Below, piece by piece: positions 1 through 64,000 of a stretch of DNA of 64,000 nucleotides. A program made the translations under genes and the position numbers. This stretch comes from Pseudeuparius sepicola. Taxonomy: Eukaryota > Arthropoda > Insecta > Coleoptera > Anthribidae. A model generated the notes under the pieces. It worked only from the letters and a program-made list of their open reading frames with translations. It was not told the DNA's origin and ran no database searches. Position 1 is the stretch's first letter. Every line of letters begins with the position of its first letter. The stretch spans positions 34,633,278 through 34,697,277 of the forward strand of contig OY987302.1 of NCBI GenBank assembly GCA_963920635.1. Reading direction: 5' to 3'.

Positions 1-1926
1 GCAGGAAACCAAATTCAAATATAGGATTAAACTAGGACTAAAAAACCTAAACATAAATCACCAAAGTAGTCCGTCCTTACCTGATTATTTAACTGATCCT
101 AATAAAATAAATAATTACTTTGTATCTGTTTATAGTAGAGATGATGTTTTGGACAATGTTTGTCGCTATTATGCTAACAATAAATTAAACAATGATACTT
201 CCTTTTCTTTGCGTATTGTCGAACCACATGAAGTTTTATATGCAATAAAAAGTTTAAAATCTGATGCCAGAGGAATTGATGGATTAACCTTGACAATGAT
301 CAAGGTAAGTCTCTCTGTAACATTTCCCCACATTGTTTATATTGTGAACATGTGTTACTACCCAAAAATTTGGAAACGGGCCATAATTATGCCTATTCCC
401 AAAAATTCAAATCCTAGTGAATTGAAAGACCTCCGACATGTAAGCTTATTGCCGGTGCTCTCTAAGATACTCGAGAAGGTTGTTCAAGTCCAAGTTACAG
501 ACTATGTGGAGTCCTTCAAAATAATTCCGTCTAACCAATCAGGGTTTCGAGAATGTTACAGCACGACGTCAGCTCTGTTAAATATGTGCGATAACATTTT
601 CCGAGCATTGGACAAGAAAATGGCAGTTGCTGTGGTATCCATCGACTATTCTAAAGCTTTTGATCGAATCAATCACAGTCTTCTAGGTTCAAAGCTGCGA
701 TACATTGGGTTTGATGACAGTGCTGTTTCCTTTTTCATGAATTATCTAGGTGACCGAACGCAGTGTGTTTCAATAAACAATAGAACATCAAATGTCACTA
801 CTATACCTTCTGGAGTACCTCAGGGGTCCATTCTTGGACCACTTATTTTTCTAATTTATATATTCGACTTAGCTTTGACTGTTGAGAGTTCCGACATTCA
901 GTCGTTCGCAGATGAAACTCAAATAATTCACAGTTTCAAAGTTGAAAATATCCAAAATTCAGTTTCCGATTTGCAAGCATATGTCAACAATGTCTGTAGA
1001 TATTCGGCGGACCACAATCTAAGCATCAATCCAGATAAAACAAGTATTGTGCTTTTTTGCTCTGAACCCAAGAGGCAAGACATCTCAGAGACTCTCCGAT
1101 TAGTCGTTGGGGGTACGCCTATTCTGTATAGCGAAGCTGCAAAGATGTTAGGTGTACACGCAGATGCAAAGTTGAGGTTTACAAGTCATGTGGCTCAGCT
1201 GGCACAAAAATGTATTTAAAGTTACGGGTTCTATGGGCAAGTCGATACTTACTAAACTTTAAGCTCAGGAAAAAATTATGTGAATCTCTGGTTGTGCCAG
1301 TATTAAGTTATTGTGATATATTGTATTTCCCATGTCTAGACCAGCAAGCAAAAAATAGACTTCAAATTATACAAAATAATTGTGTACGCTTAGTGTGTGG
1401 CCTAAAAAAATTTGATCATGTTTCAGAGAAATATACAATGTTGAAGTGGTTAAAGATAAACAGTCTAGTAAAATATCATTTTTTGGTTTTTATACATAGG
1501 TTATTAATCGCTTCGAAGCCCGACTATCTGAAGAAAAAACTAATATTCAATGGGACCGAAACATTATGAGAGTTCCGCAGCACAGCATGACTTTGTTCCA
1601 GCGAAGTTTTTCATATAATGCAGCAATTTTGTATAATTCACTTGACAATAGATACAAAGACATGTCCTTATCACGTTTTCGACAAAGTATTAAGACACTT
1701 TTGTTTGCTGATCTAAATATTTAACTGCTTAGAATTATTTTATCGTTATTGATTTGTGAGTTAAATTGGAACATCAAAATGCAAATGAACCAAATGGTTG
1801 AGTGTAAGAGTAGCAAATGCTAAACTTCGCCATTTTGGTTTCTTACTTTTTGCTAAATAATGTAATATACATTTTTTCTCCTGTATATGTACATTACAAA
1901 TAATAAAGACGTTGATTATTATTATT
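1..1926 (+). mobile_element. LINE (non-LTR retrotransposon), 5' part outside window
   Basis: The reading frame is already open at the first base, so the element starts before the window. It holds an RT gene followed by about 200 bp of 3' UTR. It ends in AATAATAAAGACG followed by a short GATTATTATT-type repeat, the kind of simple-repeat tail seen in CR1/jockey-type LINEs rather than poly(A). The coding part is interrupted, so this is a dead copy. The clade is not certain. Confidence 0.85.
2..1724 (+). pseudogene. LINE reverse transcriptase, frameshifted, 5' incomplete
   Basis: Non-LTR RT. The visible blocks in order are a DARGIDGL segment, a PIPK motif before the fingers, SIDYSKAFDRINH (palm A), SGVPQGSILGPLIF (motif B) and SFADETQ (motif C). 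Motif C normally reads FADD. Here the second catalytic Asp is Glu (codon 914-916), which would be expected to cripple polymerisation. Frame 2 is open from the window edge to the stop at 1219. The C-terminal Cys-containing part continues in another frame from 1210 to 1569 and, after a further break, to the stop at 1724 (ending ADLNI). The endonuclease and ORF1 are not in the window. The RT identification is firm and the exact clade is not. Confidence 0.88.
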
Positions 1927-2349
1927 CCCCTAAAATTCCCAAATATCTAAAGTACCTAGCCTAGTAAATAAATTCAGTCCCTTTTCCTAATAATGGAATA
2001 CTTTTAGATATAATTTTCAAATAAATTGTGATCTAATAATACATATATTACTTATGTATATAATAATACAATAATTCTGAAAAATTATGCTACCAAACAA
2101 TATTCCAAAGTAAGGACCTGTGCGAAATTATGAATTGACTTTTTCTCTACTAATTTTAATAAAAAATAACCTTTGGGTTTATAAAATATAAGTTATATTT
2201 AACGCAAAGACAAATAATAAAATTATATCTTGGAAAAAGTTTCCGTGGCATTAATGGAGTAGGTACATGTAATTTTAACTGAAAATTTAAATTTAGATCT
2301 GCCTTAACTGTCCGACCACTGGCGAATTGACCCTAAGTATATACTATAA
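1927..2349. other. AT-rich spacer, nothing recognised
   Basis: I see no long reading frame, inverted repeat or similarity to other parts of the window here. Confidence 0.5.
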
Positions 2350-2765
2350 AGCACAAAATAAAATAAGTTAAAATCTTTTTAAAAACAAGCTTTTATTTAA
2401 GCCATGTACGAAAACGAATAAAATAAGTTTATGTTTTCGTTAAGATAATTCAATGCAGAATTGCGACAAGCGAGGCCACAAGTTTTTGTAAATCAAAAAG
2501 CTTGTCGCATGAATTGTATTTGGCAAGAAAATACATACTTTGGCAAGTAGGTACCCTTGGTTATCAACCAATCACTGTCAAATAAAATTAATTGGTACCT
2601 ACTTTTCTGAACATTTCGTCCGACAAGCTTTTTGATTTACAAAAACTGGTCGCAATTTGGCTTTGAATTATCTTAAGGAAAGCCTAAACTTATGTAAGTC
2701 GTTTTAGTACATCCCTTAAATGAAAGTGCGTTTTAAAAAGGTTTTTTCTTTTATTTTAAAAAAAG
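2350..2765. repeat. MITE-like palindromic element with long inverted arms
   Basis: The left arm (2375-2510) matches the reverse complement of the right arm (2620-2740) with scattered differences. Both outer ends read CTTTTTAAAA, and both inner parts hold the block TTTGTAAATCAAAAAGCTTG. Similarity continues more weakly outward to about 2350 and 2765. Toward the centre a GTAGGTACC / GGTACCTAC pair faces itself. There is no coding capacity, so this is a non-autonomous DNA element or a foldback structure. Superfamily and target duplication were not determined. Confidence 0.7.
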
Positions 2766-3021
2766 CTTATACTAAAGTGAACCAGGCAAACAATGAACAA
2801 GATAATAATGGTAGGTAAGTAAAACTAAGTTGAAAGTTGTAGTAAAACTTCCCAAAACAGTGATGTCAGGTGGGTGAGAATATAAAAATCCCGAGACGGT
2901 ATTGTCGGTGTTGAAAATGTTTTCCATAGAACTCCCTAGATTTTTTCTCAACTAGGTATTGTTACAATTCCCCAATTGATTTTTGGACAACAAAATTTTT
3001 AACAAATCTAACAAGAGTAGG
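2766..3021. other. Spacer, nothing recognised
   Basis: AT-rich sequence between the palindromic MITE and mariner-like copy A, with no supported feature. Confidence 0.5.
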
Positions 3022-4709
3022 TACAGGGTGGCCCATCCAAGCGGAAAAAGTGTGCTACGTGGAGACACGTTAACATAAAATCGTCATTCAAAAAATGAGA
3101 TTGTAGTAAAAATTAAGGGGAATTCGAGGGTGTACCCTAATTTTGTATACGGGGGTCGGTAAAAAAGTTATCGCGAAAAAACATTTTTTGCAAAATAAAA
3201 AAAATATATTTTTTTACCTACACATCCATTAGAGAACCTTTAGGTAGTATTCCCGAATATTCAGTTTTTTAATATAGCTTCCGGTTATAGCGGAAATTAA
3301 AGTGGTTTTCTCTATTTTACAACTTACACATTTCTCTTAACCATCACAGGATTCCTTTTTTAATTCTGAATCCAACGATATATAATTTCACCTATTTATC
3401 TCCAACCGTTTCCGAGATATTTATCAGAGAAGCTCCATCAAACTAGATACATGGTCTCATGGTCGGTGTCTGATGTTCGATCTGAGTAGGCCAAACAATA
3501 AAACCAAATTTATGACAAATCAAGTCAGCCATGATAATAAAACTGACAATCGAGTAGGCTGTCAATTCAATATTTCTATTTACGTGTCAGATTAGTCTAA
3601 AATTTTGTTGCTGAAGCTGTTGGTAGTTGCAGTTTAAAAAATGTTTTTGAAAGAAGAATGCTGTGATATTTTAGAGATCTTCATCAAAAATGATAAAAGA
3701 TACGTAGAAACTGTGAGGGAGTATTCTCGTAAATATCCAAATAGAAATGTTCCGAGTGCTTCATTTATATGTATGTAAGCTGTATCGAAGATTCAGATCG
3801 ACAGGAAGTGTGATTAGCAAGAGAAAAAAAGGGTTTAGAATTAGTGGGGACGAGAGAGAACGAATTTTAAATTATTTCAGAAGAAATAACGAAAAATCTC
3901 AGAGAGATGCAGCGAGAGACTTACAAATTCCCCGGTCTACAATACAAAGGGTAATGAAATTAAGCAAATTTAAAGCCTTCAAAATATTACCTGTTCAAAG
4001 GCTATTCCCTGGAGATGCTGCAAGAAGACTGGAATATTTTCAAACAATGTTAAACTTTTATTTTGCAAGAGGTGGAGCTGGATTTTTTAAACAAATAATT
4101 ATTTGGTCCGATGAAGCTACATTTACAATGGCGGGAATATACAACCGGAAAAATAGTATATTTTGATCTGTTGACAATCCACGGGCATTTCGTGAAGTTG
4201 TGAAATCCGGCAGAAATTCCGTGGGTGTTTGGTGCGGAATTGTGGGAAATTTTATAATGGGCCCTCTATTTTATTCAGGAAGTATGATAGGTAGGAAATA
4301 CCTACATTTAATCCAGAACGAATTGGAACAATACCTACTTTGACCAGTTGCCATTATTTTTTCTTAACCAACTCCAAGAAAGACAATTAATATGGCAGCA
4401 AGATGGCGCTTCCTTCCATAACTGTGGGCCCATAACGGAATTTTTGAACAATTCGTTTGAAAATTGGATTGGTAAACATGGAACGATAAGGTGGCCGCCA
4501 CGTAGTCGAGATTTAACCCCCTTGGATTTTTTCTTGTGGGGGCATTTAAAAAATAAAGTTTATAAGAACCGCCCCGAAAATGTTGAGGAGATTAAAAGAC
4601 GAGTAAAATTAGAAATTGATAGTTTAAACAATCGTCCCTTAATCTTTGAAAATGCCCGAAAAAATTTCTTAAAAAGACTTAGGTTATGTGTAAATAATAA
4701 GGAAACCAT
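3022..4709 (+). mobile_element. Tc1/mariner-like element, copy A, 3' truncated
   Basis: It starts with TACAGGGTGGCCCATCC, the same terminus as the complete copies at 5491-7814 and 13615-15934. The left inverted repeat (about 540 bp) and most of the transposase are present. Similarity stops at about 4709, after the AACCATTTTGAAC block, and there is no right inverted repeat. A short GTGACA repeat and a T-run follow the breakpoint. Confidence 0.9.
3641..4709 (+). pseudogene. Tc1/mariner-family transposase, copy A (broken)
   Basis: DDE transposase of the IS630-Tc1-mariner superfamily. The start is at 3641 (MFLKEECCD). An N-terminal helix-turn-helix region is followed by IIWSDEATF (first Asp), WQQDGASFHN (second Asp) and PPRSRDLTPLDFFLWG (third Asp). 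In this copy 40 residues lie between the second and third Asp, unlike DD34D mariner or DD34E Tc1. Damage: a 4-bp insertion near 3773 shifts the frame, a Trp codon is a stop at 4164-4166, one extra codon lies near 4098, and a CTAC insertion near 4334 breaks the frame again. It cannot encode a full protein. Confidence 0.88.
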
Positions 4710-5232
4710 TTTGAACAGTGACAGTGACAGATTTTTTTTTTGAACTTGCTTAGTGGAGAAAGGTAAAAGAACAGGATTCTAGCGCGCTGCTGTTCGAGTA
4801 AATCTATTTCGCGCCCAGTTTGCCGATTTTAGGACGAAAAGATTTTTCACTTCTTCGTGACGACGAGGGAACACCGGTGTGTGTCTACAAATAGTTCATC
4901 GCAAAGGCCACAGCTACACCGTCGCCGTCATTTCAATGGGGAAGACCACTCCAGCATCTAGAGGACATCGCCAGAGCACGCGACATTGCCGGAGCGAACG
5001 TCTTTTCTTGTAAAATCTTCACTTTTGGTAACAGTGTTGTTTTTGGACAAACTGTAAGTACATTCTACTTTATACTGCACGCTGTTTCTCTGCAAATACG
5101 GAATCGAATGGTCGTTACCAGTTACAATCTCGGAGGCGTTCAGTAAGTTCGACAAAGTGTCATAACCGAATTTGTGGTGGTGGTGATCATCCTCAGTCTG
5201 CATCTGAGTCTTCTGTTCATACTGCACAAACC
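4710..5232. other. Unassigned sequence upstream of the gag/Arc-like fragment
   Basis: The sequence is more GC-balanced than its surroundings and leads directly into the gag-like fragment at 5233. It could be the leader or 5' UTR of the same degenerate retroelement or gene. I see no LTR boundary or primer-binding site that I can defend. Confidence 0.4.
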
Positions 5233-5490
5233 ATGTCGAATGTTACTTTAACTGATGAACAATTTCAAGTTTTGCTAAATAGGCTTAGTGTAGCATAACC
5301 TTAGTCAACTCAAGCTCCTGTTTATTCTGGACATTTTACCAAATGCTTTAGTCGTTTTGATGGCAAGAAAGAAAACGATGTTAATGCTTTTATTGATGCA
5401 ATTTCGGTGTACAAAGACTGCGCACAGATGTCAGATGACAATGCACTCAAAGGACTTCCGATGCTCTTAGATGGATTTGCCGCGACATGG
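5233..5490 (+). pseudogene. Ty3/gypsy gag or Arc-like capsid fragment
   Basis: An ATG at 5233 opens a short N-terminal peptide, followed by two in-frame stops. After these the same frame reads GHFTKCFSRFDGKKENDVN, then SVYKDCAQMSDDNAL and GLPMLLDGFAATW. That pattern (FxRFDG, ENAL-GLPMLL, A-TW) is the N-lobe capsid signature shared by insect Ty3/gypsy gags and the insect Arc genes domesticated from them. The fragment is cut exactly where mariner-like copy B begins at a TA. The rest of the capsid is not found after copy B, so a deletion or rearrangement also happened. I cannot tell a retroelement gag from a former Arc-like gene. Confidence 0.7.
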
Positions 5491-6094
5491 TACAGGGTGG
5501 CCCATCCAAGCGGAAAAAGTGTGCTACGTGGAGACACGTTAACATAAAATTGTCATACAAAAAATGAGATTGTAGTAAAAATTAAGGGGAATTCGAGGGT
5601 GTACCCTAATTTTGTATACGGGGTCGGTAAAAAAGTTATCGCGAGAAAACATTTTTTGCAAAATAAAAAAAAATATTTTTTTACCTACACATCCATTAGA
5701 GAACCTTTAAGTAGTATTCCCGAATATTCAGTTTTTTAATATAACTTCCGGTTATAGCGGAAATGAAAGTGGTTTTCTCTATTTTACAACTTACACATTT
5801 CTCTTAACCATCACAGGATTCCTTTTTTAATTCTGAATCCAACGATATATAATTTGACCTATTTATCTCCAACCGTTTCCGAGATATTTATCAGAGAAGC
5901 TCTATCAAACAAGATACATGGTCTCATGGTCGGTGTCTGATGTTTGATCCGAGTAGGCCAAACAATAAAACCAAATTTATGACAAATCAAGTCAGCCATG
6001 ATAATAAAACTGACAATCGAGCAATATTTCTATTTACGTGCCAGATTAGTCTAAAATTTTGTTGCTGAAGCTGTTAGTAGTTGCAGTTTAAAAA

Positions 6095-7131
6095 ATGTTT
6101 TTGAAAGAAGAATGCTGTGATATTTTAGAGATCTTCATCAAAAATGACAAAAGATACCTAGAAACTTTGAGGGAGTATTCTCGTAAATATCCAAATAGAA
6201 ATGTTCCGAGTGCTTCATTTATATCTGTATCGAAGATTCAGATCGACAGGAAGTGTGATTAGCAAGAGAAAAAAACGGTTTAGAATTAGTGAGGACGAGA
6301 GAGAACGAATTTTAAATTATTTCAGAAGAAATAACGAAAAATCTCAGAGAGATGCAGCGAGAGACTTACAATTTCCCCGGTCTACAATACAAAGGGTAAT
6401 GAAATTAAGCAAATTTAAAGGCTTCAAAATATTACCTGTTCAAAGGCTATTCCCTGGAGATGCTGCAAGAAGACTGGAATATTGTCAAACAATGTTAAAC
6501 TTTTATTTTGCAAGAGGTGGAGCTGGATTTTTTAAACAAATTATTTGGTCCGATGAAGCTACATTTACAACGGCGGGAATATACAACCGGAAAAATAGTA
6601 TATTTTGGTGTGTTGACAATCCACGGGCATTTCGTGAAGTTGTGAAATCCGGCAGAAATTCCGTGGGTGTTTGGTGCGGAATTGTGGGAAATTTTATAAT
6701 GGGCCCTCTATTTTATTCAGGAAGTATGACAGGTAGGAAATACCTACATTTAATCCAGAATGAATTGGAACAATACTTTGACCAGTTGCCATTAATTTTT
6801 CTTAACCAACTCCAAGAAAGACAATTACCTAATATGGCAGCAAGATGGCGCTTCCTTCCATGAAAATTGGATTGGTAAACATGGAACGATAAGGTGGCCG
6901 CCACGTAGTCCAGATTTAACCCCCTTGGATTTTTTCTTGTGGGGACATTTAAAAAATAAAGTTTATAAGAACCGCCCCGAAAATGTTGAGGAGATTAAAA
7001 GACGAGTAAAATTAGAAATTGATAGTTTAAACAATCGTCCCTTAATCTTTGAAAATGTACGAAAAAATTTCTTAAAAAGACTTAGGTTATGTGTAAATAA
7101 TAATGGAAACCATTTTGAACATTTAATGTAA
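6095..7131 (+). pseudogene. Tc1/mariner-family transposase, copy B (broken)
   Basis: The start codon at 6095 gives the same N-terminus as copies A and C. A 5-bp loss near 6223 shifts the frame. From there a long frame runs through IIWSDEATF (first Asp) to 6863. A CCTA-type insertion near 6828 and a loss of about 38 bp near 6860 then remove the region after WQQDGASFH. The C-terminal part with the third Asp (LDFFLWGHLK) resumes and ends at 7131. Confidence 0.88.
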
Positions 7132-7275
7132 ATGAACTTCTAACTAATTTTTAATAACTAATCATATTGTTGTTGTTATAATAAACATGACAGTAGTAAA
7201 AATAATAAATGTTTCATAATTTCCACGAAATTTTTAATTAAGTTGAATGCAGTTGAATGGCTATAGCCACTTTAA

Positions 7276-7814
7276 CATTCAGCCTACTCGCTTGTCAGTT
7301 TTATTATCATGGCAGACTTGATTTGTCATAAATTTGGTTTTATTGTTTGGCCTACTCAGATCTAACATCAGACACCGACCATGAGACCATGTATCTAGTT
7401 TGATGGAGCTTCTCTGATAAATATCTCGGAAACGGTTGGAGATAAATAGGTCAAATTATATATCGTTGGATTCAGAATTAAAAAAGGAATCCTGTGATGG
7501 TTAAGAGAAATGTGTAAATTGTAAAATAGAGAAAACCACTTTCATTTCCGCTATAACCGGAAGCTATATTAAAAAACTGAATATTCGGGAATACTACTTA
7601 AAGGTTCTCTAATGGATGTGTAGGTAAAAATTTTTTTTTATTTTGCAAAAAATGTTTTTTCGCGATAACTTTTTTACCGACCCCCGTATACAAAATTAGG
7701 GTACACCCTCGAATTCCCATTAATTTTTATTACAACCTCATTTTTTGAATGACGATTTTATGTTAACCTGTCTCCACGTAGCACACTTTTTCCGCTTGGA
7801 TGGGCCACCCTGTA
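7276..7814. repeat. Right terminal inverted repeat of mariner-like copy B
   Basis: The reverse complement matches 5491-6025 nearly throughout, starting at TACAGGGTGG and running to the TCATGGCTGACTTG-type inner block. Terminal repeats of about 540 bp are far longer than the roughly 20-40 bp usual for mariner. They include blocks such as GATAAATATCTCGGAAACGG in mirror orientation. Confidence 0.85.
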
Positions 7815-8299
7815 CCTACTGTTTTCTTTTTATTATTTAGAGTACTGTTTAATGAAATTTTGAATAACTAATCATAGTACATTTATTTTTGTTTGTGTAG
7901 CTGTACAAACTTGTTATTGTTTACGAATTAACTATTTATGCCTGTTTTACATTGAGAATTTCTTCATGAATTAATTCATGAAGTTACTTCACGAATTAGA
8001 GCATGTTCTATTTTCCGTCAAGGAAGGTTATATTTTGATACTGGTTTTGTTTGAGGCATTAGACGAGGAAGAGGGGAGTACATGGATTTAAAGATGATAT
8101 ACTTAGATAAAAAGTGTGTGAAATGTTACAATATGTTTTATTCATGTATTCCACTGCCAAGGCACAGCTCCCTCATTCACGAAATAATCACAAAACTCCT
8201 CTTGGGCAGCAACGCAAGCATGTCTTGGTGAGCATGTTTGGTAAGAAAGTCTAAATTGAAATATATAGTCTTTATCAAGCTCTTCTAGGATGGAAGTAC

Positions 8300-8484
8300 C
8301 TAGGACATTCAGGTCTCAAAAATTATGTAATGTGCAATATGCCAATGTTATGGTTTGCAATTTTTCCACAATTAATTCAATATTTTTTTCAAATTAATTG
8401 TCAAAAAACTCTAAATCGTTTGGCTAAAATGCCAAATGCATTTTCAACTACTCATCTAGGCAGACTTAATCTGTAGTTAAAGGT
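8300..8484 (-). pseudogene. Harbinger-type (DDE_Tnp_4) transposase C-terminal fragment
   Basis: The minus strand reads FNYRLSLPR, a stop, then VVENAFGILAKRFRVF, another stop, and later LAYCTLHNF. FNYRLS--R--VENAFGIL--RFR is the signature around the catalytic Glu of PIF/Harbinger transposases, and the CTLHN block is typical of their C-terminus. Only this end is recognisable. The two upstream Asp regions were not found, because the middle of the element is lost or replaced. Confidence 0.82.
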
Positions 8485-8508
8485 GCTTTGGATGAAGATG
8501 GATATGGT

Positions 8509-9286
8509 TAGAAAATAGGAAGTGGCTATTTATACGTCCGACGTATATAAAAGTCGGTATACGTCTTGCGCTCTCACTGGTGGATTGAGTCACGTGACAC
8601 ATAACCTTATTTCTACTTCTACCGTCCGATGGAGGATGATGAATCGGCTTGTTTACCAAAGTCGATTGGATGATGTCCGAGATTATTCAGATCTATCTTG
8701 TCTCATATTTTATATTGCGTATGCCCTCCTTTTTCGGCGATGCGCCGATGGGCATTGCGGTATGAAAAATACAGTGGTAATTATTTCCAATGGTGTAGGT
8801 AACCCCCCCCCCCCCGACATTCGGCGCCGAATGTCAGGGGGTAGCCAAAATTTCAAGAAAATCGGGGGTGGGTTACAACGCCGAACATCGGGCGAAAATA
8901 GGGGGTACTACCTACCTAGCCAAAATTTCAAGAAAATCGGGGGTGGGTTACACCATTGGAAATGATTAATGATTACCACTTCTTTTTTCATACGGCAGCG
9001 ATGCGCGCTGCCACAATATGGAGCGAATGCCCCCTTCTTTCTTCATACGGCAGCGCCTATCCCACAAAAAGGAGGGCATACGCTCCTTATTGCAAAGATG
9101 CTTGAGAAAAATGCACTTCCGATGGCTTCCGACATATCTAAATAAGTTTATAAGTTTACTTCGGACGTGTACGGAGTTAAATGTACGTCCAAAGAAGTCA
9201 CATGACTCAACTCGCCAATGAGAGCGCAAGACGTATACCGACTTTTATATACGTCGGACGTATAAATAGCCACTTCCTAGAAAATA
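8509..9286. mobile_element. Mutator-like (MULE) non-autonomous element 1 with its 9-bp target duplication
   Basis: The element body is 8518-9277. It starts GGAAGTGGCTATTTATACGT and ends with the mirror ATAAATAGCCACTTCC. It is flanked by perfect 9-bp direct repeats TAGAAAATA (8509-8517 and 9278-9286). Terminal repeats of 100 bp or more plus a 9-bp duplication are diagnostic of Mutator-like elements. The interior is non-coding. It contains a GC-rich palindrome at about 8806-8840 (GACATTCGGCGCCGAATGTC) and two direct copies of GCCAAAATTTCAAGAAAATC. A second copy lies at 31207-31918. Confidence 0.92.
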
Positions 9287-9516
9287 TATGTTCTGACAGG
9301 GGAAATGTAGCACAAAAAAAATATTTTGTTATTTAATCTCGTGTTGGTATTCGCTAGAATCTAACATAAGGTGACAAAAAAATTCATCAATTTCTTCATC
9401 AGTGTAAAATAGAACTTGTCGTGAATTAATTCATGAATTTATTCATGTTTATTTAATGTTATGAATTTATTCATGAATTCATTCATGAAGAAATTGTCAA
9501 TGTAAAACTGGCTTTA

Positions 9517-10750
9517 TACATGTTTTCCATGTTCAATAATATAATCTCTAATAATTAAAAGGTAAAGGGTATTATTGTTATAAACAAGCTTTGGGCGGCA
9601 ATTATTGAAAGGCCTAGGGGAGGCAAACTTCTTAATTCGCCAATGTGCACAACTCAAAACTATAGGAATAAATACTTAAATAAACACAATATTCTAATGC
9701 TAAATTACCTAATTATCAATTATTTATTATTTTGTGCAATTGAGCAAATACTTATTACAATATAAAAATAAATAAATAATTACTGGTCGAGATCACAGGC
9801 CCCTTTTTCCGCTTATTGATGGCTCTCCCTCTCCTTGTTTTACAGGTTTTTCATTTAAGTAGGTAGGTACTTACCAGAACTTAAAATGTAATCATGTCTG
9901 GCAAAAGATAAGAAATAAGTCAAATTTAATACACTATAAAACGTAATTAATAAACCCAGAAAAGGCACAATAACTCTGAAAATTTCAAAAAATACATGTG
10001 AAATAGTGTTCATAGCGGACACAAAATAGATAGTGGACATAACCAATTTATTAAAAAAAATATTTTAAAGTTAAGTTTTTAAGTTTAGCCTATATAACCC
10101 CGATTACTGTAAGAAGTCCGGATTTTGTCAGATGACATTCTCCACAAAATCCCTAGGAATTTTCTGTTAACCATGGGTATATCATTGGTATGTGTCTCAA
10201 CCAGTTAATGACGTCACTCATTGATTTATGATGTGAAAAGTTACCCAAGTGATACGAAAAAAAGAGCATAATAAAATAAAAACCCCATTGCAATCACGAT
10301 TATACCGCTGTAAATAACAATAACTATGACTACAACTCATTTTAATAATAATTTCAAATGTCATGGAAACACTGTCGTTTTGGTATTTTGTAATAATATC
10401 AGCTGCTTTTGGCAGCGTCTATGGCCGGACTCAGGCAAATTTAGCTTCGGTGTGTCAAAGTGACAGTGAAGGTTTTCCAGATCGTTCAAACTGGTTCAAA
10501 CATTCGGCAATGAAAATATTCGCGGGTTTTCTACGTTTCCTGAGTTTTACCATCATCTGTGTTGTTCTTGTTCGTGTTACTTTTCGTGTTATTAGTGCAA
10601 ATGGGCTAGTTACTGACCTGAACTTATGACCCGGTTGCAGTTTTTGCTGCATTGGTGCCAACTTAGGATATCGAAATTACCAATTGACAGTCCCAGTAAG
10701 GACTTCTTAAAATAATTTGAGTTATACTAGAATTGCACAGACTGGCTAGG
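9517..10750. other. Mostly unannotated; one weak exon-like stretch
   Basis: There is no recognised element. On the minus strand 9877-10040 encodes a hydrophobic peptide (about 50 codons containing RVIVPFLGLLITFYSVL). It ends at a donor-like CTG/GTAAGT. It could be a membrane-protein exon, but no acceptor or family match is visible. The plus-strand open frame at 10363-10629 has no recognisable motif. Confidence 0.3.
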
Positions 10751-11112
10751 TCATGATACAACAAAAGAGAGATATGATATTTAGCCGCCTCAATTTCGTT
10801 CCCTTCTGCGCAATTACGTCACGCGGTAAGTTCCCGCCCACTTATGACATGCAAAGTATTACAGTATGTCCACTGATTGAGTTTACAAAGGAACAAATGG
10901 ACCAAAGAGTAATTAACAGTAATTTTGCAACGCAAACTTCCGCAAATTGGCTGAAAATGCAGAGAACACACTACAATGACACTCAGACGTTTCTGACGTT
11001 TCGGTTGTTTATAACCAGATGATACAACTTGTACCATTGTTTATAACCGCGTGACGCGCCAATATGGTGTCCAACCTGCGCAATATCATATCTCTCTTTT
11101 GTTGTATCATGA
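10751..11112. repeat. MITE with about 30-bp terminal inverted repeats
   Basis: The left end TCATGATACAACAAAAGAGA continues to GATATGATATT. It is mirrored at the right end (TCTCTTTTGTTGTATCATGA, ending at 11112). Subterminal ACGTCACGCGG / CCGCGTGACGCG blocks also face each other. It has no coding capacity. The target duplication and superfamily are undetermined. Confidence 0.75.
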
Positions 11113-11171
11113 ACCTATATATTTTATGGGTTATTGACCCCGTTATCGCTCTGCCCTGGTCCCAAGTACGG

Positions 11172-11191
11172 TGTGCGTCTACCGTTCTTGG
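11172..11191. repeat. 20-bp direct repeat, left copy
   Basis: TGTGCGTCTACCGTTCTTGG is present here and again at 12403-12422. The two copies bracket about 1.2 kb that contains two MITEs. The pair could be the target duplication of a larger degenerate insertion or the product of a local duplication. Confidence 0.8.
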
Positions 11192-11204
11192 ACCAACACT
11201 ATAT

Positions 11205-11443
11205 TAAGCCGAATTCAAGCGGATGACCAGGTTGAACCAGTAGGTATACAAAATTTAAATTTTGAGTATATTTTACAAATTTATTTATTTGATCAAGGGC
11301 CAGATTATATGGTTTTAAAGGCACTGTGAACACACCAGATTTTTCTATTATCATCAAAAATTATTTTAATGTTCAATTTCTTATAATCTAACCTAACTTT
11401 TTAAAACCTGGTTGAAATCGGTCATCCGCTTGAATTCGGCTTA
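11205..11443. repeat. Short MITE, TA-flanked
   Basis: TAAGCCGAATTCAAGCGGAT at the left is mirrored by ATCCGCTTGAATTCGGCTTA at the right, and the arms extend inward to CCTGGTTGAA. TA occurs at both outer edges, consistent with a Tc1/mariner-type derivative. About 240 bp, non-coding. Confidence 0.75.
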
Positions 11444-11766
11444 TAAGTGTGTCCCAGTGCTATTGTTAGTGCCATAAATTTTTAATATAAAAGTTTTCTT
11501 CTATCTCTTAAAATAAACGGCTATTAATAATTTCGCTCAATTTGAGTTTTTTTTATATTGCGCGACAAGTTGGCCATGGATGTCAGTTTCTTTTTCAGCG
11601 CTACCTATCTCTCCAAAATTCCCACATTTTTGTATCTTACGTTTTTTTGTAGGGCGCAAAATAGGCGAGAAAATCGCGATGGTAGTCCTAAAAAAATCAT
11701 CCTGTATTTTGTGAAATAATCTCTCCAATAATAGGTATCGAATGTGGTGTGCCATTATAGCATACC

Positions 11767-12130
11767 TATACTAAAATCGAGCAATCCGTACGCCTGGCGT
11801 AAATAAAACCATGTGTTCAATGACGATCCGCGATTGGTCGGTAGGCTATAGAATTTCACCCGACTCGGCAACAGGTAAGTACTCGATCGCAAAAGTGTAG
11901 TTATTCGGTTTTATCTTGTTGTTTTCAGCTATTTAGACACTGCCACAATAATTTTATCGATGTTTTGAACCATTTCAATTAAGCCAATAATTCTTTTCCG
12001 AAATATTTTGATGTAAACAATTGTAAAATTAAAATTAAATAAAGGCCGTGCCGCAGTACGCCCCTGGCGAATATTTCAATGCACGTGCTCTTGTTTACGC
12101 CAGGCGTAAGAATTGCTCGATTTTAGTATA
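11767..12130. repeat. MITE with TACTAAAATCGAGCAAT termini
   Basis: The left end TATACTAAAATCGAGCAAT, followed by ACGCCTGGCGTAAA, is mirrored by TTTACGCCAGGCGTAAGAATTGCTCGATTTTAGTATA, split over two blocks at 12090-12130. The TA dinucleotides at the edges fit a TA target. About 364 bp, no coding region. Confidence 0.78.
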
Positions 12131-12402
12131 GAAGTTAGATTTGAGATCTCCTCGTCATTGTCCTCGATTTTTTTGTAGATACTGGGTGATTTAATAGTCT
12201 TAATACATTCTAAGTAAAAAATAAAACTTCTCTGTACTCTTAGTAGTATCTAAAAACCAAAGGATTGGCAAAATTAGTTCAATAATACAGAATATTCACA
12301 CTATATTTAAAAATTTTAAACGGTAGCGCCCTGCGCGCTTAGAGGGTAGAGGTCTAGCGGTGACGTCACACGTGCGGAGAATTTTGTCGGATCGAACAAT
12401 CC

Positions 12403-12422
12403 TGTGCGTCTACCGTTCTTGG
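12403..12422. repeat. 20-bp direct repeat, right copy
   Basis: Exact repeat of 11172-11191. It is followed by TGTTGGTCC, the inverse of the GGACCAACA that follows the left copy, so the flanks also form an inverted pair. Confidence 0.8.
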
Positions 12423-12935
12423 TGTTGGTCCAGCTCTGCCGTTATTATTGGGCGCGTTCGAGTTGACGCTCGAAGTGCACGGAGCCACGGAGCGCTCGAG
12501 CAATAATATGTCACAAAATATATAGGTTAAGAAATGCGGCGTCAATGCTTTTGCCTGGCATCACCGCTGACAGGAGGCAGAACGGTCAGCGCCACCTTAC
12601 CGGGTTGGATGAACCTTGGTTGGAATTTCTGTAAGGAATTCTGCGGGGGAAGGGGCAAAGGGGGAGAAGCGGGAAATTTGAACTGGGATCTCCCACTGGA
12701 ATATTAAATTACTTTTAATTATTGCTTTATTTCAAAAAAAGAGCGCATAATGTGATATATTCAGCCACATTATGTGTTCCTTTTCAGAAATAAAACAATT
12801 AAAAGGACTATAGAGACATATTAAAGCATTTTCGTTTTTATATATATATTTAAAACAAAAACCATTTTTAATATAAAACAAAAACCAAAGAATCATATCA
12901 GGCAGGTCTAATAATAATAATTCTCACCCTCACAA
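12423..12935. other. Spacer with one hairpin
   Basis: No gene was recognised. A hairpin at about 12723-12806 pairs CATAATGTG with CACATTATG and TTATTTC with GAAATAAAA on either side. It may be a short palindromic MITE. Confidence 0.45.
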
Positions 12936-12995
12936 TACTCCAATCTAGGAGTACTCCAATCTAGGAGTACTCCAATCTAGGAGTATTGTGGGAGG
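12936..12995. repeat. Three tandem 16-bp units (CTCCAATCTAGGAGTA)
   Basis: The unit CTCCAATCTAGGAGTA occurs three times in a row between CTCACAATA and TTGTGGGAGG. Related flanks and a single CTCCAAACTAGGAGTA unit occur at 24745-24770 in the middle of the foldback-like element. Both loci continue into GGCAATTACTATTATTT, so the same small repeat family is present twice. Confidence 0.75.
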
Positions 12996-13614
12996 GGAGG
13001 GGTGGCAATTACTATTATTTAGAATTATTGTTGTCACCACCACCAATAAAACAATATACAAAAACTTAATCAACAGAAACAAAATAAAAATTAACTCCTA
13101 TTTAGAAAATAAATATCACAGGTCCTTGGTCCTCTTTCAGTCCGGATAAATCACAGATGAACAGTCTTGGTCATTGTTAATATTCCCAGTCTACCGAACT
13201 TGGTTCGGCAATCCGGAAACATGTAATAAAGATAAAATCGATTAGTAAGTTCCTTATCAGCAGATCGCAATAGCTACAAGTAAGGGAAGCAAATATGTTA
13301 GATAGGAAATAATGAAAACAGTTAGGAATTTTTAAACTTCTTGAGTTTTTTAGTACGACCCTCACTAATTCGCTTCGTACCCTTTTTCTCCCTGATATCC
13401 TTAAAAATAGTTAATCTCACACATTATTTATTTATGAATAAAACAATTTGACCTATTGTAGATGATGCTGAAGTAACTCCAGCCATGTTTGAGATTCTTC
13501 GGTGATACGCCACCTGCTGTGTCTTCTATTCTCAAATTAAGTTGCCTCCATTCTCCGTTTCAACAGTTTCCATTGTATCTAAAATAATAAAAAGGTGTTA
13601 TTTTTTACTATCGG
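12996..13614. other. Unassigned AT-rich sequence
   Basis: I see no element termini and no reading frame with recognisable motifs. Mariner-like copy C is inserted at its right edge. Confidence 0.45.
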
Positions 13615-15934
13615 TACAGGGTGGCCCATCCAAGCGGAAAAAGTGTGCTACGTGGAGACAGGTTAATATAAAATCGTCATTCAAAAAATGAGGTTGTAGT
13701 AAAAATTAAGGGGAATTCGAGGGTGTACCCTAATTTTGTACACGGGGGTCGGTAAAAAAGTTATCGCGAAAAAACATTTTTTGCAAAATAAAAAAAAAAT
13801 TTTTTACCTACACATCCATTAGAGAACCTTTTAGTATTCCCGAATATTCAGTTTTTTAATATAACTTCCGGTTATAGCGGAAATGAAAGTGGTTTTCTCT
13901 ATTTTACAACTTACACATTTTTCTTAACCATCACAGGATTCCTTTTTTAATTCTGAATCCAACGATATATAATTTGACCTATTTATCTCCAACCGTTTCC
14001 GAGATATTTATCAGAGAAGCTCCATCAAACTAGATACTCGTACATGGTCTCATGGTCGGTGTCTGATGTTCGATCTGAGTAGGCCAAACAATAAAGCCAA
14101 ATTTATGACAAATCAAGTCAGCCATGATAATAAAACTGACAAGCGAGTAGGCTGAATGTTAAAGTGGCTATAGCCATTCAACTGCATTCAACTTACTTAA
14201 AAATCTCGTGGAAATTATGAAACATTTATTATTTTTACTACTGTCATATTTCTTATAACAACAACAATATGATTAGTTATTTACATTAAATGTTCAAAAT
14301 GGTTTCCATTATTATTTACATATAACCTAAGTCTTTTTAAGAAATTTTTTCGGACATTTTCAAAGATTAAGGGACGATTGTTTAAACTATCAATTTTTAA
14401 TTTAATCTCCTCAACATTTTCGGGGCGGTTCTTATAAACTTTATTTTTTAAACGCCCCCACAAGAAAAAATCCAAGGGGGTTAAATCTGGACTACGTGGC
14501 GGCCACCTTATCGTTCCATGTTTACCAATCCAATTTTTAAACGAATTGTTCAAAAATTCCGTTATGGAAGGAAGCGCCATCTTGCTGCCATATTAATTGT
14601 CTTTCTTGGAGTTGGTTAAGAAAAATTAATGGCAACTGGTCAAAGTATTGTTCCAATTCGTTCTGGATTAAATGTAGGTATTTCCTACCTGTCATACTTC
14701 CTGAATAAAATAGAATAAAATAAATTTCCCACAATTCCGCACCAAACACCCACGGAATTTCTGCCGGATTTCACAACTTCACGAAATGCCCGTGGATTGT
14801 CAACAGACCAAAATATACTATTTTTCCGGTTGTATATTCCCGCCGTTGTAAATGTAGCTTCATCGGACCAAATAATTTGTTTAAAAAATCCAGCTCCACC
14901 TCTTGCAAAATAAAAGTTTAACTTTGTTTGACAATATTCCAGTCTTCTTGCAGCATCTCCAGTGAATAGCCTTTGAACAGGTAATATTTTGAAGGCTTTA
15001 AATTTGCTTAATTTAATTACCCTTTGTATTGTAGACCGGGGAATTTGTAAGTCTCTCGCTGCATCTCTCTGAGATTTTTCGTTATTTCTTCTGAAATAAT
15101 TTAAAATTCGTTCTTTCTCGTCCTCACTAATTCTAAACCCTTTTTTTCTCTTGCTAATCACACTTCCTGTCGATCTGAATCTTCGATACAGCTTACATAT
15201 AAATGAAGCGCTCGGAACATTTCTATTTGGATATTTACGAGAATACTCTCTCAAAGTTTCTACGTATCTTTTGTCATTTTTGATGAAGATCTCTAAAATA
15301 TCACAGCATTCTTCTTTCAAAAACATTTTTTAAACTGCAACTACTAACAGCTTCAGCAACAAAATTTTAGACTAATCTGACACGTAAATAGAAATATTGA
15401 ATTGACAGCCTACTCGATTGTCAGTTTTATTATCATGGCTGACTTGATTTGTCATAAATTTGGTTTTATTGTTTGGCCTACTCAGATCGACATCAGACAC
15501 CGACCATGAGACCATGTATCTAGTTTGATGGAGCTTCTCTGATAAATATCTCGGAAACGGTTGGAGATAAATAGGTCAAATTATATATTGTTGGATTCAG
15601 AATTAAAAAAGGAATCCTGTGATGGTTAAGAGAAATGTAAAATAGAGAAAACCACTTTCATTTCCGCTATAACCGGAAGTTATATTAAAAAACTGAATAT
15701 TCGGGAACACTACTTAAAGGTTCTCTAATGGATGTGTAGGTAAAAAAATATTTTTTTTTATTTTGCAAAAAATGTTTTTTCGCGATAACTTTTTTACCGA
15801 CCCCCGTATACAAAATTAGGGTACACCCTCGAATTCCCCTTAATTTTTACTACAACCTCATTTTTTGAATGACGATTTTATGTTAACCTGTCTCCACGTA
15901 GCACACTTTTTCCGCTTGGATGGGCCACCCTGTA
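13615..15934 (-). mobile_element. Tc1/mariner-like element, copy C, both ends present
   Basis: TACAGGGTGGCC at 13615 and GGCCACCCTGTA ending at 15934 are the same termini as copy B, in about 2.3 kb. The transposase is on the minus strand, so this copy lies opposite to A and B. The long inverted repeats (about 13615-14153 and 15395-15934) are both present. Confidence 0.92.
14281..15326 (-). pseudogene. Tc1/mariner-family transposase, copy C (least damaged)
   Basis: From the ATG at 15326 an unbroken frame of about 210 codons covers the N-terminal DNA-binding region and the first Asp (IIWSDEATF). It then shifts near 14730, where an altered segment replaces the GPLFYSG region seen in A and B. 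The second-Asp block (WQQDGASFHN) follows in another frame. A further loss of about 14 bp near 14563 precedes the last block with PPRSPDLTPLDFFLWG and the stop at 14281. It is the longest intact N-terminus of the three copies. Confidence 0.88.
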
Positions 15935-16326
15935 CCACCTATATCTGTAAATCAAACAGAAAACTACTACTGGAGTTAAACAATGACAAACACATTAAAA
16001 CACAGAAAATAATAACTGCTGAAAAACAACGACTACTAAGTAGACGGGGCTTTCAATACGAGTCGAGTTTAGCAGTCGAACCAAACTGGTTCGACTAGGT
16101 ATGCTTTTACTGACTATTGTTATTAATCTAGTGGTAATAACATAGACAAGAAGAAACAACAGGAATAAAGGGAATACATATATAACTTGTAACAGTGTCT
16201 CTAAAAATAGCCCCCTAACCATACTTTTCACACTGCCTATTCATATTTGGAATATTCCTCGAATAACAGTAATAACACATTGATAATAATTCGGGAAGAA
16301 CTGTCATGGGTTATGGCATTAATAAA
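15935..16326. other. Spacer between mariner-like copy C and the DIRS element
   Basis: No supported gene or repeat. The open frames here lack motifs. Confidence 0.45.
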
Positions 16327-16470
16327 TAATTATATCTCTTTGGCGCTCCGTCCTCAAGATTACTTTACTAGGTAGTACCGCTTCTGCTGCTAACTTTCGC
16401 ACAGTGCTTTTGGAGATAGATGATCAAAATCTATCTCCCTCTGTCACACTTCCCTCTATGGTGACCTTGA
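16327..16470. repeat. DIRS left inverted terminal repeat
   Basis: The stretch from TAATTATATCTCTTTGGCGC to ATGGTGACCTTGA recurs in reverse complement at 20907-21050 with few differences. Confidence 0.9.
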
Positions 16471-16562
16471 CTTTTCATTGTGCTTTTGTGCGCTGACGCA
16501 AACACAGTGCGCCATAACACGCCGAAGGAAAAAAGGGAAGAAAAGTGGAAAATTGAAGAAAA

Positions 16563-17836
16563 ATGGGCAAGAAGCGAAAGCATCATTCGCCAAGGAGACA
16601 CGAAACAAGAAGCAGAAGTCCGGAGCCGCAACCAAAGAGGGAAAGGTCCGAATTGGAAGCACGCCTGCGACGACTTGAGCGCCATTTTGAACGGCGACAT
16701 GAGAGGCACGCGGGCGGTTCAAATTCGTCAAGAACGCGTCGTTCGAGGTCGAGATCACGACGCTCTTCATCGTCGCCGGGGTCGGCACGAGATCGCGGAC
16801 GCAAAACAAGTCGCAGAACACCTGACTCGGAGGGTTACACCCCCTTCTATTCTGGCACAGAGGGCAACACCCCCTCTAATTCTGGTTTCGAGGGTAACAC
16901 CCCCTCTTGTGGCTTGGAGGGCAACACCCCCTCCCATACTGGCTTGGAGGGCAACACCCCCTCCTGTTTTGGTTTGGAGGGTATCACCCCCTCTCATTCT
17001 GGCTTGGAAGGTAAGACCCCCCCGGTGGTGGTAAGGGCTCGTACCCCACCATCTGTAAACGTAAGGGAACACAACAAAGAGAACGAAGGCCTGGCAGTGG
17101 TGAACACCAATATTGACGCTGACGTACTACAGCAACTAGGGGAAGACCCAGATGCCAACAAGGCCAAAGAAATTCTTTTCCACCAAGAATTAACGCGTAG
17201 ATGGGAGGCCACTTTAAAACAGGGCCTTGATAAGGAACAAAAACTGGCTATTATTAATAGATATACAGTACCTGGCAATTGTGTCGGGTTAAAAACATCA
17301 CAACTCAACCCTGAAATATTACAGGCGGTACCCGAACTATCACAAAAGAAAGATAGATACCAGGTAGAAATGCAAACACAGCTAGGCGCAGCTCTGACAT
17401 CTCTAGGCAGAGCAATAAGTTCGGTCCTAGAGAATAACAACAAAGGAAAAGAATTGATTCCAGAATTAAGCGACTGTGGGAAATTAATGGCGGATTTTTT
17501 CTATAAATTCTCTTTACAGAGAAGATCATTTCTCATTCCTCAACTCAACTCATCGGTAATCCCTATATTGCCAGAGCAAGCACTATTGACCATCTTCTCT
17601 TTGGGGGAGATTTACACGAGAGGCTGAAAGCCGCCAAGGACTTGGAGAAAACAGGCAAGGAAATGAAAGCAAAAAGAGTGGAGCCATTCAAACAACAACC
17701 AAAACAATATTTAAACTGGAGGGACCCGGTGCGAACCAGGGGGGGTTCGCGACCAGTAATGGGCCAAACCCACCAGCAGAGGAGATACCACCCGAATCGT
17801 CAAGATGTTCGACAGCCGAGACGCACCAGGAATTAG
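16563..17836 (+). pseudogene. DIRS gag-like protein with Ser/Arg-rich N-terminus and TPS repeats
   Basis: The start at 16563 gives a strongly basic N-terminus (GKKRKHHSPRR, then RSRSRSRRSSSS). About seven 9-11-residue repeats of the form GLEGNTPS follow, and then a folded-looking C-terminal domain. The first frame ends at 17627. A one-base loss in a G-run near 17605 shifts the downstream part (KTGKEMKAKR), which closes at 17836. Nucleic-acid binding and particle assembly are the expected roles by position. There is no strong domain match. Codon use is GC-richer here than in neighbouring elements. Confidence 0.75.
16838..17022 (+). repeat. Tandem 27-33-bp coding repeat in DIRS gag
   Basis: About seven units of the type GGAGGGCAACACCCCCTC with a variable 10-13-bp spacer, all in frame. 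They encode the GLEGNTPS repeats, and unit lengths differ by whole codons. Confidence 0.85.
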
Positions 17837-17856
17837 AGGAGGCAAGTAGCAATTTA

Positions 17857-19285
17857 ATGGCGGGAAGGTTGTCAAACCTTTACGACGTGTGGGTAAATTA
17901 CCCATTTTTAAATCCCCCCACAGTCATCCTGCAGTGGATAAGGGGATACAAAATCCCGTTTAAGTCCCCACCTAGGCAATACCAAATTAAAGGCAGCTTG
18001 GAAGTTGGGACCGATCTGGATGAGGCTATTAGGAAGCTGAGGGAGCAAGGAGCAATAAAGCCTTGTCAGTCGGTGAAGGGTGAATTCATTTCTCCATATT
18101 TTTTATTAAAGAAATCATCGGGAAAAAACCGTTTTATTCTAAATTTAAAAGAACTTAATAAGTTCATTGAAACTCCCCATTTTAAAATGGAGGACTTTAA
18201 AACTGCATCCAAAATTATAGAAAAAGATTGCCATATGGCAACTCTTGATTTAAGGGATGCATATTTCTTAATCCCAATTGACAAAGAATACAGAAAATTT
18301 CTTAGATTCAGTTTCAAAGGAAATCTGTATGAATTTACCTGTGCTCCTTTTGGCCTGTCCATAATTCCATATGTTTTCACCAAGATGTTAAAGCCTATTG
18401 TTACACTGCTACGTTTGGTGTACAAAATACCTTGCGTAGTATATTTAGATGATTTTCTTATTTTGGGACAAAATAAAAGGAGTTGTGAGCAGAATGTGGT
18501 TTTGACTCAAAGAGTATCGGAAATTGGAAAGCTTGGGTTTTATCATAAATTATGAAAAGAGTGTACTACTTCCAAGTTGTCAATGTAAATACTTGGGTTT
18601 TATTTTTAACAGCGAAACTATGAGGTTAGAGTTACCAGTACAAAAAAGAAAACAGATTTGGGATTTAGTAAAGAAATACCAACAAACACAAGTTTGCTCT
18701 ATTAGAGACTTTGCACATTTTATAGGCCTGCTGGTATCGGTGTGTCCAGCAATAAAATATAGCAGGCTGTATCTAAAGTCCTTTGAGAGGGAAAAGTTCC
18801 GGGCACTAGACAAGCACAAGCAAAACTATAGTGCAAAAATGGGCGTAAATCAAAGAGTTCTAGAAGAAGATCTTAGGTGGTGGGAAGGTATTATCGTTTC
18901 TGCCACCTGTGAAATAAGACAAGATAAATTCGATATCGAAATATACACTGACAGTTCGCTCTCGAGTTGGGGAGCTTATTGTAGGGATGAAGGTACACAT
19001 GGCTGGTGGAACCAGGCACAACAAAGAGAACACATAAATTTCCTTGGACTTTTGGCAGTATTTTACGGACTAAAATGTTTTCTTAAAAACAGAACTTCAG
19101 TAGTGTGTTGCTGCGAGTTGACAATATTCGACAGTAGTGTATTAATCGTTTGGGAAGTATAAAACACAAGAAACTAAATGACCTAACAAGAAAAATATGG
19201 CAATGGTGTGAGATTAGAGACGTCTGGCTTCATGCGTCATATGTACCTTCAAAACAAAATTTAGCCGATAAAGACTCGTATAATA
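17857..19285 (+). pseudogene. DIRS reverse transcriptase / RNase H
   Basis: The RT fingers and palm (KSSGKNRFILNLKELN, TLDLRDAYFLIPI, CAPFGLSIIPYVF, VVYLDDFLIL) lie in one frame to 18555. The thumb and RNase H continue in the overlapping frame 18524-19162. RNase H shows IYTDSSLSSWGAY and the HINFLGLLA helix, where the usual second acidic residue (INxLEL) is Gly. Beyond 19120 the expected RVDN-type strand and the WLHASYVPSKQNLAD block can be followed to about 19285 across further frame changes. The catalytic YLDD is intact. Confidence 0.9.
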
Positions 19286-19304
19286 AAAAAGTATAATAAA
19301 AAAC

Positions 19305-19690
19305 TTTGTTAAACCAGAAATAGATTTGTTTGCTACAAACATTAATAGAAAATGTGATAAATTCATATCCTGGTTCAGAGACCCAGACTCAATAGCAGTG
19401 GATGCCTTTACAGTCCCTTGGGACAGTTATTTTTTATGCATTCCCTCCATTTTCCTTAATTCTAAGAATGTTAAGAAAAATAAAGTTAGAACAGGCTGAG
19501 GGAATAGTAGTAGTACCATATTGGCCTTCTCAACCGTGGTTCCCCCTCTTCCAAGAACTGTCAGTTCGAGATCCCATCTTATTAGGGCCCAGTCCTAGCT
19601 TACTTACATCCCCTTTCAGGAAGCAGCACCCGTTGGCAGATTCACTTATCCTGGCTGCGACCAAGCTATCCGGGAAGCATACACCATAAA
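19305..19690 (+). pseudogene. DIRS methyltransferase-like domain
   Basis: It follows RNase H. EIDLFATNINRKC, DAFTVPW and then, in the next frame (19402-19689), FPPFSLILRML and GIVVVPYWPSQPWFPL are the typical blocks of the domain between RNase H and the recombinase in DIRS elements, usually described as DAM-like N6-adenine methyltransferase. A frameshift lies near 19425. The activity is inferred from the family and has not been demonstrated here. Confidence 0.75.
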
Positions 19691-19774
19691 AGGAGTTCCC
19701 GAAGGAAGCCTCAACATAATACTGGAGTCGATCTCTACTTCAACTAGGCGTCAATAAAATAGCGCCCTCAAGGA

Positions 19775-20548
19775 ATGGTGGAAATTTTGTCAGGAAGAAA
19801 GAATTCAAGTGTATGGAGCTTCAGTATCAGAAGTTCTAAGATTTTTGCAAACATAATTGGACAACAAGCCAACGGCGGAAATATAGGTACCGATACCCAG
19901 ATTAGAAGATTTTTAAAAGGGGTGTCAAGACTAAGACCACATAGACCTCGGTACAATTTTACATGGGATCCAGAGAAGGTAATTCAGTATTTGTCTGGCT
20001 ATATGCCAAATGAAGAATTGTCGTTGGAGAAGCTAACGGAAAAATTAGTGACTTTACTGGCACTAACCACGAGCCACAGAATACAGACTTTAACATTAAT
20101 AAGAGTCCAGAACGTCATTATAGACAGCGAAGGAATCCAAATATTAATAACAGACCCAATAAAGACTAGCGCTCCAGGCCGGGAGCAACCATGTTTGAAG
20201 CTACCATTTTTTCCAGACAGACCAAAGGTATGTGTAGCTTCGGTACTTCAGGTTTATATAGAGAAGACCATTGAGATTAGAAATTCAGAAGAATTTTTAA
20301 TACTTACAACCAGGCCACCCTACAGAAAAGCAAGTACACAATCAGTATCTAGGTGGATAAACAATATCTTGGAAAAAGCAGGTATTAATACTGCAGTTTT
20401 CAGAGCGTATTCGGCCAGGCATTCTGCAGTATCAGCAGCATTTAGATCTGGAACATCGATAGAAGGTATTCGGAAGATAGCAGGCTGGTCGGAAAAATCC
20501 CAGACATTTAACCGATTTTATAATAGGCCAATAGCACCAGATGGCTAG
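19775..20548 (+). CDS. DIRS tyrosine recombinase (YR)
   Basis: An open frame of 257 codons. The Arg of box I is in TTSHRIQTLTL. The box II region reads YSARHS, where the usual His-x-x-Arg His is Tyr, followed by IAGWSEKSQTFNRFYNRP, which supplies the Trp and the nucleophilic Tyr. YR integrates the circular DNA intermediate of DIRS elements in place of a DDE integrase. The true N-terminus probably lies in the damaged stretch upstream of 19775. This is the best-preserved gene of the element. The His-to-Tyr change may weaken catalysis. Confidence 0.88.
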   Translation: MVEILSGRKNSSVWSFSIRSSKIFANIIGQQANGGNIGTDTQIRRFLKGVSRLRPHRPRYNFTWDPEKVIQYLSGYMPNEELSLEKLTEKLVTLLALTTSHRIQTLTLIRVQNVIIDSEGIQILITDPIKTSAPGREQPCLKLPFFPDRPKVCVASVLQVYIEKTIEIRNSEEFLILTTRPPYRKASTQSVSRWINNILEKAGINTAVFRAYSARHSAVSAAFRSGTSIEGIRKIAGWSEKSQTFNRFYNRPIAPDG

Positions 20549-20674
20549 ATATTCGCAAGGAACATTTTGAGTAAGAAATAAAGGCATTTCTAAGTAAACC
20601 AAGGTCTTGTTTCTGTTTTCCTTAGCCCACAAAAGCAGTGGGACATCACTTGCAGGTAGTAGACTTTGAACATC

Positions 20675-20794
20675 TACCTAGTAAAGTAATCTTGAGGACG
20701 GAGCGCCAAAGAGATATAATTAACAATCAAACGAACTTACCTGTGAAGTTCGATTGTAATTATGTCCTGCAGGCGCTCCGACCGAAGAGATTAC
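20675..20794. repeat. DIRS internal complementary region (ICR)
   Basis: The first part (CTAGTAAAGTAATCTTGAGG to GAGATATAATTA) is the reverse complement of the left terminus. From about 20722 (ACAATCAAACG to GAAGAGATTAC) it is the reverse complement of the right terminus, with a small gap. It therefore reproduces the junction of the two ends. Confidence 0.92.
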
Positions 20795-20906
20795 ACCCGC
20801 AACCACCCACACCAAATTCCTGCAAATGAGTCCGAGGTCCCACAATGGCAGTATGTAGGGTTGTCTACTCAACCACACCATCTGTATCTATAAAAGAATG
20901 AAAAAA

Positions 20907-21085
20907 TCAAGGTCACCATAGAGGGAAGTGTGACAGAGGGAGATAGATTTTGATCATCTGTCTCCAAAAGCACTGTGCGAAAGTTAGCAGCAGAAGCGCT
21001 ACTACCTAGTAAAGTAATTTCTTCGGACGGAGCGCCTGCAGGATATAATTACAATCAAACTTCACAGGTAAGTTCGTTTGATTGT
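20907..21085. repeat. DIRS right inverted terminal repeat
   Basis: It starts TCAAGGTCACCATAGAGGGA, the inverse of the left repeat, and passes a GGACGGAGCGCC block. It ends near GTTTGATTGT with a right-end-specific tail that is also represented in the ICR. Confidence 0.9.
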
Positions 21086-21105
21086 TAATAACATATTTGA
21101 CTTAC

Positions 21106-21369
21106 CTTGTTCGAGATTGTTGATAATTTTTTTAATAAAAAATAAAACTTCAAAAGTTCCAAACTCATCGATCGCCAAGGCGTCTGATCCGGCGATTCTA
21201 TTGGTCCAACCCTCCAATCCGTAATGTATAGGCAACCCGTTTAACATAGGGTCGCGTTCAGAGCGAATATAGCTCACTTTTTGCTACATTCGATCATACT
21301 CTTCGGCCTTCACAACCCGACTTAATGGCCGACCTGTGTTGCCAATGCGCCGGACCCAGTTGCATACCC
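21106..21369 (-). other. Candidate host exon or pseudo-exon with splice sites
   Basis: On the minus strand a pyrimidine/T-rich tract ending in ATTACAG (acceptor) precedes 264 bp, exactly 88 codons, followed by CAAG/GTAAG (donor). In phase 2 it encodes a soluble-looking peptide (WVRRIGNTGRPLSRVV, later LPIHYGLEGWTNRI and ALAIDEFGTFEV) with a single in-frame TAG near the middle. I do not recognise the family. The DIRS element ends about 20 bp beyond the donor, so it would sit in the following intron. It could be a decayed exon, or coincidence. Confidence 0.3.
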
Positions 21370-21471
21370 CTGTAATATGAAAATAATAATAATAGAAAAA
21401 TAAAAACAAACTATTTTTCTGAGATGGCAATGCATTAAGCCATTGATTGAGGAAGGGAAAGATCAAGATCT

Positions 21472-21654
21472 GTAAAGTAAGAAGGTTGTCTCTTGTTGAG
21501 AGAAAGCGTTCTAGATGTCGTCATGGGAATGCTGGCAATAATCGTCGGCAAGGGCAACACACGAGGGATCGCCAATCACATCATCTGACAGCATTCCTGT
21601 GACGTCAGCGTTCGCTATCTCTCTCTACGTTAGTGGGTAATCTTCTTACTTTAC
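21472..21654. repeat. 183-bp palindromic MITE
   Basis: GTAAAGTAAGAAG at the left is mirrored by CTTCTTACTTTAC at the right. Further mirrored blocks are GAGAGAAAGCG / CGCTATCTCTC and GGAATGCTG / CAGCATTCC. The whole element folds into one imperfect hairpin. Confidence 0.78.
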
Positions 21655-21934
21655 GGGTCTCGAGGAAAGATATATTCTTTCTTAGGGTGGCATGCGAATA
21701 TTATGATTATGACCCTTATGGTCTGTCTGTCACATTCCCACTGGTTACTAAATGTTTCTGTCTCGTTCTCTTTTACTTTTCACCGCGTCGCGTCCGTACG
21801 GTGGCGCCAAATTCCGAACCACGGTTCGAGCCGTCGATGGAGGAAGGAATCCTCAATCAACGGTTCGAGCAAAGCGTCGATGGAAGAATGTTAAATTTTA
21901 CAGCGCAAGAAACTGTTGTATGTACGTAGGTACG

Positions 21935-21968
21935 CGCAGAGCCAGTAGATAGTCTACTGGCTCTGGGT
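21935..21968. repeat. Short perfect hairpin
   Basis: CAGAGCCAGTAG, a 5-base loop ATAGT, then CTACTGGCTCTG: a 12-bp stem. Nearby, GGCCCTGTATGCAGGGCC is another short palindrome (about 22020-22037). Confidence 0.7.
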
Positions 21969-22110
21969 ACGCGGTTAGCGCACCGCCACCTATAGCAGAG
22001 CCTATAGACAAGGCTAGAGGCCCTGTATGCAGGGCCGTTTCGACCGGGGGGACAGAACGTGCACTTGCACGGGGCGGCACAATTAGGGGGGTGGCAAAAA
22101 AATAGTTATT

Positions 22111-22232
22111 TATGTACCAAGGCACTGAAGTTCAACTTTTTATGACTCATGTGGAATTTAGTTGCCGAGGCCTCTGGCTGAGGCAAATAAACCACAGGAG
22201 TCATAAAAAGAACTTCAGTGCCGAGGTACATA
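22111..22232. repeat. 122-bp palindrome
   Basis: TATGTACC-AGGCACTGAAGTTC is mirrored by GAACTTCAGTGCC-AGGTACATA. Inner mirrored blocks include TTTTTATGACTC / GAGTCATAAAAA and GCCGAGGCCTC at the loop. Confidence 0.8.
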
Positions 22233-23647
22233 TTATATATTTTTTTTGAAATCGGAAAAAAAGTGTTATATTAGGCAAGAAAATAATCATAAGGGATCAC
22301 CCGTCCATGAAGCAACTGCGCGTGGCGTTGCTAGACTTTGACGATCGCTCTACCTAGGTCGAGTAAGATAAGAAACAGCGTCTTCGAACAGACAAACCAA
22401 ATAGCTGCCTGTTGTGCAGCCTCCACAGCAAATCTCTTGATATTTAAACCTACTAAAATATTTATACTGAAAGATTGCACTGGTATAGGTAACAATTTCG
22501 CAATGTGTACGAAAAGTTAAATGGGCCTTTTGTGGCCGGGTTTTGAATATTTGGTCACTTTTGACGCGCGATGGATCCGTTTCTGACGTTTGATGTTTAC
22601 ATCTTGCTGAGGTGCCCCATAGGTACCACCAAAAATTCTTATTTTATTTTATCAAATAACTCGTGACAATGTTAACTAAAATCCTTGAAATACTTCTGCG
22701 AGGAATCATCGGGCTATGATTCAAACCACCGGAAACCAGGATCGTTAAATTAAACGAAAAACCATGTTGTTTACATTGTGTAATTATCAAAACGCCAGAA
22801 AAGTTCGCTACGGTTATTAGTGTTCTTGGAAGAACTTGCTCTAAAATCATGTTGTTTATACATTCCATCCGCCCACAAAAGCGTCTAAAGAACACCTGCA
22901 AATCCTGGAACAGAAAGGAGAAGTCTCCGACCACCACTTGTAGGGCGAAGTACTGCCCGAGGCATCATCCAGAGTATGCTGCCTTGCCTGCCACAGAGTC
23001 ACACCAAGAACCGACCTTAATACAGTATGCTGTCCGTTGAGCTGACCAAAAGTAAGCTATCTTGTTTTTGTTAATTTTTGACGTCTGAGCTGCCCTATTA
23101 TTGAGTAACTAGATATTTTTATTTTATTGGAACGTAGTGAATAGTTTAAGTAAGCGCCTTGGAGTGTTTTTCTATTGCTAGAAGCATAGCAGTGCCGTTT
23201 AAGCACAATACTAGTATTTTACGCTAAATTTGGGTATTTTGAATGTGTTTCTGTGCCAATTTCGAATTAGTTTAATGGTTTTGTGTCTATATTATCATTT
23301 TTGAAGCATATTTCATAACTTTGTAGTTTATTACCATTTGTGACTTCAGGCTAACTAACTTGTGTATGCCTAAATCTTGTTACTTTATGTGAAGTATTTT
23401 AAGCTACATTTATTCTCGGCAGAATTCATTACCTTTTTTGAGATAAGCTATTCTTGTTCGCCACCTTCGCCACCTAGGTTGGGACCAGAGGAAACTTGTA
23501 GATAACATTTTTGTTCAAACTATTATTGTCATTTCAGTCTGTAATATTTTTAATAATTCAACTGTACTTTTTATCGCAAATTATTTTACCATATTTCATG
23601 TACTATTATTTTATATACCATAGACGTACTATATATATTTTTAAATA
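22233..23647. other. Unassigned sequence
   Basis: No recognised element ends. A plus-strand open stretch near 22849-23040 has no identifiable motif. Part of the right side could be the 5' LTR of gypsy-B split by the foldback-like element, but no matching second LTR is in the window to prove it. Confidence 0.35.
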
Positions 23648-25727
23648 TACAGTGTGTCCCACTTAAGGACTGACCACCCCTGTAAATTTTTTATTTATAG
23701 CTCGATTTTCATAAACTTTTTTTTGTTGGATAGAGCTTCACAAATGGCATTAAATGCATAATTCAGGTACCTCGTGCGTTAATTCCATGGCCCACTAAGA
23801 CGGTGTTTTAGTGCTGAAATTTCGAGAAGTACTATTAGGCATTTTTTTAGAGGAAAATTAATACCAGATTCTTATTCGGCGTTGTTCGAAACCCAAACGT
23901 ACCAATTTGCATTACCGTAGCTCTACAAGGTGTTTCAAAATTTTTAGTGCCCCACTTAGGACTAATCACCCCTGTAAAATTTTTATTTATAGCTCGATTT
24001 TCATAAACTTTTTTTTATTGGTTAGAGCTTAACAAATGGCATTAAATGCACAATTCAGGTGCCTCGTGCGTTAAGTTCATGGCCCACTGAGACGGTGTTT
24101 TAATGCTGAAATTTCGAGAAGTACTATTAGGGATTTTTTAGAGGAAAATTAATACCGGAGTCTTATTCAGCGTTTTTCGAAACCCAGACGTACCAATTTG
24201 CATTACCGTAGCTCTACAGGGTGTTTTAAAATTCTTAGTGCTCCACTTAAGGACTGATCACCCCTGTAAAATTTTTATTTTTAGCTCGATTTTCATAAAC
24301 TTCTTTTTTTGTTGGATAGAGCTTCAAAAATGGCATTAAATGCATAATTCAGGTGCCTCGTGCGTTAAATTCGTGGCCCATTGTGAAACGGTGTTTTAGT
24401 GCTGAAATTTCGAGAAGTACTATTAGGGATCTTTTATAGGAAAATTAATGCTGGATTCTTATTTGGCGTTGTTGGAAACCGAAACGTACCAATTTGCATT
24501 ACCGTAGCTCTACACGGTGTTCCAAAAAATTTAAAAGGAAAAGTAAAGCCTGATTCTTATACGCAGTGAGATGTTAGAAACAAAAACGTAACAATTTGTA
24601 ATTAATTTTCTTAATTTCTGGTAATGTTTTACACTAAAAATATTCATGAGGAACTCATATTCTTATAAAAATGTATTAAAAAACAAAATTATTATTTTTC
24701 AATTATTAACATCGACAAATATAATAATAACAATTCTCACGCTCACAATACTCCAAACTAGGAGTACCCCAGAAGCAACCACATGCTTGTGCGAAGGAGG
24801 GGGGCAATTACTATTATTTTGTCTTCGTTGCCATTTATATGAACAAACAACACAACATAAGATAAACTCAAATTTCAGTCATTTCAATTAGTCCTCCATT
24901 TTGTAATACAAATTGGTACGTTTGGGTTTCCAACAACGTTTAATAAGAATCCGGCATTAATTTTCCTGTAAAAAATCCCTAATGGTACTTCTCGAAATTT
25001 CAGCACTAAAACACAGTCTCATGGGCCATGAATTTATCGCACGAGGCACCTGAATTATGCATTATTAAAGCTCTATCCAACAAAAAAAGTGTATGAAAAT
25101 CGAACTATAAATAAAAATTTTACAGTGTTGGTCAGTCCTTAAGTGGGGTATTAAAATTTTTGAAGTACTCTGTAGAGCTGAGGTAATGTAAATTGGTACG
25201 TTTGGGTTTCGAACAACGCTGAATAGGAATCCGGCATTAATTTTCCTCTAAGAAAATCCCTAATAATACTTCTCGAAATTTCAGCACTAAAACACCGTCT
25301 CGGTGGGCCATGAATTTAACGCACGAGGCACCTGCTTATACATTTAATGGCATTTTTGAAGCTCTATCCAACAAAAAAAAGTTTATGAAAATCGAACTAT
25401 AAATAAAAATTTTACAGGATTGGTCAGTCCTTAAGTGGGTTATTAAAATTTTTGAAGCACCCTGTAGAGCTAAGGTAATGTAAATTGGTACGTTTGGGTT
25501 TCGAATAACGCTTAATAAGAATCCGGTATTAATTTTCCTCTAAAAAAATACCTAATAGTACTTCTCGAAATTTCAGCACTAAAACACCGTCTCAGTGAGC
25601 CATGAACTTAACGCAGGAGTCACATGAATTATGCATTTAGTGCCATTTTTAATGCTCTATCCAACAAAAAAAAGTTTCTGAAAATCGAGCTATAAATAAA
25701 AATTTTACAGGGGTGGTCAGTCCTTAA
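23648..25727. repeat. Foldback-like element with arms of tandem ~294-bp units
   Basis: The left arm has three direct units starting at about 23648, 23946 and 24238. Each begins with a CCCACTTA-GGACT--TCACCCCTGTA-type block, passes ATAGCTCGATTTTCATAAAC and ends with CATTACCGTAGCTCTAC. The right arm (about 24907-25727) carries three units in reverse complement. The centre (24530-24906) is unique and holds a CTCCAAACTAGGAGTA core shared with 12936-12995. The left tip TACAGTGTGTCCCACTTAAG resembles that of the MITE at 31952, suggesting a TA-inserting family. The right tip is truncated. Confidence 0.85.
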
Positions 25728-25843
25728 AATTCCCCGTTGTTTCCGTTAATCCTTAAACTCACAACAAAATAAATTACTTATAGACCACCTTTAAACATAC
25801 CGCTCGACTAACTAACATCTAGTACAAAGGTGGGCACTATAAA

Positions 25844-25861
25844 TGGTGTCAGGTGTGGGGT
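25844..25861 (+). promoter_or_regulatory. Putative primer-binding site of gypsy-B
   Basis: TGGTGTCAGGTGTGGGGT resembles the primer-binding site of element D (TGGTGTCAGAAGTGGGAT on the minus strand). It starts with TGG, as expected for pairing to a tRNA 3' CCA end. The gag start follows about 470 bp later. Confidence 0.6.
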
Positions 25862-26327
25862 CAAAAAGATTTTAACAGAGGGGTGAGTTGTCAAATTTGA
25901 CGGAAAATTAGGAAACTTTCGGAAAATTATCAGGATAAAATTTTTGTGGAATAAAATTGTGGGGTCAAAAGGATTTTAACGGTGGGGTAGAATAAGGATA
26001 ACGGAGGGGTAGTTAAGGAAAATTTCGGGGAAAGTAAAAAAAAAAAGTTTTTGTAAAAAATCTGAGGTGTAGGAGGAGATATCGGTATTGTAGGGTCAAA
26101 CAGATTTTAACGGATATTTTGTTAGAAAAATTATAGGAAAAGCGCTAAAAGGAAAAAGAAAACTTAAGGGAAACTGTGTGATATTCTAAAAGATAACGGG
26201 TCGGAGAGAGAGACTAGGAAGAACTATTTAAGGGTGAAGAAAAATTCCATCCAAAAATAAAGGTAAATAGGAAAAAAATTAGGATTTTATTTTATTAAAG
26301 AATTTTTAAAATGCCAAACGAACAAGT

Positions 26328-26994
26328 TGAGGCAAACCTTTTAATACCTACCATTATTTATCTTTCTCGTCTTTCTGTATATTATGGTTATCAATTATGA
26401 CTATTTTGTGCGACCAGCACCACCTTTGAGTGAAAGGTATAAGTTCCAAGTATGAACAGTATTATTAACCAGTGTTCCCTTTAGAGGCCAGTAGCTATGT
26501 TTGTCACCTTGCTGAAAGATGGCGCTGCCACCTCCTTCATAAATAAATTCAAATTCCAGAAAGCATAAAAAACCCAAGTTTGAGTTTTTTTATACTTGTT
26601 AAATTTGAGGAAAGGTGAAAAGTAAAACGAATTACTGTCGTGATTTAGCTGCTTGTAGATACGCATCTGGCAACTCTTTGGCATGAATTTGGTTGAAAAC
26701 TATATTTTCTGATAGAATGTACGTTGGAATACCGGTCTAGTGCTAGGTACGAAACTAACAATTGTTGATTAATGTTATATAAACTTTATTGCTCATTTTA
26801 ATTACTCTTAAACACTTCTAGATGTTTGTAAATTCTAACGGCTAAATTGCAAGAAGCCATCTTGTCTAAATTTGATAATTCGTCGAACTCAATACTTCGT
26901 TGTGGAAATAAAAACTCGTCTGCCTCTTCGAGCTTGTATCAGTTCCCTAACCCACGAATTATTTCTGGCGCCCTGAGATTTTGAGACCGTTTCA
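26328..26994 (+). repeat. Gypsy-A 5' LTR
   Basis: It begins TGAGGCAAACC and ends GACCGTTTCA. It matches 35215-35887 nearly base for base. The differences include a GGTA insertion and an ATT insertion in the 3' copy. High LTR similarity implies a fairly recent insertion. Confidence 0.95.
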
Positions 26995-27032
26995 TCTTGT
27001 CGACCTAAGCGGGGGGCTGATTAGCTAGAAGA

Positions 27033-28246
27033 ATGGACGATACACCACAAGGAAGAACTAGGAGTGGGCGAAGAATAGTTTTGCCACCCCATTATCAAGA
27101 TTACGTGTTGCCAAATCGGGCATGTATAGCTTCCAATATTATTCAAGGGGGGCACGAGGAACAACAACAGCAAAACGAAAGTTCGTTACTAAGCGCGGAT
27201 ATGGCACAAGGTAGGAATGTTCCTTTATTAAGTGTTTCGTCTGCGGCGCAACCATCAGTGGTATCTGGAGTTCAGGGAAGCTCGCAAAGGCCTCCTGTAA
27301 GCGATATTAACAACATCCAAGTCAGTGGCGTAGCATCAGAGATACAGAATGGCATTCCAGTTCTGGGCGCACCGATGCATTCTGGTCCAAAGCTTTCGGA
27401 ACAGTTGAACCAACAAATGTTTTTATTGTCACCTGAAAATATATCACAAATTATAAACGAAGTCATGTTAGGGGTTAAAAATAGTAATTCTACATTCGCA
27501 AATAGTTTTTTTTACCTAATAATCGTGTGCCATTATATGTAAAACCAGAATTCACAATCAAAGACTTGCCGAGATTAAAAAACGACAACACCTTGCACCC
27601 TACGGATTTTTTACAACATTTAGAAAATATTGTAAATGTTTGGTTAATACCTTTCACAGATTTTCGGTGCTTAATCGGAAGTGCCTTTGAGGGTGATGCA
27701 AAGATTTGGTTTGATGCGCACAGTTATACTTTTGTTGGTTATGATCAGTTTAAAACAGCTTTTACAGAACAATTTTGGGGTGATATGACTCAGCTACAGG
27801 TACGATTAAGGTTAGATACAGGCAAGTACACTGGTACTTTTGTGAAACATTTTAATTTTTATGTTTGTTTGGCAAGTCATTTATGTCCACCATTGTCTAC
27901 AAAACTATTGATAGCCACCATTGCCCGGCATTTTCCACCAAATATTGCCTCTACGCTTATCGGGGCTAGTACTTTAAATGCAGCATTGGAAAAGCTGAGG
28001 CAAGCTGACTATTATGTTTCTGGATCAAATTATGAAGGTTTTGTCAAAGAAAAAAGTTTTACTAGTCCGAGAAATGATGGTTTTAGAGTACCTAAAAATG
28101 ATAGTTACGTTCAAAATAGATATACAGATAATTCCAAGAAAAGGGTTTCGTTTCCTTCTCCGAGAAATGTGTCTAGTTTGAATTTAGAAAATAAAATTGA
28201 TGATGTCACTGATGTTTCGGAAAACGAAGTATCTTTCCAGAACTAG
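27033..28246 (+). pseudogene. Gypsy-A gag, frameshifted once
   Basis: The first frame (27033-27542, start MDDTPQGRTRSGRR) holds a Gln/Ser-rich N-terminal region. The capsid-like part continues in the overlapping frame from about 27527 (FTIKDLPRLKNDN, later FEGDAKIWFDAHS and FKTAFTEQFW, the conserved W-x-F pattern of retrotransposon gag). It ends at 28246. No zinc knuckle is visible. The structural role is inferred from the family and position. Confidence 0.82.
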
Positions 28247-28263
28247 GCCCATTCTCGGAAAGT

Positions 28264-28690
28264 GTGATAAAAAAGGCCACGTTCCACAGTCCGTATGATG
28301 ATGATGAATGTGACCTAGAGCATGAAACAAGTGAAATTAAGTCACCTGTGATAAGAGTAAATTTTTATGGGTTTTTATTACCTGCTCTAATTGACACTGG
28401 AAGCCAGGTGTCATGTTTTTCAGACAGCGTTTGGAGTCAGTTACATGATTTTCAGGCGCAAATTCCATTTTTTCCATGTTATGGGGTAAAAGTTACTGGG
28501 GCATTTGAAGGTAGAGTTAAAAAAGTTGAAAAACAAGTTTTGATAAATTTTAAACTTGATAATTTTCCCATAATTCATGAATTTCTTGTCATACCTGGAT
28601 TGTCCTACCGGTAATAATTGGCGTAGATTTTTTGCGACCCTGTTTTGCTAAAATAGATTTTGAACAAAAAAATGTTAAATTGAAATACTA
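28264..28690 (+). pseudogene. Gypsy-A aspartic protease region
   Basis: PALIDTGSQVSCFSDSVW contains the Asp-Thr-Gly active site near the start, and the flap and C-terminal strand follow. The frame ends at 28614. The next residues (IIGVDFLRP-type) are readable in another frame to about 28680, so there is a frameshift just before the RT linker. Confidence 0.8.
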
Positions 28691-28834
28691 AGGCCAAGCT
28701 ATAGTCATACCTGAGCAGCCTTTTTCGCATTTTACCGATGCTCAAAGTTCATTTGCTATAAAATATTACCTGGAAAGGATAAATCTATTTCTGCAGTTTA
28801 TTTCGTAAATAAAAACTTTAATCTTGAGTTAGAA

Positions 28835-29922
28835 ATGACGGTATCGAAGTGTGATCTTACCGCCACTGAAAAAGAACAATTTAACCTAATTGAAAATGAA
28901 AAGGTTTTTTCAGATATCCCGGGTCTTATATCAATTTATCAACATGAAATTGAATTAAAAGATGAATCAGAATTTTTTATACGTCCTTACCCTATTCCAG
29001 TCGCACACAGAGAAGTTGTCTATAAAACTATAGAAGATATGGAGAAGTGGGGTGTTATTGAGCGCGCTTCGACTCCGTATATTTCTCCGCTAAGTACTGT
29101 CGTCAAAAAAGACAATACCGTTCGTATTTGCCTTCATGCGCGACATTTAAATTCGGTAACGATAAAGGATTTTGAGCTTCCTAGGCCCATTGAGGAGATT
29201 ATGAGAACGATGTCAGGTTTTAACTATATATGTCAACTGTCGATTTCACCATGGGGTATTGGCAGATACCGCTGAAAGAAGAGTGCAAAAAGTTTACGGG
29301 TTTTATGGTGGGTACTTACCAGTTCTGTCGTATGCCATTTGGAATCTGGAATGCAGTATCATCTTTTACAAGGTGCATTGATGCTTATTTTGGGGCTGAG
29401 TTTCGCTCGTTTCTTGTGGCCTATATTGATGATCTCTTGATATTGTCAAATTCTTTTGAAGAACATCTAAGTCACCTGCAAAGGGTTTTTAACCGATTGA
29501 ATGCAGTGGGATTTAAGTTGAAGTACCGAAGTCTCGTTTTTGGGTTATGTTATTAACCAACAAGGTGTTCGGGCTGATAAAGCTCGTATACAGGCTGTCC
29601 TCGACTACAGAGCTCCCACTAATGCCAAGGAAGTCCAAAAGTTTCTGGGACTTTGTAATTTTGACAGGGCTTTTTGTCCGAGGTTCGTTGAGGTTGCTGA
29701 TCCGCTGTCTGTGCTGCTACGCAAGGGGGTGAAATGGAATTGCGGTCCAGTGCAGCAGGAGGCGTTTTCGCGCCTGAAGGAAGAGCTGAGTAAATCCACG
29801 CTATTATATCACCCTGATTTCAGTAAAAATTTCCATGTCAGCTCCTTGATGGGGAAAAGCATATTATTGCCTGGGCGAGTCGCTTGTTGTTGTCTCGCGA
29901 GACTACCCAGCAAACAAATTAT
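28835..29922 (+). pseudogene. Gypsy-A reverse transcriptase and start of RNase H
   Basis: RT blocks: fingers IRPYPIPVAHREV, STVVKKDNTVRICLHARHLN, palm TVDFTMGYWQIPL, MPFGIWNAVSSF and catalytic YIDDLLIL. Then, after a frameshift near 29540, the thumb/connection LGYVINQQGV to FLGLCNF and the RNase H beginning. There are two frame changes (about 29240 and 29535). The RNase H sequence (WASRLLLSRETT, then NYP) is cut at about 29925 by the DNA element. YIDD is intact. Confidence 0.88.
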
Positions 29923-31197
29923 CCATGGCCAATGTCTGGGCCAATGTAGGCAATGTCGGCAAAGTGTTGGCCATTGGCACCTAATATTGGCCCAGAAGAC
30001 ATATGACACTGGCCATTAAAATATAGGTTGGCCTATGCCAGTTTTATGCCGGCAAATTGAAGGCAATCGTTACGTATTCAAGACGTAAATATCCAGTATT
30101 GGCCCAGACAGTATTTGACATTGGCAGTCGACGGGTGAATCCTACGTTGATTTGATACTGGCAAAATACTGGTTTATGGCATCGGGCGGTATTGGCCAAA
30201 ATTGTCACGTCACAAAAATGCCGCAACGCGATTGGCAAAAACCGTCAGGTGACTTCACGGATCCTGCGCTCTTCTGCGGGAGAGAGTAGGAGACCGGAGA
30301 GGACGCGAACCGTTGACGGACGTCGGCCATTGTGATTGTGTAACTTGTGTTTGTTTGATGCATTGTTGTGGCCCATGGCCCATATGCTGTGTCTTGTATA
30401 TTCCAACTTCCTCCTGAGGGTTGTTGTCCAGATTTCAGCCATAGAGGAAGATATGAGAATACTCCTTTGTAATCTTTCGTACATGAACTGAAGGTAAGTA
30501 CCTATACAATTTAATAATCTTCTGGTGTTTTTATAAGGATATGTAGTGTAGATATATAATGCCACACAACAATCGTTGTTACGTAGACAAAACCGTCAGC
30601 TGGCAAAATTCATGAGAAGAAGAAGAGTCCCACGGTCCGGCAAAGACGAATAAAACAACAAATATGGGAAATAAATGTCAAACCGATAATAACCTCACTT
30701 AATTTGCCTGGCGTGTCGGATCATTAACAAAACAAGGGTTCCAGCGATCTCCGGCCGGGTAATTCACATTCAGCACCTTTAAAAAAACCATTATACATCC
30801 CAAAAATATTCCACAGGTATCAACTGGTGAAATACTGACAATCAAGCCCGGCAACGGAGCAAATTACTGCCAAGTTTACCACCACTTCCTAGCACCAAGG
30901 CCTCGTATACAAGCCAAGACTGGGTCCGCAATGCATGAAACAGTAACAATTTCAAAGCTTCGACCTATTTGGGTTTTAATAACGACTCGTTTTAGTATGC
31001 GATGAACTCCCTATGTCTGCGGTTACAATGGAGCCCGGCGACAGTGATTATTGAAGTGGTCGATGAAAACATATGCAACTCGTATGAAACAGTTTACCCT
31101 ATGAAGATGCCAATGGTAAATACAATGATTCAAACTTAATACTGTGTTTGTTCTTACTTTGGAAAATAAGTCTATTCGAAACCAGTATTTGAACACA

Positions 31198-31927
31198 TAT
31201 ATCTTAGGAAGTGGCTATTTATACGTCCGACGGATACAAACGTCAGTATACGTCTTGCGCTCTCATTGGCGGGCTGAGTCACGTGACTTCTTTGGACGTG
31301 CATTTAACTCCGTACACGTCCGAAGCCGAAGTAAACTAATATTTAGATACGTCGGAAGTGCATTTTTCTCAAGCATCTTTGCAATAAGGAGCGTATGCAC
31401 TGCTCCTTTTTGGGGGATAGACGCTGCCGTATGAAAAAAGTAGTGGTAATAATTTCCAATGGTGTAACTCACCCCCGATTTTCTTGAAATTTTGGCTAGG
31501 TAGGTACCCCGTATTTTCGCCCGATGCGACGTTCGGCGTTGTAACCCACCCCCGATTTTCTTGAAATTTTGGCTACCCCCCGACATTCGCCACCTGCGAT
31601 GCCCCCGACATTGTCGGGGGGTAGCCAAAATTTCAAGAAAATCGGGGGTGGGTTACATCATTGTAAATAATAAAATAACCACTTCATTTTTCATTCCGCA
31701 GCGCCCATCGCGGAAAAAGTAGGGCATACGCAATATAAAATGAGACAAGATAGGTCTGAATAATCTCGGACATCATCGAATCGACTTAGTAAACAAGCCG
31801 ATTCATAATCCATCGGACGGTAGAAGTAAGGTTATGTGTCACGTGGCTCAATCGACCAATGAGAGCGCAAGACGTATACTGACGTTTGTATCCGTCGGAC
31901 GTATAAATAGCCACTTCCTATATCTTA
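31198..31927. mobile_element. Mutator-like (MULE) non-autonomous element 2 with its 9-bp target duplication
   Basis: The body is 31207-31918 (GGAAGTGGCTATTTATACGT ... ATAAATAGCCACTTCC). It is flanked by perfect 9-bp repeats TATATCTTA (31198-31206 and 31919-31927). It is the same family as 8518-9277, with the long terminal repeats, the CTTGCGCTCTCATTGGC block and the GCCAAAATTTCAAGAAAATC internal repeat. The centre holds a CCCCGACATTGTCGGGG palindrome. Confidence 0.93.
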
Positions 31928-31951
31928 ACATATTGTTATTTATTTTTTATA

Positions 31952-32692
31952 TACAGAGTGTCTCACTTAAGAGTGAAACAACTCTATAACTTCTTTAATT
32001 TTTAACCGACCAGAACAAAATTTTTACCAAAGGTAGATGGCATTATTGCCTACTTATTTCCAAAAAATTAGTTGCCTACTCCAAAGTAAAAGCCACTTGC
32101 GATGCCACAAACCAGGCTAAAAATCCGAAAGTCATATTAGGCATTTTTTTTCAAAAAAAAATTACTAAAAAAAGTTGTTCAGAATCGATTCAGAACCCTA
32201 AATCCAAAATTTTGTCAAAATCAAAAAATATTAATTTAAAAAAATTAAATTCGAAAAACAGCAATTTAATAATTTTCTGTGTTTAGAAAAGTGCGCGATG
32301 GTAGTTTTGAAGGCAAATTGTTTTCATAAAGTAATTATTTTAAAATAAAAGCTACAAAACAAATTTTAAAAAATTAAATTTTAAATTTTTACTTAAATTT
32401 TATTTATTTAATATTTTTTGATTTTGACAAAATTTTGGATTTAGGGTTCTGAATCTATTCTGAAAAACTTTTTTTAGTAAATTTTTTTGAAAAAAAAAGT
32501 GCCTAATATGACTTTTGGATTTTTAGCCTCGTTTGTGGCATCGCAGGTGGCTTTGACTTTGGAGTAGGCAACTAATTTTTTGAAAATAAGTAGGCAACAA
32601 CGCCATCTACCTTTGGTAAAAATTTCGTTCTGGTCGGTTAAAAATTAAAGAAGTTATAGGGTTGTTTCACTCTTTAAGTGAGACACTCTGTA
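31952..32692. repeat. 741-bp mariner-type MITE with ~330-bp inverted arms
   Basis: TACAGAGTGTCTCACTTAAG at the left is mirrored by CTTAAGTGAGACACTCTGTA (with one extra T) at the right. The arms match inward through AAAAATCCGAAAGTCATATT-type sequence almost to the centre. TA at each tip fits a Tc1/mariner-type derivative. The tip resembles that of the foldback-like element at 23648. Confidence 0.88.
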
Positions 32693-33183
32693 TGTAAATG
32701 TATTTTTTAGGTGCTGCGCAATTAAATCTAAAAATAAAAAATGCAGCAAAAAAATGGGTTAGAATAAATAAAAAAATCTCAGGTGAGCAAAAGAATGGTT
32801 ACCTATAGAATATCACAGACCTTGTATATAGGTACCTACTCGTAGGTCTGCGCCTCTATGCTGTAGAAAAATAGAAACTTACCTACCTAAGACTATGATG
32901 TGTAATAAATTCAAAGAAAATATATTATTTTTTAAGTACATATTAATCTGTTCAGTATAATATTTAAGAGAGGATACACGATTGCCAAATCTGTCAAATC
33001 CTATATTAATGTGAGAAATTTACGTTCCAATATTTAGTCACTTTTGTAATAATTTAAATAGGAAATTTGTTTTCATCACCAAGGTTTGATGGTTTGACAG
33101 CCATTTGGTTGTCTATCCTTTCATAAGTATTTTACTTAGTGATTTTTATTTGTGTACCCATAAGGCTGCTGACAACTTGGGCG

Positions 33184-33467
33184 ACTTCACCCAAAATGTT
33201 ATTTTGTGGATTTTAACGCTATTGTACTTTTTTTCAAAAAGTAATTCACAAGAAAGTTTTTTGTTGTCATTGGGCAGAAATTAGTGTTAGTTTGTTTTAT
33301 GCATTTTTTTCTCGAAAACTAGGTACCTACCTACTATCGATTAGGTACCAAACTAATTTCTTGTAATGACTAGGTGCCCATTGACGACAAAAAACTTTCT
33401 TGTGAATTACTCTTTTGAAAAAAAGGAACAATAGGGTTAAAATCAATAAATAACATTTTGGTGAAGT
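33184..33467. repeat. 284-bp palindromic MITE
   Basis: ACTTCACC(C)AAAATGTTATTT at the left and the mirrored AATAACATTTTGGTGAAGT at the right. The inner mirrored block is TTCACAAGAAAGTTTTTTGT. GGTACC/TACC motifs lie at the centre. Confidence 0.8.
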
Positions 33468-33696
33468 ATGTTTAACGGGCCAGCACAAGTATGATACTTA
33501 ATAAGCAGTTTTAGTATATCGTTGGCCACCACTGTAATGGCCACCATACATTGGGCCAGTATAATATCAGTATGTTGAACATCCGGCAAAGTAACAGTGG
33601 CCGACCTCTGGCCAGTGTGACCTATTTGCATTGGCCCAGTATAGATTGCCACTGATTCGCCGTTACGGCAATTTCTGGCCAGCACCTAATCGGCCA

Positions 33697-35017
33697 CAGA
33701 TTCCAGGAATTTGATTTCGACATCAAGTATATTTCGGGACCTAACAATGTTATTGCGGATGCTTTGAGCCGGTATTCCTGTCCTAGGCTGCCGACAATAA
33801 TAAGTAGATCTTTTAAAGTGTTACACTTATCCTTGCCTGAAATGTTTATGAAATCATTAAAAAAAATTGCTGGAGATCAGGGAACTTCCTTCTGATCTTT
33901 CTTTGCAAAGAAAGTTTGTAGTAATTAAGGGACTTTTGTACCTGGTTCATTCTCTCGAGGAAAGGTATAGGTTATGTATACCAAAATCCTATATTCCTGA
34001 GTTTTGTGAAGCCTACCATCAGGCTATAGGGCACTTTGGTGTTTTTAAAACGGTCAAGGTTAAAGCGAGAAGTCTGGTGGACCAGTATGAAGAAAGACAT
34101 TAAGAGAGTTATTCGTAGTTGTGACATTTGTCAGAAAGCGAAGTCGACTGTGTTGCCGAAGCCAGAGTTACACCCAATAGTACCAACTGATAAAAATGAT
34201 CTAGTGGCCCTGGATTTGTATGGTCCTTTGGTGCGGAGTAGAGGAGGAACGACTTATTTATTAGTGGTTTTAAATGTGTTTACCAAATATGTGGCTCTCT
34301 ACCCACTAAAGAAAGCTACAACTAAGGCTATCTCGAATCGCCTAACCCTTGATTATTTCCCGAATCTTGGTAAACCTCGAGGAATACTATCTGACCATGG
34401 CACGCAATTCACAGCAAAACTGTGGCGTCTAACACTGGAGGCTCTCGACGTTAAGGTAGTGTTTTCCTCTGTTCGGCATGCACAGGCCAATAGTTCGGAG
34501 CGAATGATGAGGGAACTGGGGCGACTTTTTCGGACTTACTGTCATGAGAATCATCGTAGATGGGCTTTTGAAGTAAATCGTTTCGGTGAATTCTTGAACA
34601 ATGTCGTGCACGAAGGGACCGGTTTCACTCCTGCAGAACTACATTTAGGGCGGGAAACTGAGAACCTTCTTCCAAAGAGATGCTTACCTAAATCTGCCAA
34701 ATATCCTGCTCCTGAGCAGAGATTGATTTTGGCAAAGGAGTCACTGCTCAGCAAGGCTGCTAGACGAGCCATTAAATATCCTAGTAGGCCGGGAGGGAGA
34801 TTTAGTCCTGCTGAAAACCAACGTGATGTCTTCGGCACTGCGAGCGGAAATTAAAAAAATTTTGTTATTGTTTGAGGGTCCATATAGAATTAAAAAGCCG
34901 ATTAGTTTCTCGACTTATGTACTTACTTATTTGAATGGTGAGAAGGAACGTGGTGCTTTCCATATTAGTCACTTGAAACCTTATCATTTTCCTAGTGATA
35001 ATATGGAGTCCGGTTGA
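33697..35017 (+). pseudogene. Gypsy-A RNase H end and integrase
   Basis: The RNase H C-terminus (FQEFDFDIKYISGPNN, then VIADALSRY) resumes directly after the inserted DNA element. The integrase has an H-x-H zinc half (YHQAIGHFG) and CDICQ. The catalytic core is ALDLYGPLV (Asp), ILSDHGTQF (Asp) and NSSERMMREL (Glu). The C-terminal domain has an LFEGPYRI-type SH3 motif and LKPYHF at 35000. Frame breaks occur near 34060 and 34820. All three catalytic residues remain. Confidence 0.87.
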
Positions 35018-35203
35018 AAGATTTAAGAAAGTTGTGATAATTTTATAAATGTTTTGTTATAATTTTATAGATAGGTTTATCTTCACTCTTCCAATTTTAT
35101 GTTTAGGTAATCTCTGATGTTTACAATTGTTATGTCATTTTACATAGATAAAGGATTTATATATATAGGGTCATTTTACTTCTGAAGAGTGCTGAAAAAC
35201 CTA

Positions 35204-35214
35204 AGGGGGGCAGA
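35204..35214 (+). promoter_or_regulatory. Gypsy-A polypurine tract
   Basis: AAGGGGGGCAG lies immediately before the 3' LTR and is the expected plus-strand primer. No TGG-type primer-binding site is seen after the 5' LTR (TCTTGTCGACC follows), so the minus-strand primer is unknown. Confidence 0.7.
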
Positions 35215-35887
35215 TGAGGCAAACCTTTTAATACCGACCATTATTTATCTTTCTCGTCTTTCTGTATATAATGGTTATCAATTATGACTATTTTGTGCGA
35301 CCAGCACCAGCTTTGGGTGAAAGGTATAAGTTCCAAGTATGAACAGTATTATTAACCAGTGTTCCCTTTAGAGGCCAGTAGCTATGTTTGTCACCTTGCT
35401 GAAAGATGGCGCTGCCACCTCCTTCAGAAATAAATTCAAATTCCAGAAAGCATAACAAACCCAAGTTTGAGTTTTTTATACTTGTTAAATTTGAGGAAAG
35501 GTGAAAAGTAAAACGAGTTACTGTCGTGATTTAGCTGCTTGTAGATACGCATCTGGCAACTCTTTGGCATGAATTTGGTTGAAAACTATATTTTCTGATA
35601 GAATGTACGTTGGAATACCGGTCTAGTGCTAGGTACGAAACTAACAATTATTGTTGATTAATGTTATATAAACTTTATTGCTCATTTTAATTAGGTACTC
35701 TTAAACACTTCTAGATGTTTGTAAATGCTAATGGCTAAATTGCAAGAAGCCATCTTGTCTAAATTTGATAATTCGTCGAACTCAATACTTCGTTGTGGAA
35801 ATAAAAACTCGTCTGCCTCTTCGAGCTTGTATCAGTTCCCGAACCCACGAATTATTTCTGGCGCCCTGAGATTTTGAGACCGTTTCA
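35215..35887 (+). repeat. Gypsy-A 3' LTR
   Basis: Matches 26328-26994. It carries a GGTA insertion near 35694 (ATTAGGTACTC against ATTACTC) and an ATT insertion near 35650. It is followed by the target duplication AAGT and the resumed gag of gypsy-B. Confidence 0.95.
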
Positions 35888-37723
35888 AAGTGGGGGCAAT
35901 GGCCGGGGCAAACGGCGCGGACGGTGAGGTAAGGAGGAAGGTACCTCGAGACTGTTAATGGGAATAGAAACGGTACCAACTTATGACGGGAGAGACAGAG
36001 TAGAGAAATTTCTAGGGATAATAGAAGAGACCGCGTTATTGGCAGGATGGTCTGAGGAACAAAAAGTGGCTATTGTTAGATTAAAATTGAGAGGTAGCGC
36101 CAAGCAATTGATAGAAGCTGAACCAGAGTTGCAAAAGACAACGGATTTTAAAGAAGCAATTTGAACGAAGACACGTACCAGGTACGGCCATAAAAATGTT
36201 CATAGACGCTAGGCAGAGATACGGGGAAAGCTGTCGCCAATTTTTGACTAGGCTTAAGATATTAGGGAACAGGACCGTAACGTTTGTAGATGACCCGGTA
36301 AAGACGCAAGTTCTGCAGGAGAAACTCGAAATGGATATCACGACGCAATTTGTTTTAGGGTTATTAATGCCGATAAAACAGCGGGTTTTGTCGGTAAGAC
36401 CGAAAAATATGGAAGAGGCAATAAAGTACGCAGAAAGAGAAGAATCCATGGAGAGAATTATTAGACCATCTCAAAATAATAAGGAATGCCGAGTGGTAGA
36501 TAAGAATGAAACCGGAAACGCCAGGTCTAGCGGTTACACGAGTATTAGGTGCCATAAATGTAAACAAGGTGGACATTTAGCGAGAGATTGTGGTGGACGT
36601 AGGGTAATACCGCCGTGAATTTGCCAGGAATGTTTTAACTGTCACGTTGTAGGTCACTACGCTCGGGAATGTTTAAAATATCGCCCGGAACGTGACAGAC
36701 CGCAGCCGAATAATAACGATCTTTGCTATCAATGCCGGCGCCCAGGTCATTATGCTAGAAATTGCCCGGGAAATTCTCCGACGTATCGCCGGGTGGTACA
36801 GGGTCATTTAAACGACCAACCAGCCGCTCAAGACCCTCGGGGTACGGCTGGAACACAAGCAACTCGCAATTAGTAAGGAAACCGATCCGCAACTGCTTTA
36901 GAAAAGGAATACATCCTCGGAACGTTGCGGAAATGACAGTGTGTCATAGAAAATGTAGAGCTTTAATAGATTCTGGGGCAGTTGTATCTTTAGTAAAACC
37001 AGAGTTTGCAGAGGGTTTAAAAATTAGGAAAAATTGTGTGGCATTAGTAGATATTCAGGGTAATGATACAGCCAGTTTAAGTGAAGTTCTGTATGAACAA
37101 ATTAATGAATTAAAAAGGGAAGTTAAGATGTTAAAAAGTGAAGTTACGTTGTTAAGAAGTGAAGTTAAGGAGTTAATAACTGAAGTTAAGGAGTTAGGAA
37201 GTGAAGTTAGGAGTTTGGGGAAGGAGTTAACTCGCCTGTCAGAGGCCGCCGCTTATTTTTGGTCTGTACCAGAGGTCAGGAATGTCAGTGTTCAAACGAC
37301 TGGTACTAGTAACGAGCACTGCACAAAAAATAACAACCAGGTAGACCAACAGGTGGAGTTAGAGACATACAGGGGAGCTATAGATCCCCAGAAAGTAGAA
37401 AAAGTAGACGAAAAGGAAGATGAGGAGAAGAAAATAGTAGAGGAAAAAGGAGAAAGAAAGATGATAAAAGGGGATGAGAGAGTTAGACAGGTACAAGCAC
37501 CAGCCCAAGAGTCAGATAACCGTCTTGAGGACAGTCGGCTAAGGCACACTGCCTCCAATTTCCGAAAGGAGAGAGATGAAACATCAGACTCGACAGGAAT
37601 GGAAGTGTACCTTAAAAAGGACTTAGTGATACCCCCGAGAAGTCAAGCAGTATGTATGGCCACGATAAGGAAAGTTGCAAAAATGGAGACGCCATTTGTT
37701 GTCGTAGAACCTAATCAAGATAT

Positions 37724-38281
37724 TGTCAACCAGAGAAAATAAGATCGAGTCCTAACATATTTTTAGACAAATTCGGAAAGTTCATAAACCTCAAAATTAT
37801 TGCTAAATAGCTAAATTGCAAATCCAACTTTTCCGTTAATGGCAAATCGAACCATATCGGGCGATTGCCCCTCGAAGTGCTGACTCGGTTTCCACTAAAG
37901 GTTTAAATACCGGTAGTCCGCATTTCGGGGGATCAGTGATCGACGATTGGTTCCAGGCGCCCCGGTTCGTGCTACACTACTCAACGTACACCTCAACACC
38001 TCAACTCTACTCAACCTTACGGAACGACGATAGAATACTCTTCGGGATAACGACAAGGTACTCTGGTTGACAGCCGGTGACTTCCCCCTGGTCGGCGAGC
38101 GAGATGTTGGACCCACAAGTAACAAGCATTATTCTAATGTAAGTCTGTGCATTTTACTCCCTTCTGGGAAATGATTATATCTCCGTACAAGATTAAATAA
38201 ATATTTTTAGTTTTTTAAATACGTCTCAATTATTGATTCTACTTCTGAAGCTCACCCCCGGTCACGATTCCAGTCGTGACA
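37724..38281 (+). repeat. Element C 5' LTR
   Basis: TGTCAACCAGAGAAAATAAG to CCAGTCGTGACA, nearly identical to 61599-62155. The tips form the inverted pair TGTCA/TGACA. Confidence 0.95.
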
Positions 38282-38283
38282 TA

Positions 38284-38299
38284 TGGTGGAGGCGCGGTT
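38284..38299 (+). promoter_or_regulatory. Element C primer-binding site
   Basis: TGGTGGAGGCGCGGTT begins two bases after the LTR and starts with TGG, as required to pair with a tRNA CCA end. The tRNA species was not identified. Confidence 0.65.
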
Positions 38300-39422
38300 T
38301 CGATGTTTGGTAATTTGCACTAAGTGCCAAGAGTAGTCAACTTTTATTTTATTTTATTTTTTTATTTAACGAAGTTATTGCAAGATTTTAGTTCGTGTAT
38401 ATTTTCGAAAGATTTTTATTTGATTTTTTTTTAGTAGTTTTGATTTTATCACAAATGTACGGAAGGAATCAGATTCCCTTAAGGACACAATATCTTTTTG
38501 CCAATATTGATATTTGTACAGATTAATTTTTAATTTTTAATGATACCCTTCTCTTTAACAAAATAAAATTCTTACATTGATTACGAAATTCCGCTTTAAA
38601 AACAATTACGCTGGTAAAGTTTTGCTTACTAAAGTACTTGCATAAATTTGTCGTCAATTAATTAATTTCACTGGAATGTATAAATATGCAATATCGGCAA
38701 TTTTGATTATTTGGAATCTTTTTTACTATTATTAATGCGGCATGATTAGTTTTTCGCAATCACTTATTTTCTACCGAATGGGTACAAATTTATTTTTCTT
38801 TTTTTAAAATGAGTGACAAAAAAGACAATAAAATAATAACGAGAAGCGAAGCAAAAAAGACTAAACAAGAGCCCCTCGAGAAAGATCCTATTTCCGAATT
38901 CAAACCAACTCACCGCAGTACAGGCGTCGATCCCTTTACACCTCGAAGTTCGTTATCTCGAAGTCCAGGTCCAAACATAGACATTCTTTCCCCAGACATT
39001 CAGCCGAATAAATTTGTTTTCGAAATAGAGACAAAAATAAACAATACCTTGGACAATACATCAATTCTAGAAAATTCTAACAGCACTGCCATCCCTATCC
39101 CAAATGTACTAACTAAAATACAGACGTCCACACAAACCTTAACATACAGTAGGGCAAAGGAAACCCAGACTGAAATACTTACGTTAGACACACCACAACC
39201 CTTACAACTTCCTGACGACCAATACAACGAAAACCAGGGACACAAAATGTCACTAGACGCAACTCTTGCCGAAGCCCTTAACGACGCTAGAAACCCCGCT
39301 ACCCCTAAATACCAACCCCCTCCAAAATTTGACCCAAGCATTGACTCACCTACGACATTCATAAGAAATTACGAAAGAACAGCAATGACTAACGGATGGA
39401 CAAATAACTTCAAAATGATATA

Positions 39423-39835
39423 TGTTACGGGCGACGTGAAGACGAAGACTTTTTAAAAAACTTTTATTTGAGTAACGCGAGTTACAGAGTTTCGGCTTAG
39501 ACTACAAACAAGACTAGAATTAACACTCTTACTTTACTAGGTTCTATTTATACAGATCTGTTATGCTGAGGTGTTGTGGTTCTCATGGGAAAAGAATATA
39601 ATAAACAAAGGGAAGATCAAATTCTGCAATTCTTGCAGTAAGCAAGTTTTAACAATACTCAAAAGGAATATGATATGTTCTAGTAATCATTCTAGAACAA
39701 TATACAATGGAAAATGATATCTTTGTAGTAAGCATCTTGAACAATAGAGAATGAGAACATAATATCCAACAGTAAACAGAATCAAGGGTAAAAACAAGGT
39801 TATGATCAAGGTGATGCTTGAGGTCGGATATAACA
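39423..39835 (-). repeat. Element D 3' LTR
   Basis: Matches 52117-52473 but is longer. It keeps an AAGGAATATGATATGTTCT-type stretch of about 44 bp and a short T/A-rich block that the 5' copy lacks. The polypurine tract AAGGGGGAAAG lies just before it on the minus strand (about 39836-39847). Confidence 0.93.
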
Positions 39836-41107
39836 CTTTCCCCCTTATATTAAAAATTTGTGTTTTTGACATTAAATTAGGCATATGTTTTAGTATTAGA
39901 ATTTAGTTCAATTTCTTATTCTTCGCGAGGTTCGTCCAGTCTATACGAAGGTCTTCTTTTGACAGTAACAAATTTTCTTAAATTTTGAAAAACGCGATTT
40001 TGAGTTCTAGGAGGTTGTGGAGGATCGTCTCCGTTATTAGTAGTAATAATGCGTATTTTAATGTTCCTAGACTTTTTACATTTAAAATAAAAGTACACAA
40101 TAATTAAAAGTATGATTAAAGTAATGGATATAGATATGTCAATATTGGCGTATACTTATTTACAGTTGGTTCGTTACTTCGTTATTAGTTATTCGTCTAA
40201 TTTATGCTTTGCGACATTTAAATCGTCATAATTAAATTTATTTAGTTGTAAAGGTTTTAAGTCAGGAAATTTTAGTTTATTTGGAGTTTCTTTGCAACAT
40301 TCAAATGGTATATTAATTGGGTGAAATTTATAGGTTTGATTAGATTTATTTAAATTTTTCGTTTGAATTTTAGTACTTCCAATATAAGCAATGCATTCGG
40401 ATTTTAACGTTAAAATTGAAGTTTTGTCTAGCATTATAGTCAAAGGATTTTGATTTTTACACTTAATAGTTATAGGAAATATTTCACTTAAAATTATTAA
40501 CCATTGATTATCTTGAATCAATTGTACATTGTAACTTTCAATTGAAATTGTGACTATGTCACAAGTATTAGGTAAATGGGTTTTTACCTCTAATAATTGA
40601 GCTTCACATCTTGAATGTGAGTCAATAGGAGTAGGATATAAATCTTTGCACATTATTAAATCAAATGCAAGTTCTTTACAATTTTTTATATCATAGAGAA
40701 TTACATAGAGAGTTGGGTCATCGCTTTTTGCTACAAATTTAGTATCAGTGGATACCTCATCAACGTCGCCGAGTGTAGACGCATGTAGGCGCCTCTTTGA
40801 AAATACTCAAAAAAAACTGGTAGTTTAAGAGTAAAAATTTTTTTTAAATGTATAGATAGTACAGTGAATAGTGTATTTCTACGAACTGGATAATTTGGTA
40901 CGTGAAGTCTCGTTGTTTATTGCAAAACCGTAGATGTTTCTTTCATATGGAAGTAATATGGCCTAAAATCGCATAAATTCAAATTGCTGTTTTCCGTTTG
41001 TCTTTTTTTAACTGCAAAAAAAGACACATTTCGAGGCTGGCCGGTCAATGTACATAAAATAAAAATACGAGGCCGACTCAGAAAGTTCCAAATAACACGA
41101 TTTTGAA

Positions 41108-41757
41108 ATGAGTGGTTCTGAAAAGGAACTTACAAACAAAGATCTGTACAAACTACTACTGGACTCACAAAATAAACAAACAGAGAAGATAACTGCAGAA
41201 TTAAAAAAAACAATCTAGAGTTACAGAAAAAAATTGAAAGGAATGAGAAAGAAATAAAGTTTCTAAAAAATCAATATCTCATAAGTGAACGTAGAAGAAG
41301 GCGCAACAACGTAATAGTATTTGGCTTAAACCCGTCTTCCCAAGATTTGGTAGAATATACTATCCATAAGTTGCAAACCTTGCTTAAGATAGAAATCGTA
41401 TCAAGTGATATAAATAATATATATCTAATAGGAAAAAAGGGCATTCTAATAGAATTTGTTACCTATTTAAAAAAACAAACCTTATTTAAGCATATATCAA
41501 ATTTAAAAGGTAGCAAAGTTGCTATAGTTAATGACCTTTGTCCACACTATCAAAAAACACAAAGAGTTCTAGTAAAGCATTTAAAAGAAGCAAAGAAAAA
41601 TAATAAGCAAGCCAAACTAAAAGGAAGAAAGTTGGAGATAGAAGGAAAACTATATTCTGCTGAAGAATTGGAAGACAACAATAGTGGAAGTGAGTTCTAT
41701 AATGAAGTTGAAGGCGACTCTGAGGACAAAGATTCGAGTGAAGAAGAAAGAAAGTAA
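41108..41757 (+). pseudogene. LINE ORF1 protein, one frameshift
   Basis: Starts MSGSEKELTNKDLYKLL. An A-run near 41200 shifts the frame. The downstream part has a charged helical segment (KIERNEKEIKFLKNQ), then RRRRNNVIVFGLNPS, which resembles the first strand of an ORF1 RRM-like fold, and an acidic Ser/Glu-rich C-terminus (EGDSEDKDSSEEERK) ending at 41757. It probably binds the LINE RNA. The functional assignment is by position and family. Confidence 0.75.
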
Positions 41758-41959
41758 GAACAGACTATTACAAACAAAAATAAAAGAAAAAGACTAATCA
41801 AAAACACAAGTCCCAGAACCACAAGACAAACTAAACAAAAGTGATTTACATTTTTTGTATAAATAAAAATTCAGGTGAGAGGTATGATGTATATATGTTC
41901 AGTATCGGCATAATTTAAATTTCTTTATATATACCTACTACTAAAAAATAATATACTAA

Positions 41960-44884
41960 ATGGATCCTTACTTACAAGAATTTCAAATAACAGAACATTC
42001 AACTCAAGTAATAAAAAATACTAGTACATTCCTAAAAGTCGAAGAAACAAAACAATCTTTTTCTGTTTTACATTTAAATATTCGAAGTTTAAATAAGAAC
42101 TTTGAAAATGCTTTAATATTTTTAGAAGAATGTAAATACTTGTTCGACATTATTGTCTTTACAGAAACATGGAATATAGGAGATACAAATTTCTTTTCTA
42201 TAGATAACTAATAGGCAATACATAATGAGGGTCAAATAAACAGGAACGATGGGGTCATGTTGTACGTAAAGAGTGTCTACAAAAACTTTTTTAGTATACA
42301 AATTGAAAATATTAATGCAAATAGAGTTATTATAGCTAATATACAAATGGATTTTAGGAAAGTGATTCTAATAGCCCTATATAGACCACCAGAAACTTGT
42401 GCAATTGAATTCAATTTGAAAATAGCTAACTTTTTAGAAAACCATGTAAAGTCGACTAAAGATATTTATTTCTTAGTAGGGGATATAAATATAAACATAA
42501 AATCCCAACAAGAATAGTGCCAGAATTATCTCAATATATTTAGTGAATTTGGTTTCCAGTCTCCAGAATACACGCGAGTGCATAGTGGCTCAAAAACATG
42601 CATCGACCACATTTTTGTTCGAAACCCTAGCAATGACATTACGAGATCGTACGTTTTTCATTATGACATAACGGATCACTATCCAGTGGCTGCATGTATT
42701 GATCTTAAAGTCCCAGTTTCATGTCCATCTCCTGATATCAAAAAGTCCATAAAAAAGTTGGATAATAAAAAAATGGTTGAATTAATAAAATTGGAAACAT
42801 GGAACGAAATTTATGATAGTCAAAACGTTGATTCAATAACAACAACTTTTATCAAAAAAATTAAAAACGTTATAAATAAGGGCACAAAATTTTTTTTATT
42901 AAAAAACTTTACTAAGAAAAGAAAACCATGGATCACTCAAGGTATAATGAAGAGTGTCCAAGTAAAACAGAACCTATATAGAAATTGTATGAATAACCCT
43001 AATAATGAACATCTGAAACAAAATTATAATAAGTATAAACATAAATTTAATAAACTAATAAAAAATTGCAAATATAAATATTACCAACAAAAGATAGAAA
43101 AAAATAAACATTGTAAAAAGACCGTTTGGAAAATAATAAACGAATTTAGTGGTGTCAAGCATAAGGCGTGCAACATTTCAGAGATATTATTCCAAGATCA
43201 GAAAATTATTGATAAAAAATAAATTGCAAATCATTTCAATGAATACTTCACCACCCTAGGAAAAAATATGGCAGATAAACTCTGTACTACAGGAATTATT
43301 GAAATGAGACGAAAATTAAAAAACACAAATTTATTTTTATTCCCAACAGATAGCTTGGAAGTTGAAAGTTGCATTAAAGACCTAAAATTAAATAAATCTC
43401 CAGGTTATGATGAAATTTCTGCGGAAACCCTAAGGGAAATTGCACCATTCATTAAAGATCCTCTATGAGATATAATAAATAACAGTTTTAAATACGGCCA
43501 TTTTCCAAATATTCTTAAGATTGGGTTAATAAAGCCCCTTCTTAAAAAGGGAGATTCGAAACTACTTTGGAACTACCGACCTATTACTTTAATATCAAAT
43601 ATCGCTAAAATTGTTGAAAAAATAATAAAGCGTAGACTAGTAAAATATTTAGACAAAAACAATATACTATCTAATAAACAGTTTGGTTTTAAAGAAGGAA
43701 TTTCGACAGAGGATGCCATGGTTTTCTTAACAAATAATATATACAAAGCTCTAGATCGGGGAATGTCAACTATAGGTGTTTTTCTTGACTTGGCCAAGGC
43801 CTTCGACACTGTTAGTCATGATATTTTGGCTACAGTGTTAGAGGACCTTGGCGTGAGGGGCCTTGCACTAAATCTAATGAAATCATACCTAAGTAATAGA
43901 GTTCAATATGTTACTATAGAGAATCATATTAGTTAGCCACTAACTGTGGAATGTGGCGTCCCGCAGGGTACTGTTTTAGGTCCCATATTATTTTCTTGTT
44001 ACATCAATGGTTTACTAAATCTTGACACAAAAGGTATCATTTCTTCCTTCGCCGATGATACAGTTATACAATACACTGGAAAGAATTGGAAGGACGTTAA
44101 AAACACTGCTGAAACTGACTTACAAAAGATCATATCTTGGTTTGATACTATGAAACTTACTATTAATTTTGAAAAGACCAAGTTCATGCCATTTAGTTGT
44201 GATAAGAGGAAGATTCCGGACTATCGTACATTCGTTGTATCAAAAAGTCCAAGTTGTAATGTTTCTATCAGCTGTACCGATACAATCGCATATTTGGGTG
44301 TAGAATTTGATAGGCACTTGAAGTAGGATAATCACATATCAAAACTTTCAAAAAAATTAAGATCAGTTACCTACAAATTGAAAATGTTAAAAAAGGTTGA
44401 CCTTAAAACCACTTACCACGCATTAGTGGAATCCTTACTCCAGTATGGGATTGCAGCTTGGGGTAGTACTTATAAATCTCATATGCATCGCCTCGAAGTA
44501 CTTCAAAAATCATTCCTAAAAATCTTACTTGGTAAAGACAGAATGTATCCCAGTATTTTATTATTCCAAGAAAGTAAGGTCCTAGATCGAAGACAATTAT
44601 TTTTTCAAAAAATCCTCAACTTACAATTTAAAAATAGAAATAAACTAATACATATATCACATAAATATCCTACCAAACATAAAGAACACAAACAAATTAT
44701 AACCTCAAAAGTTTCCAAACGATTAGCACAATGTTCCCTTGATTATATTGGCCCTCGTGTATACTGCTTATTGCCTAAACAGATAAGATCAATTAACAAT
44801 TTAAACTTGTTTAAACAAAAAACTAAAATATGGCTACAAGAAATTGATAAACAGATACTCAGAAATATATTTAAGATAGTTTAA
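41960..44884 (+). pseudogene. LINE ORF2 (AP-endonuclease + RT) with in-frame stops only
   Basis: One frame runs from MDPYLQEFQITEH to the stop at 44884. Endonuclease blocks: LHLNIRSLNKN, FTETWN, ALYRPPE, FLVGDININI, SKTCIDHIF and ITDHYPV. RT blocks: LNKSPGYDEIS, LIKPLLKKGD, LDLAKAFDTVSH, GVPQGTVLGPILF and catalytic SFADDTVI. The frame is never shifted but is stopped near 42210 (two adjacent stops), 42516, 43221, 43467, 43935 and 44325. Several of these are readily explained by C-to-T or G-to-A changes (for example CAG to TAG before PLTVECG). FADD is intact. Confidence 0.9.
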
Positions 44885-46264
44885 CTTACAATCTATTTAT
44901 TATTCGATAAGTTACTTACCTCACTTAAACTGCATACTTACCTGAACCAAAATATATATCTAATTACCTCCACCTGCATGCACTACTCATCTGCCACATT
45001 TAATGTATAATGCTTAATATCTACTTTAATGACATATTTGTATCCGGCCTGTTGTAGTACTATAAATACTTGGATTTAACCACGCACATATCAACTTGTT
45101 TGATATCAGTGGAATTCCGTTTATTTATGTTCTCAGCGGAATTCATAGAAATTATGGCTAATATTATTATTAAATTAATTAAATTTTATTATTATTATAC
45201 CATAAAATAAAATATTGTAAAAATTTTTGAGATAATAAATATCTACTACTACTACTACTACCATGTGATAAAATCCAGTTTTATTGTCGAAAATTGGAAT
45301 AGGCTAAATTCTATAAAGAGTATACCATTGAGGTTCTACTAAAGGAATGTCTAATATAAAAACAAGCCTATTTTCTGTTTGAAAAACCTTTAGTTCTATA
45401 AAATCAAGATAAGTTGCAACATTTAGAAGTTGAGGAGTTTAGGGCAAATTATTTTTATTTAAAGTCTGAGCGATTATTTGCAAATGATGAACCAAGTCTT
45501 CGGGAGTTATAACTGATGTGTGAATGATATGTAGTTTTGCAAAAGTAATAGAGTTTAGAATGTCATTTAAATTGCTTTCGATAAAGGTATAGGATTCTAG
45601 GAGTCTTTCGGCCATCTCTAAAACTTGTAATTTTGCAGTGTAATAATTAAAATTATCAGAAATATTACAAATGTAATTTTCGATTTGTTTTATGTCATTA
45701 TTAAAAGTAATTTCATCAATTTGTAATTTGTTGATAGAGTCATTAAAATTTTTGATAACTGAAGTAGTTACTAAAATTTGTTTTTCATTAGTTTTTCTAA
45801 TTCGTGTTCGTCTCTGTTAATTTTGTCGATACAATCGTTATAATACTGTCCGTCTGAAGGGTCTAAATTTCCGGTAATAAATTTCCAAACTGACCCTAAA
45901 CCATTAATTAAACCTCTTTTATATCTTCTTACATCAATAGCTAATTCTTCAAATTTGAGCGCAATGTTTTCGGAAAGTTGATTTAGTAAAGTGAGATGTG
46001 ACTTAACTTCGCTTAGAAAGGCGGCCATTCGTACGTCTTTTGGTTGAATTATAAATTGCATATTTTCTAAAATTTTATTATTATTTTCGAATGTTGTTTT
46101 TAGAGATGAAATGTCTTTATATACCAATAAACTCCACTTGTCATTAGAAATTTTGAGTCCGGATTGCTCTTGATAGAACACGCCTATGGTGTTATTAATT
46201 GGTCGCAGTGTATATTGTGCCATAGCGGTAGCGAACAAAGAAAATCTGTAACGAAGTTTCAGAA

Positions 46265-48173
46265 TTAGGAACTTGGTTCGATATAACAAATTATTTTAAT
46301 ATCAGTATGTTTGAAAATATATTTGATCATAGGGAGAACTGTGTCCCAATCTAATTTGTCTAATCCACAAGATAACTTGGGTATAGCTATAATTTTATCT
46401 TTTTCATCAGTGCTCTCAAGACAAATTGTTCGTAATTCCTTTAAGCAATTAAATAAATTAGCATAAGTTGGTTTATAATAGAAAAATTCTTTAGTTATTA
46501 AATAATAAATATTTCTTGTCGGAAGTACTGCTATTTCACCAATTGACTTATTTTGATTTTTTAGTTCATCTACGTGTCCAAATTTATTCTTAAATTCTTT
46601 TGCAATCCCTGCATTCATTTCTAAATCTTTAGATACACAGTGAGCTAATGAAATATTTTCAGGGGCATCAAATAAATTGCCCAGTTCAATGGAAACGTTA
46701 TTATTTTCAATAGGGGTTTTTCGATCTAGAGTATAAAAGAATTCTTTAACCGTTAGTTCTTCTTCCCCCAATTCGTGACATTTCTTTAGCATATCAAAAT
46801 TCATTTTTGTAGTTTGGTTAGTAATTGGGTTATGTAGCAAAGCTGAATTCGTATAAATTTCTTTAATTTTATAGGGTCCATTAAATTTGTTAGCTAGTTT
46901 ATTTTTTATTTGGGACTCCTTGACATCAACCTTTTCTCCTACGCGAAATTGTCGCTGCTCCGAAACGTGTGTATCAAATCGCTGTTTTGCCTTTTGCTTG
47001 CGCATATCCGTACGCTTTCTTGCCACTTCATAATAATGCTTTATTTTATTGTTTAAATCGCGAACGTACTTAGAGATTAATTCTTGCTGATTATACAAAA
47101 CTTCTGGAGGTCGAGACGAGGTGTGACCGAATAGCAATTCGTAAGGAGTAAAGCCGTGTGTTTTATTTATAGAATTGTTATAGGCTATACAAGCGTAAGG
47201 AAGCATTTGAAATGGGTGCTCATTTGGATTTTCTGTACTACACGCACGTATCATTTCAGTTAAGGTGGCATGAAATGTTTCTAAGGAGCCATTTGATTGC
47301 GGATGACTAACACTAGAGAAAGTTAATTTTATATTGTATAATTTACAAAGATCTTTCATTAATTGATTATTAAATTCTTTACCTACATCGCAATGGATTC
47401 TTAAAGGAGTTCCAAAATGTTGCAAATAGAGTAAAATAGCGTCTACTACAGATCTCGGTAAATTTTGTCAGTTCGTCTCTTATGGTAAGGATATTATTTT
47501 TCACTGGGATTTCTAGAATGTCAATATTTATTCTTTCGAAAGGAGTTTTAGGAGTTTCGGTAATGACTAAAGGACTGTCCAAGTTTTGTCTACAAATTTT
47601 TGTCTTTTGGCAGATTTCGCACTGCCGAATAAATGTTTCAACGTCTTTAGTTAGTCCTGTCCAATTATATTTTTGTTTGACGCGTCTAATTGTTTCGTTT
47701 ATTCCTCGATGTAAGTTTGTCTTGCCTGAATGAAATTGATCTATTATTATAGGTATTTGGTCTTCGTCTGGTATAGTCACAATGTTCTGACAAATTGTTA
47801 ATTGAAAGTTTTTGTCTGAGAACAAAAAATTAAACATTTCTAAAATTGGAAAATCTGGATTGTTTTCAATGTAATAAGTTTTATTTTCTTCGAATATATC
47901 TTTACTGTAATAAAGAGATCTGAAGAGTACTTGTATTGCGGTTTCAAAATTAAAAGGAACAGGAATTATATAATATTTTGTTTTAGCTACGGTTTGACTG
48001 GAAAGAACATTTGCTTTATTATAGTTAAAATCAGGATTTAGCTCAAGTAAATCATCAATAACTTTTTCGTGAAGGTCTGTTAATTTGTCTTGTTGAAAAA
48101 TTAGTACAATGTCTTTGTGTGTTTTGTCTAAAAGTTGATTATTTGTGTATTGGATTTTAGAATAGTCGATCAT
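46265..48173 (-). pseudogene. Element D integrase with C-terminal macrodomain
   Basis: The first part (48173-47379) holds the zinc-binding region (QFHSGKTNLHRG, CEICQKTK) and the first catalytic Asp (RINIDILEI). A one-base shift near 47440 leads into a 386-codon frame (47425-46265). Its residues 1-60 give the second Asp (RIHCDVGKEF) and, 35 residues later, the Glu (SNGSLETFH). Then comes an SH3-like C-terminal domain (FNGPYKIKEI, residues 181-190). Without any stop, residues 243-382 form a macrodomain, described separately. Typical errantivirus integrases end shortly after the SH3-like domain, so this one is extended by about 140 residues. The env start overlaps its end. Confidence 0.88.
46280..46699 (-). 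other. Macrodomain of TARG1/OARD1 type fused to element D integrase
   Basis: Residues 243-382 of the frame 47425-46265. They read IELGNLFDAPENISLAHC, then NAGIAKEFKNKFG, GEIAVLPTRNIYYLITK, YYKPTYANL, IPKLSCGLDKLDW and TDIKIICYI. This order is that of cellular TARG1/OARD1-type macrodomains, which bind ADP-ribose and remove it from acidic side chains. The catalytic Lys of that family (human Lys84) corresponds to residue 312 (YYLITK, codon 46490-46492). The catalytic Asp (human Asp125) corresponds to residue 356 (CGLD, codon 46358-46360). The usual GD near the N-terminus is GN here. The domain is complete and unbroken in an otherwise decayed element. Fold assignment is strong. Activity is inferred. 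Confidence 0.88.
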
Positions 48174-48179
48174 TGAAGT

Positions 48180-49987
48180 CGTCTTGTATAGATAAAAAAA
48201 TCTGCCAAATTCATTACAGATTATGGCAATTTCGTCAGTCTCATTATTGTCAATAGGCGGGTCAATGTCTTGAGGATTATCATGGGAAGTAGATGGTTCG
48301 TCTAGGGAAGTATGAAAGGAAACAGCTTCTTTTATATGATTGATTTTGATTCGAGATAAAGCGTCGGCATTTCGATTAATTTTTCCAGGTTTATAAATTA
48401 TTTGATAATTATATTCTTCTAATTTAAGTCGCCAACGTGCTAAACGACTACCGGGATCTTTTATTGAGAAAAGCTAGGTTAAAGGTCTATGATCTGTAAC
48501 CAATAAGAATTTTCGTCCGAAAAGATAAGGTCTATAGTTTTTCACGGCAGCAATTATTGCCAAAAGTTCTTTCTCTATAACGCTATATTTCATTTCTGCT
48601 GGACTTAAGGTTCTTGAAAAGTATGCTATGGGAAGATCATTTCCAACAGGTCCTTGCGAAAGTACCGCGCCTACAGCAAAAGCGCTTGCATCTCTGTAGT
48701 TAAAACAAATTCTTTTTCAAAATTAGGATATATTAGAATTGGTGAAGTTATTAATGCATTTTTAAGTTGTTCGAAAGATTCACGACAATCTTTATCAAAA
48801 ATAAATGGTACGTCTTTTCTTAAAAGTCGAGTTAAAGGCTTTGTCATTTTTGCGAAATTTGGAATAAACTTCCTGTAGTAACCAGTAAGACCCAAAAATT
48901 GTTTAATTTGTTTAGTATTGGCAGGTTGAGGAAAATCGATAACAGCTTGTACCTTTTGTGGATTTGGTTTAACCCCTTCAGGTGTAATAACATGTCCTAA
49001 ATAAATTACTTCTTTTCGTAAGAATTCACACTTATCTGGCTGTATTTTTAGATTTGAATTTCTTAATCTTTGAAAAACTTCACTAATACGAGAGATATGC
49101 TCATTAATTGTGGAAGAATAAATAATAATGTCGTCCATGTAAACTAAGCACTTTTCGTTTTGTATCCCCATTAGTATATTATCCATAACCCTCTGAAAAG
49201 TTGAGGGCGCATTACGAAGGCCAAAGGGCATACGTAAATATTCAAAATGACCATTTTCAACGGAAAAAGCAGTTTTCGAAATGTCTTCTGGATTCATTTC
49301 AATTTGTTGAAAACCAGAAGCCAAATCTAAAGTAGTAAAATTATGGCAATTACCCAACTGATCTAATATATCTGAAATATTAGGCAGTGGATACCTGTCA
49401 TTAACTGTTAATTCATTTAATTTCCGATAATCAATTACGATTCTCCATTTTTGTTTGCCTGAAGCGTCTAATTTTTTTGGAACGACCCATACTGGGGACG
49501 ACCATGGTGAAACAGAAGGTCTAATTATTCCTTGAGAAAGCATTTTATTAATTTGCGTTTTTACTTCTTCCTTGTGAACTTGTGGATATCGATAAGATTT
49601 AGTAAAAATTGGCTTGGCATCGCCTGTATCAATAGTATGTTTTATTTCGTTAGTAAAACTTAGGAAATCTCCGTCAAAGTAGAATATATCTTCAAAATTC
49701 AAACATAAATTAGTAATTAGTTCTTTTTCTTCTTCATTTAAATGTTCTAGCCTTAATGATTCTTTTATTTCTTCTACTCTGCTTTTTGTTTTATTAAAAT
49801 TACAAATAATATTAGTACTAGCGTTCGTTTCTTCAATGTAAAACTCAAATTCAAATTCTTCGAAACAAATATCCTTTGTTATGGCATTAGCGTTTAATAT
49901 TGTGGTATAAAAATTACCGTCTTCGTTTATTTTTACAATAGCGTTTGGCACATATACTTTTTCTACTCGTTGTGCGCATAAAATCAT
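48180..49987 (-). pseudogene. pol: Element D reverse transcriptase / RNase H
   Basis: An open frame of 438 codons (49987-48671). RT blocks: fingers SYRYPQVHKEEV, GIIRPSVSPWSSPVWVVPK, KWRIVIDYRKLNEL, palm TTLDLASGFQQIEM, MPFGLRNAPSTFQ, catalytic LVYMDDIIIYS, and the thumb YLGHVITPEGV, FLGLTGYYRKFIPNF. The RNase H start (PNFEKEFVLTTEMQ) is followed by a frame break near 48685. The rest of RNase H is readable in pieces to about 48180 (minus-strand blocks such as VTDHRPLT and RWRLKLEEY). YMDD is intact. Confidence 0.92.
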
Positions 49988-50289
49988 TTCTTTATTCGTA
50001 TACTTATTCGTATGAAATTTGCATATTTTTTCGCAACGCGGTTCTATCGTAACTTTATTTATATTATAACTCGTATTTTCGCTTTCAAAATTATTTATAC
50101 TTTCCGTATTATCATTATTATTATTATTATTATTTCGTTCATAAGCGTTTATATGAAGGCTATCGTACCTTTCGTCAACATTAACTTGTCTTTTATAAAC
50201 AACTCGATTATTATTATCATTATTATTCGAAAGCTCATTGAATTCATCTCCGTCTTTTAGTAGTTCCTGTACTTTATAGTACGTAATTA

Positions 50290-50560
50290 ATTGCTTATTT
50301 CTAAAAAGTCAGCGCCTAAAATTCTGTCGAATCCTACATCTAGATCACAAATATAAACTTTATGGGGAGAAAGAGGACCCGTAAAAGAAACAAATACCGC
50401 TTCAGTAATAGGAATTGATTGGCCAGAAATACCTTTAATTTGAAAATTTTCTGGACATCGATTTAAAAATTGCTGAACCGTGTCTGGTTTGAAAATTAAA
50501 TACCAGCTCCTGTGTCAATTAAAATTTTGTACTTATCGGTATTATCTTTAATATAATATA
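50290..50560 (-). pseudogene. Element D aspartic protease region
   Basis: On the minus strand DKYKILIDTGAG places an Asp-Thr-Gly-Ala active site at about 50500-50510, between gag and RT. The downstream strands are broken by stops and frame changes. An ADFLEI-type element resembling the usual G/A-D-FL segment is recognisable near 50300 in another frame. Confidence 0.72.
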
Positions 50561-50761
50561 AGTTACTATTGTCAACGGTATTTATGCAAACGTTTGGTCC
50601 GTATTGGTCATACCAAGATTCTTGAAGTTCGGAATAGGATTCTGGTCCGAGGCTGTTAATTGAAAATTTTCGCTTTGGCCCAGATAATGTTGTTGGGGAG
50701 TTCTATTTTGGTTATTTGGATTTGAATTTGGGAATCTAGGAGTAAAATTTTGATTAGAAGG

Positions 50762-51779
50762 CTAGAAACCTGAATTATTATTAAAAGTTCTGGGGAAGTT
50801 ATTTCTTGGAGCATTATTAGAAAAATTTCTAGGAGGTTGATTTCTTGGTTGGAAGTTTTGAGGGTGGTTCCTAGGTTGGAAAGAAGGAGTTTGAAAATTA
50901 TTTTGCTGAGGAAAAGATGGTCTTTGATGGAACCTATTTTGGGAGAAATTATTTCTTTGGGATTTATTTTGGAAATTGTTAGAGAAGCTAGAAGGATTTG
51001 GACCATTTCTGTAATAATTATTTTGATTTTTTGTTCGACATTCATTGATAGTATGTCCATTTCTTTTGCAATACTTACAAAATTTTGGAAAACTATTATT
51101 AGTTCTCTTAACATTATTATTGAAGACTGGTACACGATTTTGCCTCTGAAATTTTTGATTTTCAAAATAAGAAAGTTGCAATTCTCTCTTAATTAAAGCT
51201 ATAGCATCCATCATGTTTGGTGGATTGCTAGCACGAATTAGTTGCCCTATTCTTGGTTCTAGACCTGTCAAAACTGTATTTAGACACATGCTATCGATTA
51301 ATGTAGCTTGCGACTCTTTTTGTTCCCTAGTGAGAAGGCTTTGTTTTCCTATTGCGGCATACATTTTTTGAGCAGTGAGTTTGAACTCTGCCTACAAAAG
51401 TCAAAGCATTTTCATTTTGGGATTGACACATTCTTTGTAAATCTTGAATTAATGAAGTTAGATCGCGAGGATCTCCGAAATGAACGTTAAGTAATTGTTT
51501 GATTTCGCGTCAGGTACTCAAATCTCTTGAATTGATAAGTTGGGCTGCACGTCCCTTTAATTGATTTTTTATTTTGATAACTAGTAAAATAGCTTAATCG
51601 CCAACAGTCATTTGCATGGCCCTATCACATGCAATGATAAAAGTATTTAAATTGATTTGATCCCCATCGTATTCAGGGATGATAGAAAATATTTCGCTTA
51701 ATTTAAATGGTACTTCGTCGTTATTTGAAGCGTTTGCTTCATTGTTTACATTAGAGTTTATAGCCTCGTTATTCGGCAT
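50762..51779 (-). pseudogene. gag: Element D gag
   Basis: The start at 51779 (MPNNEAINSNVNNEAN) opens the N-terminal part with FSIIPEYDGDQINLNTFI, the gag capsid start. It is stopped at 51594 by a TAA. After further breaks the capsid C-terminus and nucleocapsid lie at 51364-50762. That segment includes LTGLEPRIGQLIRASNP, a single zinc knuckle CKYCKRNGHTINEC and a long Asn/Gln/Pro/Phe-rich tail. Order and motifs match insect Ty3/gypsy gag. Confidence 0.85.
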
Positions 51780-52084
51780 GTTGAAATGAAAAGGTAATAT
51801 CGTTTATAACGTAGAAAGTTCAATAATATCAATGTAGAAAGTTCAAAAATTCACAAATAAAATTCACTCAAGTTTTTCACTTACAATATAAGTAACTTCA
51901 TGCTCGCTGGATGTCGTTGACGCTGCTGTTGTTGCTGGATGCTGGCCTCAGGAGACTGTCCTTCTTAGTGCCTCCGGATCTCCCTGTCGAAGACCCTTTT
52001 CAGCTGGCTCCAATCGTAGTGGTGTGGTGACTCCCGAGGAGACTGTCCTTCTAAGTGCCTCCGGATCTCCCTCGTTGAAGACCC

Positions 52085-52113
52085 TTTTATCGAGGATCCC
52101 ACTTCTGACACCA
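52085..52113 (-). promoter_or_regulatory. Element D primer-binding site
   Basis: On the minus strand TGGTGTCAGAAGTGGGATCC follows the 5' LTR after three bases. A similar motif occurs in gypsy-B (25844). Confidence 0.7.
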
Positions 52114-52116
52114 AAT

Positions 52117-52473
52117 TGTTACGGGCGACGTGAAGACGAAGATTTTTGAGTAACGCGAGTTACAGAGTTTCGGCTTAGACTACAAACAAGACTAGAATTA
52201 ACACTCTTACTTTACTAGGTCCTATTTATACAGATCTGTTATGCTGAGGTGTTGTGGTTCTCATGGGAAAAGAATATAATAAACAAAGGGAAGATCAAAT
52301 TCTGCAATTCATGCAGTAAGCAAGTTTTAACAATACTCAATACAATGGAAAATGATATCTTTGTAGTAAGCATCTTGAACAATAGAGAATGAGAACATAA
52401 TATCCAACAGTAAACAGAATCAAGGGTAAACACAAGGTTATGATCAAGGTGATGCTTGAGGTCGGATATAACA
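52117..52473 (-). repeat. Element D 5' LTR
   Basis: Plus-strand TGTTACGGGCGACG to GGATATAACA. It matches the LTR at 39423-39835 but with a deletion of about 44 bp around 52340. Confidence 0.93.
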
Positions 52474-53458
52474 TATATCTTGATGATTTTCTTGAGGGAC
52501 CAGCTCATGTGTGGTATTATAAATACATAAAAAACAATGATAATCGTGATAAAAAATGGGACTGTATTAAAGAGGATTTTATTAAAGAATTTAGTGGGGA
52601 AAACCCAAATCGGAAATTAAAATTTAGGTTAAACACACGTAAACAAGGGGATAATGAAGATATAAAAAAATATTACTACGATTTGGTGGCCTTATCTTTC
52701 GAGGTCGATCCCAATATGTCTTTCGAAACATTCCGTGACCATTTCGAAAACGGCCTGCACTCATCTTATCATGAAACTTACTATATGTTGAGTAACTCTG
52801 ACTTGAATGAGTCGACACTCAAAAGTCTCGTTTTAAAATTAAGTGAAATTAGGGAAAGAGCGCTAGTTTCGCGTATGGTGTCACAAACGTCACTATTAAC
52901 TATAGGGGATAATCAACAACATCAAAGAACTAGAGGATCATACATCGCAAGAGGGACGAATGAAAGTTACCCTAGGAGAGGAAGAGGCTCGTTCCAACCC
53001 CAACGAAGAAATGGATACCATAACCCACAACAAAGAGGTCGAGGAAATTTCTATGGCCATAGCAACAGGGGGACCTACAGGTCAGACAACTACACACCTC
53101 ATAGATATTGTAGAGGACACGGCGGAAATAGAAACTTTGGCAGAGATAGGTCTAGATACAGAAGCCAAAGTGGAGACAGGCCAGAATATAGAAGCCAAAG
53201 TAGGGACAGTTCGAGATACCCGAATCACAGCAGGGATAGTAGATCGAATTCTATGGAGAGAAGCTTTCCAGACACCAGATGCACAGACGGAAGAGCACGA
53301 TACAACGATTGCAACAGATGTGGACATTACTACTGCGACAACATCCCCTCGCGTCCCAGACAGGTATCTTTTTCTGAGACCTCCCCAAACGAGAGCGGGC
53401 GGTCCAACTGAAACACCCCGATGGGGTCGTTCTTCAAACAGGGGTTAATAAAAATAGT

Positions 53459-53815
53459 TGTCATTACAATATTCTTACAGTTGTCGATGATATCAATGAA
53501 TTTTCCGATTTGGAGATTATTATAGATACGGGGTCAAGCCAAAACATTGTCGAAGAGAAATTAGCTAAATTTAGATTCGGAATACCTATTATTCACGGCG
53601 GGAGGAACAAAAATAATTCCGTTAGGTACTTCCAGAATTTTTATCAGTTTTAATGGATTTTCAACTTGTATTTCAGCCCTCGTAGTAGACACCCTCCCAA
53701 AACCTTTAATTTTAGGTACCCAATTTCTTAAAGCCAATTCAGCCATAATAAATTTTATAAAATCCACAGTTCAAATAACTTCTAGGGAAGTTACGACAAT
53801 ATTAAATTTCAACCC
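53459..53815 (+). pseudogene. Element C protease domain, first copy
   Basis: EIIIDTGSSQNIVEEKLAKF has the Asp-Thr-Gly-Ser active site at 53525-53536. After a frame change the flap and C-terminal half follow (IIPLGTSRIFISFNGF, then LPKPLILGTQFLKANSAI). It ends with a strand STVQITSREVTTIL that has a counterpart in the second copy. It sits between the gag tail and the second protease-like domain. Confidence 0.8.
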
Positions 53816-53879
53816 CAGTTTTAATATAGATTACACGGTTCTAACAGTACTTCTACAAACGGGTATAAACCAACAAAAA

Positions 53880-54235
53880 TTTGCACACAAAATTCTTATA
53901 GTTAAAGGAAATATTAATAATTTTGCAAACCTTGATGTTGTGTTAGATACAGGGTCAATTTGTCTCGCATATAGAGAAATTAGACGTATAACATGCATTA
54001 CTCACAATGGGAGGAAATAAAATTCTACCAATAGGAATTTCAAAAATTTGTGTTTCACTAGACGGATTTTTGACATATGTAAACGTTTTCGTGGTTGAAA
54101 AACTTCCGAAACCTTTAATTTTAGGGATACAATTTTTAAAATCAAATTTGGCAATTATAAATTTCATTGATAATACTGTTCAATTGACATCATATGATAA
54201 CACAACTATTTTAAAATTTAATAATGAAGAAAGTA
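53880..54235 (+). pseudogene. Element C protease domain, second copy
   Basis: LDVVLDTGSICLAYREI puts a second DTGS at 53946-53957, 421 bp after the first. A frame change at about 54000 leads into ILPIGISKICVSLDGF, LPKPLILGIQFLKSNLAI and TVQLTSYDNTTIL, which parallels the first copy block by block. It is then continuous with the RT linker. The arrangement is a tandem domain duplication with considerable divergence. Confidence 0.8.
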
Positions 54236-56160
54236 GACCGAAGTTAACTAAGGAAAGTTCACAAACTGCAGAGAAGAATTTGCATTTGACATTAATGACG
54301 TGTAATGATCGAGAAGTATGTTTTAAAGTTGTAGCTGCGGAAGACTACATCATAAAAACTAATATTAAGATTAAAATTAAAGTTTTAATAAAGAGGGAAA
54401 TGAGACATGAAACTCTTGAAAAATATGAATTTTTAGAAAATGAAAACAATTTGAGGCCTAGAGAAATACTGTGCCTTACAGCTCCCCAAAAGACGGGAAA
54501 CAATAATTATATTATGGAAATAACGACAAGAAGTCATTATCCAGTTAAAATATACAAGGAAACAACCATAGGACATTTCGCGAAACGAAGAGGGTACAAC
54601 CTTATCGAAGCCCCAATTCTAGTATTAGAAAACACTGAGGAATTGGACAGAGACAGAGTCACACTTGAAGACCCTAAATTGAACCACATAAAAGATGAAG
54701 CCGTTAAAGAGGAACTACTAGAAATTTTAGAAGAATATAATGACGTGTTCTCAAAAACTCCAAAATACATGGGTACCACAGATATAGTGGAACCTTCTAT
54801 AGACGTAGGAGATGCAAAACCGATCAGAATGAAACCCTACAAAGTATCGCAAAAAGAAAGGGAAATTATTGACCAGCAAATAAAAGAGATGCTAAAATAT
54901 GAGATAATTAGACCGAGTCACTCCCCATGGGCTAGTCCAGTAGTTTTAGTAAAAAAAAGAGTGGCGAAACTCGCTTCTGCGTGGATTATAGAAAACTTAA
55001 CAGTGTCACCAAAAAATCGGTATATCCACTACCGAATATCGACGATATCATGACTTATCTAGGAAACGCTAAATACTTTTCTTCCCTAGATATGTTTTCA
55101 GGATTTTGGCAAGTGAAAATAGAGGAGAAATCAAAACCGTTAACAAGTTTTATTTGTCAAGGACATGGTACACATGAATTCGACAAATTATGCTTTGGAC
55201 TGTGTAACGCACCTTCTACGTTCCAAGAACTGGCAGATGCAGTTTTTAGAGATTTAAAATGGAAAGAATTACTTTGTTATTTAGATGATATCATTATTTT
55301 TTCGGAAACAATCGAAGAACACATGGAAAAATTGAGGAAAGTGTTTAGGCGACTAAGAGAAGCGGGTCTAACGCTAAAACCAAACAAATGCGAATATATC
55401 AAGGAAAAAATAAAATTGCTAGGACACGTCATAACAGGGAAAGGCATTTACCCCGACGAGGATAAGCTATGTGCAATAAAAAAACTTCCCAAGGCCAAAA
55501 AATGTAAAAGCAGTACAAAGTTTTTTGGGTTTGTACAACTACTACAGAAAGTTCATAGACAATTTTTCGAAAATTGCTAGACCATTACACGATGTTGCCA
55601 AAAAGGATGGATTTGTATGGCAATCAGAACAGGAGGAAGCTTTTATCAGCCTTAGGGAAAAACTTACAAATGCACCAGTACTTACTCACTACAATCCGAA
55701 GAAAGGATGCGAGCTAAGGATAGACGCTTCTAGCTGTGATGCTGCAAGAAGGAGAAGATTCCAAGCTACACCCCATATCCTACATCAGTCGAAGTTTGTC
55801 AAAAGCGGAAAAGAATTACACTATAACAGGACATAATTTGGGCGCTCACGTACCTTCGACACCTTATCTATGGAAAGCCTGTAAAAATAGTCAGCAATCA
55901 CCATGGGCTTTGTTGGTTAAAGTCTCTCAAGGACCCGACAGGCCGACTAGCTAGATGGTCCATAAAACTTTCAGAATTCGAGTACACGGTGGTACGTAAG
56001 AGCGGATTCCAACATCTGGACGCCGACTGCATCAGCAGATATCCCGTCATGGAACCACGAAACACCGAAGATTTAGATGACATACCTACATTCATCGTGG
56101 ATACCAAAGACATAGCAAGATTACAGGCAGAAGATAGTAATCTAGCAGAATTAATAGCAA
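54236..56160 (+). pseudogene. Element C reverse transcriptase / RNase H
   Basis: RT blocks: YKVSQKEREIIDQQI, EIIRPSHSPWASPVVLVKK, then (frame change near 54960) VDYRKLNSVTKKSVYPLP, SSLDMFSGFWQVKI, LCFGLCNAPSTFQ, catalytic LLCYLDDIIIFS, and LLGHVITGKGI. A break near 55500 precedes GLYNYYRKFIDNFSK. RNase H has CELRIDASSCD and ISYISRSLSKAEKNYT, and later a DADCISRYP-type block near 56025, again with frame changes. YLDD is intact. Confidence 0.88.
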
Positions 56161-57368
56161 GCATTTAAAATGCTTCTATAGGAAGCATCGCAACAAGAAA
56201 AAGAGCAAAGAATTTTCGCCTCATTAACGGCATTTTATATAAAATCAATACAAATGATAATGGAAGAGAAAATCTACTAGTAATACCGGAAAAACTTATT
56301 GGCGAAATCATATATTCAAACCATTCAGAGCCACTAATCGGACATCTAGGAACTTCCAAAACGCTATCAAAAATAAAACAAAGATTCTACTGGCATCAAC
56401 AACAAAAAGATATAGAAAAATTCATTAGGGGCTGTCCTGATTGTCAAGCTAGGAAAGGACAGCAAAATAAAAAACCCATTGGTCTTCTTCATCCAATACC
56501 AGTTGGGACACCATTTGTCAAAGTCGACATAGACCTCCTTGGACCTTTCAGGAGAAGCAAAAGTGGCAAAACCTTTATAGTCGTCGCAACAGACTATGCA
56601 ACAAGATGGGCAGAGACGGAAGCTCTACCAAATGGAAAAGCTGGACCAGTAGCCAAATTTATCTTAGAGAAGATCATAACCCGTCATGGCGCACCAAGAC
56701 ATATTTTATCGGACAGAGGAGAAGTTTTCCAATCGGAAGTAGTAAAAGAACTCTTAAAAATCATGGGAACAACCAGCCAATTCACCACATCTTACCACCC
56801 TTCGACTAATGGACTGACAGAAAGACTTAACAAAACTATAGCAGATATGTTATCTATGTACACCAATACCAACCAATCCGACTGGGATCAATACCTACCA
56901 CATGTAACGTTTGCCTATAACTCATCTCCTCAGGATACCACCAAATTTTCACCGTTTATGCTAGTATATGGACGAGAGCCCATCCTGCCGACAGAGGCAA
57001 ATCTTGTTGACTCCCCACCATGTTATGACAGTCACGATATTAGACAAGTCGCGCTTGCGGCAAGAAACTTAGCCATAGAAAATATCAAAAGAAGACAAAA
57101 TATCGACAAGCTTCGATACGACAAAAAACACCGCCACGTAGAATACAAAGAGGGAGACCAAGTAAAAGTCTTTACACCGGTCAGAAAAATAGGAAAAAGT
57201 GAGAAGCTCCTGCTCAGATGGTTTGGGCCCTATTATGTAACTCGTAAAATATCCGATGTAGACTATGAAATTCAAAAAGGCATTTCAAAAAATTCAAAGG
57301 AGGTTGTCCACGTGAGTCGTATTCTCCCATATTACGATCCATGGACACCACATGCCGTTCCTGGGTAA
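56161..57368 (+). pseudogene. Element C integrase
   Basis: The HHCC zinc region (NHSEPLIGHLGTSKTL, CPDCQARKG) and the first catalytic Asp (VDIDLLGPF) lie in one frame to about 56700. The second Asp (LSDRGEVFQ) lies just before the longest open frame (56763-57368), which carries the Glu 35 residues later (STNGLTERLN). The C-terminal SH3-like region reads LLRWFGPYYVTRK and ends VHVSRILPYYDP. The env region follows after about 320 bp. Confidence 0.87.
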
Positions 57369-57690
57369 TAAAACAAATATATCAAATTTTATCCCACCCA
57401 CCTTGATTTAGAATAATGTACACATTATTGTACTTGGAAACTTTAGGTATAAATTTAGACTACTTTTATTACTAGGTATTTTAGGCTAAAGAGCTTATTT
57501 TATTTTATACAGATAGATTTTATCGGGAAAAATAGGCATATAGGTAAATAGAATATTAATAATATTGATATTTGGGCATACGTGTGCGACAAAACAACAA
57601 CAATATATTAAAAAAAAAGTATTATAACAAAGTGAATAAAATATCACTTCTACCTAAGAATTTATTATAGATAAAATTTTAAAAAAAGTA

Positions 57691-59792
57691 ATGGTATCAA
57701 ACGACGGTTTTTTTCCCTTTAGGGCATTATTCAACTTAACTTTCTAAAACTACACAACGGAAATAAGCGCAGGGGCCTTCTGGAAAGTCTTACCGCAAAC
57801 AATAGTCTACGAAGCAACTATTCCAATGACATACGAAACACAGTGGTCGGAAGAAAAGATTCACGACATCAAAAGCGAAACGGCTTGGAAGGAAACAGTT
57901 GCTTTATCACCAAATTGACCAATTATCTGAAGCTTTTTCAAGAGAACTTGAAAAATTGAAAGAAAGTTGGGGAATATCGGCAATGTCCAACGCAGAGTAT
58001 CAATATCATAGGAAGCAAACAAGGTCACTGGATTTTGTAGGGTCAGCATTATCATGGTGCTGCGAAGTAGCCACTGTACAAAAATTGAATTTGGTAGAAC
58101 ATAATGAAAGAACTGTAAACGATAAACTCAATAAAATTAGCGAAGGATTGTCGGAAACAATAAAACAGGTCACAAGAAACTCACAATATTTCCAAGAATA
58201 CGAGCAATCACTAGATGAAACATTTCATGAGACAGAACAAAAAATTAAATTCATAGAGAACAATATTCATAAATTAGAAAGTACAACTATCGAATCGCTA
58301 GAGAAGCAAGATCATATAAATACATTCACATGGAAAAATCAGTACTTAAACCTCAGAAGAATAATAGTTTTAACCAGAATTTTACGAAAACATGCAATAA
58401 TCAACTCATGCAAACACCATAGAATCCCAAGAGACATACTTCACCCAGAAACACTTCAGAAAGATTTAAACAAACTAGCAATAGAGATTGGAAACTCGCA
58501 GCAAGGACTGGCCATCCCTGTTCACGAAATTTCCAAGTATTACCAGATTTCAATTTGCGACTGTTCATTTATACAATCTAAATTATTCATACAAATAAAA
58601 GTACCGATATCACAGAAAGGAAGAACATGGGAACTTTATGAATTATTAACAACACCTTTTGCTTGGTTCAACCGAACATGTATCATCCCACATCAACCAC
58701 TGTACTTAGCAGCACCCTCTGAGAACAGCCAAGAGGAAGACATCAGACAAATTTCAGGCGCTGGACTACACCAATGCAAACCTTACACTGACAAACTCTG
58801 CTACATTCCCCGGTTCTCCGCAGATACCACTCAAGGACCACAATGTGCCAAGAAACTCTATAAAGGAGCGACAGTCGAGGAAATAAGCGAATATTGCCCA
58901 ATGACCTGCCACCCTACAAATTCTATGGTAATTTCTGAAATAAAAGAAGAAACATATATAGTTACTCACCCAGTAGAAAATTTGCAGATGATTTGTTCTC
59001 CTAACACAACTACAGACATTAATGGACTACACAAGAACAAGGGAGCAATAAAAATACGACTTCCATGCAACTGTCAATTACATTCACTCAACCATATAAT
59101 CATTCCCAAAAGATTCCCTTGTCCCGACAACATAATATTCGAAGCAAAAATATCCCATATCATTCCTGCAAGTTGGTCCAACCTAAAATCTTACATCCTA
59201 AATCCCAAAATTAACCATGTTTCTCCAACCTACAAAAATTTAACCGAATGTTTAAATTCTAATTGGACTTTACATGTTCCACATTTTAATCTAAGTTCGT
59301 CAGCGAACAATTTAAAAAACATATTAAATTACATTGAAAGAACACTCGAAAAAAGATGATATTCTTGAAACGACCTACTACAGTACTCATAAACACTCAT
59401 TATTCCTAGTATGGAACATTATACTTTCCTTGATAGCAGCTTATCTTCTTAGAGGAAACCGTATAGAAATAGTAGCAGCTCCCATTCCAGTAGCGAACGG
59501 AGAGCAATTTTCACAAACCGAACACGAAGTTCTTTTAGATCTTATTTGCGTCAGTTTTACACTTTTCATTCTCTACATAGTTTTCCGATTGTTAAGACAA
59601 TTATTTCTCAAAACCATAAAAAACGTTAACAACTCTGATTCAAATGACGATCACGATGCCATTGAATTAAAAAATTTGTCACAAAGAACAAAAACGAAAT
59701 TTTGTTTAGAGATAGATAGCAGAGAAGATATTTCAAAAATCTCTCCCGGAGAAAAAATAAATGCAATTTTAGAATGTGTAGAAATCATTTAA
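57691..59792 (+). pseudogene. env: Element C env: F-like fusion glycoprotein
   Basis: The ATG at 57691 is followed by an early frame break. An N-terminal F1/F2-type segment (SAGAFWKVLPQTIVYEA) precedes the long frame 57899-59359. That frame has a basic cleavage-like site (HRKQTR) directly before SLDFVGSALSWCCEVAT (fusion-peptide position), then a heptad-rich segment (about 58090-58310). A Cys-rich ectodomain follows (CYIPRFSADTTQGPQC, YCPMTCHP). The C-terminal part with a membrane helix (LICVSFTLFILYIVFRLL) and tail is in the overlapping frame 59334-59792. It is a different lineage from the env of element D. The breaks make it non-functional as read. Confidence 0.82.
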
Positions 59793-60432
59793 GAAATAAT
59801 ATTTATAGGTGCGTAACTGGAAAAATATAGGTAGGTATATATTGCAAAAAATGGTACAATAAACAAATGAATGAATAATAAATTAATTAAAGAGGATCCT
59901 CAAAATGTTATATGTATAAAAATATGGTACGAATTATTAAAAAGATAAAGAGAAAGTATTAAGAAAATGAAAATGTATGAAGAATAATTATTTTCAACCC
60001 CTTGGAGCTCCTATAGTGTTTTTTTTGTTTAGGTATCTAAGTTAGGGCCTCCCATGGATCTTTTTGGTACTTAGATAGATATCATAACAAATAGTAAAAG
60101 CACTAGATCCTTTTAGAAATATTAAAGATAGATGCAGGGGTCGTCTATGCGAAAAATGCAGAATAAATATGTAGAATATGCAGAAAAATGAAGTAAATAA
60201 AGCAAATGAAATAAACGAAGTAAATATGTACCAAAAGTAAATGAAGTAAATTAATAGTGCGAAATATGAAATATGAAATTTTATTGATTTTTACAGTTAC
60301 GCACGTCATATCTTTAATAAAATATTAAGTATAAGCATTCTTGTATTTAATAAAGTAATTTTAATTAATAATAGTAATATATAGAATTAAAACATGTAGA
60401 TATTAAGCAATACTTTAATAGATACTTACATT
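59793..60432. other. Non-coding segment downstream of element C env
   Basis: AT-rich, with no recognisable motif. Several short GTAAATGAA-type repeats occur near 60190-60260. Confidence 0.45.
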
Positions 60433-61407
60433 TTGGTCTTTTTTTCATGTACCATAAACCCAAAAGAAGATGATATCCCACTGCACAGAAAACAGCACAA
60501 CCCCACAGATGTAAACTCATGGCACCACCTGCACTTTAACCACTATTACCCCCACAACATCGCCCAATCTGTCATGGTGATGGCACCCTTGAGAAGCGAC
60601 GAAGTTGGCCCGTACAACCACGACGTCCAGGCTCAACCAGCAACCCCCGCTCCGAGGCTATGGACACCGCTGCAATATGGCGTGCCCAGTAACACTCGTC
60701 AGACCCAGAGGGAACCCATACAATTTCAACATCAACCCTATAAGAAAAAGGAGCCAAATGGAAGATGGAGACACTAATGGAACAAAAACAACTTACCAAA
60801 CCAGCAGTAGTACTTCAATGGACCAGAATGGACAAGTATTTGACCCTCCAAATCCACTACAGAGGTCAAAGATCAACAGCTGCATATTAATATACTATGG
60901 TAATATGCTCCTGCACAAAGCCCGAAAACGCAACACAAACGTTTCCGCACCGAAATTAGAATTGAAAATATACATAGCAACGAGATAAAACACCAGCAGG
61001 CTACAAAGAAGATGTTACTAAACTTTACCCAGGAAGTTTCAAGACCGACGCATCGCATAACTAAGAAACTGCAGAGTTGCGGAAAATTCAAAGTAAACAG
61101 AATTACCGCACTTCGCTGTTATACAATATCTTCGCTAAAGATAACACAAGACAACGCGTCAGAAGGCGAGTCAAATCAACACAGTCAGAGATTCCAGTCA
61201 AAACAAAAATTCCAAATTTCGAAACAACAATTCATCAGTTATAATAATTATTATGGTAACGGTTACAACAGACGAAATTCAAATCAGAAGAAGAAATTAG
61301 GTATCCCTAGGGTCCGATGTTACCTATGCCAGCACGTATCTACAACGCAAGCGTGTGAACCAGCCTTGGGAGCAAAGAATGCAGAGAGTACCGTTCCAAC
61401 TGATTAA
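60433..61407 (+). other. Possible extra 3' reading frames of element C, function unknown
   Basis: Three overlapping or adjacent open stretches (60433-60777, 60605-60988, 61012-61407) lie between env and the 3' LTR. The last ends in a short Cys motif (VRCYLCQHVSTTQACEP) after an Asn/Gln/Tyr-rich part (NNYYGNGYNRRN) reminiscent of a nucleocapsid tail. They could be remnants of one frameshifted gene or a captured sequence. I recognise no family. Confidence 0.35.
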
Positions 61408-61576
61408 TAAACTATCAAAAGTGTAAGTGCAAGTGCAGTGGCGTTCTCGTTTTTAAATTTTTTATTACATTTATAATTTATATTTTTATTTTTTTAATTG
61501 TATTATTTTTAATATTATTTTTTCATTTTCCTTTGTATTCTATTTCATTTTTTTAGTTCATTTTCGCTGGGGTCCA

Positions 61577-61598
61577 GCTCTCCGTAGCAGGGGGAATA
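61577..61598 (+). promoter_or_regulatory. Element C polypurine tract region
   Basis: GCAGGGGGAATA immediately precedes the 3' LTR and is the expected plus-strand primer. Confidence 0.65.
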
Positions 61599-62155
61599 TG
61601 TCAACCAGAAAAAATAAGATCGAGTCCTAACATATTTTTAGACAAATTCGGAAAGTTCATAAACCTCAAAATTATTGCTAAATAGCTAAATTGCAAATCC
61701 TACTTTTCCGTTAATGGCAAATCGAACCATATCGGACGATTGCCCGCGAAGTGCTGACTCGGTTTCCACTAAAGGTTTAAATACCGGTGGTCCGCATTTC
61801 GGGGGATCAGTGATCGACGATTGGTTCCAGGCGCCCCGGTTCGTGCTACACTACTCAACGTACACCTCAACACCTCAACTCTACTCAACCCTACGGAACG
61901 ACGATAGAATACTCTTCGGGATAACGACAAGGTACTCTGGTTGACAGCCGGTGACTTCCCCATGGTCGGCGAGCGAGATGTTGGACCCACAAGTAACAAG
62001 CATTATTCTAATGTAAGTCTGTGTATTTTACTCCCTTCTGGGAAATGATTTTATCTCCGTACAAGATTAAATAAATATTTTTAGTTTTTTAAATACGTCT
62101 CAATTATTGATTCTACTTCTGAAGCTCACCCCCGGTCACGATTCCAGTCGTGACA
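61599..62155 (+). repeat. Element C 3' LTR
   Basis: Nearly identical to 37724-38281. It is followed by ATAT and the resumed gypsy-B reading frame (THGIIVARSINKAEKE). Confidence 0.95.
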
Positions 62156-63325
62156 ATATAACTCACGGTATAATAGTCGCTAGAAGTATAAATAAGGCAG
62201 AAAAAGAGGTACCGATCCGATATGACAGAACAGAGCTTGATGATACAGAGAAAGCATGTTGTAGCGAAAGCTTATGAGGCCGAAGTGAGTGTCCAAAGAA
62301 TGGAAAGCCAGTAAGGAAAGTATTTACTTTACCTGTCCTGTACATTTGTACAGGACTCAGAAGAGATATTAAAATTATTGCACCTAGATAAAGTGAACAA
62401 TTCAAGCGAGGAAAAGCTAAAAAATTTAGTAGAGGAATACGTAGATATTTTCAGAGCACCTAGCGCAAAGTTGACGTGTACAACCAAGGTCAAGCATCGC
62501 ATCATCATGGAAGACGTCCCACCAATTTCTAAAAGACCATACCGAGTTCCTCATCATAGGAAGGAAATTCTAAGGAAGGAAATTCAAGAACTTTTAGTTA
62601 ACGAGATAATCGTGGAAAGTCAATCTCCATGGAGCTTTCCAGCCCTTCTGGTGGAAAAGCGTTTACACCCAGGAGAGGAGCCTCAATTTTGGTTATGTAT
62701 TGATTACAGGGAATTAAATGCAATAACGAAGACAGATTTATTTCCCTTACCAAGGTTACAGGACACCATTGACTTATTACATAGCTGCAGTTTATCGACG
62801 ATGGATTTGGCTAGTGGATATTTTCAGGTGGAATTAGACGAGCGGGATAGAGAGAAAACTGCTTTTTCAACACAGGAAAATCACTACGAGTTTAAACGTA
62901 TGAGTATGGGATTAAAAAATGCGCCCTCAAGTTGGCAAAGGTTAATGCACAATGTGTTTTCCACCCTAACATACAAGGAGTGCCTAATATATCTCGATGA
63001 CATCATTGTTTTTAGTGCAGGAGACGTAGAAGAGCATCTTAAGCGCCTCAGGAATGTATTCGATAAAATGAGAGAAAGTAATTTAAAGTTTAAACCTACA
63101 AAATGTCATTTTATGAAAGAAGAAATTGAGTATCTAGGGCACATAATAAATTCCAGCGGATACAAAGCGCAGCCTAAGAAAATCGAGGTAGTAAGGAACT
63201 ATCCAGTTCCCAAGACAGTAAAGGAAATTATAGCGTTTATGGGCTTAGCATCGTACTACCGGTCCATGGTAAAGGAATTTTCAAAAATATCACAGCCGCT
63301 AACAGAGTTAACTAAGAAAGATGTA
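62156..63325 (+). pseudogene. Gypsy-B reverse transcriptase (3' part of split pol)
   Basis: The region upstream of RT resumes at 62156 and shifts frame before 62378. RT blocks: ISKRPYRVPHHRKEI, ESQSPWSFPALLVEK, CIDYRELNAITKTDL, STMDLASGYFQVEL, MSMGLKNAPSSWQ, catalytic LIYLDDIIVFS, and YLGHIINSSGY, FMGLASYYRSMVKEF. The reading frame is lost at about 63325, just after LTELTKKDV, where a SINE-like sequence starts. RNase H and integrase are absent from the window. YLDD is intact. Confidence 0.9.
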
Positions 63326-63960
63326 AGTAGAGAGGGCAGCACTTTGGACCGCCGGACCACAGACGCTCGCAATGCCGCCTGACCTTCGCCGGCAGTGGGC
63401 TGGCCACCTGACCTGTCGCGACACGCTTGACTCCGACTAACCTTCCGCAGACGCCTACAGGCTGCGATCTGTCGCAACACCTCGCTGTCCCCTAACCTCT
63501 GGGCCAATCATTGACCTTTGCGAATCTGACGTCATGGCTCCAAATTAAAATCGCACTAGGAATCGAACCTAAGACCATCGTAAATCCGACGCTCTGACTA
63601 ACTGAACCATTGACGCAATTGAAAATATTACAATTTTGTAAGCTAGAATCTCGAAGAATGGCAACAAGCCTTGGTACGAGGGTGGGACCGGTGCCGAAGA
63701 TGGCCGAGGAGTTCACCTCGACAAAAATCGTACCTGGATTCGAACCATCGTAATTAAGTCTTTCGCTCTGACCAACCATGGACGCAACTACAAAATAACT
63801 TGTCTCACCCAATTTTAGTTTTCGAAAATCGTGCCCGGATTCGAACCTAAGACCATCGTAATTAAATCCTCTGACCAAACATCGATACAATTGAGAATAT
63901 TAAAAATATTGTAAGCTATAATCTCGAAGCATGCCAACAAGTCTTGACATGAAAGTTGCA
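63326..63960 (-). repeat. tRNA-headed SINE cluster (three tRNA-like heads)
   Basis: On the minus strand the tRNA-like head at about 63620-63545 shows an A-box-like TGGTTCAGTTAGTCAGAGCG and a B box GGTTCGATTCC. It continues into a GC-richer body down to 63326. Two further partial heads, with B boxes GGTTCGAATCC, lie at about 63895-63830 and 63790-63730. Spacers share the CTTGTTG-CAT-CTTCGAGATT motif. They are RNA polymerase III-type SINE units rather than functional tRNA genes, because no acceptor stem is formed. Confidence 0.7.
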
Positions 63961-64000
63961 CTTACGTATACGAGCAAACGTATCCCAGAAAAATAAGCTG

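What the first reader, a model, noticed from the sequence alone, without database searches (positions are those of the whole stretch)
46280..46699. TARG1/OARD1-type macrodomain fused to the integrase of an errantivirus-like element
Directly seen: one 386-codon frame holds the integrase core (Asp and Glu 35 residues apart), the SH3-like domain, and then a complete macrodomain with all blocks in order and both catalytic positions kept (Lys residue 312, Asp residue 356). Established: TARG1/OARD1 hydrolyses ADP-ribose from Glu/Asp and from DNA. Viral macrodomains (alphaviruses, coronaviruses, hepeviruses) counter host ADP-ribosylation. Inference: the element captured a host-type ADP-ribosylhydrolase to resist PARP-linked defence, or to act at DNA breaks during integration. 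The domain is unbroken although gag, protease and env have decayed. I am not aware of a description of this fusion, but I cannot search the literature.
Basis: partly seen in the sequence, partly recalled or inferred. Interest (0 to 1): 0.94.

Follow-up and report, generated by a model that had tools for sequence, protein, structure and literature searches.

The report
Retroelement integrase fused to TARG1 macrodomain
A family of young, insect-type endogenous retroviruses carries, fused to its integrase, an enzyme domain of the kind cells use to strip ADP-ribose marks from proteins and DNA, and related mobile elements carry the same kind of domain at other places, which suggests that this group of genome parasites repeatedly exploits ADP-ribose removal.

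The parts
46277..46705 (-). TARG1/OARD1-type macrodomain, residues 241-383 of the 386-aa frame; Lys312 at 46490-46492, Asp356 at 46358-46360
46706..46789 (-). linker between integrase C-terminal domain and macrodomain; its end resembles the stretch just upstream of RNase H-integrase macrodomains of other elements (I.NN.V pattern, by eye)
46790..47425 (-). second half of integrase core and C-terminal domain
47598..47765 (-). integrase H2C2 zinc-binding domain
   Evidence: Pfam PF17921 1.7e-16; coordinates
47784..48173 (-). spacer between RNase H and integrase, predicted macrodomain fold without the catalytic Lys
48351..48689 (-). RNase H domain (in-frame stop in this copy), to the NADALSR motif
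48671..49987 (-). reverse transcriptase frame (438 aa)
   Evidence: RVT_1 3.4e-40
50762..51364 (-). gag 3' part with CCHC-like motif (weak Pfam match, E 0.35)
45771..46289 (-). env, first part, Baculovirus F type; frame overlaps the pol end
   Evidence: Baculo_F 7.6e-8
40189..40653 (-). env, second part, separated by the LINE insertion
   Evidence: Baculo_F 1.5e-7
40757..45258 (+). non-LTR retrotransposon inserted in env
   Evidence: RVT_1 7.7e-14 at 43946-44323; interval from comparison with copy L004
52117..52473 (-). 5' LTR, followed by a primer-site-like stretch (resemblance to tRNA-Leu recalled, untested)
39423..39835 (-). 3' LTR, preceded by a polypurine stretch; duplicated TATA at 39419-39422 and 52474-52477

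Best explanation
A young, multi-copy, env-bearing Ty3/gypsy element (errantivirus-like) encodes at the C-terminus of its Pol, fused to integrase, a complete TARG1-type ADP-ribosylhydrolase domain. Because it is part of Pol, it should be packaged in the particle and reach the nucleus with integrase and the new DNA (inference). There it most likely removes ADP-ribose that host transferases place on the incoming DNA ends or gaps, on integrase, or on acidic residues of chromatin proteins next to the integration site (inference). Shown: domain, fusion, copy number, kept catalytic residues, purifying constraint, recurrence in other Pol proteins at several positions. Inferred: enzymatic activity, packaging, substrate. 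The domain of this family was probably taken from another retroelement whose TARG1 domain lies between RNase H and integrase, while the element's own spacer at that place looks like an older macrodomain that lost its catalytic Lys.
For: TARG1 identity and fold. 107 scored copies of 5,041 first-look candidates, 97-100% identical, 2 of 107 with an internal stop, 46 of 107 in open frames of 1,495-1,499 codons (one of these 46, L008, reads through a stop). Copy L004 reads RNase H, spacer, integrase, macrodomain in one frame, env in an overlapping frame. 47 of the 107 copies: Lys and Asp in 47 of 47, pN/pS macrodomain 0.176, linker 0.279, integrase 0.035. 20 copies chosen by their env DNA, not by the macrodomain: all 20 carry the domain, Lys and Asp 20 of 20, pN/pS macrodomain 0.199, integrase 0.166. 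Macrodomain between RNase H and integrase: P0003, P0025, P0026, P0027, and P0002 with only the end of RNase H; P0001 and P0019 seen from one side. In the same genome: L060 (RNase H, macrodomain, further stretch, integrase; 1,582-codon frame) and L066/L072 (protease-like end, macrodomain, RT). Tree: window family with P0001 98/95, in a retroelement clade 89/89. TARG1 removes Glu/Asp-linked and thymidine-linked ADP-ribose, the latter dependent on Lys84 (PMC8501950, passages).
Against: No activity, expression, packaging or substrate was tested. pN/pS rests on young copies; the first set was picked by protein similarity, which lowers pN, and there the macrodomain ratio is five times that of integrase. 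In the second set 5 of 20 copies have gaps of 2 to 17 bases in the fused region, 3 of them (2, 4 and 17 bases) not multiples of three. Of the close integrase relatives that reach the end of integrase, 0 of 9 (P0007-P0014, P0016) have the C-terminal domain, so the lineage can do without it. Several of the RNase H-integrase domains are under Pfam's Macro cut-off (P0001, P0002, P0003, P0019, P0027, L060, L062: 13.8-21 bits against 22) and are called by similarity to the window domain or TARG1. The tree is short (152 columns), 4 of 17 inner branches open. Some macrodomains only bind ADP-ribose (recalled); kept residues do not prove hydrolysis.
Confidence: 0.6

Rival explanations
1. The domain is an ADP-ribose reader, not an eraser: it tethers integrase to ADP-ribosylated chromatin, as a chromodomain is thought to do in chromoviruses, so its role is target-site choice.
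For: Position at the Pol C-terminus, the place of the chromodomain in chromoviruses (PMC12440569, passages).
Against: Lys and Asp kept in 67 of 67 sampled copies; in other elements the domain sits at positions not tied to the integrase C-terminus.
Confidence: 0.2
2. Counter-defence in the cytoplasm or particle: the hydrolase acts on ADP-ribosylated Gag, Env or RNA placed by host antiviral transferases, comparable to alphavirus and coronavirus macrodomains.
For: Viral macrodomains are known for this role (recalled); presence at three places in Pol suggests that any Pol position serves.
Against: No host transferase acting on such elements was looked for or identified here; nothing tested.
Confidence: 0.15
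3. Passenger: a neutral C-terminal extension spread by a few successful master copies.
For: Young family; absent from 9 of 9 close integrase relatives that reach the end of integrase.
Against: pN/pS 0.18-0.20; all 20 env-chosen copies keep it; recurrence in other families.
Confidence: 0.05
4. Assembly or chimera artefact at one locus.
For: None found.
Against: 107 scored genomic copies.
Confidence: 0.01

Closest known systems
TARG1/OARD1/C6orf130 (human)
   Same: Macrodomain fold, 45% identity over 137 residues, catalytic Lys84/Asp125 equivalents kept
   Different: Stand-alone cellular enzyme; here a domain of a retroelement Pol
Errantiviruses (insect env-bearing Ty3/gypsy)
   Same: LTRs, Pol order, Baculo_F-type env, 4-bp TATA duplication
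   Different: C-terminal macrodomain; none of the listings shows such a report
Chromoviruses
   Same: Extra module at the Pol C-terminus (PMC12440569, passages)
   Different: Chromodomain is a reader (recalled); this domain has the residues of a hydrolase
Orchid Ty3/Gypsy elements with an AlkB m6A demethylase (PMC9289625, abstract)
   Same: Capture of a mark-removing enzyme by a Ty3/gypsy element
   Different: RNA demethylase in an additional open reading frame, in plants
Macrodomains of alphaviruses and coronaviruses
   Same: Virus-encoded macrodomain fold (structural rows)
   Different: RNA viruses with MacroD-like domains (class recalled); here TARG1 class in a reverse-transcribing element
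DarG antitoxin
   Different: Bacterial antitoxin

Membership tests
TARG1-class macrodomain | Sequence and fold match to TARG1 over the whole domain | tested here: met
TARG1-class macrodomain | Catalytic Lys84 and Asp125 equivalents | tested here: met
   K312, D356 in the window; 47 of 47 and 20 of 20 copies
TARG1-class macrodomain | Hydrolysis of Glu/Asp- or DNA-linked ADP-ribose | not testable with these tools
   Needs a biochemical assay
Errantivirus-like Ty3/gypsy | RT, RNase H, H2C2 integrase order | tested here: met
Errantivirus-like Ty3/gypsy | Env related to baculovirus F protein | tested here: met
   7.6e-8 and 1.5e-7 for the two parts; env frame open over the 520 codons printed from L004
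Errantivirus-like Ty3/gypsy | LTR pair with short target-site duplication | tested here: met
   LTRs, TATA; joined flanks read through a gag frame
Errantivirus-like Ty3/gypsy | Insect host | tested here: inconclusive
RNase H-integrase spacer as a macrodomain | Macrodomain fold | tested here: met
RNase H-integrase spacer as a macrodomain | Detectable sequence homology to macrodomains | tested here: inconclusive
   hhalign E 0.0023, 19 columns; 0 of 300 column shuffles reach the score; no macrodomain among PDB or Pfam sequence hits
RNase H-integrase spacer as a macrodomain | Catalytic Lys and GLD loop | tested here: not met
   Other residues or a gap at the Lys place and a gap over the loop in alignments that are themselves of low confidence

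The most novel reading that the evidence does not exclude
ADP-ribose removal is an old and recurrent function of Pol in Ty3/gypsy retroelements: the RNase H-integrase spacer of errantivirus-like elements is a relic TARG1-type macrodomain, kept as a scaffold after losing catalysis, and some lineages keep the active enzyme there while others regained it elsewhere (integrase C-terminus, protease-RT junction, or a second copy beside the relic).
Probability: 0.5. Interest if true: 0.93.

Novelty: new variant of a known kind. Interest (0 to 1): 0.87.

Why it matters
If active, this would be a retrovirus-like element carrying its own ADP-ribosylhydrolase fused to integrase, pointing to ADP-ribosylation (of integration intermediates, integrase or chromatin) as a barrier in its hosts. 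It gives a testable enzyme with natural replicates at several Pol positions, and it may explain the undefined spacer between RNase H and integrase in errantivirus-like elements.

Tried and rejected
Chance match or artefact: rejected. Sequence-only search of the spacer against PDB and Pfam: no macrodomain (best PDB rows cystatin B and TFIID subunit 1, E about 0.1; best Pfam row DUF4279, 0.0076). Global hhalign of spacer and macrodomain gave no meaningful alignment (E 0.31). The column-shuffle control (best of 300: 22.9 against 24.4) destroys local order and is a lenient one. The spacer-like stretch of the second family (L060), as a single sequence, matched neither the window spacer nor macrodomains, so the relic idea is tested only on the window lineage. 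Foldseek by itself ranks M17 aminopeptidases and designed hydrolases above named macrodomains for the spacer (best E 2.9e-4); TARG1 comes first only in the VIA realignment, where one of 50 rows, PFV integrase, covers the H2C2 part only. First macrodomain tree (13 rows) was mostly unresolved (7 of 10 inner branches open); the 20-row tree left out P0019 and P0005 (long or partial). In the integrase tree the long rows L060, P0019 and P0018 are unsafe; in the RNase H tree no branch is starred. A search with P0008 for a sister family without the domain returned 100 scored rows of 7,125 candidates at 70-71% identity, none closer to P0008 than the window family is; presence of the domain was not checked row by row. 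Searches had strand or register errors; their N/S counts against the window copy are discarded, while the pairwise differences among L002-L008 are in register and mostly synonymous, as. P0015 and P0017 were left out of the count of relatives without the C-terminal domain because they stop short or are rearranged.

Full report

2. The element. LTRs at 39423-39835 and 52117-52473 differ by two indels (56 gap positions) and 4 substitutions and are flanked by TATA duplications. The joined flanks read through a gag frame of another Ty3/gypsy element, so this is a nested insertion. Pol reads RT, RNase H, spacer, H2C2, integrase, macrodomain. Env is of Baculo_F type and is split by a LINE at about 40757-45258. 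RNase H has an in-frame stop and the integrase core frame is broken near 47.45 kb. Copies with open frames exist.

3. Genomic copies. The assembly is unnamed, 769 Mb in 16 contigs. The named close protein relatives are beetles, so a beetle host is likely but not proven. 107 copies, the window's included, were scored of 5,041 first-look candidates; all cover the fusion at 97-100% identity; 46 of 107 lie in open frames of 1,495-1,499 codons; 2 of 107 show an internal stop, one of them among the 46. An env DNA query gave 489 candidates, 40 scored, all 99-100%. Of the 107, I compared 47: Lys and Asp 47 of 47; an internal stop in 1 of 47; pN/pS 0.035 integrase, 0.279 linker, 0.176 macrodomain. That set is biased to good protein matches. 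A second set of 20, taken from the 40 env rows: all 20 carry the domain, no stop in register, but gaps of 2 to 17 bases in 5 of 20, three of them not multiples of three; 3 of 20 do not cover the first part of the integrase stretch; Lys and Asp 20 of 20; pN/pS 0.166 integrase, 0.321 linker, 0.199 macrodomain. The constraint on the domain is thus close to that on integrase in the less biased set. In 7 copies the spacer has pS 0.0218 and pN 0.0019, so it too is constrained.

4. The domain recurs at other places in Pol. Database searches returned 28 distinct proteins. P0003, P0025, P0026 and P0027 have RNase H, macrodomain and integrase in that order, P0002 the same with only the end of RNase H; P0001 ends in the macrodomain and P0019 starts with it. 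Only P0025 and P0026 pass Pfam's Macro cut-off; the others are called by E-values of 1e-22 or better to the window domain or P0003, except P0019, whose macrodomain is called by BLAST (6e-14). Of relatives that reach the end of integrase, 0 of 9 (P0007-P0014, P0016) have a C-terminal macrodomain. In the same genome, human TARG1 found 150 scored places of 848 candidates, all below 1e-34. Besides the window family there are L060/L074 (1,582-codon frame: RNase H, macrodomain 768-904, a further stretch, H2C2, integrase), L063/L066/L072 (macrodomain between protease and RT: L072 has a protease-like end, weak in Pfam, plus macrodomain; L066 macrodomain plus RT, RVT_1 6.8e-31) and L062 (macrodomain after a protease-like end, by eye). 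L061 is a 711-codon frame with three TARG1-like macrodomains, no retroelement domain in Pfam, and one DNA match in the genome: possibly the host's gene.

5. Origin. In the 20-row tree the window family joins P0001 (98/95) within a clade of RNase H-integrase macrodomains (89/89). The second family goes with L071 (90/88), and L063/L066 with L061 (85/88). By RNase H the window element is 70% identical to P0003 and P0025 but 50% to P0001, so the C-terminal domain does not follow the rest of Pol. I read this as transfer between elements, with at least two further captures. Root and host sampling are poor, so this is a lead.

7. Function. Shown: kept catalytic residues, constraint, spread. Inferred: an active hydrolase brought to the integration site by Pol, working on ADP-ribosylated DNA or proteins. 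TARG1 removes thymidine-linked and Glu/Asp-linked ADP-ribose (PMC8501950, passages). Rivals: a reader that steers integration, or cytoplasmic counter-defence.

8. Novelty. Ten searches of the paper library were made. Those that joined macrodomain or TARG1 with retroelement terms (8, 11, 12, 41, 43; 0, 1, 5, 7 and 0 papers) listed nothing on a macrodomain in a retroelement Pol; these were seen as listings only. One search was looser (2,214 papers, 25 listed, none of the 25 with the word macrodomain). The library lacks most subscription papers and all preprints, and PMC12992720 (passages) cites a 2024 survey of errantiviruses by Chary and Hayashi that I did not see. The nearest precedent is an AlkB demethylase in orchid Gypsy elements (PMC9289625, abstract).

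Noticed in passing
L061:2914-5046 (G000:C1:131514000-131520500): Single-copy 711-codon frame with three tandem TARG1-like macrodomains and no retroelement domain in Pfam; possible host TARG1 gene, the first two domains diverged.
   Followed up: partly
L060:647-5392 and L074: Second element family with a TARG1 domain followed by about 330 residues before H2C2, part of which resembles an errantivirus spacer by eye; hhalign did not support that.
   Followed up: partly
L063, L066, L072, L062: Ty3/gypsy elements with the macrodomain between protease and RT (protease part weak or by eye).
   Followed up: partly
protein P0004: Weak PHD finger, macrodomain and GDSL lipase in one protein, like the make-up of a CR1-type LINE ORF1 (that comparison recalled); perhaps a capture by a non-LTR element.
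   Followed up: no
proteins P0006 and P0028: TARG1-like macrodomain joined to DUF4326 (P0006) and C-terminal to a region that looks like a 2H phosphoesterase by eye (P0028).
   Followed up: no
viral structure library hit A0A7S8ZX98: 'Aedes aegypti To virus 1' protein, named as an RdRp, is the best structural match of the window spacer plus H2C2 in that library (E 8.3e-8); it may be a misnamed retroelement Pol.
   Followed up: no
window 38809-39422 and 52478-53411: Gag of another Ty3/gypsy element, target of the nested insertion.
   Followed up: partly
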